This document shows positions 1-64,000 of a DNA stretch of 64,000 nt, in pieces. Where the stretch lies: IMG/VR virus record IMGVR_UViG_3300028377_000004, positions 1 through 64,000 of that record, one strand, 5' to 3'. The notes beneath the pieces were generated by a model. The model did no database searches, had not been told where the DNA came from, and saw nothing but the letters and a program-made list of their open reading frames with translations. The position numbers and the translations under genes were made by a program. Origin of the DNA: a virus. Position 1 is the first letter of the stretch. The number at the start of each line of letters is the position of its first letter.

Positions 1-1
1 A

Positions 2-619
2 GCGTTGGACAGTCAAGATATCCAAGTCCAAGTTATTGAGAACACCAGTAAAGACGTGTTAGATGACTTGAATACAGTCAAAGGTGTGGGATTTACTTCG
101 GGAGAGGATGATTTAAAGTCCCTCAAAGCCGCTATCATCGCAGGAGGTGTTGACTTATCTCCGGTTATAGACATCCTAACCGAAATAAAAGGGGATGAAT
201 TCACTGCGGAGGAAGACGACTTAGCCTCTATTCGAGAAGCCGTTGCTGCGGTATCGGGAGACATCGACTTTACCACAGTAGAAGAAGCCCTTGATGCAAT
301 CAAAGGAGATGGTTTTGTAGAAGGTACAGACTCGCTTGAGCAGATCAGAGTAAAACTGATCACAGCCCAAGAATCTTTAGATGATGCAGCTACTTTATTA
401 GCTAGAATCGCGGGCTTGAGTCAAGAAAACTTTCAAATCGTTGACCAGTCTTATAATGAGGATAGCAAGTTGATTTCTGCTACTATTAATACCTATGCGG
501 AACCCTGGGCTGGATCCGTTCCTGGAGTTGGCGATGACCCAATGGCCACCTATGAACTGTCCGCTACTTATAATGTTGATGGTCTTCTCACCAATTATCT
601 GGTCAAGAAGCTAGATTAA
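2..619 (+). CDS. Virion protein with KGxGF/DDLxxIR repeats (5' partial)
   Basis: The reading frame is open to the left edge, so the real start is probably outside the window; the first possible start inside is a TTG at 5. Counting from that TTG, three repeats of about 27 residues lie near 19-45, 54-80 and 93-119. Each has a KGxGF-like turn followed by an acidic DDL/DSL and an IR or LK. Such repeats are common in phage tail and minor structural proteins. The last 69 residues (136-204, starting GLSQENFQIVDQ) match the C-terminus of the next gene, so this is a shared module, perhaps for trimerisation or docking. Its place at the head of a run of virion genes supports a structural role. The exact function is unknown. 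Confidence 0.75.
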   Translation, partial: ALDSQDIQVQVIENTSKDVLDDLNTVKGVGFTSGEDDLKSLKAAIIAGGVDLSPVIDILTEIKGDEFTAEEDDLASIREAVAAVSGDIDFTTVEEALDAIKGDGFVEGTDSLEQIRVKLITAQESLDDAATLLARIAGLSQENFQIVDQSYNEDSKLISATINTYAEPWAGSVPGVGDDPMATYELSATYNVDGLLTNYLVKKLD

Positions 620-694
620 TAAACTAGGGACGATAATGTTTTTCTAAAACGTTATGAATACTAATAACATTCCTAACCCGAGATAGGATCCTAA

Positions 695-1633
695 ATGTCC
701 CTTCTTTTTGCACAGAATAAAACATCTGTAGCTACCCTCATCTTAGCAAGTGGAGGAAATGCTGTCACGGGACTAGTGGCATCTGAGATCATATGCTATG
801 TAGCTAAGAATGGGGTAGCACCTCCTACGGAATACGACGTTACGGGGAGAATCACTGAACTAAGTTCGTCTACCATGCAAGGGCTTTATTCTTTGGAATT
901 AGACGGTTCCACGGTCCTAGATACAGAAGGGGAAGTGATCATTAGTGTTTTTGAAGATCCCGGAATTGACCCTGCTAAATCTTTCGATTCCTATCTATTA
1001 AGGGGAAGGGTCTTTACCAAAGATTTTTCAGATTTAGACACTCTGTCCACTGCTACAAATACTACTGTTTCCGACATAGAAACTACGGTTAATAATTCCA
1101 TAGTTCCTTCTCTTTCCGAGCTAGATACCAAAGCAGATCAGATTATTTTAGATGTGGATACAAGGGCAGACACCATTGATTCTTCTATTGCTACCTTAGA
1201 ATCCACAGTCAATACCAATACTGCTACGGTTTCCGAGCTAGAAGATTCTTTTGACGGATATCTCTCTGACTTCGACCAGAGGGTACCCGTAGGCGAAGTA
1301 GTAGCTACTAGAAGCCTTTTTGTTAATGGTACGGGCAATGTGACTCCTCCCGTAGACAAAGGAATTTGGGACGCACTGGGGGATGGTGAGACTTCTATTT
1401 CAGGTCTAGGACTAGACGTTAAGAAAATGCTGGGACTGTCTCAAGAAAATTATAAGATCACAGATCATGTTTATGACGCTAATAATAATTTGATTTCCGC
1501 AGAGGTAAAAATTTATCCTACTGCCGACGATCTTAGTAATGAAGTAAACGAAATTGCTACCTATGAAATGACTGCATCTTATGACGGTCAAAACCGTCTC
1601 TCATCTTATGAAGTTATTCTCAACGAGGACTAA
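695..1633 (+). CDS. Virion protein, coiled-coil shaft with shared C-terminal module
   Basis: 312 residues. The N-terminal part (about 1-115) is beta-rich and has no recognised family. Residues about 120-200 are rich in T/S/D/L with heptad-like spacing (TTVSDIETTVNN, LSELDTKADQI, SIATLESTVNTNT), typical of a trimeric coiled-coil fibre or connector. Residues 245-312 (GLSQENYKITDHVYD to the end) are clearly homologous to the C-terminus of the gene just upstream. It lies 75 bases after that gene and 3 bases before the next, so the three are probably cotranscribed. A minor tail or appendage protein is likely; the exact role is inference. Confidence 0.72.
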   Translation: MSLLFAQNKTSVATLILASGGNAVTGLVASEIICYVAKNGVAPPTEYDVTGRITELSSSTMQGLYSLELDGSTVLDTEGEVIISVFEDPGIDPAKSFDSYLLRGRVFTKDFSDLDTLSTATNTTVSDIETTVNNSIVPSLSELDTKADQIILDVDTRADTIDSSIATLESTVNTNTATVSELEDSFDGYLSDFDQRVPVGEVVATRSLFVNGTGNVTPPVDKGIWDALGDGETSISGLGLDVKKMLGLSQENYKITDHVYDANNNLISAEVKIYPTADDLSNEVNEIATYEMTASYDGQNRLSSYEVILNED

Positions 1634-1636
1634 AAT

Positions 1637-4600
1637 ATGTCCTCATCATCAGATGATCAGGCAACTTTTATAATTACGGGGGGTACCGAGGAACCCGACG
1701 GAACAAAGGGATGGGCTTCTTCTACGGGTATTGGTATAGATCCGGACGCACCGGAACAGGGCGTTTGTAGTATTACTACTACGAGTGGTGCTGCCAACTC
1801 TCTTCTTACTGGAGGGATATGGCAAAACTCCGATGCAGGTTCCCTTCTTTCTGCGGGGATCATTAACACTTCTCAGTTTGTTCAGGCTGACCCTAACTGT
1901 TTTTTAGGGGTTATCCATACCAAACATGGACCTCTTACCAAAGGTTGGGGAGATGCTAGATTAGCTGAACCCGACGATGTTGAAATAATCATTAACGGTG
2001 CCTTTCGTGAAGTCTTTCATATAGAACCGACACAAGGCATCATTGTCTTGGTAAATCCTATAGCAGTAGGAGCTTCTGTACAGGTAAGTTATTTTTATAC
2101 TCCCAATCCTACCGTAAATATAGCATCTTTCAATAATGAAGGATACTTGTTCAATCAAGCTGGAGTAGCTTCTTATTATCAGAAATTTCCTTTCACTTCT
2201 GTTTTTGGGCCTGACTACCAGAATCCTCAACCTCAAGAAATAGGACATATACATACCGCTTTCCAAAGGGGATATACTGCGGTTTTTAATGATCCTACAG
2301 TTCTTCGATTTAATGAGCCTCCTCACACCCCCGGGCATCCTCATTTAGGGAGGAACTTAGAATCATTTTCGGTTTCTTTTGAGGGGGATCATTTCCCCAA
2401 AGAACCCTGGGAAGTAGTGGGTACGCAACCCGTAATTCCCGAGTTTGAAGAAGGGCTTTTCATTATAGACGATATCTCATCGTCACAAAACGTGATCGAT
2501 TCCGATCCGCTTTTCTATCAGCAGGAAACGGATATTAGTTTTGATCATATTGCGACCATCAATTTCCGCCTTCAGGTTTTTGACTATCAAAAGGCCGAAG
2601 ATTTTACCGGCATAGCTGCGGGTTATGCAAGCGACCAAAACCTATATTTACTGGGTTTCTTGGAGGTAGGTGGTTTTCAGTTCGCAGGTTTCCTAGAAAA
2701 CGAAAACGAAGAAGACAGATGGGAGTCTTATCAAGGACTGACCACAGAAGTGGTACCTGTCGATGATAATGGAAACCTAATCAATACTCGATTGCGATAT
2801 GCAAGCGAACCTCCCTTCGAGGAAGGATCTCAAGTATTTGTAGAAGGATCTATTTACGAAGTAGATTCAGTTTCAGAATCTACTTCTAATCCTGGCTTTT
2901 ATGATGTGATCTTAACGACGATCATGCCTTCTAGTGTGACAGGGACGATAGAAACTTTCCCTGAAATAGAATTTAATAGTCTAAATTCCTATCGAATTTT
3001 CAAAAATGAAGAGGGAAATATACAGGCATTTGTAGGAGGATCCCCGTTTCCTTTTGCAGAAGCAGAAGAAACAGATCTGGCATTGGGAACCGAAACTTTT
3101 GAGATCTTAGATTTTAATCAGGTATTTTTTGGTTCCGTAAGTAGACAAGGGGAGAGCAGGTCGGGATGGGATTTCATTCGATACTCGATTAATCCCAATT
3201 CCCCTACGGAAAGTGCCAAGAAAATTACAGTACGTTCTGACTTTGAAGAGCTACCTGAGAAGCATCCAGACACGCCATGGTCGCTTTTAGATGATCAGGG
3301 GTACTCAGAGATACTAAGTGGCGATAAACTTCTACTGGAGCAGGCTGGGAGGGTGGCAGAAGGATCTTTTTCTTATGCCCGTATTGAACCTCTTCTAACT
3401 TCTCAGTTTAGTTCGGATTTTCAGACTTCATTAAGAGTTGATTCTTTCTCTGTAGGATCTGCGGCATCCGTTACAATGGCAGACGAACGGAAAGAAGTGA
3501 CCATTTCCCTTTTCGCAGAAGATCTGACAAATGACCCAGCGGATTTTGCTTCCTATCTAGTATCGGGAGGACAGTCTCAGCTTATTGATCCTGTTACCAT
3601 TCTCAGTGGGGGTGCCATTCCTCCAAGTGCAGCCTTCTCACAAGATACTCCTATTCCTAGATTTAGGGCTGCGTACTCGGGGACGGCATCTTTTGAAGAC
3701 GAAGGGTGGACAAGTTCTTTTGATGATGTAGAGTCTACCTTCATTGATCGCTGGCATCGGATCCAGAAAGAAGAAGGTCTGCTGGGGTCTGCAAATATTA
3801 GGATTCCTTTTCCGGATCCCAATGAACCTTTTGAAAAACATCTGTTTTCCACTAGATTGCGAATGAGGGATGGAACACTTACTCCAGAAAACATTCGGTC
3901 TCTGAGAATCGGAATTGATGATGATCTTAGTTATGTGTCCCTTGCTTTCTGGGATGACGGAAATACTAAGAAAGTAGTATTCACTGACGATAATGGCATC
4001 GTAGAAGAAGACAATTTTGGAGATCCCGTTGGCGTCTCATTTGATTGGGGCGACCAAGAATTTCATACCTATAGGGTATTGAGAACTCAAGCAGGGTATC
4101 TTCTTTTCATTGATGGGATACATGCAGGAACTTTTACAAACCTTCCTAGTTCCGTTGGAAATAATGATGATGACCACTATGTGTTATTCATTGACCTTCT
4201 GGAACCTGAGATTGAACTCGATCTTAATTATTTCTTCGCTCATTCTACTGATTATGGTCCGGAAAAAGTAGGACTCTATATGGGAGGCGATATAAAAGAC
4301 CCTTCTTCCTATGAATTTGTACCTACTAATTGGATAGGGGAGGACCTGGACATACGGATTCACAGGGATCCTGCAGGCAAAACTCAGATTTTCTTGAATG
4401 ATGAGACTGATCCTTCTTTTGTAAAACAGTACAGCGAACTTCCTGATCGAAACAAACCTCCTATCCTCAATACGGATCTGGGCTATATCAGATTCGGGCA
4501 TTTGGATCCTAGGTCTTTTTCACATAGTGAATGGGAATATATCAGGTATCGAGTTAATAATGTTCGGCATGATCTAAAAACTCTACAACATTCCGTGTTC

Positions 4601-5500
4601 AATGCAGCACACAAGGTATCGAGTCCCGAAGGTCTGTTTGATGACGAACCTGATCTGATTAAAATATTTTCAGATACCGAGGACCAGATTTTTCTGTCCT
4701 CTAAAATGATAGGTGCTGTCCGTGTACTGGATGTTCTGTCTGAGGATGAGTCTCAGTCCTATGATTTTGATTTCAATAAGAAAACGCAGGAAGTCACGAT
4801 TCTTGACGGGCCTTTGCCAGAACATAGAACACCCCTAAAATTAAGATATCTAACTGATAAGCCGCATGGACATAAATACCTAAAAGAACAAGATCCTGTA
4901 ACCAAGCTGAACGAAGAGACACCTCCGTTTCCTCTGTCTCTCCAGAAAATTCTGACAGTCTCAGAAACTCCCGTAGATCCTGACTCTGATATCTTTAACG
5001 GCGCTTCATCATTTTCTGTTAGTAATGATGGAAAAACCAAATATACTTTCACTGTCAATGACGACGCTCTTTACGAAAGTCTGGACCTACGATCGTCAGT
5101 AATAAGAGGGGAAACTGGTAATATTTCACCCGCCTGTGATGATCTTGGTTGGACTGAGATCATCCTAGAGGAATGGGACGAAACTTACGAAACGTATCAA
5201 ATTCCAGATCAAGGACAGGCTGAATGTATTTATAGCCCCCTTATCTTAGATGATCCCGATTCAACCCTAGATGACGCTACTTGTGTTCGGGGATCTCTCC
5301 CTTTTTTAAACATAGATTTAAAGTGGACTCAAGAAGAAGAATATCCAGGTCCTATAGGAGATGAATTAGAAGAAGGGAAATTTAATGAGGTCGCTGGCCT
5401 TTTATTGGATGTGGCAGATAGTACCCTAGATAATGAAGAGGATCTTCTAGATACTTATGATGTAGGCGCAGACGTTCCTATAACATTTGAGATCTCATAA
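1637..5500 (+). CDS. Large virion adhesin-like protein with LamG-like domains
   Basis: 1287 residues, no signal peptide. The GAGGA that can serve as ribosome site lies inside the end of the preceding gene. The protein is acidic and beta-rich. Stretches such as HTYRVLRTQAGYLLFIDG (about 810-830) look like the strand-turn-strand of concanavalin/LamG-like sandwiches. An internal repeat is visible: GSVSRQGESRSGWDFIRYS near 497 and GHLDPRSFSHSEWEYIRYR near 953, each closing a similar domain. LamG-like domains on phage virions usually bind glycans or surface proteins, so a host-binding appendage is plausible. It sits among other tail genes. Confidence 0.65.
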   Translation: MSSSSDDQATFIITGGTEEPDGTKGWASSTGIGIDPDAPEQGVCSITTTSGAANSLLTGGIWQNSDAGSLLSAGIINTSQFVQADPNCFLGVIHTKHGPLTKGWGDARLAEPDDVEIIINGAFREVFHIEPTQGIIVLVNPIAVGASVQVSYFYTPNPTVNIASFNNEGYLFNQAGVASYYQKFPFTSVFGPDYQNPQPQEIGHIHTAFQRGYTAVFNDPTVLRFNEPPHTPGHPHLGRNLESFSVSFEGDHFPKEPWEVVGTQPVIPEFEEGLFIIDDISSSQNVIDSDPLFYQQETDISFDHIATINFRLQVFDYQKAEDFTGIAAGYASDQNLYLLGFLEVGGFQFAGFLENENEEDRWESYQGLTTEVVPVDDNGNLINTRLRYASEPPFEEGSQVFVEGSIYEVDSVSESTSNPGFYDVILTTIMPSSVTGTIETFPEIEFNSLNSYRIFKNEEGNIQAFVGGSPFPFAEAEETDLALGTETFEILDFNQVFFGSVSRQGESRSGWDFIRYSINPNSPTESAKKITVRSDFEELPEKHPDTPWSLLDDQGYSEILSGDKLLLEQAGRVAEGSFSYARIEPLLTSQFSSDFQTSLRVDSFSVGSAASVTMADERKEVTISLFAEDLTNDPADFASYLVSGGQSQLIDPVTILSGGAIPPSAAFSQDTPIPRFRAAYSGTASFEDEGWTSSFDDVESTFIDRWHRIQKEEGLLGSANIRIPFPDPNEPFEKHLFSTRLRMRDGTLTPENIRSLRIGIDDDLSYVSLAFWDDGNTKKVVFTDDNGIVEEDNFGDPVGVSFDWGDQEFHTYRVLRTQAGYLLFIDGIHAGTFTNLPSSVGNNDDDHYVLFIDLLEPEIELDLNYFFAHSTDYGPEKVGLYMGGDIKDPSSYEFVPTNWIGEDLDIRIHRDPAGKTQIFLNDETDPSFVKQYSELPDRNKPPILNTDLGYIRFGHLDPRSFSHSEWEYIRYRVNNVRHDLKTLQHSVFNAAHKVSSPEGLFDDEPDLIKIFSDTEDQIFLSSKMIGAVRVLDVLSEDESQSYDFDFNKKTQEVTILDGPLPEHRTPLKLRYLTDKPHGHKYLKEQDPVTKLNEETPPFPLSLQKILTVSETPVDPDSDIFNGASSFSVSNDGKTKYTFTVNDDALYESLDLRSSVIRGETGNISPACDDLGWTEIILEEWDETYETYQIPDQGQAECIYSPLILDDPDSTLDDATCVRGSLPFLNIDLKWTQEEEYPGPIGDELEEGKFNEVAGLLLDVADSTLDNEEDLLDTYDVGADVPITFEIS

Positions 5501-5570
5501 TTCAAATTTGTGAGAACCTTTTTGTATCCTATAACAGTACATTTAACAATCTATAGAGTGGTAAACTGAA

Positions 5571-6227
5571 ATGTTTTTAAAACGCTTCTACGCTAAAATT
5601 AAGCGTCTTGTAACCAACCTTCAAAGGGTTGATGTAGGGATGCAATATAAAGATAAGGCTCCTACTCCCATGGAAGGGGAAGTTTTTTTTGAGATCAGAG
5701 ATGGGAAAACCAACGAACTGCTCGAAAAGAGACACATAAAGAACGTAATCACCAAGGATATGTCAATTCTATTGGCATGGCTTGCTTGGGATAACGCAGG
5801 TCCCACACATGGCATCTTTGGACTAGCAGTAGGAACAGGGGATCCTGCATGGAACCTAGGCGCTTCGGACGCACCTCCACCTGCGGATGCGGAACAAAGA
5901 TCATTATTTGAAGAGATCGAACGAAAAGGATTTCTAGCGAAAAGCTTTGTAGATGGAGCGGGCGATCATGTTGCATATCCAACCAACATTGTGGACTTCA
6001 CCACTAAATTTGATGTTGGGGAAGCAAGTGACGGCGCGCTAGTGGAGATGGGTTTGATTGGTGGTGATGTGGATCTAAATAATCCTAACCCCCTATCAAA
6101 TGCGTCTCCCTATGATCCCGATATCAATGTAGAGACAAATGATTTGCTCTGCAACTATATTACATTTAAGCCTATAAACAAACCCGCCTCGTCCACGATG
6201 ACAATCTCGTGGAGGATCACGTTTTGA
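5571..6227 (+). CDS. Small tail-associated structural protein
   Basis: 218 residues. The N-terminus is basic (MFLKRFYAKIKRL). The middle has the pattern IKNVITKDMSILLAWLAW followed by GIFGLAVGTGDPAW and a proline-rich APPPADAEQRSLFEEIERK. This combination recurs in small phage structural proteins near baseplate and fibre genes. It ends in beta-strand-like sequence (TMTISWRITF). The gene lies 70 bases after the large adhesin-like gene and 19 bases before a large virion gene. I recognise the family only as phage structural; no enzymatic motif is visible. Confidence 0.6.
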   Translation: MFLKRFYAKIKRLVTNLQRVDVGMQYKDKAPTPMEGEVFFEIRDGKTNELLEKRHIKNVITKDMSILLAWLAWDNAGPTHGIFGLAVGTGDPAWNLGASDAPPPADAEQRSLFEEIERKGFLAKSFVDGAGDHVAYPTNIVDFTTKFDVGEASDGALVEMGLIGGDVDLNNPNPLSNASPYDPDINVETNDLLCNYITFKPINKPASSTMTISWRITF

Positions 6228-6246
6228 AAGACCCAGAGAATAACCA

Positions 6247-8763
6247 ATGAGTGATAAAAATTTAGGTCCTGATAATACCTATCTGGATCCTACAGAAAAA
6301 TCTTTTGAGACGGTCGTTTTTAAGAGAGGGAAACCTGTATCTCATGCAGAACTGAATCTTATTCAAGACATTCAGGGAAATTATAACTCTGAAACTCTGA
6401 GAAGACTAATGCCTTCCGGTTTCTTGACGGGAGATTTTTCCTCGAATAATTATGAGGACTTTGAATTTGGTATGGAAGCCAACACTTTTGAGTTGGTAGG
6501 AAAACCCAAAGTTCATGTGAATGGTTGGATCATACCTCTAGAATACACGGATACGGTTGATGCTGGAAAGAATAAAATAGAACTGCCCGGACCGATTGGT
6601 GGCCCGGATGGAAATATTTCAGTTGATTTTGTTTTCGTTGAAGTCTGGAGATCCCTCGTTGAAGCGAATCCTAGCACGGATAACAAACCTGCCCTTGATA
6701 AGATCTGGCCTCATGGTAATGTGTTAGCACCTACTGCTACCTGGCTGGACGATGATCTTCTGGATCCTCCCGTTATTGCAAACATGGATCCTGGTGAGAC
6801 TACCACACGTCGAGTCCAAATTCAATATGCCCTAAGAACTGTCAGATTGGACGGAGAGACTAGGGATGGATATTCTGACGTGAATGTAGAAGCACAGGGT
6901 CCTAATGCAACTGCAACTACTCTCACCTTTAGTGCGCATGGAGAAGACCCCGGTCTTTGGATAGCCGGAGATGGAGATCCCGATAATGATCTAAACACCG
7001 TTGATGGGTATGTCTATAGCATTCCAGTAGCTATGGTATGGAGAAGAAATTCCTCAGATTGGGATGCAGATTCAAATGGAGTAGGGGGAGGTCTTATAAG
7101 TTCGGGCACGCCGACCAGACCGGATGGTATCTATGCAGACCAGATTATAATGGACGATGTTTATGACCTAAGGCACGCAGTCCTTCCTAAGACACCAGAA
7201 TGGCAGAGGATTATGGAAAAGAGCACGTCTCTTCTTCTTGATAACGAGCTTCGATCCTGGGTTATGGGTAGAGATCAAGCGGTAGAATGGGAAGTGGCCA
7301 ATGCACCGACTTTTGGTAATCGCTTTTTGAAATGCGATGTAATATTACCCTGGGGAAATACCTCTAATAAGGGAAATGAAATCCGTCACTTTGATGGAAT
7401 CTGTACGGTTTTCAGTGACAGGTCACACGTCCAAAGGCATGTTATTGAATTCGACGCTCTTTCTAACGCAGCGGGAGCCAACTGGGATGAAGGGGATACC
7501 CTTGTATTTACTCTACCAAGTGTTGAGTATTTTAACAACGGACCAAGTACAGGGAGAGAAGCGTTTATTACAGACGTAATTTCTGTTGTCATTAATGATG
7601 TGGATGGAGGTTCTGCCCTTTTTGATGTTCCTTTTTCAGACGCACTAGGTCTGGGCACGGACGAAGTTACTATAAGGATAGATGACCTTTCTTTTACCAG
7701 CGATGCTGATATTTGGGTAGAATACGAAGTGACCTATCTAGCAGGTGGAGGTCTTACCTCAATTGTTAAAGATAATCTGGATGATGCTAATTTCAATTTC
7801 ATTATTGAATCCGGTACTGAGCCTGCGGACTATGCAGATCTGGAAGTTCTATATGAAGAAGGACCTCACAGAGAAGTTGAAGTTCAATGGCGTCCTCTCA
7901 CTGATAGAGTTCTAGACACTTTTGTAGTAGGCACAGATCAGGTTATATTGCCTGAGCTTCCGTATATTACAGACCCTCTTAACCCGGACACTTCGTTTAC
8001 GGTAACTGTGGACGGAAATGCCGATACAGTTGCTTCTGTTGATAGAAGGGCTTTGACTCTCAGTTCTGCTCATACTGAGGGAGATGTGGTGGGGATAACT
8101 TTCACTCCTCTAAAACCTTTGCCTTCCACTTCCAAAGTGTTCCTGTATTATTTAGCACCTTCGATTCAAGCTCTACCCCAAGATTTACTTCCTGCTACCC
8201 TAGACATAGAGCCTCTATTTATACCTTCTTATTTATACACAGGAACAGCGTCCTCGGGATCGGTAGTAACACCTTTTCCCTATGAGGCACCACTTAATCA
8301 GATTCCCGTATCAGGTGGGGCCCCCGCTTCAGCTTACCAGGGAGAGCAATCTTTAAGTGCGCCTGGTCCGGTTAGCGTTGATTCTTTTGATGCGCTTACA
8401 GGGCTTCTGAAACTCCCTGTAATGGTACCTATGGTAGATGTTGATACTATTTCACTGGAAGTTCCAGCTAAAAATACTTTAGAGGAGATAGGACATTATA
8501 GAGCCACAGACGATACCGAGTATTTTCCATCGGTTTTTTCTCAAAGCCTTTCTTCCGAAGTAACTCACAAGGCATTTATGCCGGTAGTCGCACGTTTGAA
8601 AGAAGATACTTCTTTTGGAAGAAAAGGAACAGCGGTTCTAGTAATAATGACTCAATATTTTGATCGAGCATCTGAGAATAAAATCACGTTCGGGGATAAT
8701 ATCTTCGTATGTGCGGGCATTTATCGCCTTAAAGGAAATTGGCTCACTCATCATAGCAACTAA
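6247..8763 (+). CDS. Virion structural protein, paralogue of the protein at 12892-17346
   Basis: 838 residues. The N-terminus has the pattern FETVVFKRGKPVSHAELNLIQD, like phage structural proteins with a [F/Y]xPGKPVxxxELNxLQ motif (DUF4815-like). Residues 1 to about 340 parallel the protein at 12892-17346 in the same order: VVFxxGKPxSxxEfNL, a PSGxL/I segment, VEVWR/EVWK, RVQxQYxxR, NTVDGYVY and DDVxDLRH. The rest is divergent beta-rich sequence. It is probably a tail fibre or baseplate appendage. It belongs to the same + strand late run as its neighbours, starting 19 bases after the previous stop and ending 13 bases before the next start. Confidence 0.7.
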   Translation: MSDKNLGPDNTYLDPTEKSFETVVFKRGKPVSHAELNLIQDIQGNYNSETLRRLMPSGFLTGDFSSNNYEDFEFGMEANTFELVGKPKVHVNGWIIPLEYTDTVDAGKNKIELPGPIGGPDGNISVDFVFVEVWRSLVEANPSTDNKPALDKIWPHGNVLAPTATWLDDDLLDPPVIANMDPGETTTRRVQIQYALRTVRLDGETRDGYSDVNVEAQGPNATATTLTFSAHGEDPGLWIAGDGDPDNDLNTVDGYVYSIPVAMVWRRNSSDWDADSNGVGGGLISSGTPTRPDGIYADQIIMDDVYDLRHAVLPKTPEWQRIMEKSTSLLLDNELRSWVMGRDQAVEWEVANAPTFGNRFLKCDVILPWGNTSNKGNEIRHFDGICTVFSDRSHVQRHVIEFDALSNAAGANWDEGDTLVFTLPSVEYFNNGPSTGREAFITDVISVVINDVDGGSALFDVPFSDALGLGTDEVTIRIDDLSFTSDADIWVEYEVTYLAGGGLTSIVKDNLDDANFNFIIESGTEPADYADLEVLYEEGPHREVEVQWRPLTDRVLDTFVVGTDQVILPELPYITDPLNPDTSFTVTVDGNADTVASVDRRALTLSSAHTEGDVVGITFTPLKPLPSTSKVFLYYLAPSIQALPQDLLPATLDIEPLFIPSYLYTGTASSGSVVTPFPYEAPLNQIPVSGGAPASAYQGEQSLSAPGPVSVDSFDALTGLLKLPVMVPMVDVDTISLEVPAKNTLEEIGHYRATDDTEYFPSVFSQSLSSEVTHKAFMPVVARLKEDTSFGRKGTAVLVIMTQYFDRASENKITFGDNIFVCAGIYRLKGNWLTHHSN

Positions 8764-8776
8764 GAGAAAATAAATT

Positions 8777-11700
8777 ATGCCATCTAAAAAAGACCCAAAT
8801 ATCCTAGCTTCCGGAACGGGAAGAGCAGGTAAAAAATCTGTAGGTGCAGATGCTCTGACTTTCACTCCTGAGTCTGGAATATCTCCTGATGAATTTTTAA
8901 ATTCGCTAGTAGTGAGTACTATCGATTCGGATACCGTTAATGTTACAACGGTCAATGCAGATACTATTGATACGGATCACATAGAGGCACAAACGGGAAC
9001 GTTTACTACCTACGTAGCTACAAACGTGATTCAACCTGAGACGGGAACTTCTGTATCCGTTGATGGGGATTTTAGTGCTACTAATATCTCCACTGAAGGA
9101 GAACTAGGGGTCCTCAATATTGTCCGAGCCGATGGGGACTCTGCCAGCGATATTACAATTGTAGCTAATATTTCCCTAGAGGATACTCAATTTGGGATAT
9201 ACCGAGATATTGATGCAGGGAATATTACCGCTATCGACGGCACAATATCTACAGACACTCTTGGAGCTACTAGCCAAACAGAAATTACGTTAGACAATGA
9301 TTTAGTAGGGGCTACTGGTTCAGATTTCGAGGGATATTCTTTTTCCAAAACTGCACAACGATTTCGCAATCTAACAGAGGCTTTTAATATCCTATCTGAA
9401 GGGGAAGCGGGAATTGTCGAAACCTATGATGCTACTAAGGAATTAGGAGACTCTAATTTTGAACTGTTTGAAACTGGAGAAGACTGGGGTCAAGCAGGGT
9501 ATGATGGGCACCTTATCTACACCGTCAATTCCGAAGGAGAAGCACAAGCGCGTAGTAGGGAAGATGGTACTGTAGTCCAGACTTTTACTTTACAAAATTC
9601 TTTTGTAGACGGCGCTTCATTGAGAGCATCTTCTAATGGGGATAAAGTAATTTTTGCTTATTCACATAATGCTGCGTCTGACTATGGTATTGAAGTCTAT
9701 GATATCGAAACAGGAAATTTTCTATTTCCTTTAACTACGGAATCCGAAGTTTTTGATATCGCAATGAACCACGAAGCTGCTTTTATCATAAAAAGTTCTG
9801 GTGGAGCTAATAGACACCTTGTAAAATATTCATTAGCCACGGGGAATTTAGACTGGGCTTCTGACGCTAGCTCAAGCCAAGGCTTTGAAAGCGTTGCAGT
9901 AAAAAGTACTACGGTCATAGCCACTTCTCCTACCGAAATGAAGATTTTTTCCTACGAAGATGGTGGTTCTTTTACTGGAACCCTAAGTAGAGAGTATTTC
10001 CTAGACTACGAGGGAATTTTAGATTCCTTTTTTGACGATTCTTATTTCTATCTATCTCTAGAAAATTCTGAAAATCGTTACGAAACTATCGTATACGAAA
10101 TTCCTGAAGTAGAGCAAAATACTCCTGGTATTTATGGGGACAGTAGTCTTCAAGGAATGCGAAAGTTGTGGGAGAAGATATCAGATGTTCCAACGCAAAT
10201 AACATCCGATCATAGAAATTTCTATATATTGGAAGGAGTCGAAGTAACTTCTTTCAACAAAAAATCATTTAAGAAAAAAGAATCTTTTGAGATTGATAAC
10301 ACTGCGAACTTAACAATAAATCAATTTCAAGCAGACGGACAAAGTTTGATTGTTGGTGGACAATATACAGTTCCATCCGCAGGCTCATTCTTCCTGAATT
10401 TGTATCTAGATCTTGATCCCTCTCTTTTCTTAAAGGTAGATCCTGTATCTACCCGAGAAAGGATCTATTATCATCGCTTGATCCCTTTTTCAGAGGAAAA
10501 GTATAGGGAACCCACTGTAAGGAAATTTAGGAATCTAACAAAAGCTTATGATGACATGGTTATAGGGGAGACTGGACTGGTTGAAACCCATCAAAATGAA
10601 AGAGAATTTGGGTATCTGAAATGGAGGAGAAATGCAGCGGGATCCAGTAGTAATCCTACGAATGCTACCGCAAGTGATGGTCGTTACCTATATATACTAA
10701 GTTCCGCAGGTGTTGCAAAAGCCATTGATAGGGAAACTGGAGAAGATGTCCATACTTATACCTTTACTAATACGTTCGATGATACAGCCTCTTTTCATAT
10801 TGCTACCAATGGAAAATATGTAGCTTTCTCTTTTAATGATATTATTGAAATTTTTGAAGTGGATTCTCCAGACGCCCCTGTAATAGATTTCCAAGATCCC
10901 CTCGGGTTGGAAATGAATTCCCTATGGATGAACCATGATGCGGTTTTCAGGCAACAAGATGGATCAGTGACTAACGGAGTTCGTAAGATCCCTCTAGATG
11001 GAAGTTCAGCTTCCGCTGAACCAGCACCCGGGTCCCTTTCAGTAACAGGATACGGTAAATATCTCATAGAAAGTTTTGAAGATGGTTCAGAATTGGGAAT
11101 GAGACTGAGAGATGCTGAAACTTTAGATCTTATTGGTTCCGAAATCACGGTTACTGAAAGGGATAGTGGAATTACAGACCTAAAGACAGATGGCTCCTAT
11201 ATCTATGTGGCACAGGATTCTTCAGGCATTGGCGGTATAGCGGTATATCCTCTCACTAGAGATGGTCTTGAAAATTCATTTAGAGCTTGGTCTTCTATAA
11301 CGGGAGAAGACAATACAAGAATCGCAGTTGATCATAGGTTTATTTACATAGCAGACGATTCTTTAACCCTTAGAGTTTATGACAAAGAAACTCTAGAACT
11401 AGTAAATACTATTGATATTTCCGTAGAACAGCCTGATGCTACGGGAATTGTAGGTCTGATTGCAGATGGTGATTCGGTTTTCGTGTCCGTTAGTACCGCT
11501 GGAAATAGTTTTGAGACGACCGCACGATATCACATGGATCAGGATCCTACTTTGTTTATGAAGGTGGATCCTTCACATCCTAGAGGAAAACTATTCTATC
11601 ATCATTTGATCCCTACAGAAAATAAAGTCCCAACCCGTTTTCTTAACTACGAGGCTGATTCTTTTACGGGAACAACTGCTACTCTAAATGATCTAACGGT

Positions 11701-12163
11701 AGGGAGCATAACTTCCAATGTCGTAACTGCTTCTAATACCCCCTTGGCCATGGTATCCTTTACCATAGATCTTAGTCTTGGGACTGAGCATGTAACTGAG
11801 GTGCTTAATAATAATGGTTTTGATATTAGCACTACTTCTACTGCAACCCAATTCGGAGATAACACCTGGGCTTTGGACATTCCTTTGAATACTAATCTAA
11901 TACCTCAGGGAATTCAAGATGAATTAAATAATAATACCGGTGCTGTTGATAATATTCATCTCCAACTTAATAAAAGGCAGGTAAGTGCTGACCTGGTGAG
12001 TTGTCAAGTTTTCACAAATCTAGGTAATAGTTTATTTGAAAGTATAAGAGTTACCTTTGCGGGTCTAAAAACAGACGGCACTACCGTAACACTTGGAGAA
12101 CCCAATAATTTGGTGCATCAAGTAGACCTCGCCTTTTATTACCAATATATACACGTATTTTGA
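8777..12163 (+). CDS. Tail fibre-like protein with two tandem beta-propeller-like repeats
   Basis: 1128 residues. Residues about 38-100 are a run of short T/V/D repeats (VVSTIDSDTVNVTTVNADTIDTD), as in fibre shafts. Two homologous segments of about 385 residues follow. Each starts with F-R-N-L-T-[EK]-A (near 195 and 583), has an E-G/E-T-G-[IL]-V-E-T segment, many YDxETG-type blades as in PQQ/WD propellers, and ends with D-P-[ST]-L-F-[LM]-K-V-D-P then Y/F-Y-H-[RH]-L-I-P (near 564 and 940). The last 190 residues are a separate beta-rich tip. It is likely a trimeric fibre with propeller heads; what it binds is unknown. Confidence 0.65.
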   Translation: MPSKKDPNILASGTGRAGKKSVGADALTFTPESGISPDEFLNSLVVSTIDSDTVNVTTVNADTIDTDHIEAQTGTFTTYVATNVIQPETGTSVSVDGDFSATNISTEGELGVLNIVRADGDSASDITIVANISLEDTQFGIYRDIDAGNITAIDGTISTDTLGATSQTEITLDNDLVGATGSDFEGYSFSKTAQRFRNLTEAFNILSEGEAGIVETYDATKELGDSNFELFETGEDWGQAGYDGHLIYTVNSEGEAQARSREDGTVVQTFTLQNSFVDGASLRASSNGDKVIFAYSHNAASDYGIEVYDIETGNFLFPLTTESEVFDIAMNHEAAFIIKSSGGANRHLVKYSLATGNLDWASDASSSQGFESVAVKSTTVIATSPTEMKIFSYEDGGSFTGTLSREYFLDYEGILDSFFDDSYFYLSLENSENRYETIVYEIPEVEQNTPGIYGDSSLQGMRKLWEKISDVPTQITSDHRNFYILEGVEVTSFNKKSFKKKESFEIDNTANLTINQFQADGQSLIVGGQYTVPSAGSFFLNLYLDLDPSLFLKVDPVSTRERIYYHRLIPFSEEKYREPTVRKFRNLTKAYDDMVIGETGLVETHQNEREFGYLKWRRNAAGSSSNPTNATASDGRYLYILSSAGVAKAIDRETGEDVHTYTFTNTFDDTASFHIATNGKYVAFSFNDIIEIFEVDSPDAPVIDFQDPLGLEMNSLWMNHDAVFRQQDGSVTNGVRKIPLDGSSASAEPAPGSLSVTGYGKYLIESFEDGSELGMRLRDAETLDLIGSEITVTERDSGITDLKTDGSYIYVAQDSSGIGGIAVYPLTRDGLENSFRAWSSITGEDNTRIAVDHRFIYIADDSLTLRVYDKETLELVNTIDISVEQPDATGIVGLIADGDSVFVSVSTAGNSFETTARYHMDQDPTLFMKVDPSHPRGKLFYHHLIPTENKVPTRFLNYEADSFTGTTATLNDLTVGSITSNVVTASNTPLAMVSFTIDLSLGTEHVTEVLNNNGFDISTTSTATQFGDNTWALDIPLNTNLIPQGIQDELNNNTGAVDNIHLQLNKRQVSADLVSCQVFTNLGNSLFESIRVTFAGLKTDGTTVTLGEPNNLVHQVDLAFYYQYIHVF

Positions 12164-12170
12164 GCTAATT

Positions 12171-12842
12171 ATGTATTACTTATCTGAAATGAAATCTCCA
12201 GGCGCAGTCAAAGCCTCTTATAAATCCCTAGAAGGAATTCCTATCAACGGCTTTGTTGTGACCTTCGTCCCTCCCTCTGTTTCTATTGATCCACAGAATT
12301 TCAGAAGATCTGAGGACGATGATCTAAATGATATCAATCATCCTGGTGTTCTAACCAGAGATGCTGTCCTTTATCAAAAATATGAGGGCTTGAAAACACA
12401 GAATCCTTTTTTCGATAATGTATATTATACAAAATTAGAGGATCAGTCTGAATTCATATCTGGAGGAGGCTTTTTAGTTCCGTCAGGATTTGGTTTAGGG
12501 AAATACCAATATTGGATGACGGGTGGAAACTCTCTATATACTGAATCAGTGAGCTTGTTAGAAGGGGATCCCCTAGTTCCCACAGACCATGATACTTTTC
12601 TTTTGCACTGGGATTTATACGCTATAGAAAAAGTAGTGGAAGGAAACACAGTAGAACTTCGTTATTCAGAGGTACTTCCTACTGATATTTCTTTTGGAAT
12701 TTATAATGAAGAAAATACCTTTGAAGAAACCCCTTTTATGAAAGTAAAATCATTAGATACTCCAGATGATAATCTCTCTCTTATTTTTTCTAATGGGACT
12801 TCTAATAAGATTTACCTGGGCGGTTTCGGCATTTTTTACTGA
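12171..12842 (+). CDS. Uncharacterised protein of the virion gene run
   Basis: 223 residues, starting 7 bases after the preceding fibre-like gene and 49 bases before the next large virion gene, so it is probably cotranscribed with them. The sequence is rich in aromatic residues and short beta-like segments (YQYWMTGGNSLYTESVSLLEG). There is no signal peptide, membrane segment or known catalytic motif. Position alone suggests a virion component or assembly factor, for example a fibre cap. I do not recognise the family. Confidence 0.55.
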   Translation: MYYLSEMKSPGAVKASYKSLEGIPINGFVVTFVPPSVSIDPQNFRRSEDDDLNDINHPGVLTRDAVLYQKYEGLKTQNPFFDNVYYTKLEDQSEFISGGGFLVPSGFGLGKYQYWMTGGNSLYTESVSLLEGDPLVPTDHDTFLLHWDLYAIEKVVEGNTVELRYSEVLPTDISFGIYNEENTFEETPFMKVKSLDTPDDNLSLIFSNGTSNKIYLGGFGIFY

Positions 12843-12891
12843 TCCCTCTAGTTTCTTTCGACTTTGATATAACAACGGGAAACCAACTATT

Positions 12892-15800
12892 ATGAGTAAT
12901 ATTTACGGACCAGGTGTAGGGCGAAACCTCTCATCCAAAGACAAACAGTACAAGAATGTAGTTTTTCAGCCGGGGAAGCCTCCTGTTTCTGAGGAGTTCA
13001 ACCTTCTTACCGAGGCAATGGATGAAGCTCGAAAAGAGATCATTAGGACCAGTACGCCTTCTGGATGGATTTCCAACCTTTTTGATTCCAAAAAAGACTA
13101 TAGCTTAGACCCTCAAGGCTCCAATATGTTTTGGCTTGGAAAAGAAACAGAGGTCTCTTATGCTCTAGTCAATGGATGGGTAGTTCCGGTGGCAGGAACT
13201 CTGTCAAACGATCTTAGAAATGCAATTACGTTACCGCCACCTTCTTCTAACCCACAGACACATTTTGTTTTCCTTGAAGTGTGGAAAGCGCAGCTTAGTC
13301 CTGATGGTACAGTAAATAAACCTGCGGAAGATCAAATCTACAGGTATGGGAACGTCGAATATGGAGGCATGAACCTTACCAATCAAATTCCTGATACTCG
13401 TTATAAAGAAGAGACTTCGGAACGAGTTCAGTTGCAATATCGGATCAGAGTTCAGGAAAGTCCTACGCCGGACACACATCCCTTTGGTTTTGGTCCGGGC
13501 ATAAGATCACAGGGTCCTTTGATTGCTCCCATTTCTACTAGTGATCCCGATTTTCAATACCAGAATATGGGAGATGAATTAGGAGATTCTGGTCTGTGGA
13601 GAGCGGGGGTTCCTAATGAAGTATCTGAAAACGGAATGAGTGTTGATGCTTTCAGTCCTATGAATACTGTAGATGGTTATGTCTATGCCTTGCCTATCTG
13701 CATGGTATTTCAAAGAGGGTCTTCTCTCTGGTCTATTACGAACCAGGGAGGAGCTTTCAACAGAAATCCCGATGCTGTAGATAGAGAGGATGCGCAGGTC
13801 CTACCTACTATCACACTAACAGCCGATATCGAGAAAGATCAAGAAATTTTTGATGTGAATACTTCTCAGGGCGCTACCACATTCCCTGCGGAAGAAGGTC
13901 GTATCAAAATTGGAAATGAGATCATTAAATATCAGAGTTGGATTGGATCAACCCTTGACGCCACAAGTGGACGTGGGTTGGCAGGAACACATGCTACCAA
14001 GCATCTGGCAGGCGCAAAGGTTCATCACGTCTCAGGGAACCCGCTAGGGCTATTCAGTGATGAAATAGTAGAAGATGATGTACATGATCTTAGACATGTA
14101 GTTTCTCCTTCCAGTTTTCCCTATGATGCGATGCTCAAGCATAACTTCATGCGTCTTGCAAAAGGCGAATTGAAAACGCAATGGAAAGCCGGGGAAGGTA
14201 GCACCAAAGGACTTCGACAATTTCAAGTGGATCATTTCTCTGATAGTACGCCGACTCCAACGTCGGCTCTCCAAGGGGATGCTCCAGACGGGTTCAGAAA
14301 AGTATTCTCAGATGCTTCTGTCCTCCAGCCTCAAAACCTGTTGGTTGTAAAGAAGAGGGCAACTACTGTCTCCTCTGCGGATTATACGTTTAATGTATCT
14401 ACTTCGGATGTTTATAGGAATCCAGTAAACCCAAAGAACTGGGAAACTGGGGATAGCATCCGTATCCCTCTTGACTCTCTCCGAAATACTTTCAAGACAG
14501 TAAATAGAGAGAAAGTACGTTTTGTTCATCCTCTGGAGTATAAAGATTCCAGTCACAGTCCTGTTAGAACTTGGTTTGGAGACCAAACTATTTCGGATCT
14601 AGAAGAAGGTCCTGAAGGCGAGATGATTGTCCTAGGTTCGCGACCCGAAGGAATAACATCTGGATTAATTGATGGTACTACTTCTACTATTACTTATGAT
14701 GCCACAAATCCTTATATCACGATCGAAGATGTATCTTCAAATCCAGTAGACTTTAGTTCCGTAGTTGCATCTTTGGTAGAACAAGAAGCCTATATCATTC
14801 TGGAACCTACGGGAACAACCGCATCAGTGCCTCCATATAAAGGAGCTTTCAAGATCGTAGGGGATGATGGAGGTCAAGGACTAGAATTAGAATTACCAAA
14901 TGGAGAAGTTCCTAACTTTGGAGATGACTCCTATACTGGAAACTGGCATATTCGTTTGAGAAAATGTACAGAGGAAGACGAAGAACTTTATATGGTTCTT
15001 GCGATGCCTTCTGGAGAACTTGCACCTGCTGAATTTGTAGAGGAAAAGAACCTATTTATGGCATTTGATGTATTATATCATCCTAATCAGGGAATGGGTC
15101 GGGTCCCCGAAATTCCTCTTTTTGCGAGACTGGAAAGAGATTCGGGAGAGCCTTATGTCAGACCTTCTGGTTTTGAAAACAGGGCAGCATCTTCACTGGA
15201 TAGGGGTGGAGGTCCACGAGACTATCCTGTAGTACCAATGGAGTCTTATCCATCTGCTAGGTCTGAAACAAGGATCCGAAATAATCAGGATGTTCAGACA
15301 TCAGCGGAAGACACATGGTCCGAAGCCTATATAGATAGGGGATCAAAAACTGTTATCTTTCAACCAATGCAAAGGGCCGATATTGAAATTAACATAGGAT
15401 TTAACCCTTCTGAACCCGACTACTCCGGAGGACCGGGATCCGACCTTGACCTTGATTTCATATTAGGAAATGATAACCCTTGTTATTTCCTCCCCAAAGA
15501 GGTGCTACCTCCTGCGGGAAGAATAGATATCCCTTTCCAGCCTTATACGTTAACTTCTGAGGATGTTCCTTTTGGATTAAATGCTATTCTGACTGCGGTG
15601 GATGCAGAAGGTACTCTTTACAATGAGAACATCATCCATAACCGAGTGCTAGGGATCTATGACTCGCAAGAGTTGGGCGCTGCGGACTATGATACCTATA
15701 TCGACGCAGTTGATTTAGATATCGGGGAAAGTGCCCTAGGATGTAGGCTTTATGATGAAGGCGGTGTCAGAGGGATTGAATTGCCTCCTCATTTTGGAAT

Positions 15801-17346
15801 CGCACGTTTGATGGGAGCCTACTTGGTAAACGACTATGACGGATCCCAATTTACTGCCGCATCTAATTACACACAACTAAGAGGCGCTTTCACAGGAACT
15901 AATGTTCTGCGAAAAGACCATGTAGGAAGGTCCCTGATCATAACAGAGGATAACACTTTTGTAGTTCCCGAGCAAGTTCTAGACACAGAATTAATTGGAA
16001 CTGATTTAGCCTCTGCGAGAATTGTATTGGAATTTGCAACCTTCATGTTTAATGACTGGAAAGCAGATCGGGTTCAGGTTCATGTCCATAATATAGGAGC
16101 TAGTGATACCAATATCAGCTTGCTTATGAATGGTCCTTGCAACGCCAACGATACTTTCATGGCGGTATCTAGTAGAGTCCCTTATCAGGGTAATATGTCT
16201 GGTACTATGGGACCCGGTTTCATGGACTACCGACCAAAAAGACAGGTAGACCAAGTTCTGGATATTACCAATGCTCGTGAACCACTAGACCAAAGAGACG
16301 CTGAGATGCGAAATCCAGTGGCTGTAGAGATCTTAGCTACTATGCCTTTTGTTACTACCTTAGGAACAGGAAGAATTTCTGGATCTTTTAAAGATGGATC
16401 TTATACCGATGTCGGCTATCTCTCTCAGAAAGGATTTCCTGATAATGTAGTAGGTCCAAGGGTCGCTGAGACAAGAACGTTGGTAGGAGAGAGTGACCCC
16501 CGACAAAGACCAGATGTACTTACCGGCCTTACGGAACGACTTCCTACAGGTCTTTTAGCAAGTGACCACCTATTTGCTGGAGAACCTTTCTTTGGAGACC
16601 AGAGGTCTTTTTGGGTAGAAGGTGGAACTGACTTAGAAGGATTTCATAACGAAAACAAAGGAGGACAGCTTCTCAATAAAAATTTTGGGGAAGGAAGCGT
16701 TATTCTTAGTGATGGTACAAATGGAGGAAGCGCTACCAGTATGGATTATCAAGCTGATGGAGATCTCTACCGTACTTATCGTGGAGGTGTCTTGACTGTA
16801 GCTTCTGGAAAACAGAAAGGTGGACCTTTTGTCACAAGTGGTCCTAGACTCTATAAAGAGTTTCCTCAACTAAGAAGCTTTGAGGCTGAATACAGCAGTC
16901 AAGTAGCCCAGTTGACTCAGGGCGATATTACCAGTCAAGAATTTACGGATAATGTTCAAGAGTTGCAAGCTAAATACCAGAAAAGACTTCAGGTTCACGG
17001 TGCAGCTCTCTTTGGAATTGCAATGTTGGTTAGAACTCGTAAAGAGGAAACTGACACTACCGTATTCAGTTATGGAGATGAGCTTCAAATGCTGGTGGCC
17101 ACCGGAGCTTCTTTCGGAGTTGATGCTACCCTTAACCAACTGGAAGGTGAAGACCCTTCTCGCGAAGTTCTGGACTTGCTTATTCAAATGCATCCCACTG
17201 GATTTGGAGAAGGATATTGTGCTGCGGATAAATTTCGACTGGAAGGTAGACCCCTCCAGAAAGAGAGTAAAGCAGATAATACCGTTGGTATGGATCATCT
17301 GTATCGAGGGGCTGACCCCGCAGAAGATCCGGATCATAACTGTTAA
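12892..17346 (+). CDS. Very large virion structural protein
   Basis: 1484 residues, the largest product in the window. The N-terminal 430 residues are homologous to the protein at 6247-8763 (YKNVVFQPGKPPVSEEFNLL, PSGWI, EVWKAQL, RVQLQYRIRV, NTVDGYVYALPICMVF, DEIVEDDVHDLRHVV). An insertion near 300-375 carries FPAEEGRIKIGNEIIKYQSW and GRGLAGTHATKH, a small beta domain found in phage fibre proteins. The C-terminal half is unique; near 1365-1395 a Gln/Glu-rich helix (QLTQGDITSQEFTDNVQELQ) may be a coiled coil. It is probably a tail appendage or baseplate fibre. Confidence 0.68.
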   Translation: MSNIYGPGVGRNLSSKDKQYKNVVFQPGKPPVSEEFNLLTEAMDEARKEIIRTSTPSGWISNLFDSKKDYSLDPQGSNMFWLGKETEVSYALVNGWVVPVAGTLSNDLRNAITLPPPSSNPQTHFVFLEVWKAQLSPDGTVNKPAEDQIYRYGNVEYGGMNLTNQIPDTRYKEETSERVQLQYRIRVQESPTPDTHPFGFGPGIRSQGPLIAPISTSDPDFQYQNMGDELGDSGLWRAGVPNEVSENGMSVDAFSPMNTVDGYVYALPICMVFQRGSSLWSITNQGGAFNRNPDAVDREDAQVLPTITLTADIEKDQEIFDVNTSQGATTFPAEEGRIKIGNEIIKYQSWIGSTLDATSGRGLAGTHATKHLAGAKVHHVSGNPLGLFSDEIVEDDVHDLRHVVSPSSFPYDAMLKHNFMRLAKGELKTQWKAGEGSTKGLRQFQVDHFSDSTPTPTSALQGDAPDGFRKVFSDASVLQPQNLLVVKKRATTVSSADYTFNVSTSDVYRNPVNPKNWETGDSIRIPLDSLRNTFKTVNREKVRFVHPLEYKDSSHSPVRTWFGDQTISDLEEGPEGEMIVLGSRPEGITSGLIDGTTSTITYDATNPYITIEDVSSNPVDFSSVVASLVEQEAYIILEPTGTTASVPPYKGAFKIVGDDGGQGLELELPNGEVPNFGDDSYTGNWHIRLRKCTEEDEELYMVLAMPSGELAPAEFVEEKNLFMAFDVLYHPNQGMGRVPEIPLFARLERDSGEPYVRPSGFENRAASSLDRGGGPRDYPVVPMESYPSARSETRIRNNQDVQTSAEDTWSEAYIDRGSKTVIFQPMQRADIEINIGFNPSEPDYSGGPGSDLDLDFILGNDNPCYFLPKEVLPPAGRIDIPFQPYTLTSEDVPFGLNAILTAVDAEGTLYNENIIHNRVLGIYDSQELGAADYDTYIDAVDLDIGESALGCRLYDEGGVRGIELPPHFGIARLMGAYLVNDYDGSQFTAASNYTQLRGAFTGTNVLRKDHVGRSLIITEDNTFVVPEQVLDTELIGTDLASARIVLEFATFMFNDWKADRVQVHVHNIGASDTNISLLMNGPCNANDTFMAVSSRVPYQGNMSGTMGPGFMDYRPKRQVDQVLDITNAREPLDQRDAEMRNPVAVEILATMPFVTTLGTGRISGSFKDGSYTDVGYLSQKGFPDNVVGPRVAETRTLVGESDPRQRPDVLTGLTERLPTGLLASDHLFAGEPFFGDQRSFWVEGGTDLEGFHNENKGGQLLNKNFGEGSVILSDGTNGGSATSMDYQADGDLYRTYRGGVLTVASGKQKGGPFVTSGPRLYKEFPQLRSFEAEYSSQVAQLTQGDITSQEFTDNVQELQAKYQKRLQVHGAALFGIAMLVRTRKEETDTTVFSYGDELQMLVATGASFGVDATLNQLEGEDPSREVLDLLIQMHPTGFGEGYCAADKFRLEGRPLQKESKADNTVGMDHLYRGADPAEDPDHNC

Positions 17347-17382
17347 TTAAGAATACCATTACATTGCTGGAGATAAATCACT

Positions 17383-18105
17383 ATGGCACACAATAAAGCC
17401 CTGTCTCTTTTTTCAGAAGACAGTGTACTACAGACTCTTCTAAGAGGGGGATCGACCTATACTACTCCATACGTTTTGGACGTTTCCGATGTTCAGGATG
17501 AGACTTCCTATTCGTTTTGGGTCAACTCCACTGAGATCGAATTTACCTCATTAGTAGGAGCTACCAAAGAAAGTATTCTCCTAGGACTAAAAGCTGTAGT
17601 GGACGGAACCGCATTGGATGTAACAGCCACCCTCTTTGAAGACGAGGAAGAGATTGCTGCCAGTGATGCCTCCAAACGTCTCAAAATCGTTCAGGATAGT
17701 CTGGTAGCACCCTTTGTCCTGTCTTCTGTCTCGGCTAATCTGGGGGCTACTCAGCCCGTGTACATAGCTCTTTATAACCAAGAACCCGATGAGTCTCTAC
17801 TGGAACTCACGGCCAAAGATGGATATCACAGAGTCAAAGGAACCTGGGATGCTCCAACCGATGTTACTGCCTTAGACGATGATGGCGTTACCACCATCGT
17901 AGTTGGTACTGAAATCAAGCTCGCAGCCGATGTTCAATTTGGTCCGGCGGGAGAAGAGTGGGGGTCAATAACCCACTACGGAGTCTATGATCAATTGGAA
18001 GGTGGAAACTTATTAGCAGAAGGCCCAATAAGTGTTCCTAAAAACGTACTGGAAAACGACTATTATCTTTTCAGGGATGGCGATTTGATCATCAGGCTAA
18101 AATAA
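17383..18105 (+). CDS. Putative tail fibre/tip protein, last gene of the left virion run
   Basis: 240 residues, starting 36 bases after the preceding virion gene. The C-terminal half contains EEWGSITHYGVYDQLEGGNLLAEGPISVPKNV followed by DLIIRL at the end. This matches a small domain (G-x-I-x-H-[FY]-G-[IV]-[FY]-D-x-x-x-G-G-N-L-L) seen in many phage proteins annotated as tail fibre or minor structural. The bidirectional terminator at 18129-18170 follows directly, so this gene closes the left late transcript. No enzymatic motif is seen. Confidence 0.6.
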   Translation: MAHNKALSLFSEDSVLQTLLRGGSTYTTPYVLDVSDVQDETSYSFWVNSTEIEFTSLVGATKESILLGLKAVVDGTALDVTATLFEDEEEIAASDASKRLKIVQDSLVAPFVLSSVSANLGATQPVYIALYNQEPDESLLELTAKDGYHRVKGTWDAPTDVTALDDDGVTTIVVGTEIKLAADVQFGPAGEEWGSITHYGVYDQLEGGNLLAEGPISVPKNVLENDYYLFRDGDLIIRLK

Positions 18106-18128
18106 AAAAAGAACATAGTTGACTGAAC

Positions 18129-18170
18129 AAAAAAGAGAGATGCCTAGTAATAAGGACATCTCTCTTTTTT
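18129..18170. terminator. Bidirectional rho-independent terminator
   Basis: A 14-bp perfect stem (AAAAAAGAGAGATG with CATCTCTCTTTTTT) encloses a loop of 14 bases. A-runs on one arm and T-runs on the other make it work on both strands. It sits between the convergent genes ending at 18105 (+) and 18184 (-). Confidence 0.85.
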
Positions 18171-18183
18171 GCTTAATTGGAAG

Positions 18184-20040
18184 TTACTGACATTGAGGAT
18201 TCGGAGCCCCCAGGGGGTCAGAATAATCTACTCCCCAAGTAAGGCAATATCCTTCTGCTATAGCACAGATTTCTTGTACATGAATCTCACAGATAGAAGG
18301 GCTATCCTCTACTTCTATATTCCCACCCACATAATTAAGAGTAGGGAATAAATGAAAGGGCATGTAGTCGTTATTGATATCAATTTCACTAATGATTAGG
18401 TGGCCCCCAATCGATTCAAGAGACTCCATTCCTAAAGCACTATCGGTTGTGGTATCTCCCCCACCATAAATCCAGAAGGTTCCTCCAATTTCTCTAAGGT
18501 TAGAGAAAGAGCCTAAGTCACCTTCATCTGTATAGTCTCCAGTAATATCCAAGTCGAAGTTGTCGCTAATAATTTCAATAGTAGATACAATTCCAGTCAG
18601 GTCGGGACCAGATGTAATATGTAGTCCGTCCACTTTGCAATAGTATTCCAGAGTTTCAGGACTGTCTGCCCATATCGGATCTCCAACCTCCAAAATGCCC
18701 GTCCGATAAGGACAACATTCGGTTCCTTCACAATGCCAGGTTTCGTCCTCATCTTCCGCATCCACTTCGATAGCGCAGGTGGTATCATCTACGCAGGTAG
18801 TACCTTCGCTACAGTTGATATCTTCTGGGTAAACCGGGGCTAACATTTCTACCCATTCTCCGTTTTCACATACCCTGTCTCCAGAGAGACAGGCGAAACC
18901 CTCTTCATCGTGAGTTCCTGGACCATCGTAAAAGGACTCATTGGTTCCGCTAATACATTCCACACAGCTTTCATTATGGCAGGTATTTCCATTTCCACAG
19001 CTAAGACCCTCAGTAGAAGGCAGCGTACAGTTTCTTGGATCTAATACCGTATTACTTTCGCACTCACCGGAAGCTCCGCAAGTATAGGAAGTAATAGTTC
19101 TGCTTTGTGTTCCTTCTCTGGAGCATACATTACCTGCATCCACCGGCTCACATGAACTCCATCCTGAAAATTCGGTTTCAGGACATCCCGTATCTTCACA
19201 GGTGAGTTCAATTTCCTCACAGAATTCACCGTCACCTTCATATCCGGGACTACAGGCACAAGTATAGCTTCCGGGGGTATTTGTACAGGTTGCATTTTCA
19301 TCACAACTATTAAGGGTGGAGTTCAAACATTCGTCAATATCCTCACAAGTGGTGCCGTCGAATTCGTATCCCTCGTCGCAGTCACACTCGTAGCTTCCTT
19401 CAGTATTGACACAGACACCCTCTCCACAAATCGATGTGTCGTTTGCGCATTCGTTAATATCCACACACTCATGGTCAACTGGTTCTGTTCCAGTGCCGCA
19501 ACTGAGAGCGACACAGGAAGATTCATTACAGGTTTCGTTATTTCCACAATGGTTGGCGTCAGAACATTCTACGCACTGTTCATTAACACAAACTTCGGAG
19601 CAAGTGTTTTCACAGGTGGGAACGGGTTCTTCGCATAGAGAGTGATCGCTACAGTCGACAACTTCGTTGCAGATATCTACTACTGCCCCGCACACTGAAT
19701 TTTCATCTCCACAAATTTCATCTGTGGTACGATCTTCTTCACAGGGAATTTCAACGTCTTCCTCTACATCAGTATCTTCTACAACGTCTTCCTCTACGGG
19801 GTCGGTATCTTCCTCCACATCTTCTTCAACATCATTCTCGGGTTCTTCTACGTCTTCCTCAACGTCAGTATCAGATTCTTCTTCAACATCATGCCCCGCA
19901 TCAGCTTTTTCGTCAATGTTGAAAGTATCTTCTTCGCTGGGACCAGTGATTGTAGAAGGGTCAGGGACACAAGCTACCGTGAAAAGCACCGTTACAAAGG
20001 TAACAATGGTGATTAGAATGTTTCTGGTGATATTTCTCAT
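18184..20040 (-). CDS. Surface lipoprotein with EGF-like and receptor-L-like domains
   Basis: 618 residues. The start has a clear AAGGAG site. The lipoprotein signal peptide ends LFTVAC with lipidated Cys24. A low-complexity Asp/Glu/Val stretch follows (about 37-98), then a Cys-rich region. Two calcium-binding EGF-like domains (about 193-233 and 234-275) show D-I-[ND]-E-C and GSYxCxCxxGY. A thrombospondin-like segment (about 288-330) has FSGWSSCEP and GTQSRT. The C-terminal part (about 450-610) has the repeated F-S-N-L-R-E-I-G-G-T / L-E-S-I-G-G-H-L-I-I pattern of receptor-L domains. Such modules are typical of surface proteins of Myxococcota-like bacteria and very unusual for a phage. It is a lone - strand gene with its own phage-type promoter (20084-20121) and a terminator. 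Superinfection exclusion or surface modification is my inference. Confidence 0.8.
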   Translation of the reverse strand: MRNITRNILITIVTFVTVLFTVACVPDPSTITGPSEEDTFNIDEKADAGHDVEEESDTDVEEDVEEPENDVEEDVEEDTDPVEEDVVEDTDVEEDVEIPCEEDRTTDEICGDENSVCGAVVDICNEVVDCSDHSLCEEPVPTCENTCSEVCVNEQCVECSDANHCGNNETCNESSCVALSCGTGTEPVDHECVDINECANDTSICGEGVCVNTEGSYECDCDEGYEFDGTTCEDIDECLNSTLNSCDENATCTNTPGSYTCACSPGYEGDGEFCEEIELTCEDTGCPETEFSGWSSCEPVDAGNVCSREGTQSRTITSYTCGASGECESNTVLDPRNCTLPSTEGLSCGNGNTCHNESCVECISGTNESFYDGPGTHDEEGFACLSGDRVCENGEWVEMLAPVYPEDINCSEGTTCVDDTTCAIEVDAEDEDETWHCEGTECCPYRTGILEVGDPIWADSPETLEYYCKVDGLHITSGPDLTGIVSTIEIISDNFDLDITGDYTDEGDLGSFSNLREIGGTFWIYGGGDTTTDSALGMESLESIGGHLIISEIDINNDYMPFHLFPTLNYVGGNIEVEDSPSICEIHVQEICAIAEGYCLTWGVDYSDPLGAPNPQCQ

Positions 20041-20083
20041 TTCGTTCTCCTTTTATCTTCGTTAAACTCTTTGATTATTTCCT

Positions 20084-20121
20084 CTTACACCCTATATACC
20101 CTGGAGTTTGTGGAATTACAA
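20084..20121 (-). promoter_or_regulatory. Phage promoter copy 1 (for the lipoprotein)
   Basis: On the minus strand: TTGTAA at 20121-20116, 17 bp spacer ending in CCAGGG, TATATA at 20098-20093, then GGGTGTAAG. The predicted start of transcription is about 45 bases upstream of the lipoprotein ATG. The same motif occurs five more times in the window with identical spacing. It is σ70-like in layout, but the extra conserved CCAGGG and GTGTAAG suggest a further factor. Confidence 0.8.
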
Positions 20122-20162
20122 AATTTTCTCAGGAAAAAGGCATTTATTTCTGGAAATTAAAT

Positions 20163-20201
20163 TTGTAAAAAGGATCTAACCAGGGTATATAGGGTGTAAG
20201 A
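20163..20201 (+). promoter_or_regulatory. Phage promoter copy 2 (for 20241-20932)
   Basis: TTGTAA at 20163-20168, 17 bp spacer ending CCAGGG, TATATA at 20186-20191, then GGGTGTAAG. It is divergent from copy 1, and the two -35 boxes are about 40 bases apart. The leader to the ATG at 20241 is about 42 bases. The unit ends at the terminator at 20972-21012. Confidence 0.82.
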
Positions 20202-20240
20202 GAGCGCAAACACCCAGAACCTTAGAGAAAAGGAAATGAC

Positions 20241-20702
20241 ATGAGCTTTCAACACGCATACGATACTTTCCGAAACAACCTTCACCTAGTTGCCAAAGAA
20301 GATGCTAATGAGTGTCCCTGTGGAGGATATGGTTGGATTACCAGCCCCTTCGATACTCACCATAAATGTCCCCGTCATTTTGAAGGACAGCGACACCCTG
20401 AGAGCGATGAGTACGCTACCGCCCGGGCAGTAGAAGTTAAAGTGGTAGAGTCTGGAGAGTTGGTCAATCGCTATCAAGTGGAGATTACTCTTCACCACCA
20501 CTGCGCCCATGAAGATGAAGAACCCGTTTTCCTTCACGACCACGAATTCGATACTGAGGAAGAAGCACAAGAGTTTGGTAATTGGATGGCACTTCGCGCT
20601 GATATTAGCTCCCGAGTTCAAAATCAAGATCACTGGATTCACCTGAACCGCGCTCCATCCTCAGAAGATATTTCCGACCAAGAACTGAGAGGTGAACTTT
20701 GA
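20241..20702 (+). CDS. Small Cys/His-rich protein, first gene of a promoter-driven unit
   Basis: 153 residues. The start is set by AAAGGAAA just upstream. An N-terminal knuckle C-P-C-G-G-Y-G-W and C-P-R-H about 17 residues later could bind zinc. The middle has a His-rich LHHHCAHEDEEP strand, and the acidic C-terminus carries DTEEEAQEFGNWMAL. I do not recognise a family. It is the first gene after promoter copy 2 and overlaps the start of the next small gene, so the two are translationally coupled. A host-takeover role would fit the promoter class but is inference. Confidence 0.65.
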   Translation: MSFQHAYDTFRNNLHLVAKEDANECPCGGYGWITSPFDTHHKCPRHFEGQRHPESDEYATARAVEVKVVESGELVNRYQVEITLHHHCAHEDEEPVFLHDHEFDTEEEAQEFGNWMALRADISSRVQNQDHWIHLNRAPSSEDISDQELRGEL

Positions 20703-20932
20703 AAGAAGCATTACTTAAAGGCGTCAGTTATCTGGCGCTCTTTTTCTTACTCCCTGCCTTACTCGTTATGCTCCTTTTTATTCAGATGGTTCGCAAAAAG
20801 AATCCGGTCAAGGCAGATAATCTCAAAGACTGGTTTATGAAACCTTCGGTAATGATCCTGGTCAACGGAAGTATCAGTCTCCTTATCTGGGCAGGTCTGG
20901 TATCTCTCTTTTATTTCGGATACTTGTTCTAG
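20699..20932 (+). CDS. Small two-helix membrane protein
   Basis: 77 residues, starting at a TTG that overlaps the previous stop (TTGA), with GAGGTG about 5 bases before it. Two hydrophobic segments are clear: GVSYLALFFLLPALLVMLLFIQMV (about 7-30) and VMILVNGSISLLIWAGLVSLFYFG (about 50-74), joined by a basic loop. Size and topology fit a small holin or another inner-membrane effector, but no family is recognised. It is the last gene of the two-gene unit that stops at the terminator at 20972-21012. Confidence 0.55.
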   Translation: MKEALLKGVSYLALFFLLPALLVMLLFIQMVRKKNPVKADNLKDWFMKPSVMILVNGSISLLIWAGLVSLFYFGYLF

Positions 20933-20971
20933 CCTCTCTTTTCTCTTATAAAAACCTATCGCTTATTAAAG

Positions 20972-21012
20972 CCCTCGGTATCCCTTATTGGATATCGGGG
21001 GTTTTCTTTTTA
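20972..21012 (+). terminator. Rho-independent terminator
   Basis: A 12-bp stem with two G-U pairs (CCCTCGGTATCC with GGATATCGGGGG) and a 6-base loop, followed by TTTTCTTTTTA. It ends the short transcript from promoter copy 2 and separates it from the membrane-protein genes that follow. Confidence 0.85.
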
Positions 21013-21058
21013 TTCCCTCTGTAGATAGTAAATATTCCTTGAGCGAGAGAGATCTAAA

Positions 21059-21379
21059 ATGGAAATCAAATCAAGGGTAGAGGAATTTATCGAAAGGTTG
21101 GAAAAAGTGAGATGGGGAGCTTTTATTATTGAGAGGGACGGAGAATGTAAAGAAGATACTTTCAAAGTCAGTATTGGTCGTGTCATGTGCTGGATTGTTT
21201 TCGGTTTCCTTTCCTATATGTGGCTATGGGGTTTAACAATTCCAGAGACAATGATCACCGCTTTTTATGTTTTAGTCTCGTATAATCTCACAAAGAAATT
21301 TTCAGAGCCTATTTCAAAAGCATTGGGCAATCGGGTAGAGAGAAAAGAAAATAAAAATGATAATGGAGATTCTAAATGA
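21059..21379 (+). CDS. Membrane protein, holin candidate
   Basis: 106 residues. A basic and acidic N-terminal 40 residues is followed by two hydrophobic segments, VMCWIVFGFLSYMWLWGL (about 42-60) and PETMITAFYVLVSYNL (about 62-77), and a charged tail. The stop overlaps the start of the next gene by 4 bases (ATGA). With the neighbours at 21376 and 21925 it forms a run of three membrane proteins. A holin-like role is possible from topology and context, but no endolysin is recognised nearby, so this remains weak. Confidence 0.5.
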   Translation: MEIKSRVEEFIERLEKVRWGAFIIERDGECKEDTFKVSIGRVMCWIVFGFLSYMWLWGLTIPETMITAFYVLVSYNLTKKFSEPISKALGNRVERKENKNDNGDSK

Positions 21380-21915
21380 AAGTTCCTGTAGAAAAAATTG
21401 AAGAAGAAACTTCTTTATGGTCACAGATCGGAGATGCCTTAGGGGTAGCTTTCAAATGGACCATGAGATATCCTTTGGCGCTTGTAGTGGCTTTTCTTGT
21501 TATAGTCCTTGCTTCCTTATTCATGTTCTTAGGAATGGGAGATAAGTTTAACTGGGGTGGGATAATTGGAAAGCTTTTCGGTAAAACAGATGAGTCTCGT
21601 ATCCAGAAAGCAAATAAAATCCCGGACTCCCGCGTTGACGAAGAAGGGAATGTTATTCTCATTGGAGAACCCGATGAGGAAGGATTCGTTCAAAAAGAAG
21701 TGAGTGTAATAGATCACAGTAAAAATCCTTTCAGAGACAAAACCAAGGTTGAGATCACAACTGACGAAGGGAAGAAAAAGATTTCACTACCTAAAGGAGT
21801 TGAAGACACGGACGTTGATAAAGTCCTTGAAATAAAACCCGAAGTCTATGAAGTGAAAACAAAGAAAAGACCTTCTGAACGTGTGACTGACAATGATTTG
21901 GATTTATTAAAATAA
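21376..21915 (+). CDS. Single-pass membrane protein of the 21-22 kb membrane cluster
   Basis: 179 residues. One strong membrane segment lies near 30-52 (YPLALVVAFLVIVLASLFMFLG). A long charged C-terminal domain follows, with FGKTDESRIQKANKIPDSRVDEEGNVILIGEPDEEG and a Lys-rich end. The start overlaps the previous stop (ATGA), so translation is coupled. I do not recognise the family. The layout (short N-terminal part, one helix, large soluble tail) would fit an inner-membrane partner in lysis or an envelope-modifying complex. Confidence 0.5.
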   Translation: MKVPVEKIEEETSLWSQIGDALGVAFKWTMRYPLALVVAFLVIVLASLFMFLGMGDKFNWGGIIGKLFGKTDESRIQKANKIPDSRVDEEGNVILIGEPDEEGFVQKEVSVIDHSKNPFRDKTKVEITTDEGKKKISLPKGVEDTDVDKVLEIKPEVYEVKTKKRPSERVTDNDLDLLK

Positions 21916-21924
21916 GAGAAAATA

Positions 21925-22629
21925 ATGCTTATAAAAGATAAAAAATTTAGAGTAGGTTTCGTTTTCGGTATGGCTTTCGGATTTGTTTTCGGAGCTATGC
22001 TGATGATCGCATTGGTTGCTTTTAGTCCTGAAGTAAAAGCTTCTGAATTACCACCCACATCGGAACAGGTAGTAGATTGTCCAGAGGGACACAAATGTAT
22101 TCCTGACGAAATAGCAGAAAGATGGCTTCCTATCCTAGAAGAAAGACAGTGCATGGACACTGCTCTAGATGAACTGAATGAGGACCTTCAATTAGAGTTT
22201 AGTGAGTACCATGTGATCATTACCAGAGAAGGACAAGTCTTTGATCGGGAACAAATGGAGATCGTGCTTACCTGGTGCAATTATGAAATTGGATTTCTGG
22301 CAGCACCCAATCTTTCCATCTCCATAGCAGAAGAAGAGGATGATGTTCAGAAATGGGGATTTCGTCTTCGTCTCAGGTTAGGAGCAGCCATGTGGCCCAA
22401 GGCTTTTCTTGATCTAGATCAAGACGTGCTATCTCCCGTCTTTATGGTAGAGCCTTTCTTCATTAGCCATTTTCATGCTCTAGCTTATGCAGGTTTGGAT
22501 AATTTCGGGGTTGGATTAGGGTTGGACTTGACAAGAAACCTGAATGTATTTGGAGGGGTAGGCGCTACCTGGAGTTTTGATGAGCAGGACATTGGACCGG
22601 TCTTTGGCGTATCTCTTTCTTTCAACTGA
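21925..22629 (+). CDS. Membrane-anchored envelope protein with barrel-like C-terminus (spanin candidate)
   Basis: 234 residues. A long hydrophobic segment lies at about 10-35 (VGFVFGMAFGFVFGAMLMIALVAF), either an uncleaved anchor or a signal peptide (cut possibly after VKA). The periplasmic part has four Cys in two pairs (CPEGHKC, then C near 72 and 108). The C-terminal 90 residues alternate hydrophobic and polar residues as in outer-membrane strands (FGVGLGLDLTRNLNVFGGVGATW) and end GVSLSFN. An inner-membrane anchor plus a strand-rich end would fit a protein bridging both membranes, as spanins do. This is inference from topology and from the membrane-protein neighbours. Confidence 0.45.
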   Translation: MLIKDKKFRVGFVFGMAFGFVFGAMLMIALVAFSPEVKASELPPTSEQVVDCPEGHKCIPDEIAERWLPILEERQCMDTALDELNEDLQLEFSEYHVIITREGQVFDREQMEIVLTWCNYEIGFLAAPNLSISIAEEEDDVQKWGFRLRLRLGAAMWPKAFLDLDQDVLSPVFMVEPFFISHFHALAYAGLDNFGVGLGLDLTRNLNVFGGVGATWSFDEQDIGPVFGVSLSFN

Positions 22630-22637
22630 TCATTATA

Positions 22638-23408
22638 ATGACTAATTTACCGTTCTCAAAAGACGATATTCCCAAAAAATGGACAAATGGAGTAACATGG
22701 GAAAAAGTATCGGAGTTTCAAAAAGATTTTGATCTCAAATTTAAAGAGACAGATCTGGAACTTTTTCTCAAAATCCTAGCTTTCGCAAAATGGGTATATG
22801 ACCATCCTCATTTTGACTTTATGCTTCGGGCACAGGGCCTAGCAATGGTACCTGCGGATAATAAGGAAGGAACCAAGCCTTCAGAAGTTCCAGTCCTAGG
22901 TTTTTCGGGATGCAAACCTGGATCCGAAATACCTGTAAATCTCCAGAAAATATTACCCCAAAACAACCCTCCCAATTCGCTCCGCAATTCAGAGATAATA
23001 ACCAGTTCTAATGGTGTTAAATATAATAGAGGGACTGAAATAGAACATAAAGTAAAAAGCGCCACCAAATATAGAGAGGGAGTGCCGTCCACTTATATGA
23101 GCAAGACTCCCTTGTCCCTGCATAAACCTAATTATCCTAGCGTTGCTATTTGGGAACTGGATTTTCACGTCAAAAGGTGGGGTTCCTCGTCTGCTACCAG
23201 TTTTAGTCATGTACTAAAGAGAGAGATAAGTAAAGTTCTTGACCTGAAAGATGATAAGATTTTTTTCGACACTAGCATCTCACGTAAACCTCGTCTCTTT
23301 GTATTCTCCGAAAAACCTACCTCATCCTTTACGTTTAAAGAAAGTATGTTTGGTGGCTTCGGCAAGTTAAAGATTGATAGGAATAGAATTTGGTTCGATA
23401 ATAATTGA
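22638..23408 (+). CDS. Uncharacterised protein upstream of the RuvC-like resolvase
   Basis: 256 residues. The N-terminal 70 residues look helical (WEKVSEFQKDFDLKFKETDLELFLKILAFAKWVYDHPHFDF). A proline-rich middle (PSEVPVLGFSGCKPGSEIP) is followed by a basic C-terminal domain with YREGVPSTYMSKTPLSLHKPNYPSVAIWELDFHVK. No known catalytic motif is evident. It starts 9 bases after the membrane cluster and precedes the recombination genes, so it could belong to either group. Confidence 0.5.
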   Translation: MTNLPFSKDDIPKKWTNGVTWEKVSEFQKDFDLKFKETDLELFLKILAFAKWVYDHPHFDFMLRAQGLAMVPADNKEGTKPSEVPVLGFSGCKPGSEIPVNLQKILPQNNPPNSLRNSEIITSSNGVKYNRGTEIEHKVKSATKYREGVPSTYMSKTPLSLHKPNYPSVAIWELDFHVKRWGSSSATSFSHVLKREISKVLDLKDDKIFFDTSISRKPRLFVFSEKPTSSFTFKESMFGGFGKLKIDRNRIWFDNN

Positions 23409-23493
23409 ACTCATTTGGACGAAAAAATGAGAACCAGGCGTTCCTTTATTGCTCTTTATTAACAAGACAAAAGACAAGTAGGAATCCTATATT

Positions 23494-24291
23494 ATGGCAA
23501 AATGGTCCGCAGCACAACAACGAAGAATGCTCCATGAAAATGCAATTCTCTGGAGAAAATATCAAGAAAGAGAAGGCTCAGGATATTTGGGTCTTGACTT
23601 TTCTCTCACCTCGACGGGTGTGGTTCTTTTAGACAATGAAGGGAATCTAGTAAGGCACGAAGCTCTAACCTCCGCAGCAAAAGATGGCACTACCGCAGAA
23701 AGGATTGCTACCATGACGGACTCCATTCAGGAGATCTTGTCAACTACCAAACCGAAAGTAATTGCAGTCGAGTCCATTAACGTTGGAACACATGTCAACT
23801 CCCTTCTTCAATTGGCTAGGGTATCCGGAGCAGTATACCAGATCATACTTGATAACGTAAAGCCTCCTCCTTATATGCTTTTTTGTAACGTATCTTCTCT
23901 CAAAACCGCCGCAACTGGAGATGTTAAGGCTACGAAATCACACATGCTCCTGGAAGTTTTTGCGAAGTGGGGAGAGCGCATGGACACTGACGACGAAGCT
24001 GATGCTTTTGTGGCAGCTAAATTGGGGTCTAAATTAGATGCCTTTTTCAACTGCTATGAAAAAGCTATTTCTCGATCTGAAAATATTGATGATGCCTTGA
24101 TGGAAATATGCAAGGGAAGAGATAAAAAGTTTTATTCTGTTCTGGAAGAAAATGGAATTACACAGACCGAAGCTGATGCTCTTCTAGGGATCTTTACGGG
24201 AAGCAGGAAAGGGGGATCAGGTCTAAATCAGATGAAAGAAAACGATACTGAATTCTATTATGAAGCCCGAAAAACCCTGAAAGAAGTATAA
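23494..24291 (+). CDS. ruvC: RuvC-like Holliday junction resolvase
   Basis: 265 residues, RNase H fold. Motif I is LGLDFSLTSTG with catalytic Asp35. Motif II is VIAVESINVG with Glu93. A basic segment TGDVKATK (about 141-148) precedes the acidic motif TDDEADAFVAAKLG with Asp167 and Asp170. The order and spacing match the RuvC family, which cleaves four-way DNA junctions. Residues about 185-265 are a phage-specific tail without a known motif. In phages these enzymes resolve branched DNA before packaging. It leads a run of DNA-processing genes. The N-terminus has about 30 extra residues before the first strand. Confidence 0.85.
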   Translation: MAKWSAAQQRRMLHENAILWRKYQEREGSGYLGLDFSLTSTGVVLLDNEGNLVRHEALTSAAKDGTTAERIATMTDSIQEILSTTKPKVIAVESINVGTHVNSLLQLARVSGAVYQIILDNVKPPPYMLFCNVSSLKTAATGDVKATKSHMLLEVFAKWGERMDTDDEADAFVAAKLGSKLDAFFNCYEKAISRSENIDDALMEICKGRDKKFYSVLEENGITQTEADALLGIFTGSRKGGSGLNQMKENDTEFYYEARKTLKEV

Positions 24292-24343
24292 ATTTTTAAT
24301 AACTGAATGAAAGTAATCTTTATAAGTACGGACACCCATTAGT

Positions 24344-26065
24344 ATGAACGATAAAATTTATCAGAAAATGTTGAAAATTAGGAATGCCACGGATTTGAGC
24401 ATTGCCCCGGCCAGTCGTCTTCGAGACGAAATTACACTGAAAGATGGATCTAAGGTTCCCCTCAAACTTAGAAATTATCAGATCCAGATGGTGTTTCATG
24501 CGCTTCTTATGAAGCGTTTTATTATTGGGGATGACACCGGTTTGGGAAAAACCCCGATGAGTATAGCTACACAATGCTATCTCTGGGAAAAAGAACCAGA
24601 TCTCATTCCCATTGTAGTTACAAAGACTTCTGCTATGAGACAATGGGGAACCGAAATATCTAAATTTTGTGAAGACAATGTTTCCTCTACTCTAGTAGAG
24701 GGTGGTCCAGAGGACCGAGCCAAGATCTATGAAGAGTTCTTTGAGAATTGGGATGAAGATAATCCTTCTTTTCTTATCGTCAATTATCACCGGCTTAGAA
24801 GAGATAAAAGAACTATTTTCTCATTAGTAGAAGATAAAAGGCTTTCTATCTTCTATGATGAGGCAACCGCTTTTAAAAGTCCTACGTCTCAAACTCATAA
24901 GGTATGTAAACAGTTAGCAGAAATATCTGAAAGAGTATATGGCCTTACAGCAACTCTCATTAAAAATAATCTGGAAGAAGGTTATGGAATTTTCAAGGTT
25001 ATCCATCCTGAGATCTTCCGAACCAAAAAAGGGTTTCATAGGGAATATTGCATCACTAGAAAGCAAAGACTTCCCGGAATGCGAAAACGATATGTAGAGG
25101 TCGTAGTAGGACATAGTCTCAGTCAACTCGATAGTTTTAAAAAAGAGATCGATCCCTATTATCTGGGCAGGGCTAAAAAGGATGTTGCCACTGAGCTTCC
25201 TCCACTAACCTCCAAAGAGATTTATATCCCGCTTCTAAGTGACCAATGGGATCTGTATCAGGAATCGCTCTCGGGACTTCTCACGATCAATTTGGGGCTG
25301 GAAGATGAAGAGGACAAAGAAACCACCAAGTTAACTCAGTTGATGTATTGCCAAGAGATTGTCAATAGTCCAGAACTCATTGGGAGAGAAGTGAGGAGTT
25401 CTAAGGAAGAATACTTTTTAGATCTATTAAAAGAAGAATTTGAAGGCGAAAAGGTAATTGTATTCACCAGATTCAGGTCAATGGTCGACCGTTTCCAACA
25501 GTTATTAGAAGAAAACGAAGGCTATACCCTGGGAATAAAACAAGATGAGAATGACAGTGGTAAGTGGAAACCCATAGAAGATGGTCAAGACTCAAAGGGT
25601 CTGGTTAGAGTCACGGGTGCCGAGGATTCTGAAATGAGAGAGGCGGGAAAAGAAGCCTTTACAGAGAGTGAAGATACGAACCTGATCTTTTTGACGATGG
25701 CGGGCGCAGAAGCGATCAATTTACAACAGGCAAGGGTCATGATCTTTTACGATCTTCCTTGGTCGGCGGGAGATTATCTTCAGCTAATTGGGAGAATGAT
25801 TCGGATTGGAAGTCCTCATGACCGAGTCTATGCCATTCATTTAATTGGGGAAGGTCCCCGCGAAGAAACGACCATAGACCATCATGTTCTCCAAACTCTC
25901 CAAAAAAAGATGGGATGGATTGAAAGAGTTCTAGGGGAGCGACTTGTTAAAGAAAATGCGGAGGATATCGATGAGGATGAACATGATTTAATACTAAATA
26001 CGGAAAGTGATACTAATGATATTTTCCGAAGGGTACAAGATAGTGCTCGTTCCCTGGTGGGATAA
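24344..26065 (+). CDS. SNF2/SSL2-type DEAD-like helicase
   Basis: 573 residues, superfamily 2. Walker A is GDDTGLGKT (63-70 region, Lys69). Motif Ib region has VNYHRLRR, Walker B is FYDEAT (Asp172, Glu173), and motif III is YGLTATLIKN. The second RecA-like domain has VIVFTRFRSM and, near the end, LMTMAGAEAIN-type motif V (FLTMAGAEAINLQQA) and motif VI QLIGRMIRIG. The nearest relatives are phage DNA translocases of the SNF2/UvsW class, which remodel replication forks or branched DNA. It lies between the RuvC-like resolvase and the replicative helicase, which fits recombination-linked replication. Confidence 0.88.
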   Translation: MNDKIYQKMLKIRNATDLSIAPASRLRDEITLKDGSKVPLKLRNYQIQMVFHALLMKRFIIGDDTGLGKTPMSIATQCYLWEKEPDLIPIVVTKTSAMRQWGTEISKFCEDNVSSTLVEGGPEDRAKIYEEFFENWDEDNPSFLIVNYHRLRRDKRTIFSLVEDKRLSIFYDEATAFKSPTSQTHKVCKQLAEISERVYGLTATLIKNNLEEGYGIFKVIHPEIFRTKKGFHREYCITRKQRLPGMRKRYVEVVVGHSLSQLDSFKKEIDPYYLGRAKKDVATELPPLTSKEIYIPLLSDQWDLYQESLSGLLTINLGLEDEEDKETTKLTQLMYCQEIVNSPELIGREVRSSKEEYFLDLLKEEFEGEKVIVFTRFRSMVDRFQQLLEENEGYTLGIKQDENDSGKWKPIEDGQDSKGLVRVTGAEDSEMREAGKEAFTESEDTNLIFLTMAGAEAINLQQARVMIFYDLPWSAGDYLQLIGRMIRIGSPHDRVYAIHLIGEGPREETTIDHHVLQTLQKKMGWIERVLGERLVKENAEDIDEDEHDLILNTESDTNDIFRRVQDSARSLVG

Positions 26066-26086
26066 GAAATATGTTACATTTAAAAG

Positions 26087-26797
26087 ATGAGAATAGATAT
26101 GACAAAAAAGAAAACGAAAGAGTGTGAAATTTGCGGTGGGGCAGGTTGGGTCCCCGTTAGCGAAGACGATTCCGATTTTGCAGAGATCAAAGAAAAATGG
26201 GGGCAACATGCTGATGCCTATATCACAAAGAGAAGGTGTGATTGCCTCCTAGAGAAACAATTTCTGAGGTGGGTAGGTCCTCCTATCTACAATGCCAGAA
26301 AAATAAATGAGAGTCCCTTATTAGGTAGAGAAAATGAAAACCTTTTCATTACTGCCAGTAGGGGAGAATTACTTAGCCACCTTCGTTTTGTGCTTGCTCA
26401 CCAGGACCTAACTTTCTTCTGGACGATGACAAATGACTCTGATCTTCGGGATATCTTTGTAGGAAATGTGGAGGACTATCCATCCGTTTCTTCTTTTGTA
26501 AAGAGACCCGAACTTGTGATTATACAGTTGGCAGTTCTTTCCTATAAGAACGTGGCCATGTCGGGCGTCGTCCTAGAAGCTCTCAGAACCCGTCAGTTCA
26601 ACGGTAAACCTACCTGGGTGGTTAACCCCCCTACTACTCCTTTCAGGGACGGACATTTGGCCTGGAGTCCCGAGCTTGAGTATTTCATCGATGAATATTT
26701 CGATACGATCAAGATCAAAAGCAGAGCTTCTAAGGGAAGCGGAAATACTCAGAAAAAGAAAATAAGAAGTAACGTACAAGACATCGACATTTTTTAA
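26087..26797 (+). CDS. DnaC/DnaI-like helicase loader, degenerate
   Basis: 236 residues; a second ATG at 26099 would shorten it by 4. An N-terminal zinc knuckle is formed by Cys13-x-x-Cys16 and Cys51-x-Cys53 (CEICGGAG and RRCDCLL), as in DnaC/DnaI-type loaders. The C-terminal part is laid out like the AAA+ core of loaders, with ELVIIQLAVLSYKNVAMSGVVLEALRTRQFNGKPTWVV resembling the Walker B-to-sensor region. No Walker A lysine motif is visible, so it probably does not bind ATP in the usual way. It is directly upstream of the DnaB-like helicase, the expected partner. The assignment rests on layout and context. Confidence 0.55.
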   Translation: MRIDMTKKKTKECEICGGAGWVPVSEDDSDFAEIKEKWGQHADAYITKRRCDCLLEKQFLRWVGPPIYNARKINESPLLGRENENLFITASRGELLSHLRFVLAHQDLTFFWTMTNDSDLRDIFVGNVEDYPSVSSFVKRPELVIIQLAVLSYKNVAMSGVVLEALRTRQFNGKPTWVVNPPTTPFRDGHLAWSPELEYFIDEYFDTIKIKSRASKGSGNTQKKKIRSNVQDIDIF

Positions 26798-26828
26798 GAA
26801 ACGAAAAAGTAAGAAGAGGAAGTAAAGT

Positions 26829-28286
26829 ATGAAAAAGATAATACGATCTGTCATCAACTGTGGTGGCAATATTGAACTTGACGATCTCCAGAGAAACCTA
26901 TTTCACTTAGCAGAAAGCAAACTGATATTTGTGGCGGATGAAGATCAGGATATCTGGAATTGGGTTATTGAATATACAAGAACCTATACAGAACCGCCGA
27001 CCATGAACTCGGTTCGGGACTATTTCGAGCGGGAAAATAAACTAGAAGTTTTGGACCGTCTGGAAGAAATAGAAGCGGTTTCCAAAGTATATACGCATTC
27101 TGATTTTGAGAACCTGGTAAGGACTGCTCTTAGAGAACAAAACGAGAGACAGACTAGTTTCCTGCTCAAAGATGCAGGACATATCCTGACATCAGGAATG
27201 CCGGTAGGAAAAGGTCGAGAGAAGAAAGACTATAAAGGATATAAAGATGCCATTCGCTACATTATGGAAAGGGCAGATAAACTACTAATGACGGACACAG
27301 GACAGGTTTTCCGTTCGGATATTACACAGGATTCCAAAGACGTGATGAAAAGTTTTGAGAACACTCTCGCCAATGCACATAATGCTTGGGGAAGAGGAAC
27401 GGGTCTGGACCCAATTGATACAGTCTGTAGAGGAGTCAAACCCGGCGAACTATGGATCCATGCAGCTTATACTGGTGAATTAAAAAGTACCTTTGCACTC
27501 AACTGGGCGTATAAGACTGCAATGATCTTCAAGTACAACGTCTATTACTATTCCCTAGAAATGCCTGTAGAGCAGATCCGTTTGATTCTCTATGTTATGC
27601 ATTCAAATCATCCTAAATTCCGTAGGCAAGGCTATGAACCCTTGGATTATCGCGTAATTCGAGACGGTGTTGGGTCAGAGAACCAGAGGATCACACAAAA
27701 AGAAATTGATTTCTTTAAGCTAGTAGTTCAAGACTTCGAGCAGGGGGCAGGTACTGAATATGGTTCTATTATTGTAGAATGTCCCGACGAAGCTGCTACC
27801 ACAATGTCAATGGTCAAGTCAAGGATTGAATTGGCGCACCAGACAACACCAATCCATCTAGTTTTTATTGACTATCTGGGTCTTCTGGCAGCGGACAGAC
27901 AGAGGGGAAATCACAGAGAAGAATTGAACTCCATTTTCAGGGATGCCAAACAGATGTGCTTGACTTTCAATAGGGGAGAACGAATCCCTATTGTAGCCTT
28001 ACACCAGATCAATAGAGAAGGTAAAAAAGAGGCTGAGAAAAATGATGGCCGTTATAATACACAGGCTCTAGCGGATACGTCGGCAGCAGAGAGGACCGCA
28101 GACGTTATCACTTATACCTACTTAGATGATGATCTTAGAAGGGAAGGACAGACCAAATTGGGTTGCATAAAAAACAGAGATAACCCTCATTTTGATATGT
28201 TTTTGGCAAATATCCATTTCCCATCTCGTTTTATTTCCAACAAGAAAAAGCCTACGGGCGCAGTCGGTTTCTCGAAATTGATATGA
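26829..28286 (+). CDS. dnaB: DnaB-like replicative helicase
   Basis: 485 residues. The N-terminal part is helical (1-160). The RecA-like core begins near 185: GLDPIDTVCRGVKPGELWIHAAYTGELKSTFALNWA, followed by YYYSLEMP, Walker B LVFIDYLGLL and the sensor IVALHQINREGKK, then the Arg-rich end. This order is that of DnaB-family 5'-3' helicases. Walker A is unusual: the residue before Lys219 is Leu rather than Gly (TGELKST), although Lys and Ser/Thr are kept. Neighbours are the loader-like gene upstream and a primase zinc-domain gene 22 bases downstream, together a primosome module. Confidence 0.85.
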   Translation: MKKIIRSVINCGGNIELDDLQRNLFHLAESKLIFVADEDQDIWNWVIEYTRTYTEPPTMNSVRDYFERENKLEVLDRLEEIEAVSKVYTHSDFENLVRTALREQNERQTSFLLKDAGHILTSGMPVGKGREKKDYKGYKDAIRYIMERADKLLMTDTGQVFRSDITQDSKDVMKSFENTLANAHNAWGRGTGLDPIDTVCRGVKPGELWIHAAYTGELKSTFALNWAYKTAMIFKYNVYYYSLEMPVEQIRLILYVMHSNHPKFRRQGYEPLDYRVIRDGVGSENQRITQKEIDFFKLVVQDFEQGAGTEYGSIIVECPDEAATTMSMVKSRIELAHQTTPIHLVFIDYLGLLAADRQRGNHREELNSIFRDAKQMCLTFNRGERIPIVALHQINREGKKEAEKNDGRYNTQALADTSAAERTADVITYTYLDDDLRREGQTKLGCIKNRDNPHFDMFLANIHFPSRFISNKKKPTGAVGFSKLI

Positions 28287-28307
28287 TGATGAAAGGAAAA
28301 GATCCCC

Positions 28308-29036
28308 ATGACAATACATAATAACGACGGTCAAATTCAAGGACAAGGCACAGCCCGAAAAGGATACTATCGAGCAAGGGCTGATAATATCAAAGAACAG
28401 GTTTCCGTGTATGATATTCTCAACTATTATGATGTTCCTATCCGCACTGAGAACGCTGAGGTTCAATTTCCCTGTCCTCTGCATGGTGATGGTAGGGACA
28501 TGGGCTTCTCGGCCCGTGCGTATCCAGAAGAGAGCAGGGGAGAAGGCAGTTCTACCTACTGTTTTGGTTGCCACAAGTCCCGAGATGTTATCGAATGGGT
28601 TAAGGATAAAGAAACGATCTCATTTATTCAAGCCATGAAATTGATAGAAGAAGTGTTTGGAGTTCAAGAAATTCCTAATATCTATGATTTCTTTGACCCT
28701 ACTCAAATGGTGGATTCTGGAGATGGAAAAGCTCCAAAATCTCAACTCGATAATGAACTCTCTGAAATTTTAGATAAGCCTAAGAATTTGGATCAAGGAA
28801 GCATTGAATTCGTAGAGAAAAAAATCATGCGCCTTATTGCCAACTCAAAAGAAAAGGTATCAATGAAAGCGGCTACTCGTCTTTTTTATGCATATGATTC
28901 TGTTAAATTTGATCTGGAAAATGAAAATATAGAAGAAGAGAGAGCCCTCAAAATTTTGACTCAGGTCATGCACAAAGTAATGGAATTTGGTGCTGCTAAA
29001 ACGGAAAGTAATGGAGATTCAGAAGAGGATATATAG
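28308..29036 (+). CDS. Primase-type zinc-binding domain protein without TOPRIM
   Basis: 242 residues. A CHC2-type zinc finger is formed by Cys56, His59, Cys85 and Cys88 (FPCPLHGDGR and YCFGCHK), followed by RDVIEWVKDKETISFIQAMKL, as in DnaG primases. The remaining 140 residues are helical and acidic and hold no TOPRIM or RNA-polymerase core, so this protein cannot be a complete DnaG-type primase. It may deliver template recognition to a catalytic primase encoded elsewhere, or be a diverged single-protein solution. It follows the DnaB-like gene closely. Confidence 0.75.
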   Translation: MTIHNNDGQIQGQGTARKGYYRARADNIKEQVSVYDILNYYDVPIRTENAEVQFPCPLHGDGRDMGFSARAYPEESRGEGSSTYCFGCHKSRDVIEWVKDKETISFIQAMKLIEEVFGVQEIPNIYDFFDPTQMVDSGDGKAPKSQLDNELSEILDKPKNLDQGSIEFVEKKIMRLIANSKEKVSMKAATRLFYAYDSVKFDLENENIEEERALKILTQVMHKVMEFGAAKTESNGDSEEDI

Positions 29037-29080
29037 AAGAAACCCAAGGCACTTCCTTTTTACAAAAATGATTTTAAAAA

Positions 29081-29836
29081 ATGCGCAAAAATAATTACAA
29101 AATACAAAAGGCTACAGACCCTACCACTATTGATACCATAGGTTTTCAGTCTCGTCTAGAAGGGTTAGAGGTAAGGGACTGCTTGCTTATCCTAGAACCT
29201 GATAATGGTTGCAAACTGGAGCTTCTCACACGTCCCCCAATGAATTCTACGACCCTAGAAAGCGTACTCAAAGGCGAAGGGGGAGTCTTTGGTATTGATA
29301 GTGCTCGTATCTCTGGGAACCCTCAGGATGCGAATGGCCGTATTTATGGGAAATATGATAAAGGTATTGCCATGAAACCACGTAGCTCAGGTAGGTTCCC
29401 TGCCAATCTGATACTGGAACATGGCCCCTCCTGTTACATGGAAGGGACAAAGAAAATAAAAAACACTTCGGGTTCTGTCTCAGGCAATGAACCTAGTGGA
29501 GTTACGAAAGACATTTACGGAAAATACCAGGGAAGAAAATCTTTTACAGCTTTCGGGGATGAAGATGGAAACGAAGAGGTGGCTTCTTGGATCTGTGAAC
29601 CTACTTGTCCTGTAGCTACGATGGATGAACAGAGTGGTGTCCTAGTAAGCAAATGGGGCAAACAGGGAAACTCTAATGGAGTAGGTAGTATGTTTTTCGG
29701 AGATCACAATCATAATGCGTCCGAATCCGATAATTTTATCGGAGATGAAGGTGGAGACTCCCGTTATTTCAAACAAGTTCAATCCGGAAAAGAATTAAAC
29801 GAATATCTTACCACATTAATACGAAAAGAGCAATGA
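29081..29836 (+). CDS. DNA methyltransferase fragment (C-terminal half type)
   Basis: 251 residues. RDCLLILEP, RPPMNSTTLESVLKGEGGVFGIDSARI, then GRFPANLILEHGPSC (about 104-118) and CPVATMDEQSG (176-186) with a following GGDSRYF match, in order, the C-terminal half of phage and prophage adenine-type DNA methylases. The catalytic DPPY-type motif and the SAM-binding part, which should be N-terminal, are absent, and the 44 bases upstream cannot hold them. It may therefore be an inactive remnant or a specificity subunit. The next gene starts in its stop (ATGA), so the reading frame is maintained. Confidence 0.6.
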   Translation: MRKNNYKIQKATDPTTIDTIGFQSRLEGLEVRDCLLILEPDNGCKLELLTRPPMNSTTLESVLKGEGGVFGIDSARISGNPQDANGRIYGKYDKGIAMKPRSSGRFPANLILEHGPSCYMEGTKKIKNTSGSVSGNEPSGVTKDIYGKYQGRKSFTAFGDEDGNEEVASWICEPTCPVATMDEQSGVLVSKWGKQGNSNGVGSMFFGDHNHNASESDNFIGDEGGDSRYFKQVQSGKELNEYLTTLIRKEQ

Positions 29837-30297
29837 ATCGCCAATTTAAAATTCAAGACCCTGAATGGGGAGAAAAAACCATCTTCGTTATACATGAATA
29901 TAAAGAAGATGGTCTAATAAGATGGCAAAAAGAATGGGATCAATTTCGCACTGATCCCGAGCTAATGCAGATAGGTAATCTTTTCTCTCCCATATCCTTT
30001 GAGGCGTATCAAGACGCCCTGAGAGGGCACACTCAACCTATCATTAATGAGTTAGGCTTGCCACCACACGCTTGCTTGCTCAAGACCCCCGACCCAAACC
30101 TACAGTGTGGTTTAAGAGAAAACTGCTCTATGCATGATCCTGATAATTGCCTGGGAAATCTGGACGAAGTTCCAGCATGTTTCGAGGCTGATATTAAATC
30201 GGAAGAAGATACCGAAGTCCGTGCGTTAACTGCACGAGTATTTGAACTTTGGAGAATGGGCTTTTACATCGTAATTGCTCCCATCACCGAGTTCTAA
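29833..30297 (+). CDS. Uncharacterised Cys-containing protein coupled to the methylase fragment
   Basis: 154 residues, with a 4-base overlap (ATGA) with the methylase-like gene. A cluster of Cys residues (ACLLKTPDPNLQCGLRENCSMHDPDNC, about 76-102) could hold a metal. It ends with a hydrophobic RVFELWRMGFYIVIAPITEF segment. I do not recognise a family. The tight coupling suggests a shared function with its upstream neighbour. Confidence 0.5.
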   Translation: MNRQFKIQDPEWGEKTIFVIHEYKEDGLIRWQKEWDQFRTDPELMQIGNLFSPISFEAYQDALRGHTQPIINELGLPPHACLLKTPDPNLQCGLRENCSMHDPDNCLGNLDEVPACFEADIKSEEDTEVRALTARVFELWRMGFYIVIAPITEF

Positions 30298-30311
30298 ACG
30301 ATGATGATCAT

Positions 30312-30335
30312 GACCATGACAAAGACCATGACAAA
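30312..30335 (+). repeat. Tandem 12-bp direct repeat
   Basis: Two perfect copies of GACCATGACAAA lie back to back in the 83-base gap before the DNA polymerase gene. A leading partial copy (GATCATGAC) adds to the pattern. A binding site or a slippage product are both possible. Confidence 0.6.
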
Positions 30336-30380
30336 GAGCTTAGAAACCCACATAACAACTAGCACAAAAGAAAGGTAATT

Positions 30381-33323
30381 ATGAATTTTGGACAATTACA
30401 AGACTGGAATCAAAAACCAAAGGTAGAACCCTACCCTTGGATGGAAAATAAAACATTCACATTGGTTCAAGATCTGGATCATCTTACTGAGGTCGTGGAC
30501 AAAGCTATCGAGGCTAATCTCTGCGCCTTGGACTTAGAGACGGAAGGTCTGGACAATAGAATAGATCAGAATGGCAGAACCAAGCACAACATCGTTGGCT
30601 ACTGTCTCTCATTTGACGGAGAAGAAGGATTTTACGTGCCAGTAGGGCATAAAATCGTAAATAAAAACGGGGACGGCATTCCCCATCCTGCTAATATTAG
30701 AAGACTTGACGCAGGAAAAGAGATCAAGAGACTATGTGAGAACTGTGTAACCATTTATCACAATGCATGTTTTGACCATGAGTTCCTTTTTGGGTCAGGA
30801 GAAAAAACCAGTGTGGAATTTGATAGCATTGATATGTTTGAGGATACTCTGATTCTGGATTATCTTCGAGATTCAACGGATAAGAGACATGGTTTGAAAC
30901 ACCTGTCTGAACGATTTCTGGGAATGGAAATGATCGATCTCAAACAGCTATTTTTAGATAGTATTAAAGATCGAGATTTTTCAACATTGGATCCGACAGA
31001 TAGGAATACTCTCCTCTATGCAGGGTCCGATGGTATCTGTACTTACTTGCTCTACAAGTATTACTGTGAGCATGGTTATGATCACAGCAATCCCGATATG
31101 CCTTTTCCTGTACCTAACCCACAGGCTACGCCCAAGGAAACTATTGTTGGAGAGCAGGAGGCAGTATATAGAATTGAAAAAGCATTAGTACCTGCACTTA
31201 GATGGATGGAAAGGAATCGCCCTAAAGTCGATCGTAAGTACACTCAGAGCCTTATAACCGAAGTCGAGAGTATGATCGAAGGTTCCATTAAGGAGATCGA
31301 AGACTCTCTTGTCGAAGGGATTAGACAGGCCAATTCACAGGACCGCCTCTATAGAGATATACACGAACTCCGAGCTAATTATGACGTAACGAGTCCACAA
31401 CAACTGGGTGAGGCACTTACGCAGCTCAAGGCAACCAATCCCTCGTTTTCCAACGTTGAATTAGAAGTTACAGAAAAAAGTGGACAGGTCAAAACAGATG
31501 CAGCCTCTATCGAAAAATTGACAGAAGCATATGGGGATCGGTTTCCTTTCCTGGCGAAGATTAAGAAATTCCGTATTCTTCAAAAGGCACTTGGAACCTA
31601 TATCAAACCCATTCATGAAAATTCCGATGACGAGGATCATACCATTCGTTTTCGTTTTCTACCTAACCGTGTAGATACGGGAAGATTTGCAGCCTCTAAA
31701 GGACAAGCTGATCAAGGATATTCGGGGATCAACGTTCAAAGCACTCCCGCTTGCTATAATAGCGCCAAACTTAAAGTCAAGAAGATTCATTCTAGACCTC
31801 AGGGAATGGGGGATAATGACGCTTCTCTGGTAGACAGCTATTTAAACGCGGTAGAGCAGACTGATTTTTTGAAATATGTAAAAGATGGTCATTTCATTAC
31901 CGAAAATAGAACGGGGCAAGAGTTCTGCATTCGCAAATCCTGTGACGGTTGCCCTTTTGAAGCTGAATGTAAAAGAGAAGAACCCGTCAAAAAGAAATTC
32001 TACTCGGTTGAGGCAGCTGTCAGACCTGCCCTAGTCGCAAGGGAAGGACATGTTCTGGTAGCTATCGACTATAGTGGTCTTGAACTTAGGGTTGCAGCTA
32101 ACCTATCAAAAGAACCCGCATGGATTAAGGAATTCAATGAGGGAGATGGAGATCTTCACGCCCTAACTGCCCGTCTTATTTATGGCGATGACATTATGGA
32201 CCTACCTGCTTCAGAGTTCAAATTGCTTAGACAGAACGCTAAGGGTGTGAATTTCAGTGTTATTTACGGTGGCGGTGGTAATGCCATTGCAAGAGCTTCT
32301 GGCGTAGACGTGAACGAAGGTTGGGAATATCTCAACAAAATGATGAGTGGTCTGCCTGTTTTCGCTTCGTGGACAAAGAAAATCATTAGCGATGCTCACA
32401 AAAATAGAGAGGTTACTACTGCCATTGGACGAAGAATACGATTGGCAGAAATCAATTCTTCGGAAAAATGGATCCGTGCAAAACAGGAAAGGAACTCGGT
32501 CAATGGCATTGTACAGGGAACCGCTACAGGGGACCTTATTAAATATGCAATGGGAGCTGTTTACCGAACTCTTAAAGAAAGAGGTCAGTTAGACGTGTGC
32601 AGAATGATGTTGACTATTCACGATGAGCTTGTCTTTGAAATTAGGCAGGACAAACTTGATGAGTTATTACCTGTAATTGATATTTGCATGACTGAATTTG
32701 CAGATAAAATGAAATGGCCGGTCAAGCTTGATACTGACGTAGAATTTGGTAGAGACTGGTCCGTAAGACACGACTGGGGAGCTATTCACTCCATCGATCC
32801 CGAAACCGGATTGGCTAAAGCTGAGACTCCTAGATATCTAGTACCTAGTATTAAAATGTTCACAGGAATGTGGTATAAAGATGATGAGGGGAATAAAGCT
32901 ATCTGGGATGGTCAAGCCTTTGTAAATGAAAAAAACTACGAAAAAGAGGAAGTAACCATGAATCTCCAAAGCGAAGATCCTACTAAGGGAGCTGAAGGGG
33001 TAGAAAGTAGAGATGACGACACCGAAGATGATGAGGATAGTTCTAAGAAAGAAAAGGAGACGAAAAGAGACCTTCTTAATCTTCCTGTCTACACTTATAA
33101 AATTCGGGTTCCTCTAAATGGAGAAGACAACGCACTTTCTTATACTCTCAGAGTAAGAAGGATTAAGGATATTTCCATGGCCCTTGCGAAAACTGGACGT
33201 GTTAAACCCACGCACCTTCTCTGTATTGAAGATACACAGGGCAAAAAATTGATATTGCCGGAAGATCGTATTACTATAGATCCTAAAATCTTTGAGATGT
33301 TCGCTCTCTACGAAGGGATCTAA
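30381..33323 (+). CDS. polA: Family A DNA polymerase with extra C-terminal domain
   Basis: 980 residues. The N-terminal 3'-5' exonuclease has DLETEG (Asp51, Glu53), NACFDHEF and an AGSDGICTYLL motif. The polymerase has motif A VAIDYSGLELR (Asp563), motif B R617-xxx-K621-xxxF-xxx-YG, and motif C HDE (747-749). There is no 5'-3' exonuclease domain. An insertion before motif A carries four Cys (CIRKSCDGCPFEAEC), possibly zinc-binding. After the normal end of the fold comes an acidic linker (EGVESRDDDTEDDEDSSKKEKETK) and a further 80-residue beta-rich domain with no known match. It is the phage replicative polymerase, closing the replication run, with a terminator at 33365-33403. Confidence 0.93.
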   Translation: MNFGQLQDWNQKPKVEPYPWMENKTFTLVQDLDHLTEVVDKAIEANLCALDLETEGLDNRIDQNGRTKHNIVGYCLSFDGEEGFYVPVGHKIVNKNGDGIPHPANIRRLDAGKEIKRLCENCVTIYHNACFDHEFLFGSGEKTSVEFDSIDMFEDTLILDYLRDSTDKRHGLKHLSERFLGMEMIDLKQLFLDSIKDRDFSTLDPTDRNTLLYAGSDGICTYLLYKYYCEHGYDHSNPDMPFPVPNPQATPKETIVGEQEAVYRIEKALVPALRWMERNRPKVDRKYTQSLITEVESMIEGSIKEIEDSLVEGIRQANSQDRLYRDIHELRANYDVTSPQQLGEALTQLKATNPSFSNVELEVTEKSGQVKTDAASIEKLTEAYGDRFPFLAKIKKFRILQKALGTYIKPIHENSDDEDHTIRFRFLPNRVDTGRFAASKGQADQGYSGINVQSTPACYNSAKLKVKKIHSRPQGMGDNDASLVDSYLNAVEQTDFLKYVKDGHFITENRTGQEFCIRKSCDGCPFEAECKREEPVKKKFYSVEAAVRPALVAREGHVLVAIDYSGLELRVAANLSKEPAWIKEFNEGDGDLHALTARLIYGDDIMDLPASEFKLLRQNAKGVNFSVIYGGGGNAIARASGVDVNEGWEYLNKMMSGLPVFASWTKKIISDAHKNREVTTAIGRRIRLAEINSSEKWIRAKQERNSVNGIVQGTATGDLIKYAMGAVYRTLKERGQLDVCRMMLTIHDELVFEIRQDKLDELLPVIDICMTEFADKMKWPVKLDTDVEFGRDWSVRHDWGAIHSIDPETGLAKAETPRYLVPSIKMFTGMWYKDDEGNKAIWDGQAFVNEKNYEKEEVTMNLQSEDPTKGAEGVESRDDDTEDDEDSSKKEKETKRDLLNLPVYTYKIRVPLNGEDNALSYTLRVRRIKDISMALAKTGRVKPTHLLCIEDTQGKKLILPEDRITIDPKIFEMFALYEGI

Positions 33324-33364
33324 CGATAATTTATCTTTAGAAATGGTCTTTATAAGATCATTCA

Positions 33365-33403
33365 AAGCCGGATGTTCTTAGGAATGTCCGGCTTATTTAT
33401 TTT
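33365..33403 (+). terminator. Rho-independent terminator after DNA polymerase
   Basis: Stem AAGCCGGA with TCCGGCTT around a 14-base loop, followed by ATTTATTTT. It lies 41 bases after the polymerase stop. Confidence 0.78.
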
Positions 33404-33417
33404 GAGGAATTTCCTTT

Positions 33418-34164
33418 ATGTCAAAACAAAAAGGTCAAAGAGATTTTCTAACCACTTGCATGAACTCCATGAACGTGGACGGGACTGTCCAGGACTTTCA
33501 ACAGGCGTTTTGTTCGGTATGTGTCAACCCAGAGTGTACCCGTTCTAGATGGGCGGATTCACAGTGGATTAAGAGGATGTTAGAGCAGGAAAAAGTGCTT
33601 AACAACCCTACTATTATAGACCCCTCTGGAAACTCAGAGTTTCAGAAAATAGCAAGTCAGGATTTCATTAGCATCTCAGACGAAGATATCTCATTTTATG
33701 GGGGGTGGGTAGACGTAAAAGAAAATGGAAAAGTTGTTCACCATGCAGAACCTGAAACTGAAAATAAATCGTCAAATAAGGTTGAACAAAGTCTTTCCTC
33801 CCTTAAGAAAGATACGGAACCTACTCCCGAAGAAAGCGATAGTGACCCAGAAGAAACTGAAATTCATGAGGAGATAATTGAAGAAGAAATTCCCTCACAA
33901 TTTCAACAACCACAGGAACCCAAAGATCCTAAACCTCAGAAGAAAAAAACTCGGCGCAAAAAGAATCACAAAAATACGCCCAAACCTCAAGGTGGAGTGA
34001 CGTTAGACCCTTCCAATCAATCTCCTTTTCAGCAACGAAATAGTACCGCTAATAAACCCTCTCTAGTGACCAAAGAAGATCCGTGGGCAGCGCCGAAACC
34101 CGAAAGGAAAGGAAAACTTAAAGTTCGTATTAACGACGGTAAGGTTGTTGAGGGAGAAGATTAA
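33418..34164 (+). CDS. Zinc-knuckle protein with disordered tail
   Basis: 248 residues. The N-terminal 55 residues hold Cys14 and a knuckle FCSVCVNPECTRS (Cys32, Cys35, Cys40), a pattern found in a small phage family often encoded next to polymerase genes. From about residue 110 the chain is low-complexity: an acidic segment, then a Pro/Gln/Lys-rich segment (PKDPKPQKKKTRRKKNHK), so disordered and probably nucleic-acid binding. It has a good GAGGAA ribosome site. The function is unknown. Confidence 0.65.
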   Translation: MSKQKGQRDFLTTCMNSMNVDGTVQDFQQAFCSVCVNPECTRSRWADSQWIKRMLEQEKVLNNPTIIDPSGNSEFQKIASQDFISISDEDISFYGGWVDVKENGKVVHHAEPETENKSSNKVEQSLSSLKKDTEPTPEESDSDPEETEIHEEIIEEEIPSQFQQPQEPKDPKPQKKKTRRKKNHKNTPKPQGGVTLDPSNQSPFQQRNSTANKPSLVTKEDPWAAPKPERKGKLKVRINDGKVVEGED

Positions 34165-34166
34165 TT

Positions 34167-34200
34167 TTGTAAAATGGATAAGACCAGGGTATATAGAGGG
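34167..34200 (+). promoter_or_regulatory. Phage promoter copy 3 (for 34243-34464)
   Basis: TTGTAA at 34167-34172, 17 bp spacer ending CCAGGG, TATATA at 34190-34195, then GAGGG. The downstream GTGTAAG part is not kept here. It covers an upstream ATG at 34174, which argues against that codon as the start of the next gene. The leader to the ATG at 34243 is about 40 bases. Confidence 0.8.
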
Positions 34201-34242
34201 AAGAATGAGCACTATAACGAATTCATACCAAGGAAAGAGATC

Positions 34243-34464
34243 ATGACTACCCTCGAATTTGCAAACAAGTTTCGTGATACCCAAGAAAGAAAAGAAGTCC
34301 CTAATACAGTATTTGACTGTATTAAAGATACTCATATCAGACAGTACCATGCGGGAAAAGGCATGAGAGAGGTCCTGAGAGGGCTCCAGAGACGGAACCT
34401 TAGTCAAATGAGGCTAGGGGCTACTGTCTTACACGAAGTCTATAGGGAGACGAATCAGAACTGA
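34243..34464 (+). CDS. 73-residue protein in a one-gene promoter-terminator unit
   Basis: The ATG at 34243 is chosen because AGGAAAGAGA lies just before it and because the longer frame from 34174 would begin inside the -35/-10 of promoter copy 3. The protein starts MTTLEFANKFRDTQ and is short, basic and probably helical (YHAGKGMREVLRGLQRRNLSQMRL). No family is recognised. It is a complete transcription unit on its own: promoter at 34167, gene, terminator at 34479-34524. Such isolated early-type genes often encode host-takeover factors; that is inference. Confidence 0.65.
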   Translation: MTTLEFANKFRDTQERKEVPNTVFDCIKDTHIRQYHAGKGMREVLRGLQRRNLSQMRLGATVLHEVYRETNQN

Positions 34465-34478
34465 TTAGAACGGAAAAC

Positions 34479-34524
34479 AAAAAACCCCTCACCGATCTTT
34501 AAATAGATTAGTGAGGGGTTTTTT
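34479..34524. terminator. Bidirectional rho-independent terminator
   Basis: A 14-bp perfect stem (AAAAAACCCCTCAC with GTGAGGGGTTTTTT), with inner pairing GATCT/AGATTA. It separates the + gene ending at 34464 from the convergent PhoH gene. Confidence 0.88.
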
Positions 34525-34542
34525 AATGAAGACTATGAATTT

Positions 34543-35514
34543 TTAATCCTTGTTGGGATCATCATCAAATACATCATAGAACAACTGTGAAATTTTTCCA
34601 CGCTCGTTTTTAACAAGGTCAATATGCGCAGTGTAAGGAGAATTCAAAAAGTGAGGGCTAGTTACCAATTTGTGGATACCAGTTCTATTTCGTTGAATAT
34701 TTCGATCTCTCTGTCCCAAGTCACCGGAAAGAACCAATTTCGATCCTCCCGTATCATCAAGACGAGAACCTAAGGTAAGCATCTCAAAATGATTTAGATT
34801 TTGAGCTTCGTCATACCAACATACACAATCTCTAAGAGACGCACCTCTCATTAACTCTAGAGGCATGAACTCGATGATTTTCTTGTCCATCATCGTCTTG
34901 ATATAAGCAGACCCATCCTGGCCACCTGCCATATTTTCAAATAGAATGGTATAAGATTTAAGGAAAGGACCAAATTTATCCCCCTCATCTCCAGGGACTG
35001 TACCCCAGTAACGAGATTTAGTTACAATTTCCAAGGGTTTAGAAAGGATCAATTTTTTAATCCCACCTTGACCTGTAACCTGCTCCAGAGAGTAACTACC
35101 AATAACGGTAGTTTTCCCCGTTCCCGCAGGACCCGTAATGACTAAACAACGGATCTCAGGATCGTCCAGTAAATTTTGAAGTAAAATTTGTTCTTTATTT
35201 CTACCACTGACTCCAAACCATTTTAATTTTGTGTTCGCTCTAATTATTTTGCTGGGCTCCTTTGCGACGACTGCTAATACAGACTGTTGTCCTGATTTCA
35301 AAACAAGCGGCTGATTTGGATAAATATCCATTTCTTTAGGAGTATCAATAACTCCGCTGCTATGGAGAGTATCAATCATGGAAGAAGGCACTTCATAAAC
35401 TCGAAGGGCTTTTCCGAAAGGCTTATTTTGCGAAATGTCTTTGATCAGGCTACTCAAGGTTAACCTCGTTAGGGCTGAAGGAAACGAAAAACATGAAGGG
35501 CATCTTTGCCACAC
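34543..35514 (-). CDS. phoH: PhoH-like ATPase lacking a PIN domain
   Basis: 323 residues from a GTG at 35514. A TTG at 35457 with GAGG before it gives 304 residues and may be the real start, since the first 19 residues look unlike the family. Walker A is GPAGTGKT (128-135), Walker B WYDEAQN (234-239), followed by LVLSGDLGQRD. This is the PhoH/RNA-helicase-like ATPase core. In the two-domain PIN-PhoH family an N-terminal ribonuclease domain precedes the segment seen here as RVYEVPSSMIDTL..YPNQPLVL. That domain is absent, and the 108 bases upstream have no room for it. Phage PhoH roles are unclear; RNA metabolism is likely. Confidence 0.83.
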   Translation of the reverse strand: MWQRCPSCFSFPSALTRLTLSSLIKDISQNKPFGKALRVYEVPSSMIDTLHSSGVIDTPKEMDIYPNQPLVLKSGQQSVLAVVAKEPSKIIRANTKLKWFGVSGRNKEQILLQNLLDDPEIRCLVITGPAGTGKTTVIGSYSLEQVTGQGGIKKLILSKPLEIVTKSRYWGTVPGDEGDKFGPFLKSYTILFENMAGGQDGSAYIKTMMDKKIIEFMPLELMRGASLRDCVCWYDEAQNLNHFEMLTLGSRLDDTGGSKLVLSGDLGQRDRNIQRNRTGIHKLVTSPHFLNSPYTAHIDLVKNERGKISQLFYDVFDDDPNKD

Positions 35515-35622
35515 TAAATATTTATAGAAGGTTTAAAACGTAATTATTTATCTATTATCCCTGAAATTGACTCATTGCCGTTGATCGTTCTTTTAATGTG
35601 AAACTTTTTGAGGAGATCCTAA

Positions 35623-36405
35623 ATGGGCGACCTGAAAACCATACCTTTCCAATCTTTTCAAATACTGAGAGATTGGAGAAAGTCTGAAGAGGCCAATACC
35701 TATACCGACGAATGGCTTGACAAGATTTTGGTTCCTGGATTTGAGTATTATTTCAAATCCAGTAAATCCCCAGTCATTAGCGTTTTTGATCATGTAGATC
35801 CCAGTGAAAAACCCCTTTATGTGGACATCCATGTTGAACTCCGAAGTAAAGATGGGAAAATTCACCAACCCTGGCTTCTGACTTTCATTTGTCCTAAAGG
35901 TGTTCTTGAAGAGAACCAGAAGTATTCTCATAGCTCCGGTAAAATCGAAACTATTGATCTCCCTACTTTGAACACTCCTTTCCCTTATCAGGATATTCTT
36001 TGGGAGTGTGATCATTTTACCCCTGACGAAATCGTAAAAATGATGACCGCCTGGTCGGATCAGGTATGGCCGGATTTTAATCCAACTTTCCGGTATGGTT
36101 TGGCTAGCGATGAAGAATTTCAATGGATTCGCAATCTCTTTTCTCAAATAGATAAGGAAAACCTTCCCAATGATGAGGTCACATTTATAGAACAAATTTC
36201 CAACTCTGAATTATTCATCATTGGATCAAAAGAAAATCTAGGGGAGGATCTTTTAGGATGGTTAGAAGAGAAAGGATATCCCACAATTCCTACGGGAGAT
36301 GGAGATGAGATAGCTATTATGATTCCCCCCGATCTAAGGGAAATTATACTTGAGAAATGGCCCGATCTTAATTTTCGACCTGCTTTTCAGTTAGATTATG
36401 ATTAA
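35623..36405 (+). CDS. Uncharacterised protein, first gene of the 35.6-38.2 kb run
   Basis: 260 residues with a strong GAGGAGA ribosome site. The sequence is mixed alpha/beta, rich in Trp and Pro, with DPSEKPLYVDIHVELRSKDGKIHQPWLLTFIC as a likely central sheet. No catalytic motif stands out. It is divergent from PhoH and precedes the winged-helix-like gene by 15 bases. Confidence 0.55.
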   Translation: MGDLKTIPFQSFQILRDWRKSEEANTYTDEWLDKILVPGFEYYFKSSKSPVISVFDHVDPSEKPLYVDIHVELRSKDGKIHQPWLLTFICPKGVLEENQKYSHSSGKIETIDLPTLNTPFPYQDILWECDHFTPDEIVKMMTAWSDQVWPDFNPTFRYGLASDEEFQWIRNLFSQIDKENLPNDEVTFIEQISNSELFIIGSKENLGEDLLGWLEEKGYPTIPTGDGDEIAIMIPPDLREIILEKWPDLNFRPAFQLDYD

Positions 36406-36420
36406 TATGGAGATACGCCC

Positions 36421-36951
36421 ATGATAGATGAAAAAAGAATTAAAACCCTGAGCCTCAAAAGTATTGAGGATCTGTTGCATCTTTTAGAAAATGATCCAAG
36501 TTTAGAGTTATTTGCAGCATTACACCGGCTCTGTTTACGATATTCTTCCGATCCAGATCAAGATGATGCTTCCAGTTTTTTCTTTAGGCTCTCTGTATTT
36601 GATGAGTCTTTATTGGGACCTCAATATCAAACCCAATTAGAAATACTTCGATCCGTTTCTGCTCATGCACGGATTTACGATACCTATAATTATAGAGCTA
36701 CCCAGAAAAGACTTGCAGAAAAATTTGCCAAAGATTCGGGAATGTTACAACTCCTTCAATTCCTTTCCGCATCGGGTTCAACTCGCGCTAAAGAGCTTCA
36801 AGAAAAACTAGGAACTCTTCCAGGGTTTGAACGTATTATAAAGAGGTGCCTTGACAACAAGTTGATACATGTGTATGAATCAAGTGTCTTACCTGATCTG
36901 ATCTCTATCACTCATAAAGGTCGTAGGGTATTGACCCATTTGGGAAAGTAA
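36421..36951 (+). CDS. Helical protein with C-terminal winged-helix-like domain
   Basis: 176 residues. The first 100 are helical. Residues about 110-176 (LLQFLSASGSTRAKELQEKLGTLPGFERIIKRCLDNKLIHVYESSVLPDLISITHKGRRVL) fit a winged helix: a helix, a recognition-like helix after a Gly-rich turn, then a beta wing. Such proteins often bind DNA. It lies 15 bases after its upstream neighbour. The assignment is by pattern only. Confidence 0.5.
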   Translation: MIDEKRIKTLSLKSIEDLLHLLENDPSLELFAALHRLCLRYSSDPDQDDASSFFFRLSVFDESLLGPQYQTQLEILRSVSAHARIYDTYNYRATQKRLAEKFAKDSGMLQLLQFLSASGSTRAKELQEKLGTLPGFERIIKRCLDNKLIHVYESSVLPDLISITHKGRRVLTHLGK

Positions 36952-36988
36952 TTTGAATATTTTATCATTACTGCCCATTTCTTAGAAG

Positions 36989-37003
36989 AGAGGATGGTCC
37001 TCT
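36989..37003 (+). other. Short hairpin upstream of IF-1
   Basis: AGAGGA and TCCTCT pair around a 3-base loop about 30 bases before the IF-1 start. There is no T-run close behind, so a terminator is unlikely. It could be an mRNA structure affecting the leader. Confidence 0.35.
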
Positions 37004-37034
37004 ATCAAATTTTACTCAAAGGAAAGTTGTAAAT

Positions 37035-37280
37035 ATGTCGAAAGAAGAACCTATTGAAATGACCGGAATCGTCCAACAATCTCTACCCAATGCTACCTTC
37101 CTGGTGGAGCTAGATAATGGGTTGGAGGTAATGTGTCATATTTCCGGCAAAATTAGAAAAAATAATATCCGTATTTTGATCCAAGACACGGTCACTGTCG
37201 AGATGAGTCCCTATGACTTGTCGAAAGGTAGAATCACGTATCGTGGCAAGAAAGACCAGAATAATGGCGATAACGAATGA
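37035..37280 (+). CDS. infA: Translation initiation factor IF-1
   Basis: 81 residues. The complete OB-fold of IF-1 is visible: [22 protein letters not shown], then [36 protein letters not shown]. These are the conserved blocks of bacterial IF-1, with the HISGK.RKN.IRIL and SPYDL.KGRI.YR signatures both kept. IF-1 binds the ribosomal A site in the 30S subunit and steers initiation. The ribosome site is AAAGGAAAG. The start of the next gene overlaps its stop (ATGA). A phage copy could favour phage messages or replace a degraded host factor. The length is slightly more than the usual 71-72 residues because of a hydrophilic tail. Confidence 0.92.
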
Positions 37281-37618
37281 AAGCCAAAATAGTGAAAACA
37301 GAACTGGATCTACTTCTACCGCAATTTGATTGGGAGATCATAGTAGACGACGCAGATTTCGTTTCGGTGAGGGGAAATGCCCCAGGTCTTCAAGTCAGGC
37401 CCGAAATTATGTGGTCGCCCAGAACTACACGCCCTGAGGATGGAGTTTATTTAGTAGGGTATGAACCTGAAGACAAAGACCCTTATCATTCAAAACATTT
37501 GGGACATGCTGCTAATCTGGACGATGCAATTGAATTGCTCAAAACGTCTTTGAGGGATCGGTTATACTATCTAAAAGATGAAATCCAAATTTGCCATGAT
37601 ATTCTTTCTCGATTGTAA
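37277..37618 (+). CDS. Uncharacterised protein coupled to IF-1
   Basis: 113 residues, starting in the IF-1 stop (ATGA), so the two are translated together. The sequence is acidic with a likely beta N-terminus ([17 protein letters not shown]) and a helical C-terminus ([30 protein letters not shown]). I recognise no family. Its coupling to IF-1 makes a translation-related role possible but unproven. Confidence 0.55.
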
Positions 37619-37640
37619 TTCTGTAATGCAGTAGGTAGTA

Positions 37641-38153
37641 ATGTTTAATAAAGAAGCAATTTCAGCAACCTCCACAATGGCTGCTATAAAACCCCCCTCT
37701 GACATTATCGCGCCTTTGAAGACGCATTTTTCAGAGGATGTATGGAAAGCGGGTCCTCATGTCACTTTGGCTTATCTAGGAAAGACCAATAAAGGACAGT
37801 TCATAGATATTGCTATGTGCCTCAATAAGATAATGAAAGACCTAAGACCAATTGAATTGGGAATTGAAGGGGCAGGATGTTTTAGAGGAGAAGACTGCAA
37901 AGTTAGGTTGGCTCTGGTAAATGGAGTTGGACTAGATATTTGGGCCTTAGCAGTTAGGTCTGCTCTCAAAAAAGAAGGCTTGCTCCCGCCTATTGAACAT
38001 GGTTTCCTTCCTCACATGACGTTAGCCTATGAAGATGGTATAATGCCCGAAAATTGGGAGAAGCCTATTATTGCAGTTGACCAGAAATGGACCTGCTCTC
38101 AAATTATTTTGAGTCGGGGTCTGGAATCTAAAATGGTATATGATATCATATAA
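37641..38153 (+). CDS. 2H phosphoesterase (LigT/2'-5' RNA ligase-like)
   Basis: 170 residues. The two catalytic motifs of the 2H family are clear: His40-Val-Thr42 in GPHVTLAYLG and His125-Met-Thr127 in LPHMTLAYEDG. A second ATG at residue 13 (37677) is possible. These enzymes open 2',3'-cyclic phosphates or 2'-5' linkages. In phages they act in RNA end repair or as anti-CBASS (Acb1-type) enzymes that cut cyclic nucleotide signals. The sequence alone does not decide. The presence of a kinase and a phosphatase-ligase elsewhere favours RNA repair. It overlaps the convergent Ntn hydrolase by 8 bases at the 3' ends. Confidence 0.82.
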   Translation: MFNKEAISATSTMAAIKPPSDIIAPLKTHFSEDVWKAGPHVTLAYLGKTNKGQFIDIAMCLNKIMKDLRPIELGIEGAGCFRGEDCKVRLALVNGVGLDIWALAVRSALKKEGLLPPIEHGFLPHMTLAYEDGIMPENWEKPIIAVDQKWTCSQIILSRGLESKMVYDII

Positions 38154-38928
38154 CTTTCAAAGAAAGAATTTTCATCTTTGAAGGATCTTCTCTCAGGTCT
38201 ACCTCATTAAAACTCTCTACGTTCTCTTTAATACAGTGGACATAGAGAGTTTTTTCATTTGGACTCAATACAAACTGGGAAGAAGTTTTCATTTTATCGG
38301 TATGCCGTACCATATTATGAGGATTTTTCTTTTCGAAAACGGAGTCGTTGACCGCCTCTATAACGTTAGCAGCACTTTGTACTCCTTCTAATTTATCAAG
38401 TGCCAACGTCATTCTTATCTTAGAAGATAAAAGATCTTCTCCTTTCGTATATCCCGCGTCCTTATGATATATACCGTGATTGGTTCGTACATGAAGGACA
38501 TTTGGATCTAGCTCTTTTATGATGGGAGTGTGTTTAGAAGTGGTTTCTATCGCAAAAATTCCAGTAGGAGTAGCTACAAAAGTATGGCCTTTTACTCCGC
38601 CCTTAAAATTAAGAAGAGACTCGATCACTTCGTCTTTATTGTCAAACCTGAGAGCGCGAAGGATACGTGCCCCGTCCTTTGACTTTTTTCCTTTCTTCGA
38701 TTTCTTCTTTTCTTTTTCATCTCGTCCAACCATCAGCGCAGAATTTACGATACAAATTCCGGCCTCGTTCATGCCCTCAATCCATTCGGTGAGCGCATCC
38801 GCAACTACTAAACATTCCATACCTCCTAATTCCAATTTACAAGACTTCAGATGTACTTTATAATTTCGGTCCCTATTCTTTAATAAGAGTGGCCCTTTCT
38901 CTGTGGGAATGCAAGCAATAATACACAT
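38146..38928 (-). CDS. Ntn hydrolase, acyltransferase/C45-like, catalytic Cys2
   Basis: 260 residues. The start is placed at 38928 because the protein then begins Met-Cys2-Ile-Ile-Ala, exposing the Cys that serves as N-terminal nucleophile. A longer open frame to 39081 would run through promoter copy 4. The early block GPLLLKNRDRNY and TNHGIYHKDAGYTKGEDLLSSKIRM resemble amide-hydrolysing Ntn enzymes such as penicillin acyltransferase-like C45 or TANGO2/NRDE proteins. The target is unknown; a role in resistance, quorum-signal cleavage or peptide processing cannot be told apart. A Lys-rich insert (KKKSKKGKKSKDG) is unusual. It is a single - strand gene. Confidence 0.65.
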   Translation of the reverse strand: MCIIACIPTEKGPLLLKNRDRNYKVHLKSCKLELGGMECLVVADALTEWIEGMNEAGICIVNSALMVGRDEKEKKKSKKGKKSKDGARILRALRFDNKDEVIESLLNFKGGVKGHTFVATPTGIFAIETTSKHTPIIKELDPNVLHVRTNHGIYHKDAGYTKGEDLLSSKIRMTLALDKLEGVQSAANVIEAVNDSVFEKKNPHNMVRHTDKMKTSSQFVLSPNEKTLYVHCIKENVESFNEVDLREDPSKMKILSLKVI

Positions 38929-38984
38929 AGATAATATCCTAAGAAAGAGTGAGGTTACGCTATAATAAAAAACAAAAAGAAAAT

Positions 38985-39021
38985 TTGTAATTTCATGAAG
39001 ACCAGGGTATATAGAGTGTAA
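38985..39021 (+). promoter_or_regulatory. Phage promoter copy 4 (for 39041-39729)
   Basis: TTGTAA at 38985-38990, 17 bp spacer ending CCAGGG, TATATA at 39008-39013, then GAGTGTAAG. About 20 bases separate the predicted start from the ATG at 39041. Confidence 0.82.
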
Positions 39022-39040
39022 GATCACAAAGGAGAACCTA

Positions 39041-39274
39041 ATGATGGCCAATGATTTCGAGGAAAGAAAAGAGGAACGCAAAGAATATTTCTACCGCTAT
39101 ATCTATGGCTGGAAAGAACGGAAATGTTCCGCCTGCTCGGGTTCCGGATATTATGATAGCGGGGGAAGTCCTAAATGTGGGGCTTGCGAAGGGACAGGAA
39201 AAGAGGTATATCAAACCGAAGAAGGCAAGAAGAAGATGATCGAAATGGGATATGAACCTAAAAAAAAGGATTAG
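39041..39274 (+). CDS. Small DnaJ-type zinc-ribbon protein
   Basis: 77 residues with a GGAGA ribosome site. Two CxxCxGxG units, CSACSGSG and CGACEGTG, are separated by YYDSGGSPK, as in DnaJ-like zinc ribbons. The rest is highly charged. It is the first gene after promoter copy 4 and lies 5 bases before another zinc-finger gene. Such small phage proteins are usually protein- or nucleic-acid-binding; no specific function is known. Confidence 0.65.
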   Translation: MMANDFEERKEERKEYFYRYIYGWKERKCSACSGSGYYDSGGSPKCGACEGTGKEVYQTEEGKKKMIEMGYEPKKKD

Positions 39275-39279
39275 CCACC

Positions 39280-39729
39280 ATGTATGACCACAGAGACTAT
39301 GCCGATATCAATTTAGAACCCTATGTCGATAGTAAGGACGAAGAGCAAATGATTCTTGTTCTCAAACTAGAGGACTATGAAGACGAAGAAGGCAACTACT
39401 TTGAGGAAGCTACCCAAACTTTCCCTCTCAAGTATGAAGTCTGTCCAACCTGTGAAGGTAGGGGAAAGCACGTCAACCCAAATGTAGATCGGAATGGAAT
39501 CACCGCTTCCGAAATGCATGAGATGGGTCCTGAGTTCCAAGAGGACTATTTTTCGGGACTCTATGATGTTACCTGCTCTGGATGCTGTGGGAAAAGAGTA
39601 CTCACGGCAGTAGATGATAGACGACTGGATGAAAGTCAAAAGCATTTCCTCAAAGCAGTCAATTCTGAGATCGAAGCGGACCATGAGTTCCGAAGCGTCG
39701 AACGCGCAGAACGTCGAATGGGATACTAA
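39280..39729 (+). CDS. Zinc-finger protein with CPTCEGRG motif
   Basis: 149 residues. CPTCEGRGKHVNPNVDRNGIT (about 55-75) followed by YDVTCSGCCGKR (about 95-107) forms a four-Cys zinc site of a common small phage family. The N-terminal 50 residues are acidic; the C-terminal part is helical (AVNSEIEADHEFRSVERAERRMGY). It ends the unit begun by promoter copy 4, followed by a 13-bp hairpin at 39733-39770. The function is unknown. Confidence 0.65.
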   Translation: MYDHRDYADINLEPYVDSKDEEQMILVLKLEDYEDEEGNYFEEATQTFPLKYEVCPTCEGRGKHVNPNVDRNGITASEMHEMGPEFQEDYFSGLYDVTCSGCCGKRVLTAVDDRRLDESQKHFLKAVNSEIEADHEFRSVERAERRMGY

Positions 39730-39732
39730 TTT

Positions 39733-39770
39733 ACCATCCTCCCAAACTCTAGTTGTATTGGGAGGATGGT
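39733..39770 (+). other. Strong intergenic hairpin without T-run
   Basis: A 13-bp perfect stem (ACCATCCTCCCAA with TTGGGAGGATGGT) and a 12-base loop, starting 3 bases after a stop codon and 23 bases before the next start. No T-run follows on either strand, so a classical terminator is unlikely. It may stabilise the mRNA 3' end or be a processing site. Confidence 0.6.
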
Positions 39771-39792
39771 TGAGGGTTAAAAAGGAAAAGCT

Positions 39793-39981
39793 ATGAATTT
39801 GGTAATCGTGTGCATCCTATTATTCGTTCTACTATTTGGGTCTGATATTTCTCAGAGCAAATCGTTGAGAGAATTCTTTTGGATAACAATTCATAACGTT
39901 ATAGCTCATCCAATGGTATGTTTTCAGAAGGAATGTACATTCCGTTTTCATGCTTGGAGCGCTACCAAAATGGATTGCTGA
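39793..39981 (+). CDS. Small membrane protein with HNVIAHPM motif
   Basis: 62 residues, starting after AAGGAAAAG. A hydrophobic N-terminus (LVIVCILLFVLLFG) is followed by ITIHNVIAHPMVCFQ and FRFHAWSA. The HNxIAHPxM...HxWT pattern is found in many small phage proteins of unknown function. The long overlapping frame upstream (39614) is rejected because it runs through the zinc-finger gene. Confidence 0.6.
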   Translation: MNLVIVCILLFVLLFGSDISQSKSLREFFWITIHNVIAHPMVCFQKECTFRFHAWSATKMDC

Positions 39982-39988
39982 ATTAATT

Positions 39989-40026
39989 TTGTAATTTCTA
40001 AAAGTCCAGGGTATATAGAGTGTAAG
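39989..40026 (+). promoter_or_regulatory. Phage promoter copy 5 (for 40059-40658)
   Basis: TTGTAA at 39989-39994, 17 bp spacer ending CCAGGG, TATATA at 40012-40017, then GAGTGTAAG. The leader to the ATG at 40059 is about 35 bases. Confidence 0.82.
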
Positions 40027-40058
40027 AGAAACACTTAACCCCTGAAAAGGAAGATATC

Positions 40059-40658
40059 ATGAGCTATGAAAATGCAAAATCGACGAAACTGGTAGCAACC
40101 CACTGTGCAGCTTGTGGTCGTCCTCTAGTAGACGCCTCGTCGGTAGAAGCTGGCATAGGTCCAATTTGTAGAAAGAAGTATCAGTATGAAGACGCCCTTC
40201 CCATTACGGATGAAGTCGAGTCGAAAGTTAAAGCTACTCTTTCCTCGGTTCCTGATCAAGACCTTCAGGGTAAAATCGGAGAAGCAGTGAACAAGGATGA
40301 CTCTCGACGGGCAGCGAACCTTTTAGTCCATCACATAGCACACCACCAGAAAGGTCCTGAGAGTATGGGAGCTATTCGACTGATTCGTGCCTTCGGATAT
40401 AATGTCCTTGCAGACCGGATCGAAGATCGCTTGAAACCTCAGATTCGGGTGAAAATAGAAGAAGGTCGTATCATCGTAGATAGTCCCTATAATGAAACCT
40501 TCGTATCGGCAATCAGAGAAATTGAGGGTCGTAAGTTTGATTTTGAGACGAAGACTTGGAATGTTCCTGTAGCGCAAAAAAGAACCTTATGGGATGCCCT
40601 TCGTGCTGGATATGAGGGTGAAGTCGCCCAAGGCCCTAAAGGTCCTTTTGTCCTCTGA
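40059..40658 (+). CDS. Zinc-finger protein with HARP-like C-terminal domain
   Basis: 199 residues. The N-terminus has HCAACGRPLVDASSVEAGIGPICRKKY, a zinc finger of a phage DNA-binding type. The C-terminal 60 residues, IRVKIEEGRIIVDSPYNETFVSAIREIEGRKFDFETKTWNVP, resemble the HARP domain of SMARCAL1-type SNF2 proteins. HARP supports DNA annealing and is usually attached to a SNF2 motor. Here it is separate and the SNF2-like helicase lies about 14 kb upstream; whether the two act together is unknown. It has its own promoter (copy 5). Confidence 0.62.
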   Translation: MSYENAKSTKLVATHCAACGRPLVDASSVEAGIGPICRKKYQYEDALPITDEVESKVKATLSSVPDQDLQGKIGEAVNKDDSRRAANLLVHHIAHHQKGPESMGAIRLIRAFGYNVLADRIEDRLKPQIRVKIEEGRIIVDSPYNETFVSAIREIEGRKFDFETKTWNVPVAQKRTLWDALRAGYEGEVAQGPKGPFVL

Positions 40659-40758
40659 GGAGAAGAGAATACTTGGGATATACTATACCTTGACTTCAGG
40701 TACATTAATAAGGTAAAAGTAGTTCTCTAATTGTTTTGTTGTAGAAGTGAGGGAGATA

Positions 40759-41886
40759 ATGGTGGCAGTATTAAAGATGTCTGAAATTGCGCAGTCAAAA
40801 GAACCACTAGTCATTATGATGATCGGCGCTTCGGGAAGTGGCAAGAGTACCCTTGCACATGAGTTGACTACTTTCCGAGATGATATGATTGTGGTATCCT
40901 CTGACGATACTCGTGAGCTTCTTACGGGAGATCCAGGCAATATGCCTATCTCTCGTTTGGCTTTTGAGCATATTCATACGATCTTGGAAACCCGATCAAG
41001 GCATGGAGTCAGCACGGTATTTGATGCAACTTCCCTGAAACGTGCCGACCGAATGGCTATTATGGCGAGTGCCCGGAAAAGTGATCGACATTTTAAGGTG
41101 GTGGGTGTTCTGGTAGAAACTCCCCTAGAGACGTGTAAAGCCCGCCAACACATGAGGGACCGTCAAGTACCCGAGTACGTGATTGAAAAACATCACAATA
41201 GCTATCAGGCTTCCAAGAAGAACGTTTTGGAGGAGAGGTTTGATGCTTTATTCATCTATGATACAGAGGAAAAAACCCTTACGGAATTAGAAACGTTTAC
41301 CCCTCCCGAGCCGTCCCTTGATATCGCCAATATTGTTACGGCGTTTAATAAGAAGACGATAGGCTCGAAAGTAACAGATCCGATTCCCTTTCTTGCCACT
41401 TTGAGTAAAGCCTTAAAAGCTACAGACTTTGGTAATCAGAGAGTGAAGGGGCAGGCATATATCCCCCTTAACGAAGCTGTTCCTTATGTATCGTGCGGGG
41501 TAGGAATTGGTACGGGGGATCCGTCAGACTATGTGATCAGAGAACACCGAGGAAATATGGGTTTGTATCTCAAAAGAGAACATGCTGCTCCAACCAAAAA
41601 CTTGGCAGTTGTTGTATATACCAGAGATGCCTATATGGCAGACCCTGATGTACAAGAGAATACGGAAGAATTCCAGAGAGCTACGGATTCGGATTCTACG
41701 CACTTCTTGGTAGCAGTCCTAGCAAGTGCTGGGGATCACAGCCCGCACACTCCAGGACGTTTTGTACGGAATCTGGCGGGAGGTAATCATGAAGCTATGT
41801 TCTGGACTGCCTCGGAGATTCGCAAGAAGGCCCAAGAAATTGTATCCTATTATGATGAAGAAAACTGGAAAGTGGTGGCAGACTGA
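40759..41886 (+). CDS. Pnkp-type polynucleotide kinase fused to an unknown domain
   Basis: 375 residues. The start is set at the ATG at 40759 after GAGGGAGA; a GTG 12 bases upstream is weaker. Walker A is GASGSGKST (23-31), followed by MIVVSSDDTRELL, AFEHIHTILETRSRHGVSTVFDATSLKRADR and CKARQHMRDRQVP. These are the blocks of the 5'-kinase of bacterial Pnkp and of T4 Pnk. From about 210 a second domain of about 165 residues follows (VIREHRGNMGLYLKREHAAPTKNLAVVVYTRDAY, then HFLVAVLASAGDHSP, FVRNLAGGNHE); its function is unknown. There is no phosphatase domain attached, but one is encoded at 55612-57738. Confidence 0.85.
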   Translation: MVAVLKMSEIAQSKEPLVIMMIGASGSGKSTLAHELTTFRDDMIVVSSDDTRELLTGDPGNMPISRLAFEHIHTILETRSRHGVSTVFDATSLKRADRMAIMASARKSDRHFKVVGVLVETPLETCKARQHMRDRQVPEYVIEKHHNSYQASKKNVLEERFDALFIYDTEEKTLTELETFTPPEPSLDIANIVTAFNKKTIGSKVTDPIPFLATLSKALKATDFGNQRVKGQAYIPLNEAVPYVSCGVGIGTGDPSDYVIREHRGNMGLYLKREHAAPTKNLAVVVYTRDAYMADPDVQENTEEFQRATDSDSTHFLVAVLASAGDHSPHTPGRFVRNLAGGNHEAMFWTASEIRKKAQEIVSYYDEENWKVVAD

Positions 41887-42051
41887 GGAGACAATTAGAG
41901 GAAATGAATTCTTATTTGGACGACCATACTTGTTTTCGTATTTCAGGGGAAGAGGACTAAATCCTATCACGTTGCGGGAAGAATGATCCTATCTAATTTG
42001 TTTTTAGAACAGAAAATAGTAGAAGACAAGTAAAGAGATGAGATCATTATT

Positions 42052-42597
42052 ATGACCGGAATTATTTATATCATACAGGCTACAGGAACTGATCGCTATA
42101 AAGTAGGGTTTACTGCAAGAGACCCTGTAAAAAGATTAGCAGAGTTACAAATAGGAAGTCCTTTTCCACTGGAACTAAATCATTTCTTTTCAGGTTCGAT
42201 GCGAGAAGAAAAAGACTTGCACGAAGCCCTGAGCCCTTTTCATGTGGGCGGCGAATGGTTTGAAATCAAAATGGGTCCTCTTCTGGAAGCTATCTCCTAT
42301 ACTAAACAAAGCGTACTTGCTCCTTCTTCTAATTCAGACCTTGGGACTACTCAGGAAGATACCACATTAGAGAAGGGGGAGTATGGACCCATTAAGGTGG
42401 TGAAAGGTCCTCATAAGGGATGTGAGGGATTTTTTAGCGAAGATGTGGAGGAAGACCTGTGGAACGTGGAGGAAGGCTACCTCACCTTTCTAGAGGACTC
42501 TGAGAAAACGGGAGAAACCACTTTCCAAGTGACCAAAGTATATTTGGAAGGAGTCGGTTCTGTAATATTGCCGTATTCAGTTTTGGTTTCTATTTAA
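42052..42597 (+). CDS. T5orf172/MUG113-type GIY-YIG nuclease with extra C-terminal domain
   Basis: 181 residues. Residues 1-90 follow the T5orf172/MUG113 pattern: GIIYIIQATGTDRYKVGFTARDPVKRLAELQIGSPFPLEL, ending with EEKDLHEALSPFHVGGEWFEI. These are GIY-YIG-fold domains; the catalytic Tyr, Arg and Glu positions appear kept. A second part (about 122-181) has IKVVKGPHKGCEGFF, similar to a KOW-type RNA/protein-binding loop, which is unusual for this family. The gap of 165 bases before it holds nothing clear. Roles of such nucleases in phages range from mobile elements to DNA processing. Confidence 0.72.
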   Translation: MTGIIYIIQATGTDRYKVGFTARDPVKRLAELQIGSPFPLELNHFFSGSMREEKDLHEALSPFHVGGEWFEIKMGPLLEAISYTKQSVLAPSSNSDLGTTQEDTTLEKGEYGPIKVVKGPHKGCEGFFSEDVEEDLWNVEEGYLTFLEDSEKTGETTFQVTKVYLEGVGSVILPYSVLVSI

Positions 42598-42610
42598 AAA
42601 GACGGTTATT

Positions 42611-42648
42611 TTTTTATGGTATCTAGTCATAGACCATAAAAAGCCTTT
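42611..42648. other. A/T-flanked hairpin
   Basis: TATGGT(AT)CTA pairs with TAGACCATA around GTCA, extended by T-run/A-run pairing on the outside. The T-run lies before the hairpin on both strands, so it is not a normal terminator. It lies between the nuclease gene and the second virion block. Confidence 0.4.
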
Positions 42649-42669
42649 CACTCTCCTTCTGAGGTCCTA

Positions 42670-43191
42670 ATGAATCTTAAAAAACAGTTAATCCAATTAG
42701 GTGAAGACCACAAAGATCTTAGACCTCATCTGAAAGTCCTCGTAGATTATCTACAAGACAAAGAAGGGGGGTCGTGGTATGATAAGGGGGAAACTAGCCC
42801 TAAAACTGAACCTTCTGAGGCTCCAAGCCCTACTCATAAAATACCTGAAGGTAAAGACCAGATATTTTCAGGTTCACCGGATTCTCTGAGAGCTTTTAAT
42901 ACCGTCATCCTTCCTCAGATCCAGGCAAAAGCTGATGCTTTTTCTTTTGAGGATATGACCAAAATGATGGAAGAGATAGATTCCCTTGGTACCTCAAAAA
43001 ATACGGAATTAGAAAATGCTCTTATTGTATGTAAACCTGTTTCAATGAACACGGGTAAATTTTATCAAGAGATTCAAAACGTGTTCAAGGATTGGATGCG
43101 TCCCAAGTTAAAAGGGGAAGGACAAGGACAAGAGGAGGGATCTACAGAAAAAGAAGATTCTAAAAAAGAATACAACTTTAATTTTCAGTAA
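42670..43191 (+). CDS. Uncharacterised virion-block protein with LIxLGxxHxxLRxHL leader
   Basis: 173 residues. The N-terminus LKKQLIQLGEDHKDLRPHLKVLVDYL closely matches that of the protein at 54568-55140 (LKDPLIKLGNTHPELRDHLRHILSSL). A proline- and acid-rich linker follows, then a helical domain (SLRAFNTVILPQIQAKADAFSFEDMTKMMEEIDSLG), and a Gln/Glu-rich tail. It is the first gene of the second virion block. A targeting or prohead leader function for the shared segment is inference. Confidence 0.55.
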   Translation: MNLKKQLIQLGEDHKDLRPHLKVLVDYLQDKEGGSWYDKGETSPKTEPSEAPSPTHKIPEGKDQIFSGSPDSLRAFNTVILPQIQAKADAFSFEDMTKMMEEIDSLGTSKNTELENALIVCKPVSMNTGKFYQEIQNVFKDWMRPKLKGEGQGQEEGSTEKEDSKKEYNFNFQ

Positions 43192-43197
43192 ATAAAA

Positions 43198-44019
43198 ATG
43201 GCTATTCTACCAAATTCATCGTTTGTGCGGGTTTTGCATCTGGGAAACAGTCAAGGGTCTATTTATCTTAATGATATTGATACCTATTTAAACCGATATC
43301 CAGAGCTAAAAATCCCTGTCTACGTTCCTTTCGAGAGGACAATAGACATTCCATTAGTTGATGAGGTCTTGATCTCTTATAATAGGGGATCGCTTCATAA
43401 ACACGCTCAAAACAATCTCATTGAAGTCTTCATTTTCTCTGAGAAATCCGTAGTCGAACTAATAAATGTCACTAATCATCAGTCAAAACTTGATAGTGAT
43501 ATCATTTTAGTCAATACCAGCCTTTCTGATGTTACCGTTACCCTACCAGACCTTAGTATACTTCCAGAAGGGCGAGAAATCTTCATTAAGAAGACCACTG
43601 ACGATGTTAATAACCTGATTATAGAAGCACAGGTACCCGATCAAATTGATAGAGACTCTTTGGAAGTAATTACCTCCGCACCTTTTGGTGCCTTCACTTT
43701 AAGAGCAGGCGCTGGAGGTTGGTGGATAGCCTCAGAGCATCCTTCGGGAACTGTATTAGATGATGATGGTGGTGGGGGTGGTGGAGATTTCGAGCCCGTA
43801 AAAATCTATGCGAACTTAGCTTCTAGAGACTCTACGGAACCTAGTTTTGTTTATGTAGGAAAAGTCGAAGCCGTAGGTACTTCTGAGGATAGTCCCTCTT
43901 GGCGGATTTATCGTCAAAACGTAGCAAATACAAATACGCCACAGGAATTTGCGGGTGGCACAGTCGAGTATATTCATAAATGGACAGAAAGAGAATCATT
44001 GACCTACGAGGAGATCTAA
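43198..44019 (+). CDS. Tail fibre-like structural protein
   Basis: 273 residues. SDVTVTLPDLSILPEGREIFIKKTTDDVNNLIIEA (about 110-145) is the pattern of beta repeats found in phage fibre tips, with a Gly-rich hinge DDDGGGGGGDFEPVKIYANLASRD (about 188-210). The next gene starts immediately after the stop. It is likely a short fibre or appendage component; no enzymatic motif is visible. Confidence 0.6.
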   Translation: MAILPNSSFVRVLHLGNSQGSIYLNDIDTYLNRYPELKIPVYVPFERTIDIPLVDEVLISYNRGSLHKHAQNNLIEVFIFSEKSVVELINVTNHQSKLDSDIILVNTSLSDVTVTLPDLSILPEGREIFIKKTTDDVNNLIIEAQVPDQIDRDSLEVITSAPFGAFTLRAGAGGWWIASEHPSGTVLDDDGGGGGGDFEPVKIYANLASRDSTEPSFVYVGKVEAVGTSEDSPSWRIYRQNVANTNTPQEFAGGTVEYIHKWTERESLTYEEI

Positions 44020-44442
44020 ATGAGTGAGAAAATTATCAAAGTAGCGGGACTTTGGGAACGGGGTTGGTCAACACCCATCATGGAAGTAGACCTCTGGCAA
44101 TTCCCACTAAGAGACTTTGGAGTTCAAACATTGTATATGACTCCTATTTCTGGTATTGCATCGAACAAGGTTGAAGAAAGGTCTTCGCTTACTGAAATAT
44201 TGGAAGAGGCAGATCAGGAAGGACTTACCGTTGTTTTCGTGGACGAGAACGGAAGTTCCTCCCTAGAAGAATTTGAGCATCCTGACAAGGTACTTTACGT
44301 TTTTGGAAAAGCGGGAAGTGCTGCGACTATTCATGCTCGTTCCAAGGATCTCTCCATTAGCATTTCTACAGTAGCCAACAAAGGTCTTTTATGGCCGCAC
44401 CAAGCTGCTTCTATCGTCCTCTATGACCGACACCTGAAGTGA
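44020..44442 (+). CDS. Possible SPOUT-type RNA methyltransferase
   Basis: 140 residues, starting right after the stop of the previous gene. EFEHPDKVLYVFGKAGSAA followed by LSISISTVANKGLLWPHQAASIVLYDRHLK at the C-terminus resembles motifs 2 and 3 of TrmH/SPOUT methyltransferases (HPxxALYVFG; the knot region and the final xxASIVLYDR). The N-terminal part, EILEEADQEGLTVVFVDENGSSSL, fits the preceding alpha/beta unit. The family usually 2'-O-methylates tRNA or rRNA. The placement between virion genes is odd. The call is by pattern only. Confidence 0.42.
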   Translation: MSEKIIKVAGLWERGWSTPIMEVDLWQFPLRDFGVQTLYMTPISGIASNKVEERSSLTEILEEADQEGLTVVFVDENGSSSLEEFEHPDKVLYVFGKAGSAATIHARSKDLSISISTVANKGLLWPHQAASIVLYDRHLK

Positions 44443-44449
44443 GATTATT

Positions 44450-46051
44450 ATGGCTGTAACAATCACAGACAATCGCACCACTATTTCCGCTGCCAATGCC
44501 ACTACAGGTTGGACCAGCACGGCGGGTCATGATACTTTCACTGCGCAACCTTCTCCCGTTGAAGGTACTGCCTGCCTTGGTATGCAGGTATCTAATGCCC
44601 AAGAGGATGCGTATTTCACATTACCTGCTTCCGTAAATATGGGGGGCACCGGGACATTGGTCTATCAGTGGGTTTTTCCTCGTGGGGAAATGGCAACCAC
44701 TGCTAATGGGGGTATCCAACTCCAATTAGGAGACGGGACCAACCGTATAGGTTTTCACCTAGCGGGCGCTGACATCGCACCTTTTCGGCACGACCAAGGG
44801 CCAGTTGGTTGGCAGTGTATGGTTTTAGACACTGCAAATCTTCCTACGTCTTTCACGGTCTTATCAGGGTCAAGGGTGGGCCTTAACCTGTCTGCAATCA
44901 CACAGGTTGGAGTTGTCTTTACCACACTTGTTAAGTCTGTTGGTGGTGTGGAAAACTGTTTCTGGGATGTATCAAGACGAGGCACAGGGGGCTTGACTAT
45001 TACTGGAGGATCTGTTGGGGATCCAGGAAAGTTCTCAGAGATCGCAACCCTCGACCGGTCTACCGGAGCAGGACAAGGATACGGAATCATTAGACAGTTG
45101 GGTGCAGGTGTTTTTGGATTGCAAGGCCCTCTAACTTTTGGATCAGGTGCAACCGCTACTTATTTCTCAGACCAAAATGCTACCCTTGTTTTCGAAGATC
45201 GCAATTTCCTTGATGATAAATATACAGTTACAGTACAGGGGAGTGGAACTACTTTCCAATTGGGATTGCCTGCGGGAGCTACCGGGGGTTCTGATGGATG
45301 TACTTTTGTCACTCCCACAACCACTGCTTCTAGGTGGATAGCAACGGATACAGGAACTGCTAATCTCAACATTTATGGCTCTACCTTCACAGGATTTCGA
45401 GAGGGAATAGCTTTTTCTTCCGGAGCAAATGCAGTTGATCACGAGTTTTTCGGAAATACCGTCCGGCTATCTGGACAGGTAGACATGGGACGGGTGACTA
45501 CTCGAAAGAGCACTTTTACAGGATATTCGGGTGCGGACGGAGCCCTCCTCTGGAACGAAAATATTGATATTCAGGACTGCTCCTTTGAAGGTAATGCGGA
45601 TGCTACTAATAATCCAGCCGGTATTGAGCATCCCTCATCAGTAGGGACGCCCTATTCGTACCCAGACCTAACGTTCTCTTCTAATGATTTTGATATTTTC
45701 AACTCGTCAGGTTCTGCGATCACAGTACAGGCACAGGGAACGTCTAACCCTTCCACATCGAGGGGGTCGGCTGTTGCCATTGAAAATGTGGTTTCGCTCA
45801 CACTCACGGGATTGGAGACAGATTCTGAGGTCCGAATCTTTCGGGTTTCCGACAATTTGGAGCTAGGAGGTACCGAAAGCTCCACAGATACTTTTGTACT
45901 TTCCTACAACTATACGGGTGATACTGAAGTTTACATCGTAGTTCACCATCTCAATTTCAGATATCTTAGATTGGCAAATGTAACATTGACCTCTTCTAAC
46001 GCTGTTCTACCTATCCAACAACAGGTAGATCGGGTCTATAATAACCCATGA
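44450..46051 (+). CDS. Beta-helix-like virion protein
   Basis: 533 residues, starting 7 bases after the SPOUT-like gene. The sequence is Thr/Ser/Gly-rich. Residues about 200-420 show repeated short strands with Asn/Asp turns (LNIYGSTFTGFREGIAF, HEFFGNTVRLSGQVD, IDIQDCSFEGNADATN), typical of a right-handed beta helix as in phage tailspikes. No depolymerase active site can be identified by eye. It is likely a fibre or spike. Confidence 0.62.
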   Translation: MAVTITDNRTTISAANATTGWTSTAGHDTFTAQPSPVEGTACLGMQVSNAQEDAYFTLPASVNMGGTGTLVYQWVFPRGEMATTANGGIQLQLGDGTNRIGFHLAGADIAPFRHDQGPVGWQCMVLDTANLPTSFTVLSGSRVGLNLSAITQVGVVFTTLVKSVGGVENCFWDVSRRGTGGLTITGGSVGDPGKFSEIATLDRSTGAGQGYGIIRQLGAGVFGLQGPLTFGSGATATYFSDQNATLVFEDRNFLDDKYTVTVQGSGTTFQLGLPAGATGGSDGCTFVTPTTTASRWIATDTGTANLNIYGSTFTGFREGIAFSSGANAVDHEFFGNTVRLSGQVDMGRVTTRKSTFTGYSGADGALLWNENIDIQDCSFEGNADATNNPAGIEHPSSVGTPYSYPDLTFSSNDFDIFNSSGSAITVQAQGTSNPSTSRGSAVAIENVVSLTLTGLETDSEVRIFRVSDNLELGGTESSTDTFVLSYNYTGDTEVYIVVHHLNFRYLRLANVTLTSSNAVLPIQQQVDRVYNNP

Positions 46052-46151
46052 TCCTCAATGATGGAATTCACTATTCTATTTATTAGCTAGAGAAGTAGAC
46101 TCTAGGTCCCTTTATCTTTTTTAATATACAAACCCTCTCGGAGAATTCAAA

Positions 46152-48554
46152 ATGGTCGTAATTGATCCAGACAACTTAGACCGATTTCAGGTCATTTTCG
46201 GAACAGAAGCGGAACGCATTTCTTTGCGTCCTGTTTCTCTTACTGTAACCACACAGTCCTCTACAGGCAGCACTACTGTATCTACCACTACGTTCACGGA
46301 CTTAAATGCTACCTTCGACACCGATGGGGTAGCAGTAGGAGACGTCATCTGTGCCCAGACGAGTTTAGACTCCGGCCACTATATCATCACGAGCGTAGAC
46401 TCTGAGACGGAGCTTACGGTGGACACAGACGAAACTTTCACTACCTTTGAGGGGTCTACTGACATTGTATATGATATTAGGGAGCCGGGAGCAGGTTCAA
46501 TCGAACCCGGTGTTACGTTGCAGGCACTCTACTCCTTTGGTAAAGAGGAATGGAGAACCGACGTTGAAAACTTCGGCGGCGATGACTTGATTCGTCATAC
46601 ATTTCCTTTTGAGGCGATTACGTCGGAGCAGTTTGAGATTGGTGGTGGTAATGCACACACGGATTGGACATGGCAGAACGACTTCACTAGAAAAGCAGTA
46701 CGAACGGGAGGTTGGGCCGATAACATTACTAATGGTACAACCGAAGAAGAATATGCTGGGATTATTACACTTGGTGCTCTGGACTCTGATACTCAGGTCT
46801 ATTTCCAGCAAGAAAATGTAGATGCGGTCCCTACGAACTTTGAGTTCTTAGGACCTGTTAATGAAGCTATTCCTGTTTTCGAGACGGGAAATGACCGCAG
46901 GGGATTCCTCAAGCTATTTGCCCGGAAAAAAGCGAGAACGTATGCTGGTTCTGAGATCAGTGACATTGGTGTTACGACGATCCAGACGATTGTTAACCGT
47001 TTCCCGCTGGCGCACGCACTTGATGCTGCTATCTCAGTAAGTGATGGTGCTATCCTAGGATCTTCACCTTATAGAAATCAGCAGACAGTGGTCCCCTCAG
47101 CTTCCGCAGTTTTGGCGAACGTAGATGGCTTGACAGGAACTGTGACGGCTTCGGGAGAAACTTTCTTAGCAGATGGGGTTGTTGAGGGGGATTCGGTTCA
47201 TGTACTGGCAGGAACGCATGAAGGTATCTTTACCATCATCTCTGTAGATTCGGAGACGGTCCTAACGGTAGACACACAAGAGGAAGGACCTTTCACTGCG
47301 GTATCACCTAGTGTAGATGTAACAAGTACCATCCGACACGCTGACATCTCCTCCGGTGTCGCCAGTGACTATACGGACGGTGTTACTTCCAATATTGATG
47401 ATGATACAGGAACATTTACTTCGACTACCGGAGGGTTTACTGCCTCGGGAGTGGCGGTAGGAGACCTTCTTATTATCAGTGAGACTGGAAACGTTAATGC
47501 AGGGGTTTACAAGGTCCTCAATGTGGTTTCAGACACCGAACTTACAGTTGACACAGGGGATCGACCTTTCGTTGGTGATACTGCTATGGATTTCAGGGTA
47601 GTGCTTCCCGGCATGTATCTGGAATTCAAAGAGGATTTCATTACTCTTGGTGCTACTGGAGACTTGACTTTCGATTCCGCTACCCGTACTATTGAAAGAG
47701 CTTCGGGGTCTTGGGTAACAGATGAGGTTAGCACAGGTACAATTCTCACGGTAACAGGATCTGCGTCTAATAATGACGTGTATACTGTCGAATCCGTTAC
47801 TGCCACCACAATAACGCTAGTTCCCAGTAACACACTAGTCGACGAAGGCCCTACCTCAGATCCTACGCTCACTGCTTTTGATGCATATAAGAGATCCATT
47901 GGTGGGACTACTTATGCGTATAGATGGAGATTAACAGGAAATAACGCGAGTGCTGCCAATTGTTATCAATTCATTCAGCACCAACTGAGACAGCCTTCCG
48001 ATATTGACTATTCGGACGTAGGACATAGGGGAGATGTTACAGATCTTCTGATGAATTATGCTGCTCCTACGGGAGTTGGACTGGATATGTTTATCCAAGA
48101 CCTCTCTTCTTCCGATATCAATAATATGACGTTTCAGGACGCTACTGAAACGAATCGTCAGTTCCCTTTCTTGGCTGCGGGCCAGCTCAACTTCAACGTC
48201 AACTTGGTCAATGATACCAACGCGAAATATTGGCTTTTCTTTTCCGATGATAGTGCTGGAGATAATGCTGGAAATAACTTTGGAACAGAAAATGCTATTA
48301 TTGTTGAAGATGCGGATGGCGTTCCGATCGCGGGACAGGTTGGGGGTGACGGAACCATCTCATTCACTTTCGACTATGATGGTAATACACAAAGAGGAGC
48401 GGGGTCAGCAGGTACTAATGCTCCAGTGACCCTGGTTGCCATTGGACTTACCACGGCTCAGTACGTTATTGCTAACGGTACGATTGCAAGATCCGTTGCT
48501 AACGTTATCTCTGCGGTCGCCGCCTTGGAGAGGAATTATAGCAATCCTGCATGA
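46152..48554 (+). CDS. Virion protein with four GVxVGD repeats
   Basis: 800 residues. Four related units of about 50 residues are seen: near 45-95 (FDTDGVAVGDVICAQT then IITSVDSETELTVDT), 333-382 (FLADGVVEGDSVHVLA then IISVDSETVLTVDT), 412-465 (FTASGVAVGDLLIISE then VLNVVSDTELTVDT), and a diverged unit at about 505-560. Between and after them are unique beta-rich parts, with a C-terminal domain containing YWLFFSDDSAGDNAGNNFG. It resembles phage tail or baseplate appendage proteins. A 100-base gap precedes it and a structured 201-base gap follows. Confidence 0.62.
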   Translation: MVVIDPDNLDRFQVIFGTEAERISLRPVSLTVTTQSSTGSTTVSTTTFTDLNATFDTDGVAVGDVICAQTSLDSGHYIITSVDSETELTVDTDETFTTFEGSTDIVYDIREPGAGSIEPGVTLQALYSFGKEEWRTDVENFGGDDLIRHTFPFEAITSEQFEIGGGNAHTDWTWQNDFTRKAVRTGGWADNITNGTTEEEYAGIITLGALDSDTQVYFQQENVDAVPTNFEFLGPVNEAIPVFETGNDRRGFLKLFARKKARTYAGSEISDIGVTTIQTIVNRFPLAHALDAAISVSDGAILGSSPYRNQQTVVPSASAVLANVDGLTGTVTASGETFLADGVVEGDSVHVLAGTHEGIFTIISVDSETVLTVDTQEEGPFTAVSPSVDVTSTIRHADISSGVASDYTDGVTSNIDDDTGTFTSTTGGFTASGVAVGDLLIISETGNVNAGVYKVLNVVSDTELTVDTGDRPFVGDTAMDFRVVLPGMYLEFKEDFITLGATGDLTFDSATRTIERASGSWVTDEVSTGTILTVTGSASNNDVYTVESVTATTITLVPSNTLVDEGPTSDPTLTAFDAYKRSIGGTTYAYRWRLTGNNASAANCYQFIQHQLRQPSDIDYSDVGHRGDVTDLLMNYAAPTGVGLDMFIQDLSSSDINNMTFQDATETNRQFPFLAAGQLNFNVNLVNDTNAKYWLFFSDDSAGDNAGNNFGTENAIIVEDADGVPIAGQVGGDGTISFTFDYDGNTQRGAGSAGTNAPVTLVAIGLTTAQYVIANGTIARSVANVISAVAALERNYSNPA

Positions 48555-48576
48555 TTTCAAGGTCTTATATATAAAG

Positions 48577-48665
48577 ACGTCTTACTGTCTCAGGCACTTT
48601 TAAGCCTATGATCGAAGCTTGCTACTCCCACTTCAAGGTGGGAGTAGCAAGACAAGATAAGACGT
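48577..48665 (+). other. Candidate structured RNA element in intergenic region
   Basis: A perfect 14-bp hairpin (48618-48631 with 48638-48651, loop TTCAAG) is enclosed by a closing stem ACGTCTTA (48577-48584) with TAAGACGT (48658-48665), plus TGTCT with AGACA next to it. A small hairpin AGGC/GCCT lies at 48592-48607. Together this forms a possible three-way junction. There is no T-run, so not a normal terminator. It lies between two virion genes. Confidence 0.5.
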
Positions 48666-48755
48666 ATCCAGAACCGTCATCTCAATGATAGTTAATCATA
48701 AAACTTATACGCAGCCTCCAAGGTGCGTACCCCCTTAATAGAAGAGGAGTAAATA

Positions 48756-49283
48756 ATGTCAGAAGAAGAGAATAATGAAGAGTTTTTAGAGATCGAACTA
48801 GAATCCATTGAAGAAGAAGTAGAGGAAGAGGATTTTTATGTTTTGGAAGATGTAGTATCTGAGCCTCCTCCAGCGCCACCTGAAGAGGAAGAGCCCCCCA
48901 AGGAGGTAATACCCGTTGAGAATGGTACCCCCATTAAAAAACAAACGGGGAAAGTAGATCATCTCTTTACAGAAATTGAACCCTTGATTATGGCAGCGGG
49001 AGCTGGTAGAGTAACTCGTCGACAGATAAGATATCGCCTCTTCCGGATTAGGGAAGGGGGTCGTATCCGAGAGGCGTATGATCTAGGTCTAAAATCTTTT
49101 ATGGAAGCTCAATTCACGTCAGAGATGACGTGGGAGAATTTCACCTTTGAGTGGGATGTTGCTCCTAATAACCCCCTTAAAGTCATTCCTAAAGATATCA
49201 GTAATTACGAATGGTTAGACCTAGGAGGTAAGTTTGATGGTGCAGACAAGAAAGTCCCACCGGCTTTCTCTCAACAGAAGTAA
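48756..49283 (+). CDS. Acidic-tailed protein of the virion block
   Basis: 175 residues with a strong GAGGAG ribosome site. The N-terminal 65 residues are almost only Glu, Pro and hydrophobic residues (EENNEEFLEIELESIEEEVEEEDFYVLED, then PPPAPPEEEEPPKE), probably disordered. The C-terminal domain (about 68-160) has RVTRRQIRYRLFRIREGGRIREAYDLG and may bind nucleic acid or a partner. No family is recognised. It precedes the two paralogous structural genes. Confidence 0.52.
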   Translation: MSEEENNEEFLEIELESIEEEVEEEDFYVLEDVVSEPPPAPPEEEEPPKEVIPVENGTPIKKQTGKVDHLFTEIEPLIMAAGAGRVTRRQIRYRLFRIREGGRIREAYDLGLKSFMEAQFTSEMTWENFTFEWDVAPNNPLKVIPKDISNYEWLDLGGKFDGADKKVPPAFSQQK

Positions 49284-49327
49284 GGTAGGATACGCAGTAG
49301 TAAGTATATTTTTAAGGTTAAGGTCCT

Positions 49328-50935
49328 ATGGCAGAAATGAAGTTCATACGAGTACCTCCAGACTCTACAGGGAAGAGGGTCACGCACGGACTTACGATTC
49401 ACCTCCTATATAATGGGGGAACGCAGGATTTTGAGTTGGGAGATACTGTAATAGGCGAAAACTCTGGTGCCATCGGAGAAGTAGGACTTGTTCAGGAGGG
49501 AAGTACCACTGAACAAGGGGCACTTCATGTCATTATGGCTTTGGAAAGTCCTGACTCCTTTTCACAAAACGAAAATATAATAGTAAATGGAACTACTTAC
49601 GCTCAAGTAGCAAGTCAGATTCCAGTATACTCGCAGCATGTACAAATGGTTGGGGGCAATAACACCACGCACACAGTCGCCGTTGATGAGAAAGGCGCTA
49701 TGTTCACTAGGGCCGCGGAGGGTTCGCAGCAATTTGATGCTTTCGGCAAACTGGAGGTATCACAAAGAACGACCATTGGGGAATACACCTTCAATTATGA
49801 TCGCCAAGACGAGTATATAGAGTATGAAGAATTAGGATCTGGAGTGGTCACACACCAACCTGATTATTCAGGAATTTTGTTTACCTGCGGATCCAACACT
49901 GGTGACGTTGCTCGTGGTACCTCACACCTATACCATAAGTACCAACCCTCTATCGGACAGGTATTCCAAGCTACGGTATCTATGGGGGATGAGGGCAAGG
50001 ACAATTTAATAAGAAGATGGGGTTATTTTGATCAAAAAGATGGTATGTTTTTTGAATTAAATGGTTCTGACCTATCTGTGGTAATCAGGTCATCTGCTAC
50101 TGGAACAGTTGCGGAGACTAGGATTCTACAAAAAGATTGGAATGTAGATCGATTAAATGGGGAGGGGGGTACTTTCAACCTGAGTGGGGAAAACCTTGAT
50201 ATTACGAAAATCAATATATGGTGGATCGACTTTCAATGGTTGGGAGCGGGGAGAGTCCGTTTTGGTATTGTGATAGACGGAGTCCGAATCACAATACATT
50301 CCCAAACCGGAAACATATCTCACCTCCCCTACACGTCCACAGGGACTCTTCCAGTCCGTTTCTGTCAAGAAAACGTAGGTTCGGTAACTTCCTCTAGTCA
50401 GATGCGTGTGGTATGCTGTACGGTAGGTTGTGAGGGAGACTTCAAACCACAACATATAGGATTCTCCCCTCAATTTGACACCCCTCCTATAGCGGTAAAC
50501 TCCTTTACCGAAAAACCCTTATTTAGTGCTAGGTCCAAAGTGGAGTTCAAAGGGAAAGAAAATAGAGCAGTTATCTTGGCTCGAACGCTAACAGGTATTG
50601 TTACTGGGGCTCCTATCGCCATTCGTATCTATAAAAATGCAACACTTACTGGGGATCTATGGGTCTTAGATCCGGGACCCAGCAGTTCAGGGGAATTGGA
50701 CGGAAATGCCACCGCAGTAACGGGGGGGAGACTTCTTTGGAGTAAGATCCTCGCCCCCAACGAAAGTATAGAGCAAGATATCTCTTACCTGTTTAATTAT
50801 GAACAGGGGGAAACCATTAAAAGACATGCTAATATAGCAGAATACGATACCTACACACTAACTGCACGTCTGATTGATCCCGATGATCCTCCAGCAAAAG
50901 TTTCTATTACTTTGAACTGGCTTGAAATTCAATAA
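49328..50935 (+). CDS. Virion structural protein, tandem paralogue A
   Basis: 535 residues. The core RRWGYFDQKDGMFFELNGSDLSVVIRSSATG, NVDRLNGEGGTFNLS and IWWIDFQWLGAGRVRFGIVIDG matches a large tail/baseplate family of myoviruses. The next gene encodes a homologue of almost the same length (537 residues) that shares the start, IRVPPDSxGKR, and most motifs, so the pair arose by duplication. It is probably an appendage protein; the two copies may build alternate rings or bind different targets. Confidence 0.75.
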   Translation: MAEMKFIRVPPDSTGKRVTHGLTIHLLYNGGTQDFELGDTVIGENSGAIGEVGLVQEGSTTEQGALHVIMALESPDSFSQNENIIVNGTTYAQVASQIPVYSQHVQMVGGNNTTHTVAVDEKGAMFTRAAEGSQQFDAFGKLEVSQRTTIGEYTFNYDRQDEYIEYEELGSGVVTHQPDYSGILFTCGSNTGDVARGTSHLYHKYQPSIGQVFQATVSMGDEGKDNLIRRWGYFDQKDGMFFELNGSDLSVVIRSSATGTVAETRILQKDWNVDRLNGEGGTFNLSGENLDITKINIWWIDFQWLGAGRVRFGIVIDGVRITIHSQTGNISHLPYTSTGTLPVRFCQENVGSVTSSSQMRVVCCTVGCEGDFKPQHIGFSPQFDTPPIAVNSFTEKPLFSARSKVEFKGKENRAVILARTLTGIVTGAPIAIRIYKNATLTGDLWVLDPGPSSSGELDGNATAVTGGRLLWSKILAPNESIEQDISYLFNYEQGETIKRHANIAEYDTYTLTARLIDPDDPPAKVSITLNWLEIQ

Positions 50936-50949
50936 AATATCAGGTTATT

Positions 50950-52563
50950 ATGTCAAGCAAAAAATACGTTAGAGTACCCCCAGATTCTGCGGGGAAAAGA
51001 ATACAACACGATGTCACCCTATTGGTTGAGTACAGTTCGGGTACAACTGCCTTTAAAATAGGGGATAAAGTTGTAGGACAAAGTTCGCAAGTAAGAGGGG
51101 AAATCGGACGTGTGATAAACGGATCTACCACAGTAGAGGGATCCTTTTATTTAGTAATTGAGCTGGATAGTGATGAGAATCTTACTGTAGGAGAAACCCT
51201 TCTAGTAGATGGGGTTCCTTATGCTCAAGTCGCTAATAGCACCCCATTATATTCACAGAGAATACAGATAGTGGGGGGCACAAATACAACCAATGTCGTA
51301 AATATAGATGATAGAGGGGCTATCTACACCCGCAGTGCCGACGGATCTAACCTCTACGACGCTTTCGGGAAATTGGAAGTCTCACAGAATACCACTATAG
51401 GAGAGTATTCATTTCAGTATGACAAGTTACCCGAAGAGATCTATTATGAGACGGTCGGGAACGCCTCCATAGGGCATCAACCTAGGTTTTCGGGGATCTT
51501 GTTATCTTGTGATACTACAAGCGGGGATTCCGCAATTGGAACTACTCATTTATATCATAAATATCAAGCGTCGGTATCTCAGCATGTGGGAATGAGTGTG
51601 TCTATAGGAGATGCGGGGAAAGATAATGTAGTCAGAAGATGGGGATATTTTGACCAAGAAGATGGTATGTTTTTTGAAAGGGACGGACAGACCTTAAATG
51701 TGGTAATCAGGAGTTCTGCTACAGGTCAAATAGAAGAACTTAGGATTCCACAATCACAATGGAATGGGGATCGCCTAAACGGGGAGGGTGGTACTTTCAA
51801 CCTGAGTCGCTACGCACTAGATCCTACTACTCTATTTTTGTGGTGGATTGATTTCCATTGGTATGGAGCAGGCGTTGTTAGATTTGGTATCCAATTAAAT
51901 GGAAAGAGAATCGTGTGTCACCAAACCTCGTCGGAAGATCGGGGGGGACTTCCTTTTATTAGAAAAGCATCCTTACCTATTAGATTTGAACAATTTAACA
52001 CAGACACATCGATATCCATTAGTGAAATGCGAGTGGTGGAAGCTTCCGTAAATACAACGGGAAGATTCCTTCCAAAATATAAATCATTTGGTATTGAAGG
52101 CGAGATCCCCCCTCTTCCTATAAGTAGTAACTCATTTGTTCCGTTGTTTTCAGGTCGACTTAAACAAGAATTCAAAGGTTCAGATAACAGAACAGTGGCC
52201 TTACCTAGAGATATCTCAGCCTATGTCATGGGAAATGGTCCTATAGAAGTTCAAATCATAAAAAATGGAACATTAGCTGGGGATACTTGGACAATCGACG
52301 CAGGGGCAGAAAGCGCTGTAGAGATAGATGCTACTGCCTCTTCAATAACGGGCGGTAGGCTGGTCTGGAAAGACATTATAGGACCTAATACCAAAGAGAA
52401 AATGGATTTGACACCGGTTTTTAATTTTGAACAGGGAGATACGGTGAAAAGACACGCCAATATAGAGGACTACGACACTTTCACCCTACTGGCACGAATT
52501 GTTATCCCTGGTGGAGACCCTGTAAACGCATCTTTTGTGTTAACAGTGTCGGAGATACAATAA
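50950..52563 (+). CDS. Virion structural protein, tandem paralogue B
   Basis: 537 residues, 14 bases after paralogue A. The same motif order is present: YVRVPPDSAGKR, VSQNTTIGEYSFQYD, RRWGYFDQEDGMFFERDG, NGDRLNGEGGTFNLS, WWIDFHWYGAGVVRFGI, ending TVKRHANIEDYDTFTLLARIV. Differences from copy A are spread over the sequence rather than in one block, which argues for an old duplication followed by drift. The start of the next gene shares one base with its stop. Confidence 0.75.
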   Translation: MSSKKYVRVPPDSAGKRIQHDVTLLVEYSSGTTAFKIGDKVVGQSSQVRGEIGRVINGSTTVEGSFYLVIELDSDENLTVGETLLVDGVPYAQVANSTPLYSQRIQIVGGTNTTNVVNIDDRGAIYTRSADGSNLYDAFGKLEVSQNTTIGEYSFQYDKLPEEIYYETVGNASIGHQPRFSGILLSCDTTSGDSAIGTTHLYHKYQASVSQHVGMSVSIGDAGKDNVVRRWGYFDQEDGMFFERDGQTLNVVIRSSATGQIEELRIPQSQWNGDRLNGEGGTFNLSRYALDPTTLFLWWIDFHWYGAGVVRFGIQLNGKRIVCHQTSSEDRGGLPFIRKASLPIRFEQFNTDTSISISEMRVVEASVNTTGRFLPKYKSFGIEGEIPPLPISSNSFVPLFSGRLKQEFKGSDNRTVALPRDISAYVMGNGPIEVQIIKNGTLAGDTWTIDAGAESAVEIDATASSITGGRLVWKDIIGPNTKEKMDLTPVFNFEQGDTVKRHANIEDYDTFTLLARIVIPGGDPVNASFVLTVSEIQ

Positions 52564-53111
52564 TGATCGCTACCTTCTATGGTTTCTGGGACGAATGGGA
52601 GCTTTATCATAAAGTCACTTTTGATGGAGCTAATAAATTGATCCTTGTGAATAGGGGTGAAACTACTATTAACGTGGAGATAGATCTCTACTCAGACTGG
52701 AAAGAATGGTCTGCCATTAGAGACCATTCCAAATTTGAACAAGCAATGAGAAATGTGGGTGGTGACCCCCTTCCCGGCGATGACCAGTTGGGAGCTACTT
52801 TCTTCTTAACAAATGGATGGAGAATTAAAACATGGGAAGGAGACCACGAACTTTTTGTAACAGGAAACCTTTTCACTGAAGTCGGGGATCCTCCCTTTTT
52901 ACCAACACCCGGCCCTTATACCATATTGATTAATCAGAGAGTATCTAACCTTATTGATAAAGTTGGATTTCCGGGGAGCGTAGAAGAAATGGCGGATGCT
53001 GTATGGGATCGAATGGTATCGGAGCATACTGAAGAAGGAAGTTTTGGAGAGAAAATAGGTAGAAAACTTATTATGGTTCTCTTAGAAGACATGGGCGTAG
53101 AAGTAGACTGA
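52563..53111 (+). CDS. Conserved tail-associated structural protein
   Basis: 182 residues, sharing one base with the upstream stop. HKVTFDGANKLILVNRGETTINVEIDLYSDWKEW, then RNVGGDPLPGDDQLGATFFLTNGWRI and HELFVTGNL, are the signatures of a common myovirus structural family found next to baseplate and fibre genes. The C-terminal AVWDRMVSEHTEEGSFGEKIG fits a tail module repeated in such proteins. The exact position in the virion is unknown. Confidence 0.72.
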   Translation: MIATFYGFWDEWELYHKVTFDGANKLILVNRGETTINVEIDLYSDWKEWSAIRDHSKFEQAMRNVGGDPLPGDDQLGATFFLTNGWRIKTWEGDHELFVTGNLFTEVGDPPFLPTPGPYTILINQRVSNLIDKVGFPGSVEEMADAVWDRMVSEHTEEGSFGEKIGRKLIMVLLEDMGVEVD

Positions 53112-53228
53112 ACTCAATAAAAATCTGGAGGTTCTTTTAATAATGGAGCTAACCAGAGAAATACTAATGTCGTCGATCCTAGTTACGAAGGACCTCGGAA
53201 AATTTATAATTGTGAAGGTAAGTTAATA

Positions 53229-53367
53229 ATGACTAAAAAAACAAATTAAAGTCGTACTATCAGGATCCGGAACTCTTTATCCAATGCACGCAGGCGCTCT
53301 CCATTATCTATCAGATGCAGGTTATGATCTGGTTTCGGGATACCTAATTCAGGGAAGATTTTTATGA
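53229..53367 (+). pseudogene. Decayed partial copy of the patatin gene
   Basis: The frame from 53242 reads QIKVVLSGSGTLYPMHAGALHYLSDAGYD, almost the same as the N-terminus of the intact patatin gene that starts at 53364 (KIKVVLSGAGVLYPLHAGAIKRLVDEGH). An ATG at 53229 is joined to it by a run of seven A, where one extra base breaks the frame (stop at 53247-53249). The copy stops at TGA 53365-53367, overlapping the start of the intact gene. This is a remnant of a tandem duplication. The 110 bases upstream hold nothing else that I can support. Confidence 0.75.
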
Positions 53368-54149
53368 AAATAAAAGTAGTATTATCAGGGGCGGGGGTTC
53401 TATATCCACTCCATGCTGGTGCAATAAAGAGACTAGTAGACGAAGGTCATATCATTACTGATATTTGTGGTATTTCAGGCGGGGCTATTATAGCAGCAGC
53501 TATCGCATCTGGAATCCAAATAAAAGACCTTGAGGCTCTAATTTTAGACACAGTTCCTTCCGAAAACAAACTACTTGACTGGTCTTTGTTAGCGCCTTGG
53601 AAATGGGGTTTATATAAGGGAGATAAATTAGAAAAAGTATTTCAAGACCTATTTGTGAGTAAATTTAAGGACACTAAAATTTCTCTTTCTATTGGTGCTA
53701 CTAATCTTAATGCCAAATCTCACACGATTTTTTCTACGGAAAATACCCCAGAATTTTCCGTTGCAAAAGCAGTACGAGCATCTATTGCAATTCCCGGAGT
53801 TTTCCAACCTGTAAAAATAGGGGAGAGTTATTTGTGTGACGGTGGGGTATCAGCTAATTTCCCTTTGAATATTTATGGCACAGGGGAAAATGTTTTCGGA
53901 TTACGAATACGGTCGGGTGAGCAACTTAAAGAGAGAATTAAAATATCATCCCTTAAGGACTATGGAGCCGCAGTAATTAGTTCAATGATGGAGGCCATAA
54001 GTAAAGAGCACATAGAAGATGCAGTATTTGCTAGAACAATGATATTGACATCGGAAACCTCTTCTTTGAATTTATACTCATCATCAGAAATTATGGAATC
54101 TTTATTTCAAGAAGGATATCAACAGGCAGGAAAATGGCTAGAAAAATAA
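53364..54149 (+). CDS. Patatin-like phospholipase
   Basis: 261 residues. The catalytic dyad is visible: Ser38 in GISGG (36-40) and Asp159 in the DGG motif of SYLCDGGVSANFP. The N-terminal SGAGVLYPLHAGA corresponds to the oxyanion-hole Gly-rich loop, somewhat altered. This is the RssA/patatin fold that hydrolyses membrane lipids. No signal peptide is seen, so it acts in the cytoplasm or on the virion. Its place in a virion block would fit a tail-associated lipase or lysis aid. Patatins are also CBASS effectors in bacteria, but no sensor or cyclase is present here. Confidence 0.85.
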   Translation: MKIKVVLSGAGVLYPLHAGAIKRLVDEGHIITDICGISGGAIIAAAIASGIQIKDLEALILDTVPSENKLLDWSLLAPWKWGLYKGDKLEKVFQDLFVSKFKDTKISLSIGATNLNAKSHTIFSTENTPEFSVAKAVRASIAIPGVFQPVKIGESYLCDGGVSANFPLNIYGTGENVFGLRIRSGEQLKERIKISSLKDYGAAVISSMMEAISKEHIEDAVFARTMILTSETSSLNLYSSSEIMESLFQEGYQQAGKWLEK

Positions 54150-54526
54150 AAAGCGGTATTTATCAGATTATAAACATCAAAAATGGAAAAAGATATTTTG
54201 GGGCCAGCAAGAGAGTTCATTCTAGAATCAAAAACCATAAAAATAAATTGAAAAAAGGAACACATTTTAATGTACATTTACAATCTGCATGGAATAATGA
54301 TGGATCCGAAAATTTTCAATTTTCAATAGTTGAATATTGTCCTGAAAATATTCGATTTATACGGGAAGAAATGTACCTAAAAACTTATTTAAACTGTAAC
54401 AGATGGTCAGAACTTTATAATTTTGAAAAATTTCCAACAAAAGGTCCAAGCTACAATATAAAGGGGGAAGATCATCATTGGTATGGGAAAAACACTCTCC
54501 CGAAACTCTTGAAAAAATGTCTATAG
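54134..54526 (+). CDS. GIY-YIG homing endonuclease, frameshifted in its NUMOD3 region
   Basis: 130 residues, overlapping the patatin end by 16 bases. SGIYQIINIKNGKRYFGASKRVHSRIKNHKNKLKKGTHFN and LQSAWNNDGSENFQF..E match the GIY-YIG core with both Tyr and the Arg. The end reads GEDHHWYGK and then goes out of frame. In the other frame from 54493, HSPETLEKMSIAQS continues the NUMOD3 DNA-binding motif and stops at 54558. A missing base in the short A-run at 54488-54492 explains this. The gene is clearly more AT-rich than its neighbours, as expected for a mobile endonuclease. Confidence 0.78.
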   Translation: MARKIKSGIYQIINIKNGKRYFGASKRVHSRIKNHKNKLKKGTHFNVHLQSAWNNDGSENFQFSIVEYCPENIRFIREEMYLKTYLNCNRWSELYNFEKFPTKGPSYNIKGEDHHWYGKNTLPKLLKKCL

Positions 54527-54567
54527 CTCAGTCCCTTCGTCCAATACCACTTCATTAGGAGAACCCC

Positions 54568-55140
54568 GTGCAGTTAAAAGACCCGCTTATTAAACTAGGA
54601 AACACTCATCCTGAATTAAGAGATCATCTTCGACATATTTTAAGCTCTTTAGATGAGGGTAGAGATATCGCTGTAAAAGCCTATAACGAAATGTATTCTT
54701 TCTTTTACCCAGAATGGAGTCAGCTAGAAGGAAATAATAGGGGAATCATACAATGGAGACAGCAGGATCTGGAAAGGGTTGGAGCACCTGCTAGAGAATT
54801 GATGAGTTTTTACGAAGAATTACGATTCCTGATAAAAGAAGTGTCTAAGTCCGAGTCTGCCTATGACCAACATGATTTCGACTTAGCAGATATATCTAAA
54901 AATATGAAAGTTTTCCGTGATGCCAAAAGAAAAGTAGATAAATTTTACGATCAGAAAAAGAAACAAGCCCTGTCTCTCATTAGAGAAGCTGGCGGTACTT
55001 TGGAAATAAGAGACTTAATTATAAACAGATATCCAGGGCTACGCGATATAAAGAAAGCACTAGAAATGCTTACACATGAAGGAAAAGTTAAAAAAAGGGG
55101 GAGTACTACTAAACAGCAGACCCTTACTTATAGTTTGTAA
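54568..55140 (+). CDS. Uncharacterised protein with LIxLGxxHxxLRxHL leader and winged-helix-like end
   Basis: 190 residues from a GTG at 54568 with TAGGAGA upstream. The first 26 residues (LKDPLIKLGNTHPELRDHLRHILSSL) match the N-terminus of the protein at 42670-43191. The middle is helical and charged. Residues about 145-190 (LIREAGGTLEIRDLIINRYPGLRDIKKALEMLTHEGKVKKRG) look like a winged helix. It closes the second + virion block before the terminator at 55161-55200. Its function is unknown. Confidence 0.55.
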   Translation: MQLKDPLIKLGNTHPELRDHLRHILSSLDEGRDIAVKAYNEMYSFFYPEWSQLEGNNRGIIQWRQQDLERVGAPARELMSFYEELRFLIKEVSKSESAYDQHDFDLADISKNMKVFRDAKRKVDKFYDQKKKQALSLIREAGGTLEIRDLIINRYPGLRDIKKALEMLTHEGKVKKRGSTTKQQTLTYSL

Positions 55141-55160
55141 CTCTAGGTAAAGAATTGAAA

Positions 55161-55200
55161 TAAAAACCCTTTGATCCAAATAAGATCAAAGGGTTTTTAT
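55161..55200. terminator. Bidirectional rho-independent terminator
   Basis: AAAAACCCTTTGATC pairs with GATCAAAGGGTTTTT around a 7-base loop. It serves both the + block ending at 55140 and the - unit ending at 55215. Confidence 0.88.
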
Positions 55201-55214
55201 TTTTAGAGAAGAAA

Positions 55215-55601
55215 CTAACTAGGAAAGATCTCATTCGTATCTAGGTCTATCCAATGAAATTCTCCACTCCCCCAAATCCCATCTATATGGTTAGGCACCT
55301 CTTCATCTATTTCTTCATCAAAATAAACATTCTCTACTTCGATCTGTAAGTAGTCGTCTAGCTTGTGGAGACGATCTGTGGAGTGGAAAAACCTATTCTG
55401 TCTGGCCCAATATAACCCGGGAGCTAGAGAATTAAAAAGAAAAACAACCCTCTCCTTGGTGAGATCTCCATCTTCCCAGTGATGCTTATTATTTTCCCAG
55501 GGATGTCTAGCACTTTCTGTATTACTCATAATTTCAAGAAATGCTAGGATCGTATAGTAGAAATCGTTATCATCGAATCTAATTCCCAGTCTTTTAATCA
55601 T
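55215..55601 (-). CDS. Uncharacterised protein downstream of the RNA ligase
   Basis: 128 residues, acidic. FDDNDFYYTILAFLEIM and WENNKHHWEDGDLTKERVVFLFNSLAPGLYWARQNRFF suggest helices; the end is beta-like (GEFHWIDLDTNEIF). No family is recognised. It starts 10 bases after the phosphatase-ligase stop and shares its transcript, from promoter copy 6 to the terminator at 55161-55200, so a linked function is possible. Confidence 0.5.
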   Translation of the reverse strand: MIKRLGIRFDDNDFYYTILAFLEIMSNTESARHPWENNKHHWEDGDLTKERVVFLFNSLAPGLYWARQNRFFHSTDRLHKLDDYLQIEVENVYFDEEIDEEVPNHIDGIWGSGEFHWIDLDTNEIFPS

Positions 55602-55611
55602 TCCGGATCCT

Positions 55612-57738
55612 TTAATTCAGTTCAAGGTCCACTTCAAAACTCAGAGAGTCCAGAGAAATTTTCTCTTCTCCATCCTTCCATCTAGTTACAATAGCTTTGA
55701 AGCCAGTACAAGGTTCATGACTCCACATAACATCGTCAAGGGGTAGTTCACCATTTCGAGCGTAAGCCATTATGAAACCGAATAGAGTTTGGTCAAATTT
55801 TTCTCGGGACCACATGGCTAGGGTTTTGTAATACTCACCAGTTTGTAAATCTCCTTTATCGTATCGATCGTTAAAATCTTCGACAATAGCAGTTGCATTG
55901 TCTCGAATTTCCTTGACCCCTTTCATATACATCATGAACCTGTCAAAATGTTCCCGATAGAAGGATTCGACCTCTTCTTCAGTCAAAAGGTTCTTTTTCA
56001 ACTGCGCATTAAACGTGTCCCAATCCTGCATTTCAGGACGATTCCAGATCATTTCCACAACGCTTTTATAAGTACACTGAAATTTAAGGCGATGATATTT
56101 CAGGTACTCCATTGTTTTCACTTTAACTCTGTGAATGACCTTCCCATCCTGCTCAAAGCAAACGATAGCCCCCTCGGGAAGATCCTCACGACCATCAAGA
56201 GCATTACGGACTTCGGCAACTCCCTGATCCAACTTGTCAGTTTTCAGAAATATTTCGGAAGTATCCAAATCATGTTCATCCGCGAATTCCGAAACTCGCG
56301 AGGAAGACCAATAATCATATTCTTCAAGGTCAAAAACCGAAAGAAGAGTTAGAGACTGGAGATCCCCATAATCCGTAACAACTCGGGCTTCAGGATGAAT
56401 CAATTCAAACACCAGAGTTTTTCCTTTCACAAAAGAAGGGTCAATAATGTGAGGATATTTTTCCTTTGCAATCTCACGAGCCGCTTCCATATAAGGGAAA
56501 CTGGAATCATCAATGTATTCTTCATTCCCTTCCATAACCGAACGTGTTGTAAATACAACGTTGCCCTCATGTTCAAAGACCTGAATCATCGTACCATCCA
56601 TTTTCTCGACGAATACGATGTCTACCCCTCTTACATCCTCAAAACGCCGTGACACTTCGTCTGAGAACTCACGACACCCATGATTGTGCATCTTCACCAG
56701 TGGTAAAGATACCAAACGATAAGGGTCTTTAGTATAGACAATACCTTTGGAATATAGTTGATGTTCTGCTTCCGGTTCAAAAAGAGCTTTGGAAGCGTTG
56801 GCAATTATAAGAGGACCACACTGTCTCTTATTAAGAAGTTCATCAGTATCTACCAAGTACAAAACATCTTCTTCTTTTTCCTGTAATTTTTCCAGGAGAT
56901 AGGGAAGGGACATATCTGTAATAGGTTTTGGCTTTGTAGTTCTAAGTTTTGGAGTCTTGCCCGATCCTCCAATAGCCAAGTTTCGACCATCTTCTCTTTC
57001 TTGACGAGAAAGTACGGACACTAGTTCTCTCTCAGGATATCGGAGAGCAGTGAGCTTGTTACCACCAAAGCAACAGGTATCTACACACACCGCCTTAGGC
57101 GTCACATAAGGCTCTTCATGCGTAACGTGTCCCCATACCACAAAAGGAGTATCTTCTGTGGCTTTTTCGTTATAGGAAGGAACCCAATCCAACCTAACAG
57201 GAAAACCATTAGCATCACGACCTCCAGTGGTATGTCCGTAGAGGGCCGCTGATTTTATACGGCCTCTACCCGCGTCCTTGGGAGGTGGCGCAGCATGGCA
57301 TACTAGAAGTTTACCTGCATCAAAAGTGATCGAAAGAGGAAGATCCAGAAGCCATTTAGAATAGTCCTGTTTCTTCTCATCTTCTTCCCAATCTTTCAAC
57401 TCTTCTAGGGTAGACTCCAAACCGTGTGCTATCTTGATCGGATTTCCTTTCAAAGCACGGCCTAGTTTGTCATCGTGATTTCCACGAGACACAAAAGCAA
57501 GATCTTCTTCTACATGCTTTCTGACAAATTCAAGGGCTTCCCTGCTTTTAGGTCCCCGGTCTGTGATATCTCCCACAAAAGCAAGAAGACGCCCCTCTGG
57601 GTGCCTCCACAAGCCTTCGGAATCAGGTTCGTAACCTAAGACCCCAAGTAGTTCAAGAAGCTCATCAAAACAGCCGTGAACGTCTCCTACGACATCTACT
57701 TTGGTTACTTCTGGGTATTCATTTTGCAAGTGCGTCAT
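55612..57738 (-). CDS. Fused Pnkp-type phosphatase and T4 Rnl1-type RNA ligase
   Basis: 708 residues. The N-terminal 250 residues are a calcineurin-like phosphoesterase: GDVHGC (Asp19, His21), GDITDRGP (Asp57), GNHDDKL (Asn87), His148, WGH (His204) and Asp220. The GNHDDKLGRALKGNPIKIAHGLESTLEEL block is that of the 2',3'-phosphatase of bacterial Pnkp. After a linker comes an RNA ligase of the T4 Rnl1/Trl1 type: motif I EKMDGT (Lys379, the AMP-bound Lys), FELIHPEARVVTDYG, EGAIVCFE and VKVKTMEYL. The Pnkp kinase is missing here but is encoded at 40759-41886. The product probably heals and seals broken tRNA. It has its own promoter. Confidence 0.9.
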   Translation of the reverse strand: MTHLQNEYPEVTKVDVVGDVHGCFDELLELLGVLGYEPDSEGLWRHPEGRLLAFVGDITDRGPKSREALEFVRKHVEEDLAFVSRGNHDDKLGRALKGNPIKIAHGLESTLEELKDWEEDEKKQDYSKWLLDLPLSITFDAGKLLVCHAAPPPKDAGRGRIKSAALYGHTTGGRDANGFPVRLDWVPSYNEKATEDTPFVVWGHVTHEEPYVTPKAVCVDTCCFGGNKLTALRYPERELVSVLSRQEREDGRNLAIGGSGKTPKLRTTKPKPITDMSLPYLLEKLQEKEEDVLYLVDTDELLNKRQCGPLIIANASKALFEPEAEHQLYSKGIVYTKDPYRLVSLPLVKMHNHGCREFSDEVSRRFEDVRGVDIVFVEKMDGTMIQVFEHEGNVVFTTRSVMEGNEEYIDDSSFPYMEAAREIAKEKYPHIIDPSFVKGKTLVFELIHPEARVVTDYGDLQSLTLLSVFDLEEYDYWSSSRVSEFADEHDLDTSEIFLKTDKLDQGVAEVRNALDGREDLPEGAIVCFEQDGKVIHRVKVKTMEYLKYHRLKFQCTYKSVVEMIWNRPEMQDWDTFNAQLKKNLLTEEEVESFYREHFDRFMMYMKGVKEIRDNATAIVEDFNDRYDKGDLQTGEYYKTLAMWSREKFDQTLFGFIMAYARNGELPLDDVMWSHEPCTGFKAIVTRWKDGEEKISLDSLSFEVDLELN

Positions 57739-57775
57739 ATCATACTTCCTTTGATATACAAATACATCTCATAGC

Positions 57776-57811
57776 CCCCCTCTATATACCCTGGTTATCA
57801 GAATATTACAA
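57776..57811 (-). promoter_or_regulatory. Phage promoter copy 6 (for the phosphatase-ligase unit)
   Basis: On the minus strand: TTGTAA at 57811-57806, 17 bp spacer ending CCAGGG, TATATA at 57788-57783, then GAGGG. The GTGTAAG part is not kept. The leader to the ATG at 57738 is about 38 bases. It lies directly downstream of the terminator of the preceding - gene. Confidence 0.8.
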
Positions 57812-57813
57812 GT

Positions 57814-57850
57814 AAAAACCTCCAGACCACTATAATAGCGATCCGGAGGT
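57814..57850 (-). terminator. Rho-independent terminator of the - virion operon
   Basis: On the minus strand ACCTCCGGATC pairs with GGTCTGGAGGT (11 bp with two G-U pairs), followed by TTTT. It ends the transcript that runs from the J-like gene through the metallopeptidase-like gene. Confidence 0.78.
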
Positions 57851-57875
57851 CTAAATATTCTAAAAGAATCCTATT

Positions 57876-60026
57876 TTACTTAATAGAAGATAGGAACCTG
57901 GAGGCCAGTCTCATTGCTAAAATATCTCTACCTTTCAGTTTGGAAAAAAGACTGTCTAGAATTGGCAATACTTTAGTCTCAAAGGTTTCTTGAGCCATAA
58001 ACTGATCCATCTCGTCTACGTCATAAGTCATTTGAGTAAGCCAAGGATTGGTAATATTATCTTCTGCTAATTTGGTGTAGACATATTGCTCCAACATTCG
58101 AGCCCAGATTTCCCCCAAATTAACGTAGTAATTTAGTTTTCTGGTATCCCCCCTAGCTACGTCTCGATATAAACGTTTGGCTTCTTCCACTATTTCAGGG
58201 GACAGTTCAGATTTATATTTGGCGTCTACCATGGACCTAAACTCATCATCATCATCCCAACTTAGTCCCGTCACATTAGTAATAGCTTTCGCAAGGACAC
58301 CTTCATAGGCACCTCCTAATTTATCGTTCCATCTCTGGAAGTCCTCTGTCTCTACGATTACTTCATAAAATTCAATGACTTCGGGTAAGTCTCGTTTCAG
58401 TTTTGTAAGCCACTTTCCAGTTCTATCAGGATCCTTTACTGTTTTGACATAGTAATCTGCTCTTACACTAGTCTCTGACCCTGTAATACTACTAGACATG
58501 GGGCTAGTCATTAGTCCATTCTCTCGCTTCCACTCCATCCATTCAGGGTCGTTTTGCTCCAGCTGGTATTTAAGAGCATCATCTAGGAAATGAGATAGTT
58601 CATGTGCCATAAGACCTTCATAGTCTTTTCCGAATCTGACTTCGGGTTGAAAACGAGAAGAGTCATGATAAGCAAAATAAGAAGCTTTGGAAGAGAACCG
58701 TTGGATATTCCCAAAGGAAAGTTTCAGGGGAACTCCATGTTTCCCGCAGAATCCCTTTCCAAAAATAGTTTCAAGGTCTTCAAAAGCGCGGGATACTCTT
58801 CCTAAAACTTCTCTTTTTTCTTCCTCAGAAAAATCCGAAGAAAATTCGATTTCTCCTACTTTATGTTTCGTAGCAAATTCCGGAGCATCGATAGGTTCAT
58901 ATTCAAGTAATGCAGGTTCTTGTCCTTTGGCGAGTACAAGGTTTTTTTCTGCTATTTTAAATTGTCTGTGAAATTCCCCTTGCAGTGAGCTAAGAATTTT
59001 ACGCTCGGTTCCTTCGCTTAGTACCCTCTCCAGGGTCCCCACACTTTTTGCCTGTGAGATCTGGGTCGCTATTTTTCCTAATTCTCTTCGGGACCTGATA
59101 GTAGAAGAATCCGCATATTCGTTTTTTATTCGTTCTACTTCTATCAATAATTTTTGTACCAAGAACTCGGTAATACCGTCTCTTTCAGTATTTTCTTGAG
59201 AGTCTAAAACATCCTCTATGGGTTGGTCATCTTCTCTGGTAACTATCCATAATGGGACTCCGGCTTCCCTCTGGATATTTTCAAATTCATCCTTAATCTC
59301 ATTTAACCTCTGAATATTAGCATCCATCTCTTCCCCTGGTTTGGGGTCAGATTTTAGGAGTGCTTTTCTCTCTTTTTCCAATTGGTTAGCTTTCTCTTTT
59401 AGATACTCTTTTTCTTCGGAATCCAGATCAAACCAAACACCAGGTTCCGCATCAGACCTAAGGGTTGGTACTTCAAGACTTCCCACTCCTATTTTTAGGA
59501 TCAAACGGAAAAGAGATCTGATTTTCGTAGGATATTCCGTATATTTCGTAATGAGATTATTAAGAACCTCAGTGAGTTCCCTTCGATATACTTTATAATC
59601 CTCTTCTTCCTCAAGATCCGCAAGAAATTGGAGGGATCTCAACATCTGTCGGTATCTCATATCGTGAGGCAGTCCAGATTCTTTTGGGCTAAGACGACTG
59701 AGAGGCTTTAGAACTCTAGCAGCTCTTCTTAGCATCAAGGATACCTTGCTTTTTGGAAGGGAAGCTAATTTCCTTAACTCACTTGCTGCTTTTTTGGCAT
59801 GGGCACTATCCGAATTTGATTCTAGGGTGGAAGCAACAACAACGCAAGCTTGTGAGAACTCTGGATGGAATTTTTTCCGAATTTTAAGGTATTTTTTAAT
59901 TTCAGAATCATTAAAAAAAGGATGCAAGACGATATAGTTTTGGATCACTAATAGAGTGATTCCTGCGGACATAGTATCCAACGCCCTGTCTGGGGTGAAT
60001 TCCTCTGGCATTTTAGGCATCTCCAT
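57876..60026 (-). CDS. Large protein with HExxH metallopeptidase-like motif
   Basis: 716 residues. LMAHELSHFLDDAL (His475-Glu476-x-x-His479) is a zinc-metallopeptidase motif; the following EIWARMLEQYVY may supply the third ligand, as in large phage proteins with such domains. The first 300 residues are helical and highly charged, with several coiled-coil-like stretches (EEKEYLKEKANQLEKERKAL). No signal peptide. It follows the gpI-like gene by 2 bases and is last in the - operon, so it is probably a virion-linked or ejected protein. The substrate is unknown. Confidence 0.62.
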   Translation of the reverse strand: MEMPKMPEEFTPDRALDTMSAGITLLVIQNYIVLHPFFNDSEIKKYLKIRKKFHPEFSQACVVVASTLESNSDSAHAKKAASELRKLASLPKSKVSLMLRRAARVLKPLSRLSPKESGLPHDMRYRQMLRSLQFLADLEEEEDYKVYRRELTEVLNNLITKYTEYPTKIRSLFRLILKIGVGSLEVPTLRSDAEPGVWFDLDSEEKEYLKEKANQLEKERKALLKSDPKPGEEMDANIQRLNEIKDEFENIQREAGVPLWIVTREDDQPIEDVLDSQENTERDGITEFLVQKLLIEVERIKNEYADSSTIRSRRELGKIATQISQAKSVGTLERVLSEGTERKILSSLQGEFHRQFKIAEKNLVLAKGQEPALLEYEPIDAPEFATKHKVGEIEFSSDFSEEEKREVLGRVSRAFEDLETIFGKGFCGKHGVPLKLSFGNIQRFSSKASYFAYHDSSRFQPEVRFGKDYEGLMAHELSHFLDDALKYQLEQNDPEWMEWKRENGLMTSPMSSSITGSETSVRADYYVKTVKDPDRTGKWLTKLKRDLPEVIEFYEVIVETEDFQRWNDKLGGAYEGVLAKAITNVTGLSWDDDDEFRSMVDAKYKSELSPEIVEEAKRLYRDVARGDTRKLNYYVNLGEIWARMLEQYVYTKLAEDNITNPWLTQMTYDVDEMDQFMAQETFETKVLPILDSLFSKLKGRDILAMRLASRFLSSIK

Positions 60027-60028
60027 TC

Positions 60029-61351
60029 TTAAACTTTATTGATAGTAATTGTCACGAAATTTCGGGCTATTCTACCATCTCCAGAAGTAGCTCGCACTCC
60101 AATGGTCCAGTAAAACTTTCCAGCGTCATCAAATTGAGGGGAAGGAACTAATGGAGCTTCAAAAGGAACTATTTTTCCCGTAGCATCCCCAAAATTACCG
60201 TCTCCTGTCAAGTCCCATTCATAGGTAGAAGAACCCGAGAAATTAGTTACGGCTTCATAGTGGGTTTGGTCCCCTTCTCCCACAGATATAAGACCGTCAA
60301 TTGATACCGTTAGTTTTTCAGAAGAGACAAACTGATAAGAGGCATCTTCGGTCACAAAGATTTCTTCTTTCTTCCCTAACCTGTCAACTTCTACCTGATA
60401 GGAAATATCTTCCTGAGGTTCTTTGAATCTAGGTTTGACTCTAATACCTGAGCCTAAATTTTCAACTACCCTATAATGTCCGTAATTAGGTCCTTCTAGT
60501 ATGATTAAATTAGCACCTAGGGCCACAGAATCTAAGGGTTTATTGAAAGCATCATCTTCTAGAACATTAAGAGCACCTAGTTCGGTATACCCCGTTTCAG
60601 AAGAGAACCCTTTCATACCTCCGCAATTTTTACGAACGTCTTCATAGCGACGATCATGCATTGACCAGGCGCCGTCTTCAATGATATCATTTATTTTATC
60701 ATTATCAGGATCCACAATATCGGTAAAAACGTGTGATATTTCATAGAGGGTATGCGCAGGCTTGACGATATTAATCAATAGCAAAATATTGTTTTGAAGA
60801 ACAAAAGGATCCGTTGGAAACTGGTTATCTAATTCAAACTCAATAGTAAAAGCAAACTGATTAGAAATATCATAAACAGATCCCGGATTCTGAGATTCTT
60901 TGAAAATTTCTTTGATCTCAAATTCTTGGTCAGTAAATAATTCAACTGCTTGTCTTATTGCAGATGGTGTCGAACCCTGAAAGAAAATATCTATAATTGT
61001 CAATAGAAATTCTCTAAATTCTTCGTCGTCAAGATCGATATCCGGTTGTTCATCCAAAAACACAAAATATCCAACCACCTGATTCAAAAACTCTGATCTC
61101 ACCAGATCAAATGAGATATCAGAACTAAGTTCCTCAATAGCAAGGGTAAATCTAGCTAATTCTGTGGCAATAGCCTTCAAGTAGAAAGCGTATTCCGTAG
61201 AAGGAATAGTAGACCTATAGTTAGATGCCAGATATCCCATAAGGGTTTCTAGGATCGCAGTGGCCCTTGACTGTAATGTTTTAGAATACCCTTTTCCCTT
61301 TTTAGTTAGAGGAAAAGGAAATTGTCGTTCTCCGTCAAATCCATTTGACAT
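60029..61351 (-). CDS. gpI-like tail protein with PKD-like C-terminal domain
   Basis: 440 residues. The N-terminal half is helical with features of gpI-type baseplate proteins: YLASNYRSTIPSTEYAFYLKAIATELARF, then LLTIIDIFFQGSTPSAIRQAVELFT. The C-terminal 80 residues have GSSTYEWDLTGDGNFGDATGK, the PKD-domain pattern, followed by FYWTIGVRATSGDG. It lies 8 bases after the J-like gene, as gpI follows gpJ in many phages. A tail wedge component is likely; the PKD domain suggests it also faces outward. Confidence 0.7.
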   Translation of the reverse strand: MSNGFDGERQFPFPLTKKGKGYSKTLQSRATAILETLMGYLASNYRSTIPSTEYAFYLKAIATELARFTLAIEELSSDISFDLVRSEFLNQVVGYFVFLDEQPDIDLDDEEFREFLLTIIDIFFQGSTPSAIRQAVELFTDQEFEIKEIFKESQNPGSVYDISNQFAFTIEFELDNQFPTDPFVLQNNILLLINIVKPAHTLYEISHVFTDIVDPDNDKINDIIEDGAWSMHDRRYEDVRKNCGGMKGFSSETGYTELGALNVLEDDAFNKPLDSVALGANLIILEGPNYGHYRVVENLGSGIRVKPRFKEPQEDISYQVEVDRLGKKEEIFVTEDASYQFVSSEKLTVSIDGLISVGEGDQTHYEAVTNFSGSSTYEWDLTGDGNFGDATGKIVPFEAPLVPSPQFDDAGKFYWTIGVRATSGDGRIARNFVTITINKV

Positions 61352-61359
61352 AAAAGACC

Positions 61360-63999
61360 TCAGCGATACGTGATGGTAAGATTTCCTAATTCAGCGAATG
61401 CGACATCCATCAAGTCTATTGTGGATCTAGAAGAGCGATCTCCTTGAACCTCATAAGAAGCTGTATAAGAGTAATCCTCGGGACTGTCATTAGAAGACAG
61501 AGAGACGAATATTCTATTTGCTGTTAGCTCCAGGCGTCTTCCTTCTTTTGCTGCCTGCGTAAGATACCCATCATTCTCTAATGTTTGATCATCAGAATAT
61601 CCCGGAATAATAAGTCCCTCTGAGCCTACCACTAGAGAGCGACCAGGACCCTCCATAAGGTCTGAATAGGTAGCGACAATAGCAAGGGGTTGCCGGTCCT
61701 GAAAAACTCCCCTGTGTTGCATTCGTGATCCCCCACCATTAATGGTCTGGTGACTGAGAGAATCCTGGAGAGCATAGAGAGATATATTAGAAAGTGTTTC
61801 TTCTAAAAAGACAAATGAGCTATCAACATCCTCCCTTACAATTAGGTTCCCGTCTGTATGACTCATTCTAGCGAAAGGTACAATTACATAGTCGACGCCA
61901 GTAGTATTCTCAATGACTCTGACCACATCCGATTGGTGGACAGATTTTCCTACCCCTCTAGAGTTCATAAGCTGTGAAATATTAGTCCTCAAAGCCACAT
62001 CCACCTGGGACTGCACCGCACCATGAGAAAGAACTACAGTCATTTCCAAATCAATTAAGTTTTGAATTGCCTGCTTTGCAAGTACGTCTGCGGTGATATG
62101 GCGTTGCCCGTCTACTTTCCTTTGTACATTTTCTAAGACTTCATTGATGGTATAGGAAATCTGGAAATTTTCATCATGCTCATAGTCTACACTGACTTCG
62201 GATCCATCCTCGATATCTCCATCAGGGTTTCTAACGATCTGCAAAGGAGTAGTTTCGGATCCTGCCTGAATGAAAAAATCAGGGTCCGCAGTTAGTGGGC
62301 CGTCATATTCGATAGTGCGATCTAACGAGAAAACTCTAACGCTAAAAGGTGTTACCCCAAGGTTCACTAAGGCTGCAGGTATTTCCCCTACCAGTACATG
62401 CCTCTCATCATTGATATCAATGATGTCTCCCGAAGGGATTCCCCCGCTTTCAGTAAGTACCAGATAATCTCTGGCCCTAGTGGAATAGCCTTCAATGAGG
62501 GGGTCTTGAGTCCTGAAGAATTCATAATGATCTCCTTCTGCAAGAACATCATCGGAACTCAAACTCTGGATCGTATTGACTGCTTGAACCGGCTGTCTGG
62601 AAAATACATATTCATCCGTTTCTCTAAATCGGAAATCACCAATAACCACGTTATTAGGCCCTACAGGAGGTTGAGGAATCTGTGTGCTTAATTGAATTCT
62701 GTTATGAGATAACAGGCTATAGTCCGTAAGATCAAAAGACTGTCCTGTAGTCACATTTCGGAATCCAAATCCTTGCGCCTGTTCTTCGGGGGTTTCTCCT
62801 AATAACTGAGTGATTGGATTCTCGGGGGTAACTCGATCGTCATCTACAACGAAAATATATTGATTAGGAACGGAATCCAAAAAGAATCTCACATCTCTTT
62901 CAATGCGAAAACGGAGAGCAAAAGTATCTTCGACTTCTCGCCTTTGTTCCCCTTGTACCCATACATCTACTTTTCCCCCAATATGTTTATCTCTGACCTC
63001 ATCATAATCCCGAACCATGTGCGTATGTCCAGCGTCAATAATTTTGGCCCTGAAAACTCCTACCTGCCCAAGTGCGGTCGCCAGATACCCTGATTTTGTT
63101 CCAGCATCTACAGAAGAAAACGCAAGCATGGATCTCTCCGCAAGGTCCTGATTGGATTCTTCATTGCGCCCAAATCTAGTCGCCTCTAAATTAGTAACTT
63201 GAAGTCCAGAAGCACCTCCAATAACACGGGTAATTTGACCCGCGGGAACATTTCCATTTTCGCCCGGAGTCGTTGCAATGATATTTGCTTGAATTTCCCA
63301 TCTTCTTCGTTGAATATTAAAGTAGGAATCTCGACTAGTAAAGGGAAGTGTAACTCTAGAGGTGACCCTGAAAGTTGCACTTCCATCCTGAGTTGGGACA
63401 AGGGTTCCTTCCTCAACTACCAGATCATTCTGAGGTTCTGTTGGAGTATAAAACGTTGCAGTTCCTACCGCAGGCTGCGCCCCCAAACGAACTTTATTGG
63501 TATTGGCAGATAATTTATCGAAAGAGTCATCAATGATTTGCTGAACATTCGCTACATTGGTGAACCCCATAGCAGAAGCGAGAGCCTGTTTGTACGAATC
63601 TAATTCGTCTACTACTAATAGAGTTGCAAAGGACTGGGATCTACGAACGAAATCTGCAATAAAATAAAGCCGCTCTGCTTCCGTAGCAAAAGGATCAATA
63701 AAAACGTCTTTTACCACGGACCCTGGCATAACTGATATTTCATTATCATAGTTAATTACACGGTCGATATAGTCTTCTGTAACATCAAACCTTGTGCGCC
63801 TGGGGACATCTCGAAGTTGCGTGTCTATTTCCAAAGGATATCCAACTAATTCAGAACTATAAGCAGATTCAATTTCCTGGTTGGTTGTTTGATTATAAAC
63901 TACCGTCGTCATTACATAATAAAGAGGCTCATCATCTGGAATGTCAGCAAAAACCTCATTATTAATGAAACCATCCTGCTCTGTTCCTGACCTGTTGTG
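61360..63999 (-). CDS. Baseplate J-like protein (5' partial)
   Basis: At least 850 residues from the ATG at 63912, but the same frame is open to the right edge (reading FINNEVFADIPDDEPLYYV before that Met), so the true start is probably outside. Blocks PGSVVKDVFIDPFATEAERL, AVGTATFYTPTEPQNDLVVEEGTLV, TTPGENGNVPAGQI and ESNQDLAERSMLAFSSVDAGTKSGYLATA are those of the baseplate J/gp6 family. These build the wedge of contractile tails. It is first in the - strand virion operon and precedes the gpI-like gene. This is the strongest evidence for a myovirus-type tail. Confidence 0.85.
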   Translation of the reverse strand, partial: HNRSGTEQDGFINNEVFADIPDDEPLYYVMTTVVYNQTTNQEIESAYSSELVGYPLEIDTQLRDVPRRTRFDVTEDYIDRVINYDNEISVMPGSVVKDVFIDPFATEAERLYFIADFVRRSQSFATLLVVDELDSYKQALASAMGFTNVANVQQIIDDSFDKLSANTNKVRLGAQPAVGTATFYTPTEPQNDLVVEEGTLVPTQDGSATFRVTSRVTLPFTSRDSYFNIQRRRWEIQANIIATTPGENGNVPAGQITRVIGGASGLQVTNLEATRFGRNEESNQDLAERSMLAFSSVDAGTKSGYLATALGQVGVFRAKIIDAGHTHMVRDYDEVRDKHIGGKVDVWVQGEQRREVEDTFALRFRIERDVRFFLDSVPNQYIFVVDDDRVTPENPITQLLGETPEEQAQGFGFRNVTTGQSFDLTDYSLLSHNRIQLSTQIPQPPVGPNNVVIGDFRFRETDEYVFSRQPVQAVNTIQSLSSDDVLAEGDHYEFFRTQDPLIEGYSTRARDYLVLTESGGIPSGDIIDINDERHVLVGEIPAALVNLGVTPFSVRVFSLDRTIEYDGPLTADPDFFIQAGSETTPLQIVRNPDGDIEDGSEVSVDYEHDENFQISYTINEVLENVQRKVDGQRHITADVLAKQAIQNLIDLEMTVVLSHGAVQSQVDVALRTNISQLMNSRGVGKSVHQSDVVRVIENTTGVDYVIVPFARMSHTDGNLIVREDVDSSFVFLEETLSNISLYALQDSLSHQTINGGGSRMQHRGVFQDRQPLAIVATYSDLMEGPGRSLVVGSEGLIIPGYSDDQTLENDGYLTQAAKEGRRLELTANRIFVSLSSNDSPEDYSYTASYEVQGDRSSRSTIDLMDVAFAELGNLTITYR

Positions 64000-64000
64000 G

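Follow-up and report, generated by a model that had tools for sequence, protein, structure and literature searches.

A phage phosphatase-ligase fusion and a separate Pnkp-type kinase as a probable split RNA repair system

RNA Repair by End Healing and Sealing

In phage T4, tRNALys cut by PrrC is repaired by two proteins, with Pnkp healing the ends and Rnl1 sealing them (PMC3014915; PMC3400036). T4 PNK acts on cut tRNA and also on transcripts cut by RegB (PMC3014915). Capnocytophaga gingivalis possesses Pnkp1-Rnl-Hen1, a hybrid system for RNA repair whose functions are split over several proteins (PMC4411300). Bacterial Pnkp, represented here by CthPnkp, holds kinase, phosphatase and ligase in a single chain.

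The locus considered here lies in a 64,000-base stretch of DNA, the window, taken from a linear virus record of 127,574 bases. It encodes a phosphatase joined to an RNA ligase, and this fusion probably does the healing and sealing in a T4-like phage repair system that is split between two proteins, with the kinase acting in trans.

The Phosphatase-Ligase Fusion

The fusion and its parts are as follows.

55612..57738, minus strand: phosphatase-ligase fusion, 708 aa (open reading frame, profiles, fold and an orthologue in contig L011)
57001..57702, minus strand: Pnkp-type metallophosphoesterase domain, residues 13-246 (profiles, PDB and alignment)
56923..56985, minus strand: disordered linker that joins phosphatase and ligase, residues 252-272 (pLDDT below 50)
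55744..56757, minus strand: ligase of the T4 Rnl1 type, residues 328-665 (in the model, the fold spans about 278-690)

The gene is a single unbroken frame that begins with ATG, preceded a few bases upstream by GGAAG, and its product consists of an N-terminal calcineurin-type phosphatase, a disordered linker and a C-terminal T4 Rnl1-type ligase. Kinase profiles found no match in this frame. The AlphaFold model of the fusion has a mean pLDDT of 83, and a Foldseek search of the model against the PDB returned the CthPnkp phosphatase first, with T4 Rnl1 as the best ligase. A chance match is excluded by the profile E-values and by a full-length orthologue in L011, an 85.8-kb phage contig, which is 51% identical over 682 aa. 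The initial annotation had proposed that a Pnkp-type phosphatase is joined here to a ligase of the T4 Rnl1 type rather than the Pnkp type, and profiles, motifs and fold bear this out: the N-terminal half matches Pnkp (TIGR04075) and the C-terminal half matches phrog_562 (T4 Rnl1 family), and structure prediction recovers the CthPnkp phosphatase and T4 Rnl1 folds.

Within residues 13-246, the bacterial Pnkp profile TIGR04075 (NCBIfam) scores 6e-64 and 216.6 bits, a match confined to this domain and set against a 750-bit cut-off for the family, while the PrpE profile scores 5e-58 and 196.4 bits. By profile, the N-terminal half is therefore not placed among the Ap4A phosphatases, with Pnkp ahead of PrpE by 20 bits. 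Among solved structures, the phosphatase of CthPnkp comes nearest (PDB 4j6o; E 1.3e-48, 45% identity), and it is also the fold match (E 5.5e-22, TM 0.83 by target; Foldseek). The phosphatase blocks GDVHG (18), GDITDRG (56), GNHDDKL (86), HGLEST (105), CHAAPP (147) and GHVTHEE (203) are all present. The metal ligands had been reported as complete, together with the GNHDDKL and HGLESTL blocks, and the alignment agrees: D19, H21, D57, R61, N87, H88, H148, H204 and D220 are identical to CthPnkp at nine of the nine catalytic positions checked. The active-site set of CthPnkp is taken here to be D187, H189, D233, R237, N263, H264, H323, H376 and D392.

In phosphatase trees, the phage branch lies outside both the Pnkp and the PrpE clades, and the AU test rejects neither grouping with Pnkp (p 0.29) nor grouping with PrpE (p 0.30). 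In the sequence set compared, eight alignment columns tell Pnkp from PrpE. The window's protein agrees with Pnkp at two of them, GNHD and one other, and has a gap in common with Pnkp at another; two columns follow PrpE, and the rest follow neither family. The metal-binding block reads GNHD in the fusion, as in Pnkp, and GNHC in all 10 PrpE sequences compared, while E110 and S241 of the fusion are PrpE-like. A placement strictly inside Pnkp or PrpE was given up, as tree and AU test favour neither.

Over residues 328-665, phrog_562 matches at 4e-27, and an Rnl1 profile made of sequences of other phages, leaving out the window's, matches the fusion at 2e-29. The profile made from 52 ligase domains of bacterial Pnkp did not match the fusion at E<1, and TIGR02308 had no match in the window. 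Pfam RNA_ligase falls slightly below its cut-off in the window, and PF09511 is above cut-off in an unfused relative, L276. Among solved ligases, the model is best matched by T4 Rnl1 (2c5u; E 2.4e-13). The nucleotidyl-transfer motifs are all kept (K379-x-D381-G382, E445, E522-G523 and K539-x-K541), with K379 predicted to be the AMP-accepting lysine. One position departs from the pattern: K331 stands in for the Arg of the RG motif, being Lys in all four phages of the clade and Arg in 25 of 25 other stand-alone Rnl1 proteins compared. This Arg presumably corresponds to R54 of T4 Rnl1. The conserved replacement suggests adaptation, but the ligase may also be less active or act differently.

The Separate Kinase

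A second gene of the window would supply the activity that the fusion lacks.

40747..41886, plus strand: Pnkp-type 5'-kinase with an extra C-terminal domain, 379 aa (AAA_33, 2.4e-24)
40807..41274, plus strand: kinase domain, residues 21-176
41314..41883, plus strand: extra C-terminal domain of the same protein, residues 190-379 (no clear family match)

Of all solved structures, the CthPnkp kinase is nearest to residues 21-176 (4gp7; 1.7e-19), and the fold matches 4gp6 with a TM of 0.77. Aligned with Pnkp kinases, the domain keeps the P-loop G27ASGSGKST35, D53, R56, D93 and the lid residues R137 and R139. The extra C-terminal domain occurs as a separate gene shortly downstream of the kinase in L276 (2308-3165) and L273 (1459-2226), at 55-58% identity; a match of DUF3228 to the L273 copy is marginal (E 0.048). 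The description of this locus as a kinase-less Pnkp thus holds for the protein, which has no kinase domain, but not for the system, which has a co-inherited Pnkp-type kinase in trans. Kinase and fusion genes lie about 14 kb apart on opposite strands in the window and about 25 kb apart in the contig of L011, so the two do not form an operon there. The second metallophosphoesterase of the genome (97778-98740) was also considered and is of the phrog_221 type, not Pnkp-like.

Genomic Neighborhood

The surroundings of the fusion gene include the following features.

55215..55601, minus strand: open reading frame of 128 aa that starts 10 bases after the fusion gene (no family match)
60029..63912, minus strand: baseplate genes upstream of the fusion, conserved near the fusion in L011
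60029-61351, minus strand: Tail_P2_I-like gene within this baseplate context
61360-63912, minus strand: Baseplate_J gene within this baseplate context

The 128-aa frame may be co-transcribed with the fusion. A gene for a patatin-like phospholipase (53364-54149, plus strand; 5e-30) lies nearby and also adjoins the fusion in L011 (7255-8040). Short open reading frames at 42670, 54568, 75527 and 127220 of the record have a common N-terminus resembling M-x-L-K-D-x-L-I-K-L-G-x-x-x-P-x-L-R, with similar ones in L276 and L273, which suggests a repeated N-terminal signal or domain.

No tRNA gene was found across the whole record, no Rfam family in the window, no match to RtcB in the record and none to Hen1 (TIGR04074) in G000, G001, G002, G003 and G007, records that may be incomplete. 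The virus record itself may be incomplete, which makes the absence of other repair genes a weak point; the absence of tRNA genes, RtcB and Hen1 neither helps nor hurts the RNA repair reading much.

Relatives and Co-inheritance

The fusion of L011 is syntenic with that of the window, standing beside baseplate and patatin genes, and its phage has a separate kinase elsewhere in the contig (L251:1474-1998, minus strand). In two further relatives the three activities are three separate genes: kinase 1458-2003, phosphatase 5977-6684 and ligase 6925-8208 in L276, and kinase 799-1344, phosphatase 5225-5932 and ligase 6460-7722 in L273. Phosphatase and ligase genes adjoin there, with the kinase some 4 kb upstream, on one strand and all within about 7 kb, and the baseplate proteins of these phages are 56-58% identical to the window's. 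The halves that the linker joins in the fusion are thus genes of their own in L273 and L276. Since the parts stand as separate genes in these relatives, the comparison indicates that two gene fusions occurred in the window's lineage, one of phosphatase with ligase and one of kinase with the extra domain.

The window's phage, L011, L273 and L276 form the same clade in all three trees, with support of 99/96 for the kinase, 100/100 for the ligase and 97/86 for the phosphatase, where L275 is an added member. The trees are consistent with joint inheritance of kinase, phosphatase and ligase. A small methyltransferase-like frame with weak Pfam matches only lies between the kinase and phosphatase genes of L276 (3167-3703) and L273 (3056-3607); it could be a Hen1-like partner or unrelated.

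Independent Fusions and Distribution

Phosphatase-Rnl1 fusions of 631 and 646 aa also occur in L035 and L019, respectively. These group apart from the window's fusion in both the phosphatase and the ligase trees, whose starred branches rule out a common origin of the two fusion types. A P-loop kinase gene lies directly upstream of each, and kinase and phosphatase both cluster with a single-chain enzyme, L018, as expected if the kinase domain had detached or had not yet joined. A separate kinase gene accompanies all four phosphatase-ligase fusions found (window, L011, L035 and L019).

Single chains of kinase, phosphatase and Rnl1-like ligase, with the kinase N-terminal, make up about thirty open reading frames in viral contigs, and matches that cover 80% or more of one such frame came from more than 100 isolated-phage records, with Alicyclobacillus, Bacillus SPbeta-like and Staphylococcus phages foremost. 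They are annotated as 'RNA ligase' or hypothetical. The initial annotation knew of no enzyme with the pairing seen here, a claim that does not stand: a phosphatase of this fold and an Rnl1-like ligase in one chain are widespread in phages, together with an N-terminal kinase. What is new is the two-protein split and its convergent origin, with an earlier mention of the architecture in the literature being possible.

The kinase-free fusions number only four viral records, the window's included, a count that is a lower bound because pattern-based scans of viral contigs miss distant cases. With a single sequence as query, scans of these contigs gave one distant match for the fusion but nothing for the kinase or for the domain at its C-terminus, and two-sequence alignments were needed as queries to find relatives. 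Among 50,697 isolated phages, tblastn found no record in which either fusion type was matched along 80% of its length. In Microcystis phage Mel-JY01, a neighbouring 'AAA domain' gene was suspected of encoding a kinase, but its product is an unrelated ATPase.

Other arrangements of the parts were also observed. In L013 (3294-4370, 4404-5771 and 5761-6990), a kinase-phosphatase gene overlaps an Rnl1 gene, and the preceding frame resembles, by eye, a second RNA ligase with a KxxG motif. Bacillus phage G (L381) has a kinase, gp264, and right after it gp265, an unannotated ligase of the Rnl1 type (profile 2e-56). A jumbo-phage Rnl1 ligase (L002:7791-9257) carries a C-terminal stretch like the C-terminal domain of ribosomal protein L7/L12 (NF005269, 2.8e-7), which might serve in docking at ribosomes.

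Proposed Mechanism and Alternatives

The two domains with their intact active-site residues and the co-inherited kinase gene, as found computationally, suggest how repair might proceed. After cleavage by a metal-independent RNase, the N-terminal phosphatase would convert the resulting 2',3'-cyclic phosphate or 3'-phosphate to a 3'-OH, and the separate kinase (40747-41886) would phosphorylate the 5'-OH. The C-terminal Rnl1-type domain would then self-adenylate on K379 and join the 5'-phosphate to the 3'-OH, with the fusion holding the healed 3' end close to the sealing site. By analogy with T4, the likeliest substrate would be host tRNA whose anticodon loop has been cut in defence against phages. 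We infer each catalytic step from conserved residues, and the cooperation of kinase and fusion from co-inheritance and neighbourhood. RNA repair, the role first suggested for this protein, is thus supported as likely.

Alternatively, phosphatase and ligase may need no kinase and act on ends already bearing a 5'-phosphate, such as those left after metal-dependent nucleases or RNA with both 3'-phosphate and 5'-phosphate, and the phage kinase may serve another purpose. The kinase is indeed not adjacent to the fusion in the window or L011, and AAA_33 kinases are common, occurring in 14 of 14 control genomes. Yet this kinase is specifically Pnkp-like, falls in the same clade as the phosphatase and ligase, shares their neighbourhood in L276 and L273, and lies directly upstream of the independent fusions, which leaves a kinase-free system unlikely. 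A somewhat smaller chance attaches to the N-terminal domain being a PrpE-type Ap4A (or protein) phosphatase with a role in signalling or nucleotide metabolism. The narrow gap between the two profile scores, the AU result for PrpE and residues E110 and S241 would fit such an enzyme, but it is fused to an RNA ligase, has GNHD rather than GNHC, and belongs to a fold that phages repeatedly pair with kinase and ligase.

The ligase half might instead act mainly in virion assembly. In T4, gp63 has the further activity of promoting tail-fibre attachment, from which phrog_562 takes its name, and in both the window and L011 the fusion shares strand and neighbourhood with the genes for Baseplate_J and Tail_P2_I. 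In L276 and L273, however, the genes for phosphatase and ligase have the opposite orientation to those of the baseplate, and the ligase and phosphatase active sites are complete, making an assembly role highly improbable. Action on phage mRNA ends, as by T4 PNK on RegB-cut transcripts, rather than on defence-cut tRNA is very doubtful as well: the T4 enzyme does both (PMC3014915), but a ligase has no obvious use in mRNA decay. The preferred reading remains a split repair system that would heal and seal cut RNA, most likely tRNA.

Comparison With Known Systems

On balance, the pair may well represent an undescribed split of the Pnkp triad, in which a kinase with an extra domain and a phosphatase-Rnl1 enzyme form a two-protein repair complex; phages would have arrived at this arrangement independently on two or more occasions, starting from three genes or from a single chain. 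Phages keep the three activities and join them variously, as three separate proteins, as kinase plus phosphatase-ligase, as kinase-phosphatase plus ligase, or all in one chain. This extends the known wirings of RNA end-healing and sealing, and the natural series offers a test of which activities need physical coupling. It also helps to identify phages that probably resist defences based on tRNA cleavage, and a one-chain enzyme for 3'-healing and ligation could help to capture RNAs with cyclic-phosphate ends.

Bacterial Pnkp (CthPnkp; TIGR04075), which has Hen1 as its partner, contains a phosphatase 45% identical to that of the fusion with the nine checked catalytic positions the same, and its kinase domain is the nearest to the phage's separate kinase. 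However, the bacterial protein unites all three domains in one chain of about 850 aa, whereas the window's phage has its kinase apart, and the bacterial ligase is Hen1-dependent, whereas the window's is of the Rnl1 type with no Hen1 match in the record. The C. gingivalis system is, like the window's, hybrid, multi-protein and split in function, but it combines a T4-like kinase-phosphatase with a Pnkp-like ligase and Hen1. The single-chain phage 'RNA ligase' (phrog_8238) of Staphylococcus, Bacillus SPbeta-like and Alicyclobacillus phages has the same phosphatase fold and an Rnl1-like ligase in the same order, although its kinase lies within the chain and, in sequence, its phosphatase and ligase are far from those of the window. 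T4 Pnkp and Rnl1 are phage-borne, with the kinase in trans to an Rnl1-type ligase, as in the window's phage. In T4 the kinase is fused to a HAD-type phosphatase and the ligase stands alone, whereas in the window's phage the ligase is the partner of a phosphatase of the metallophosphoesterase type and it is the kinase that stands alone.
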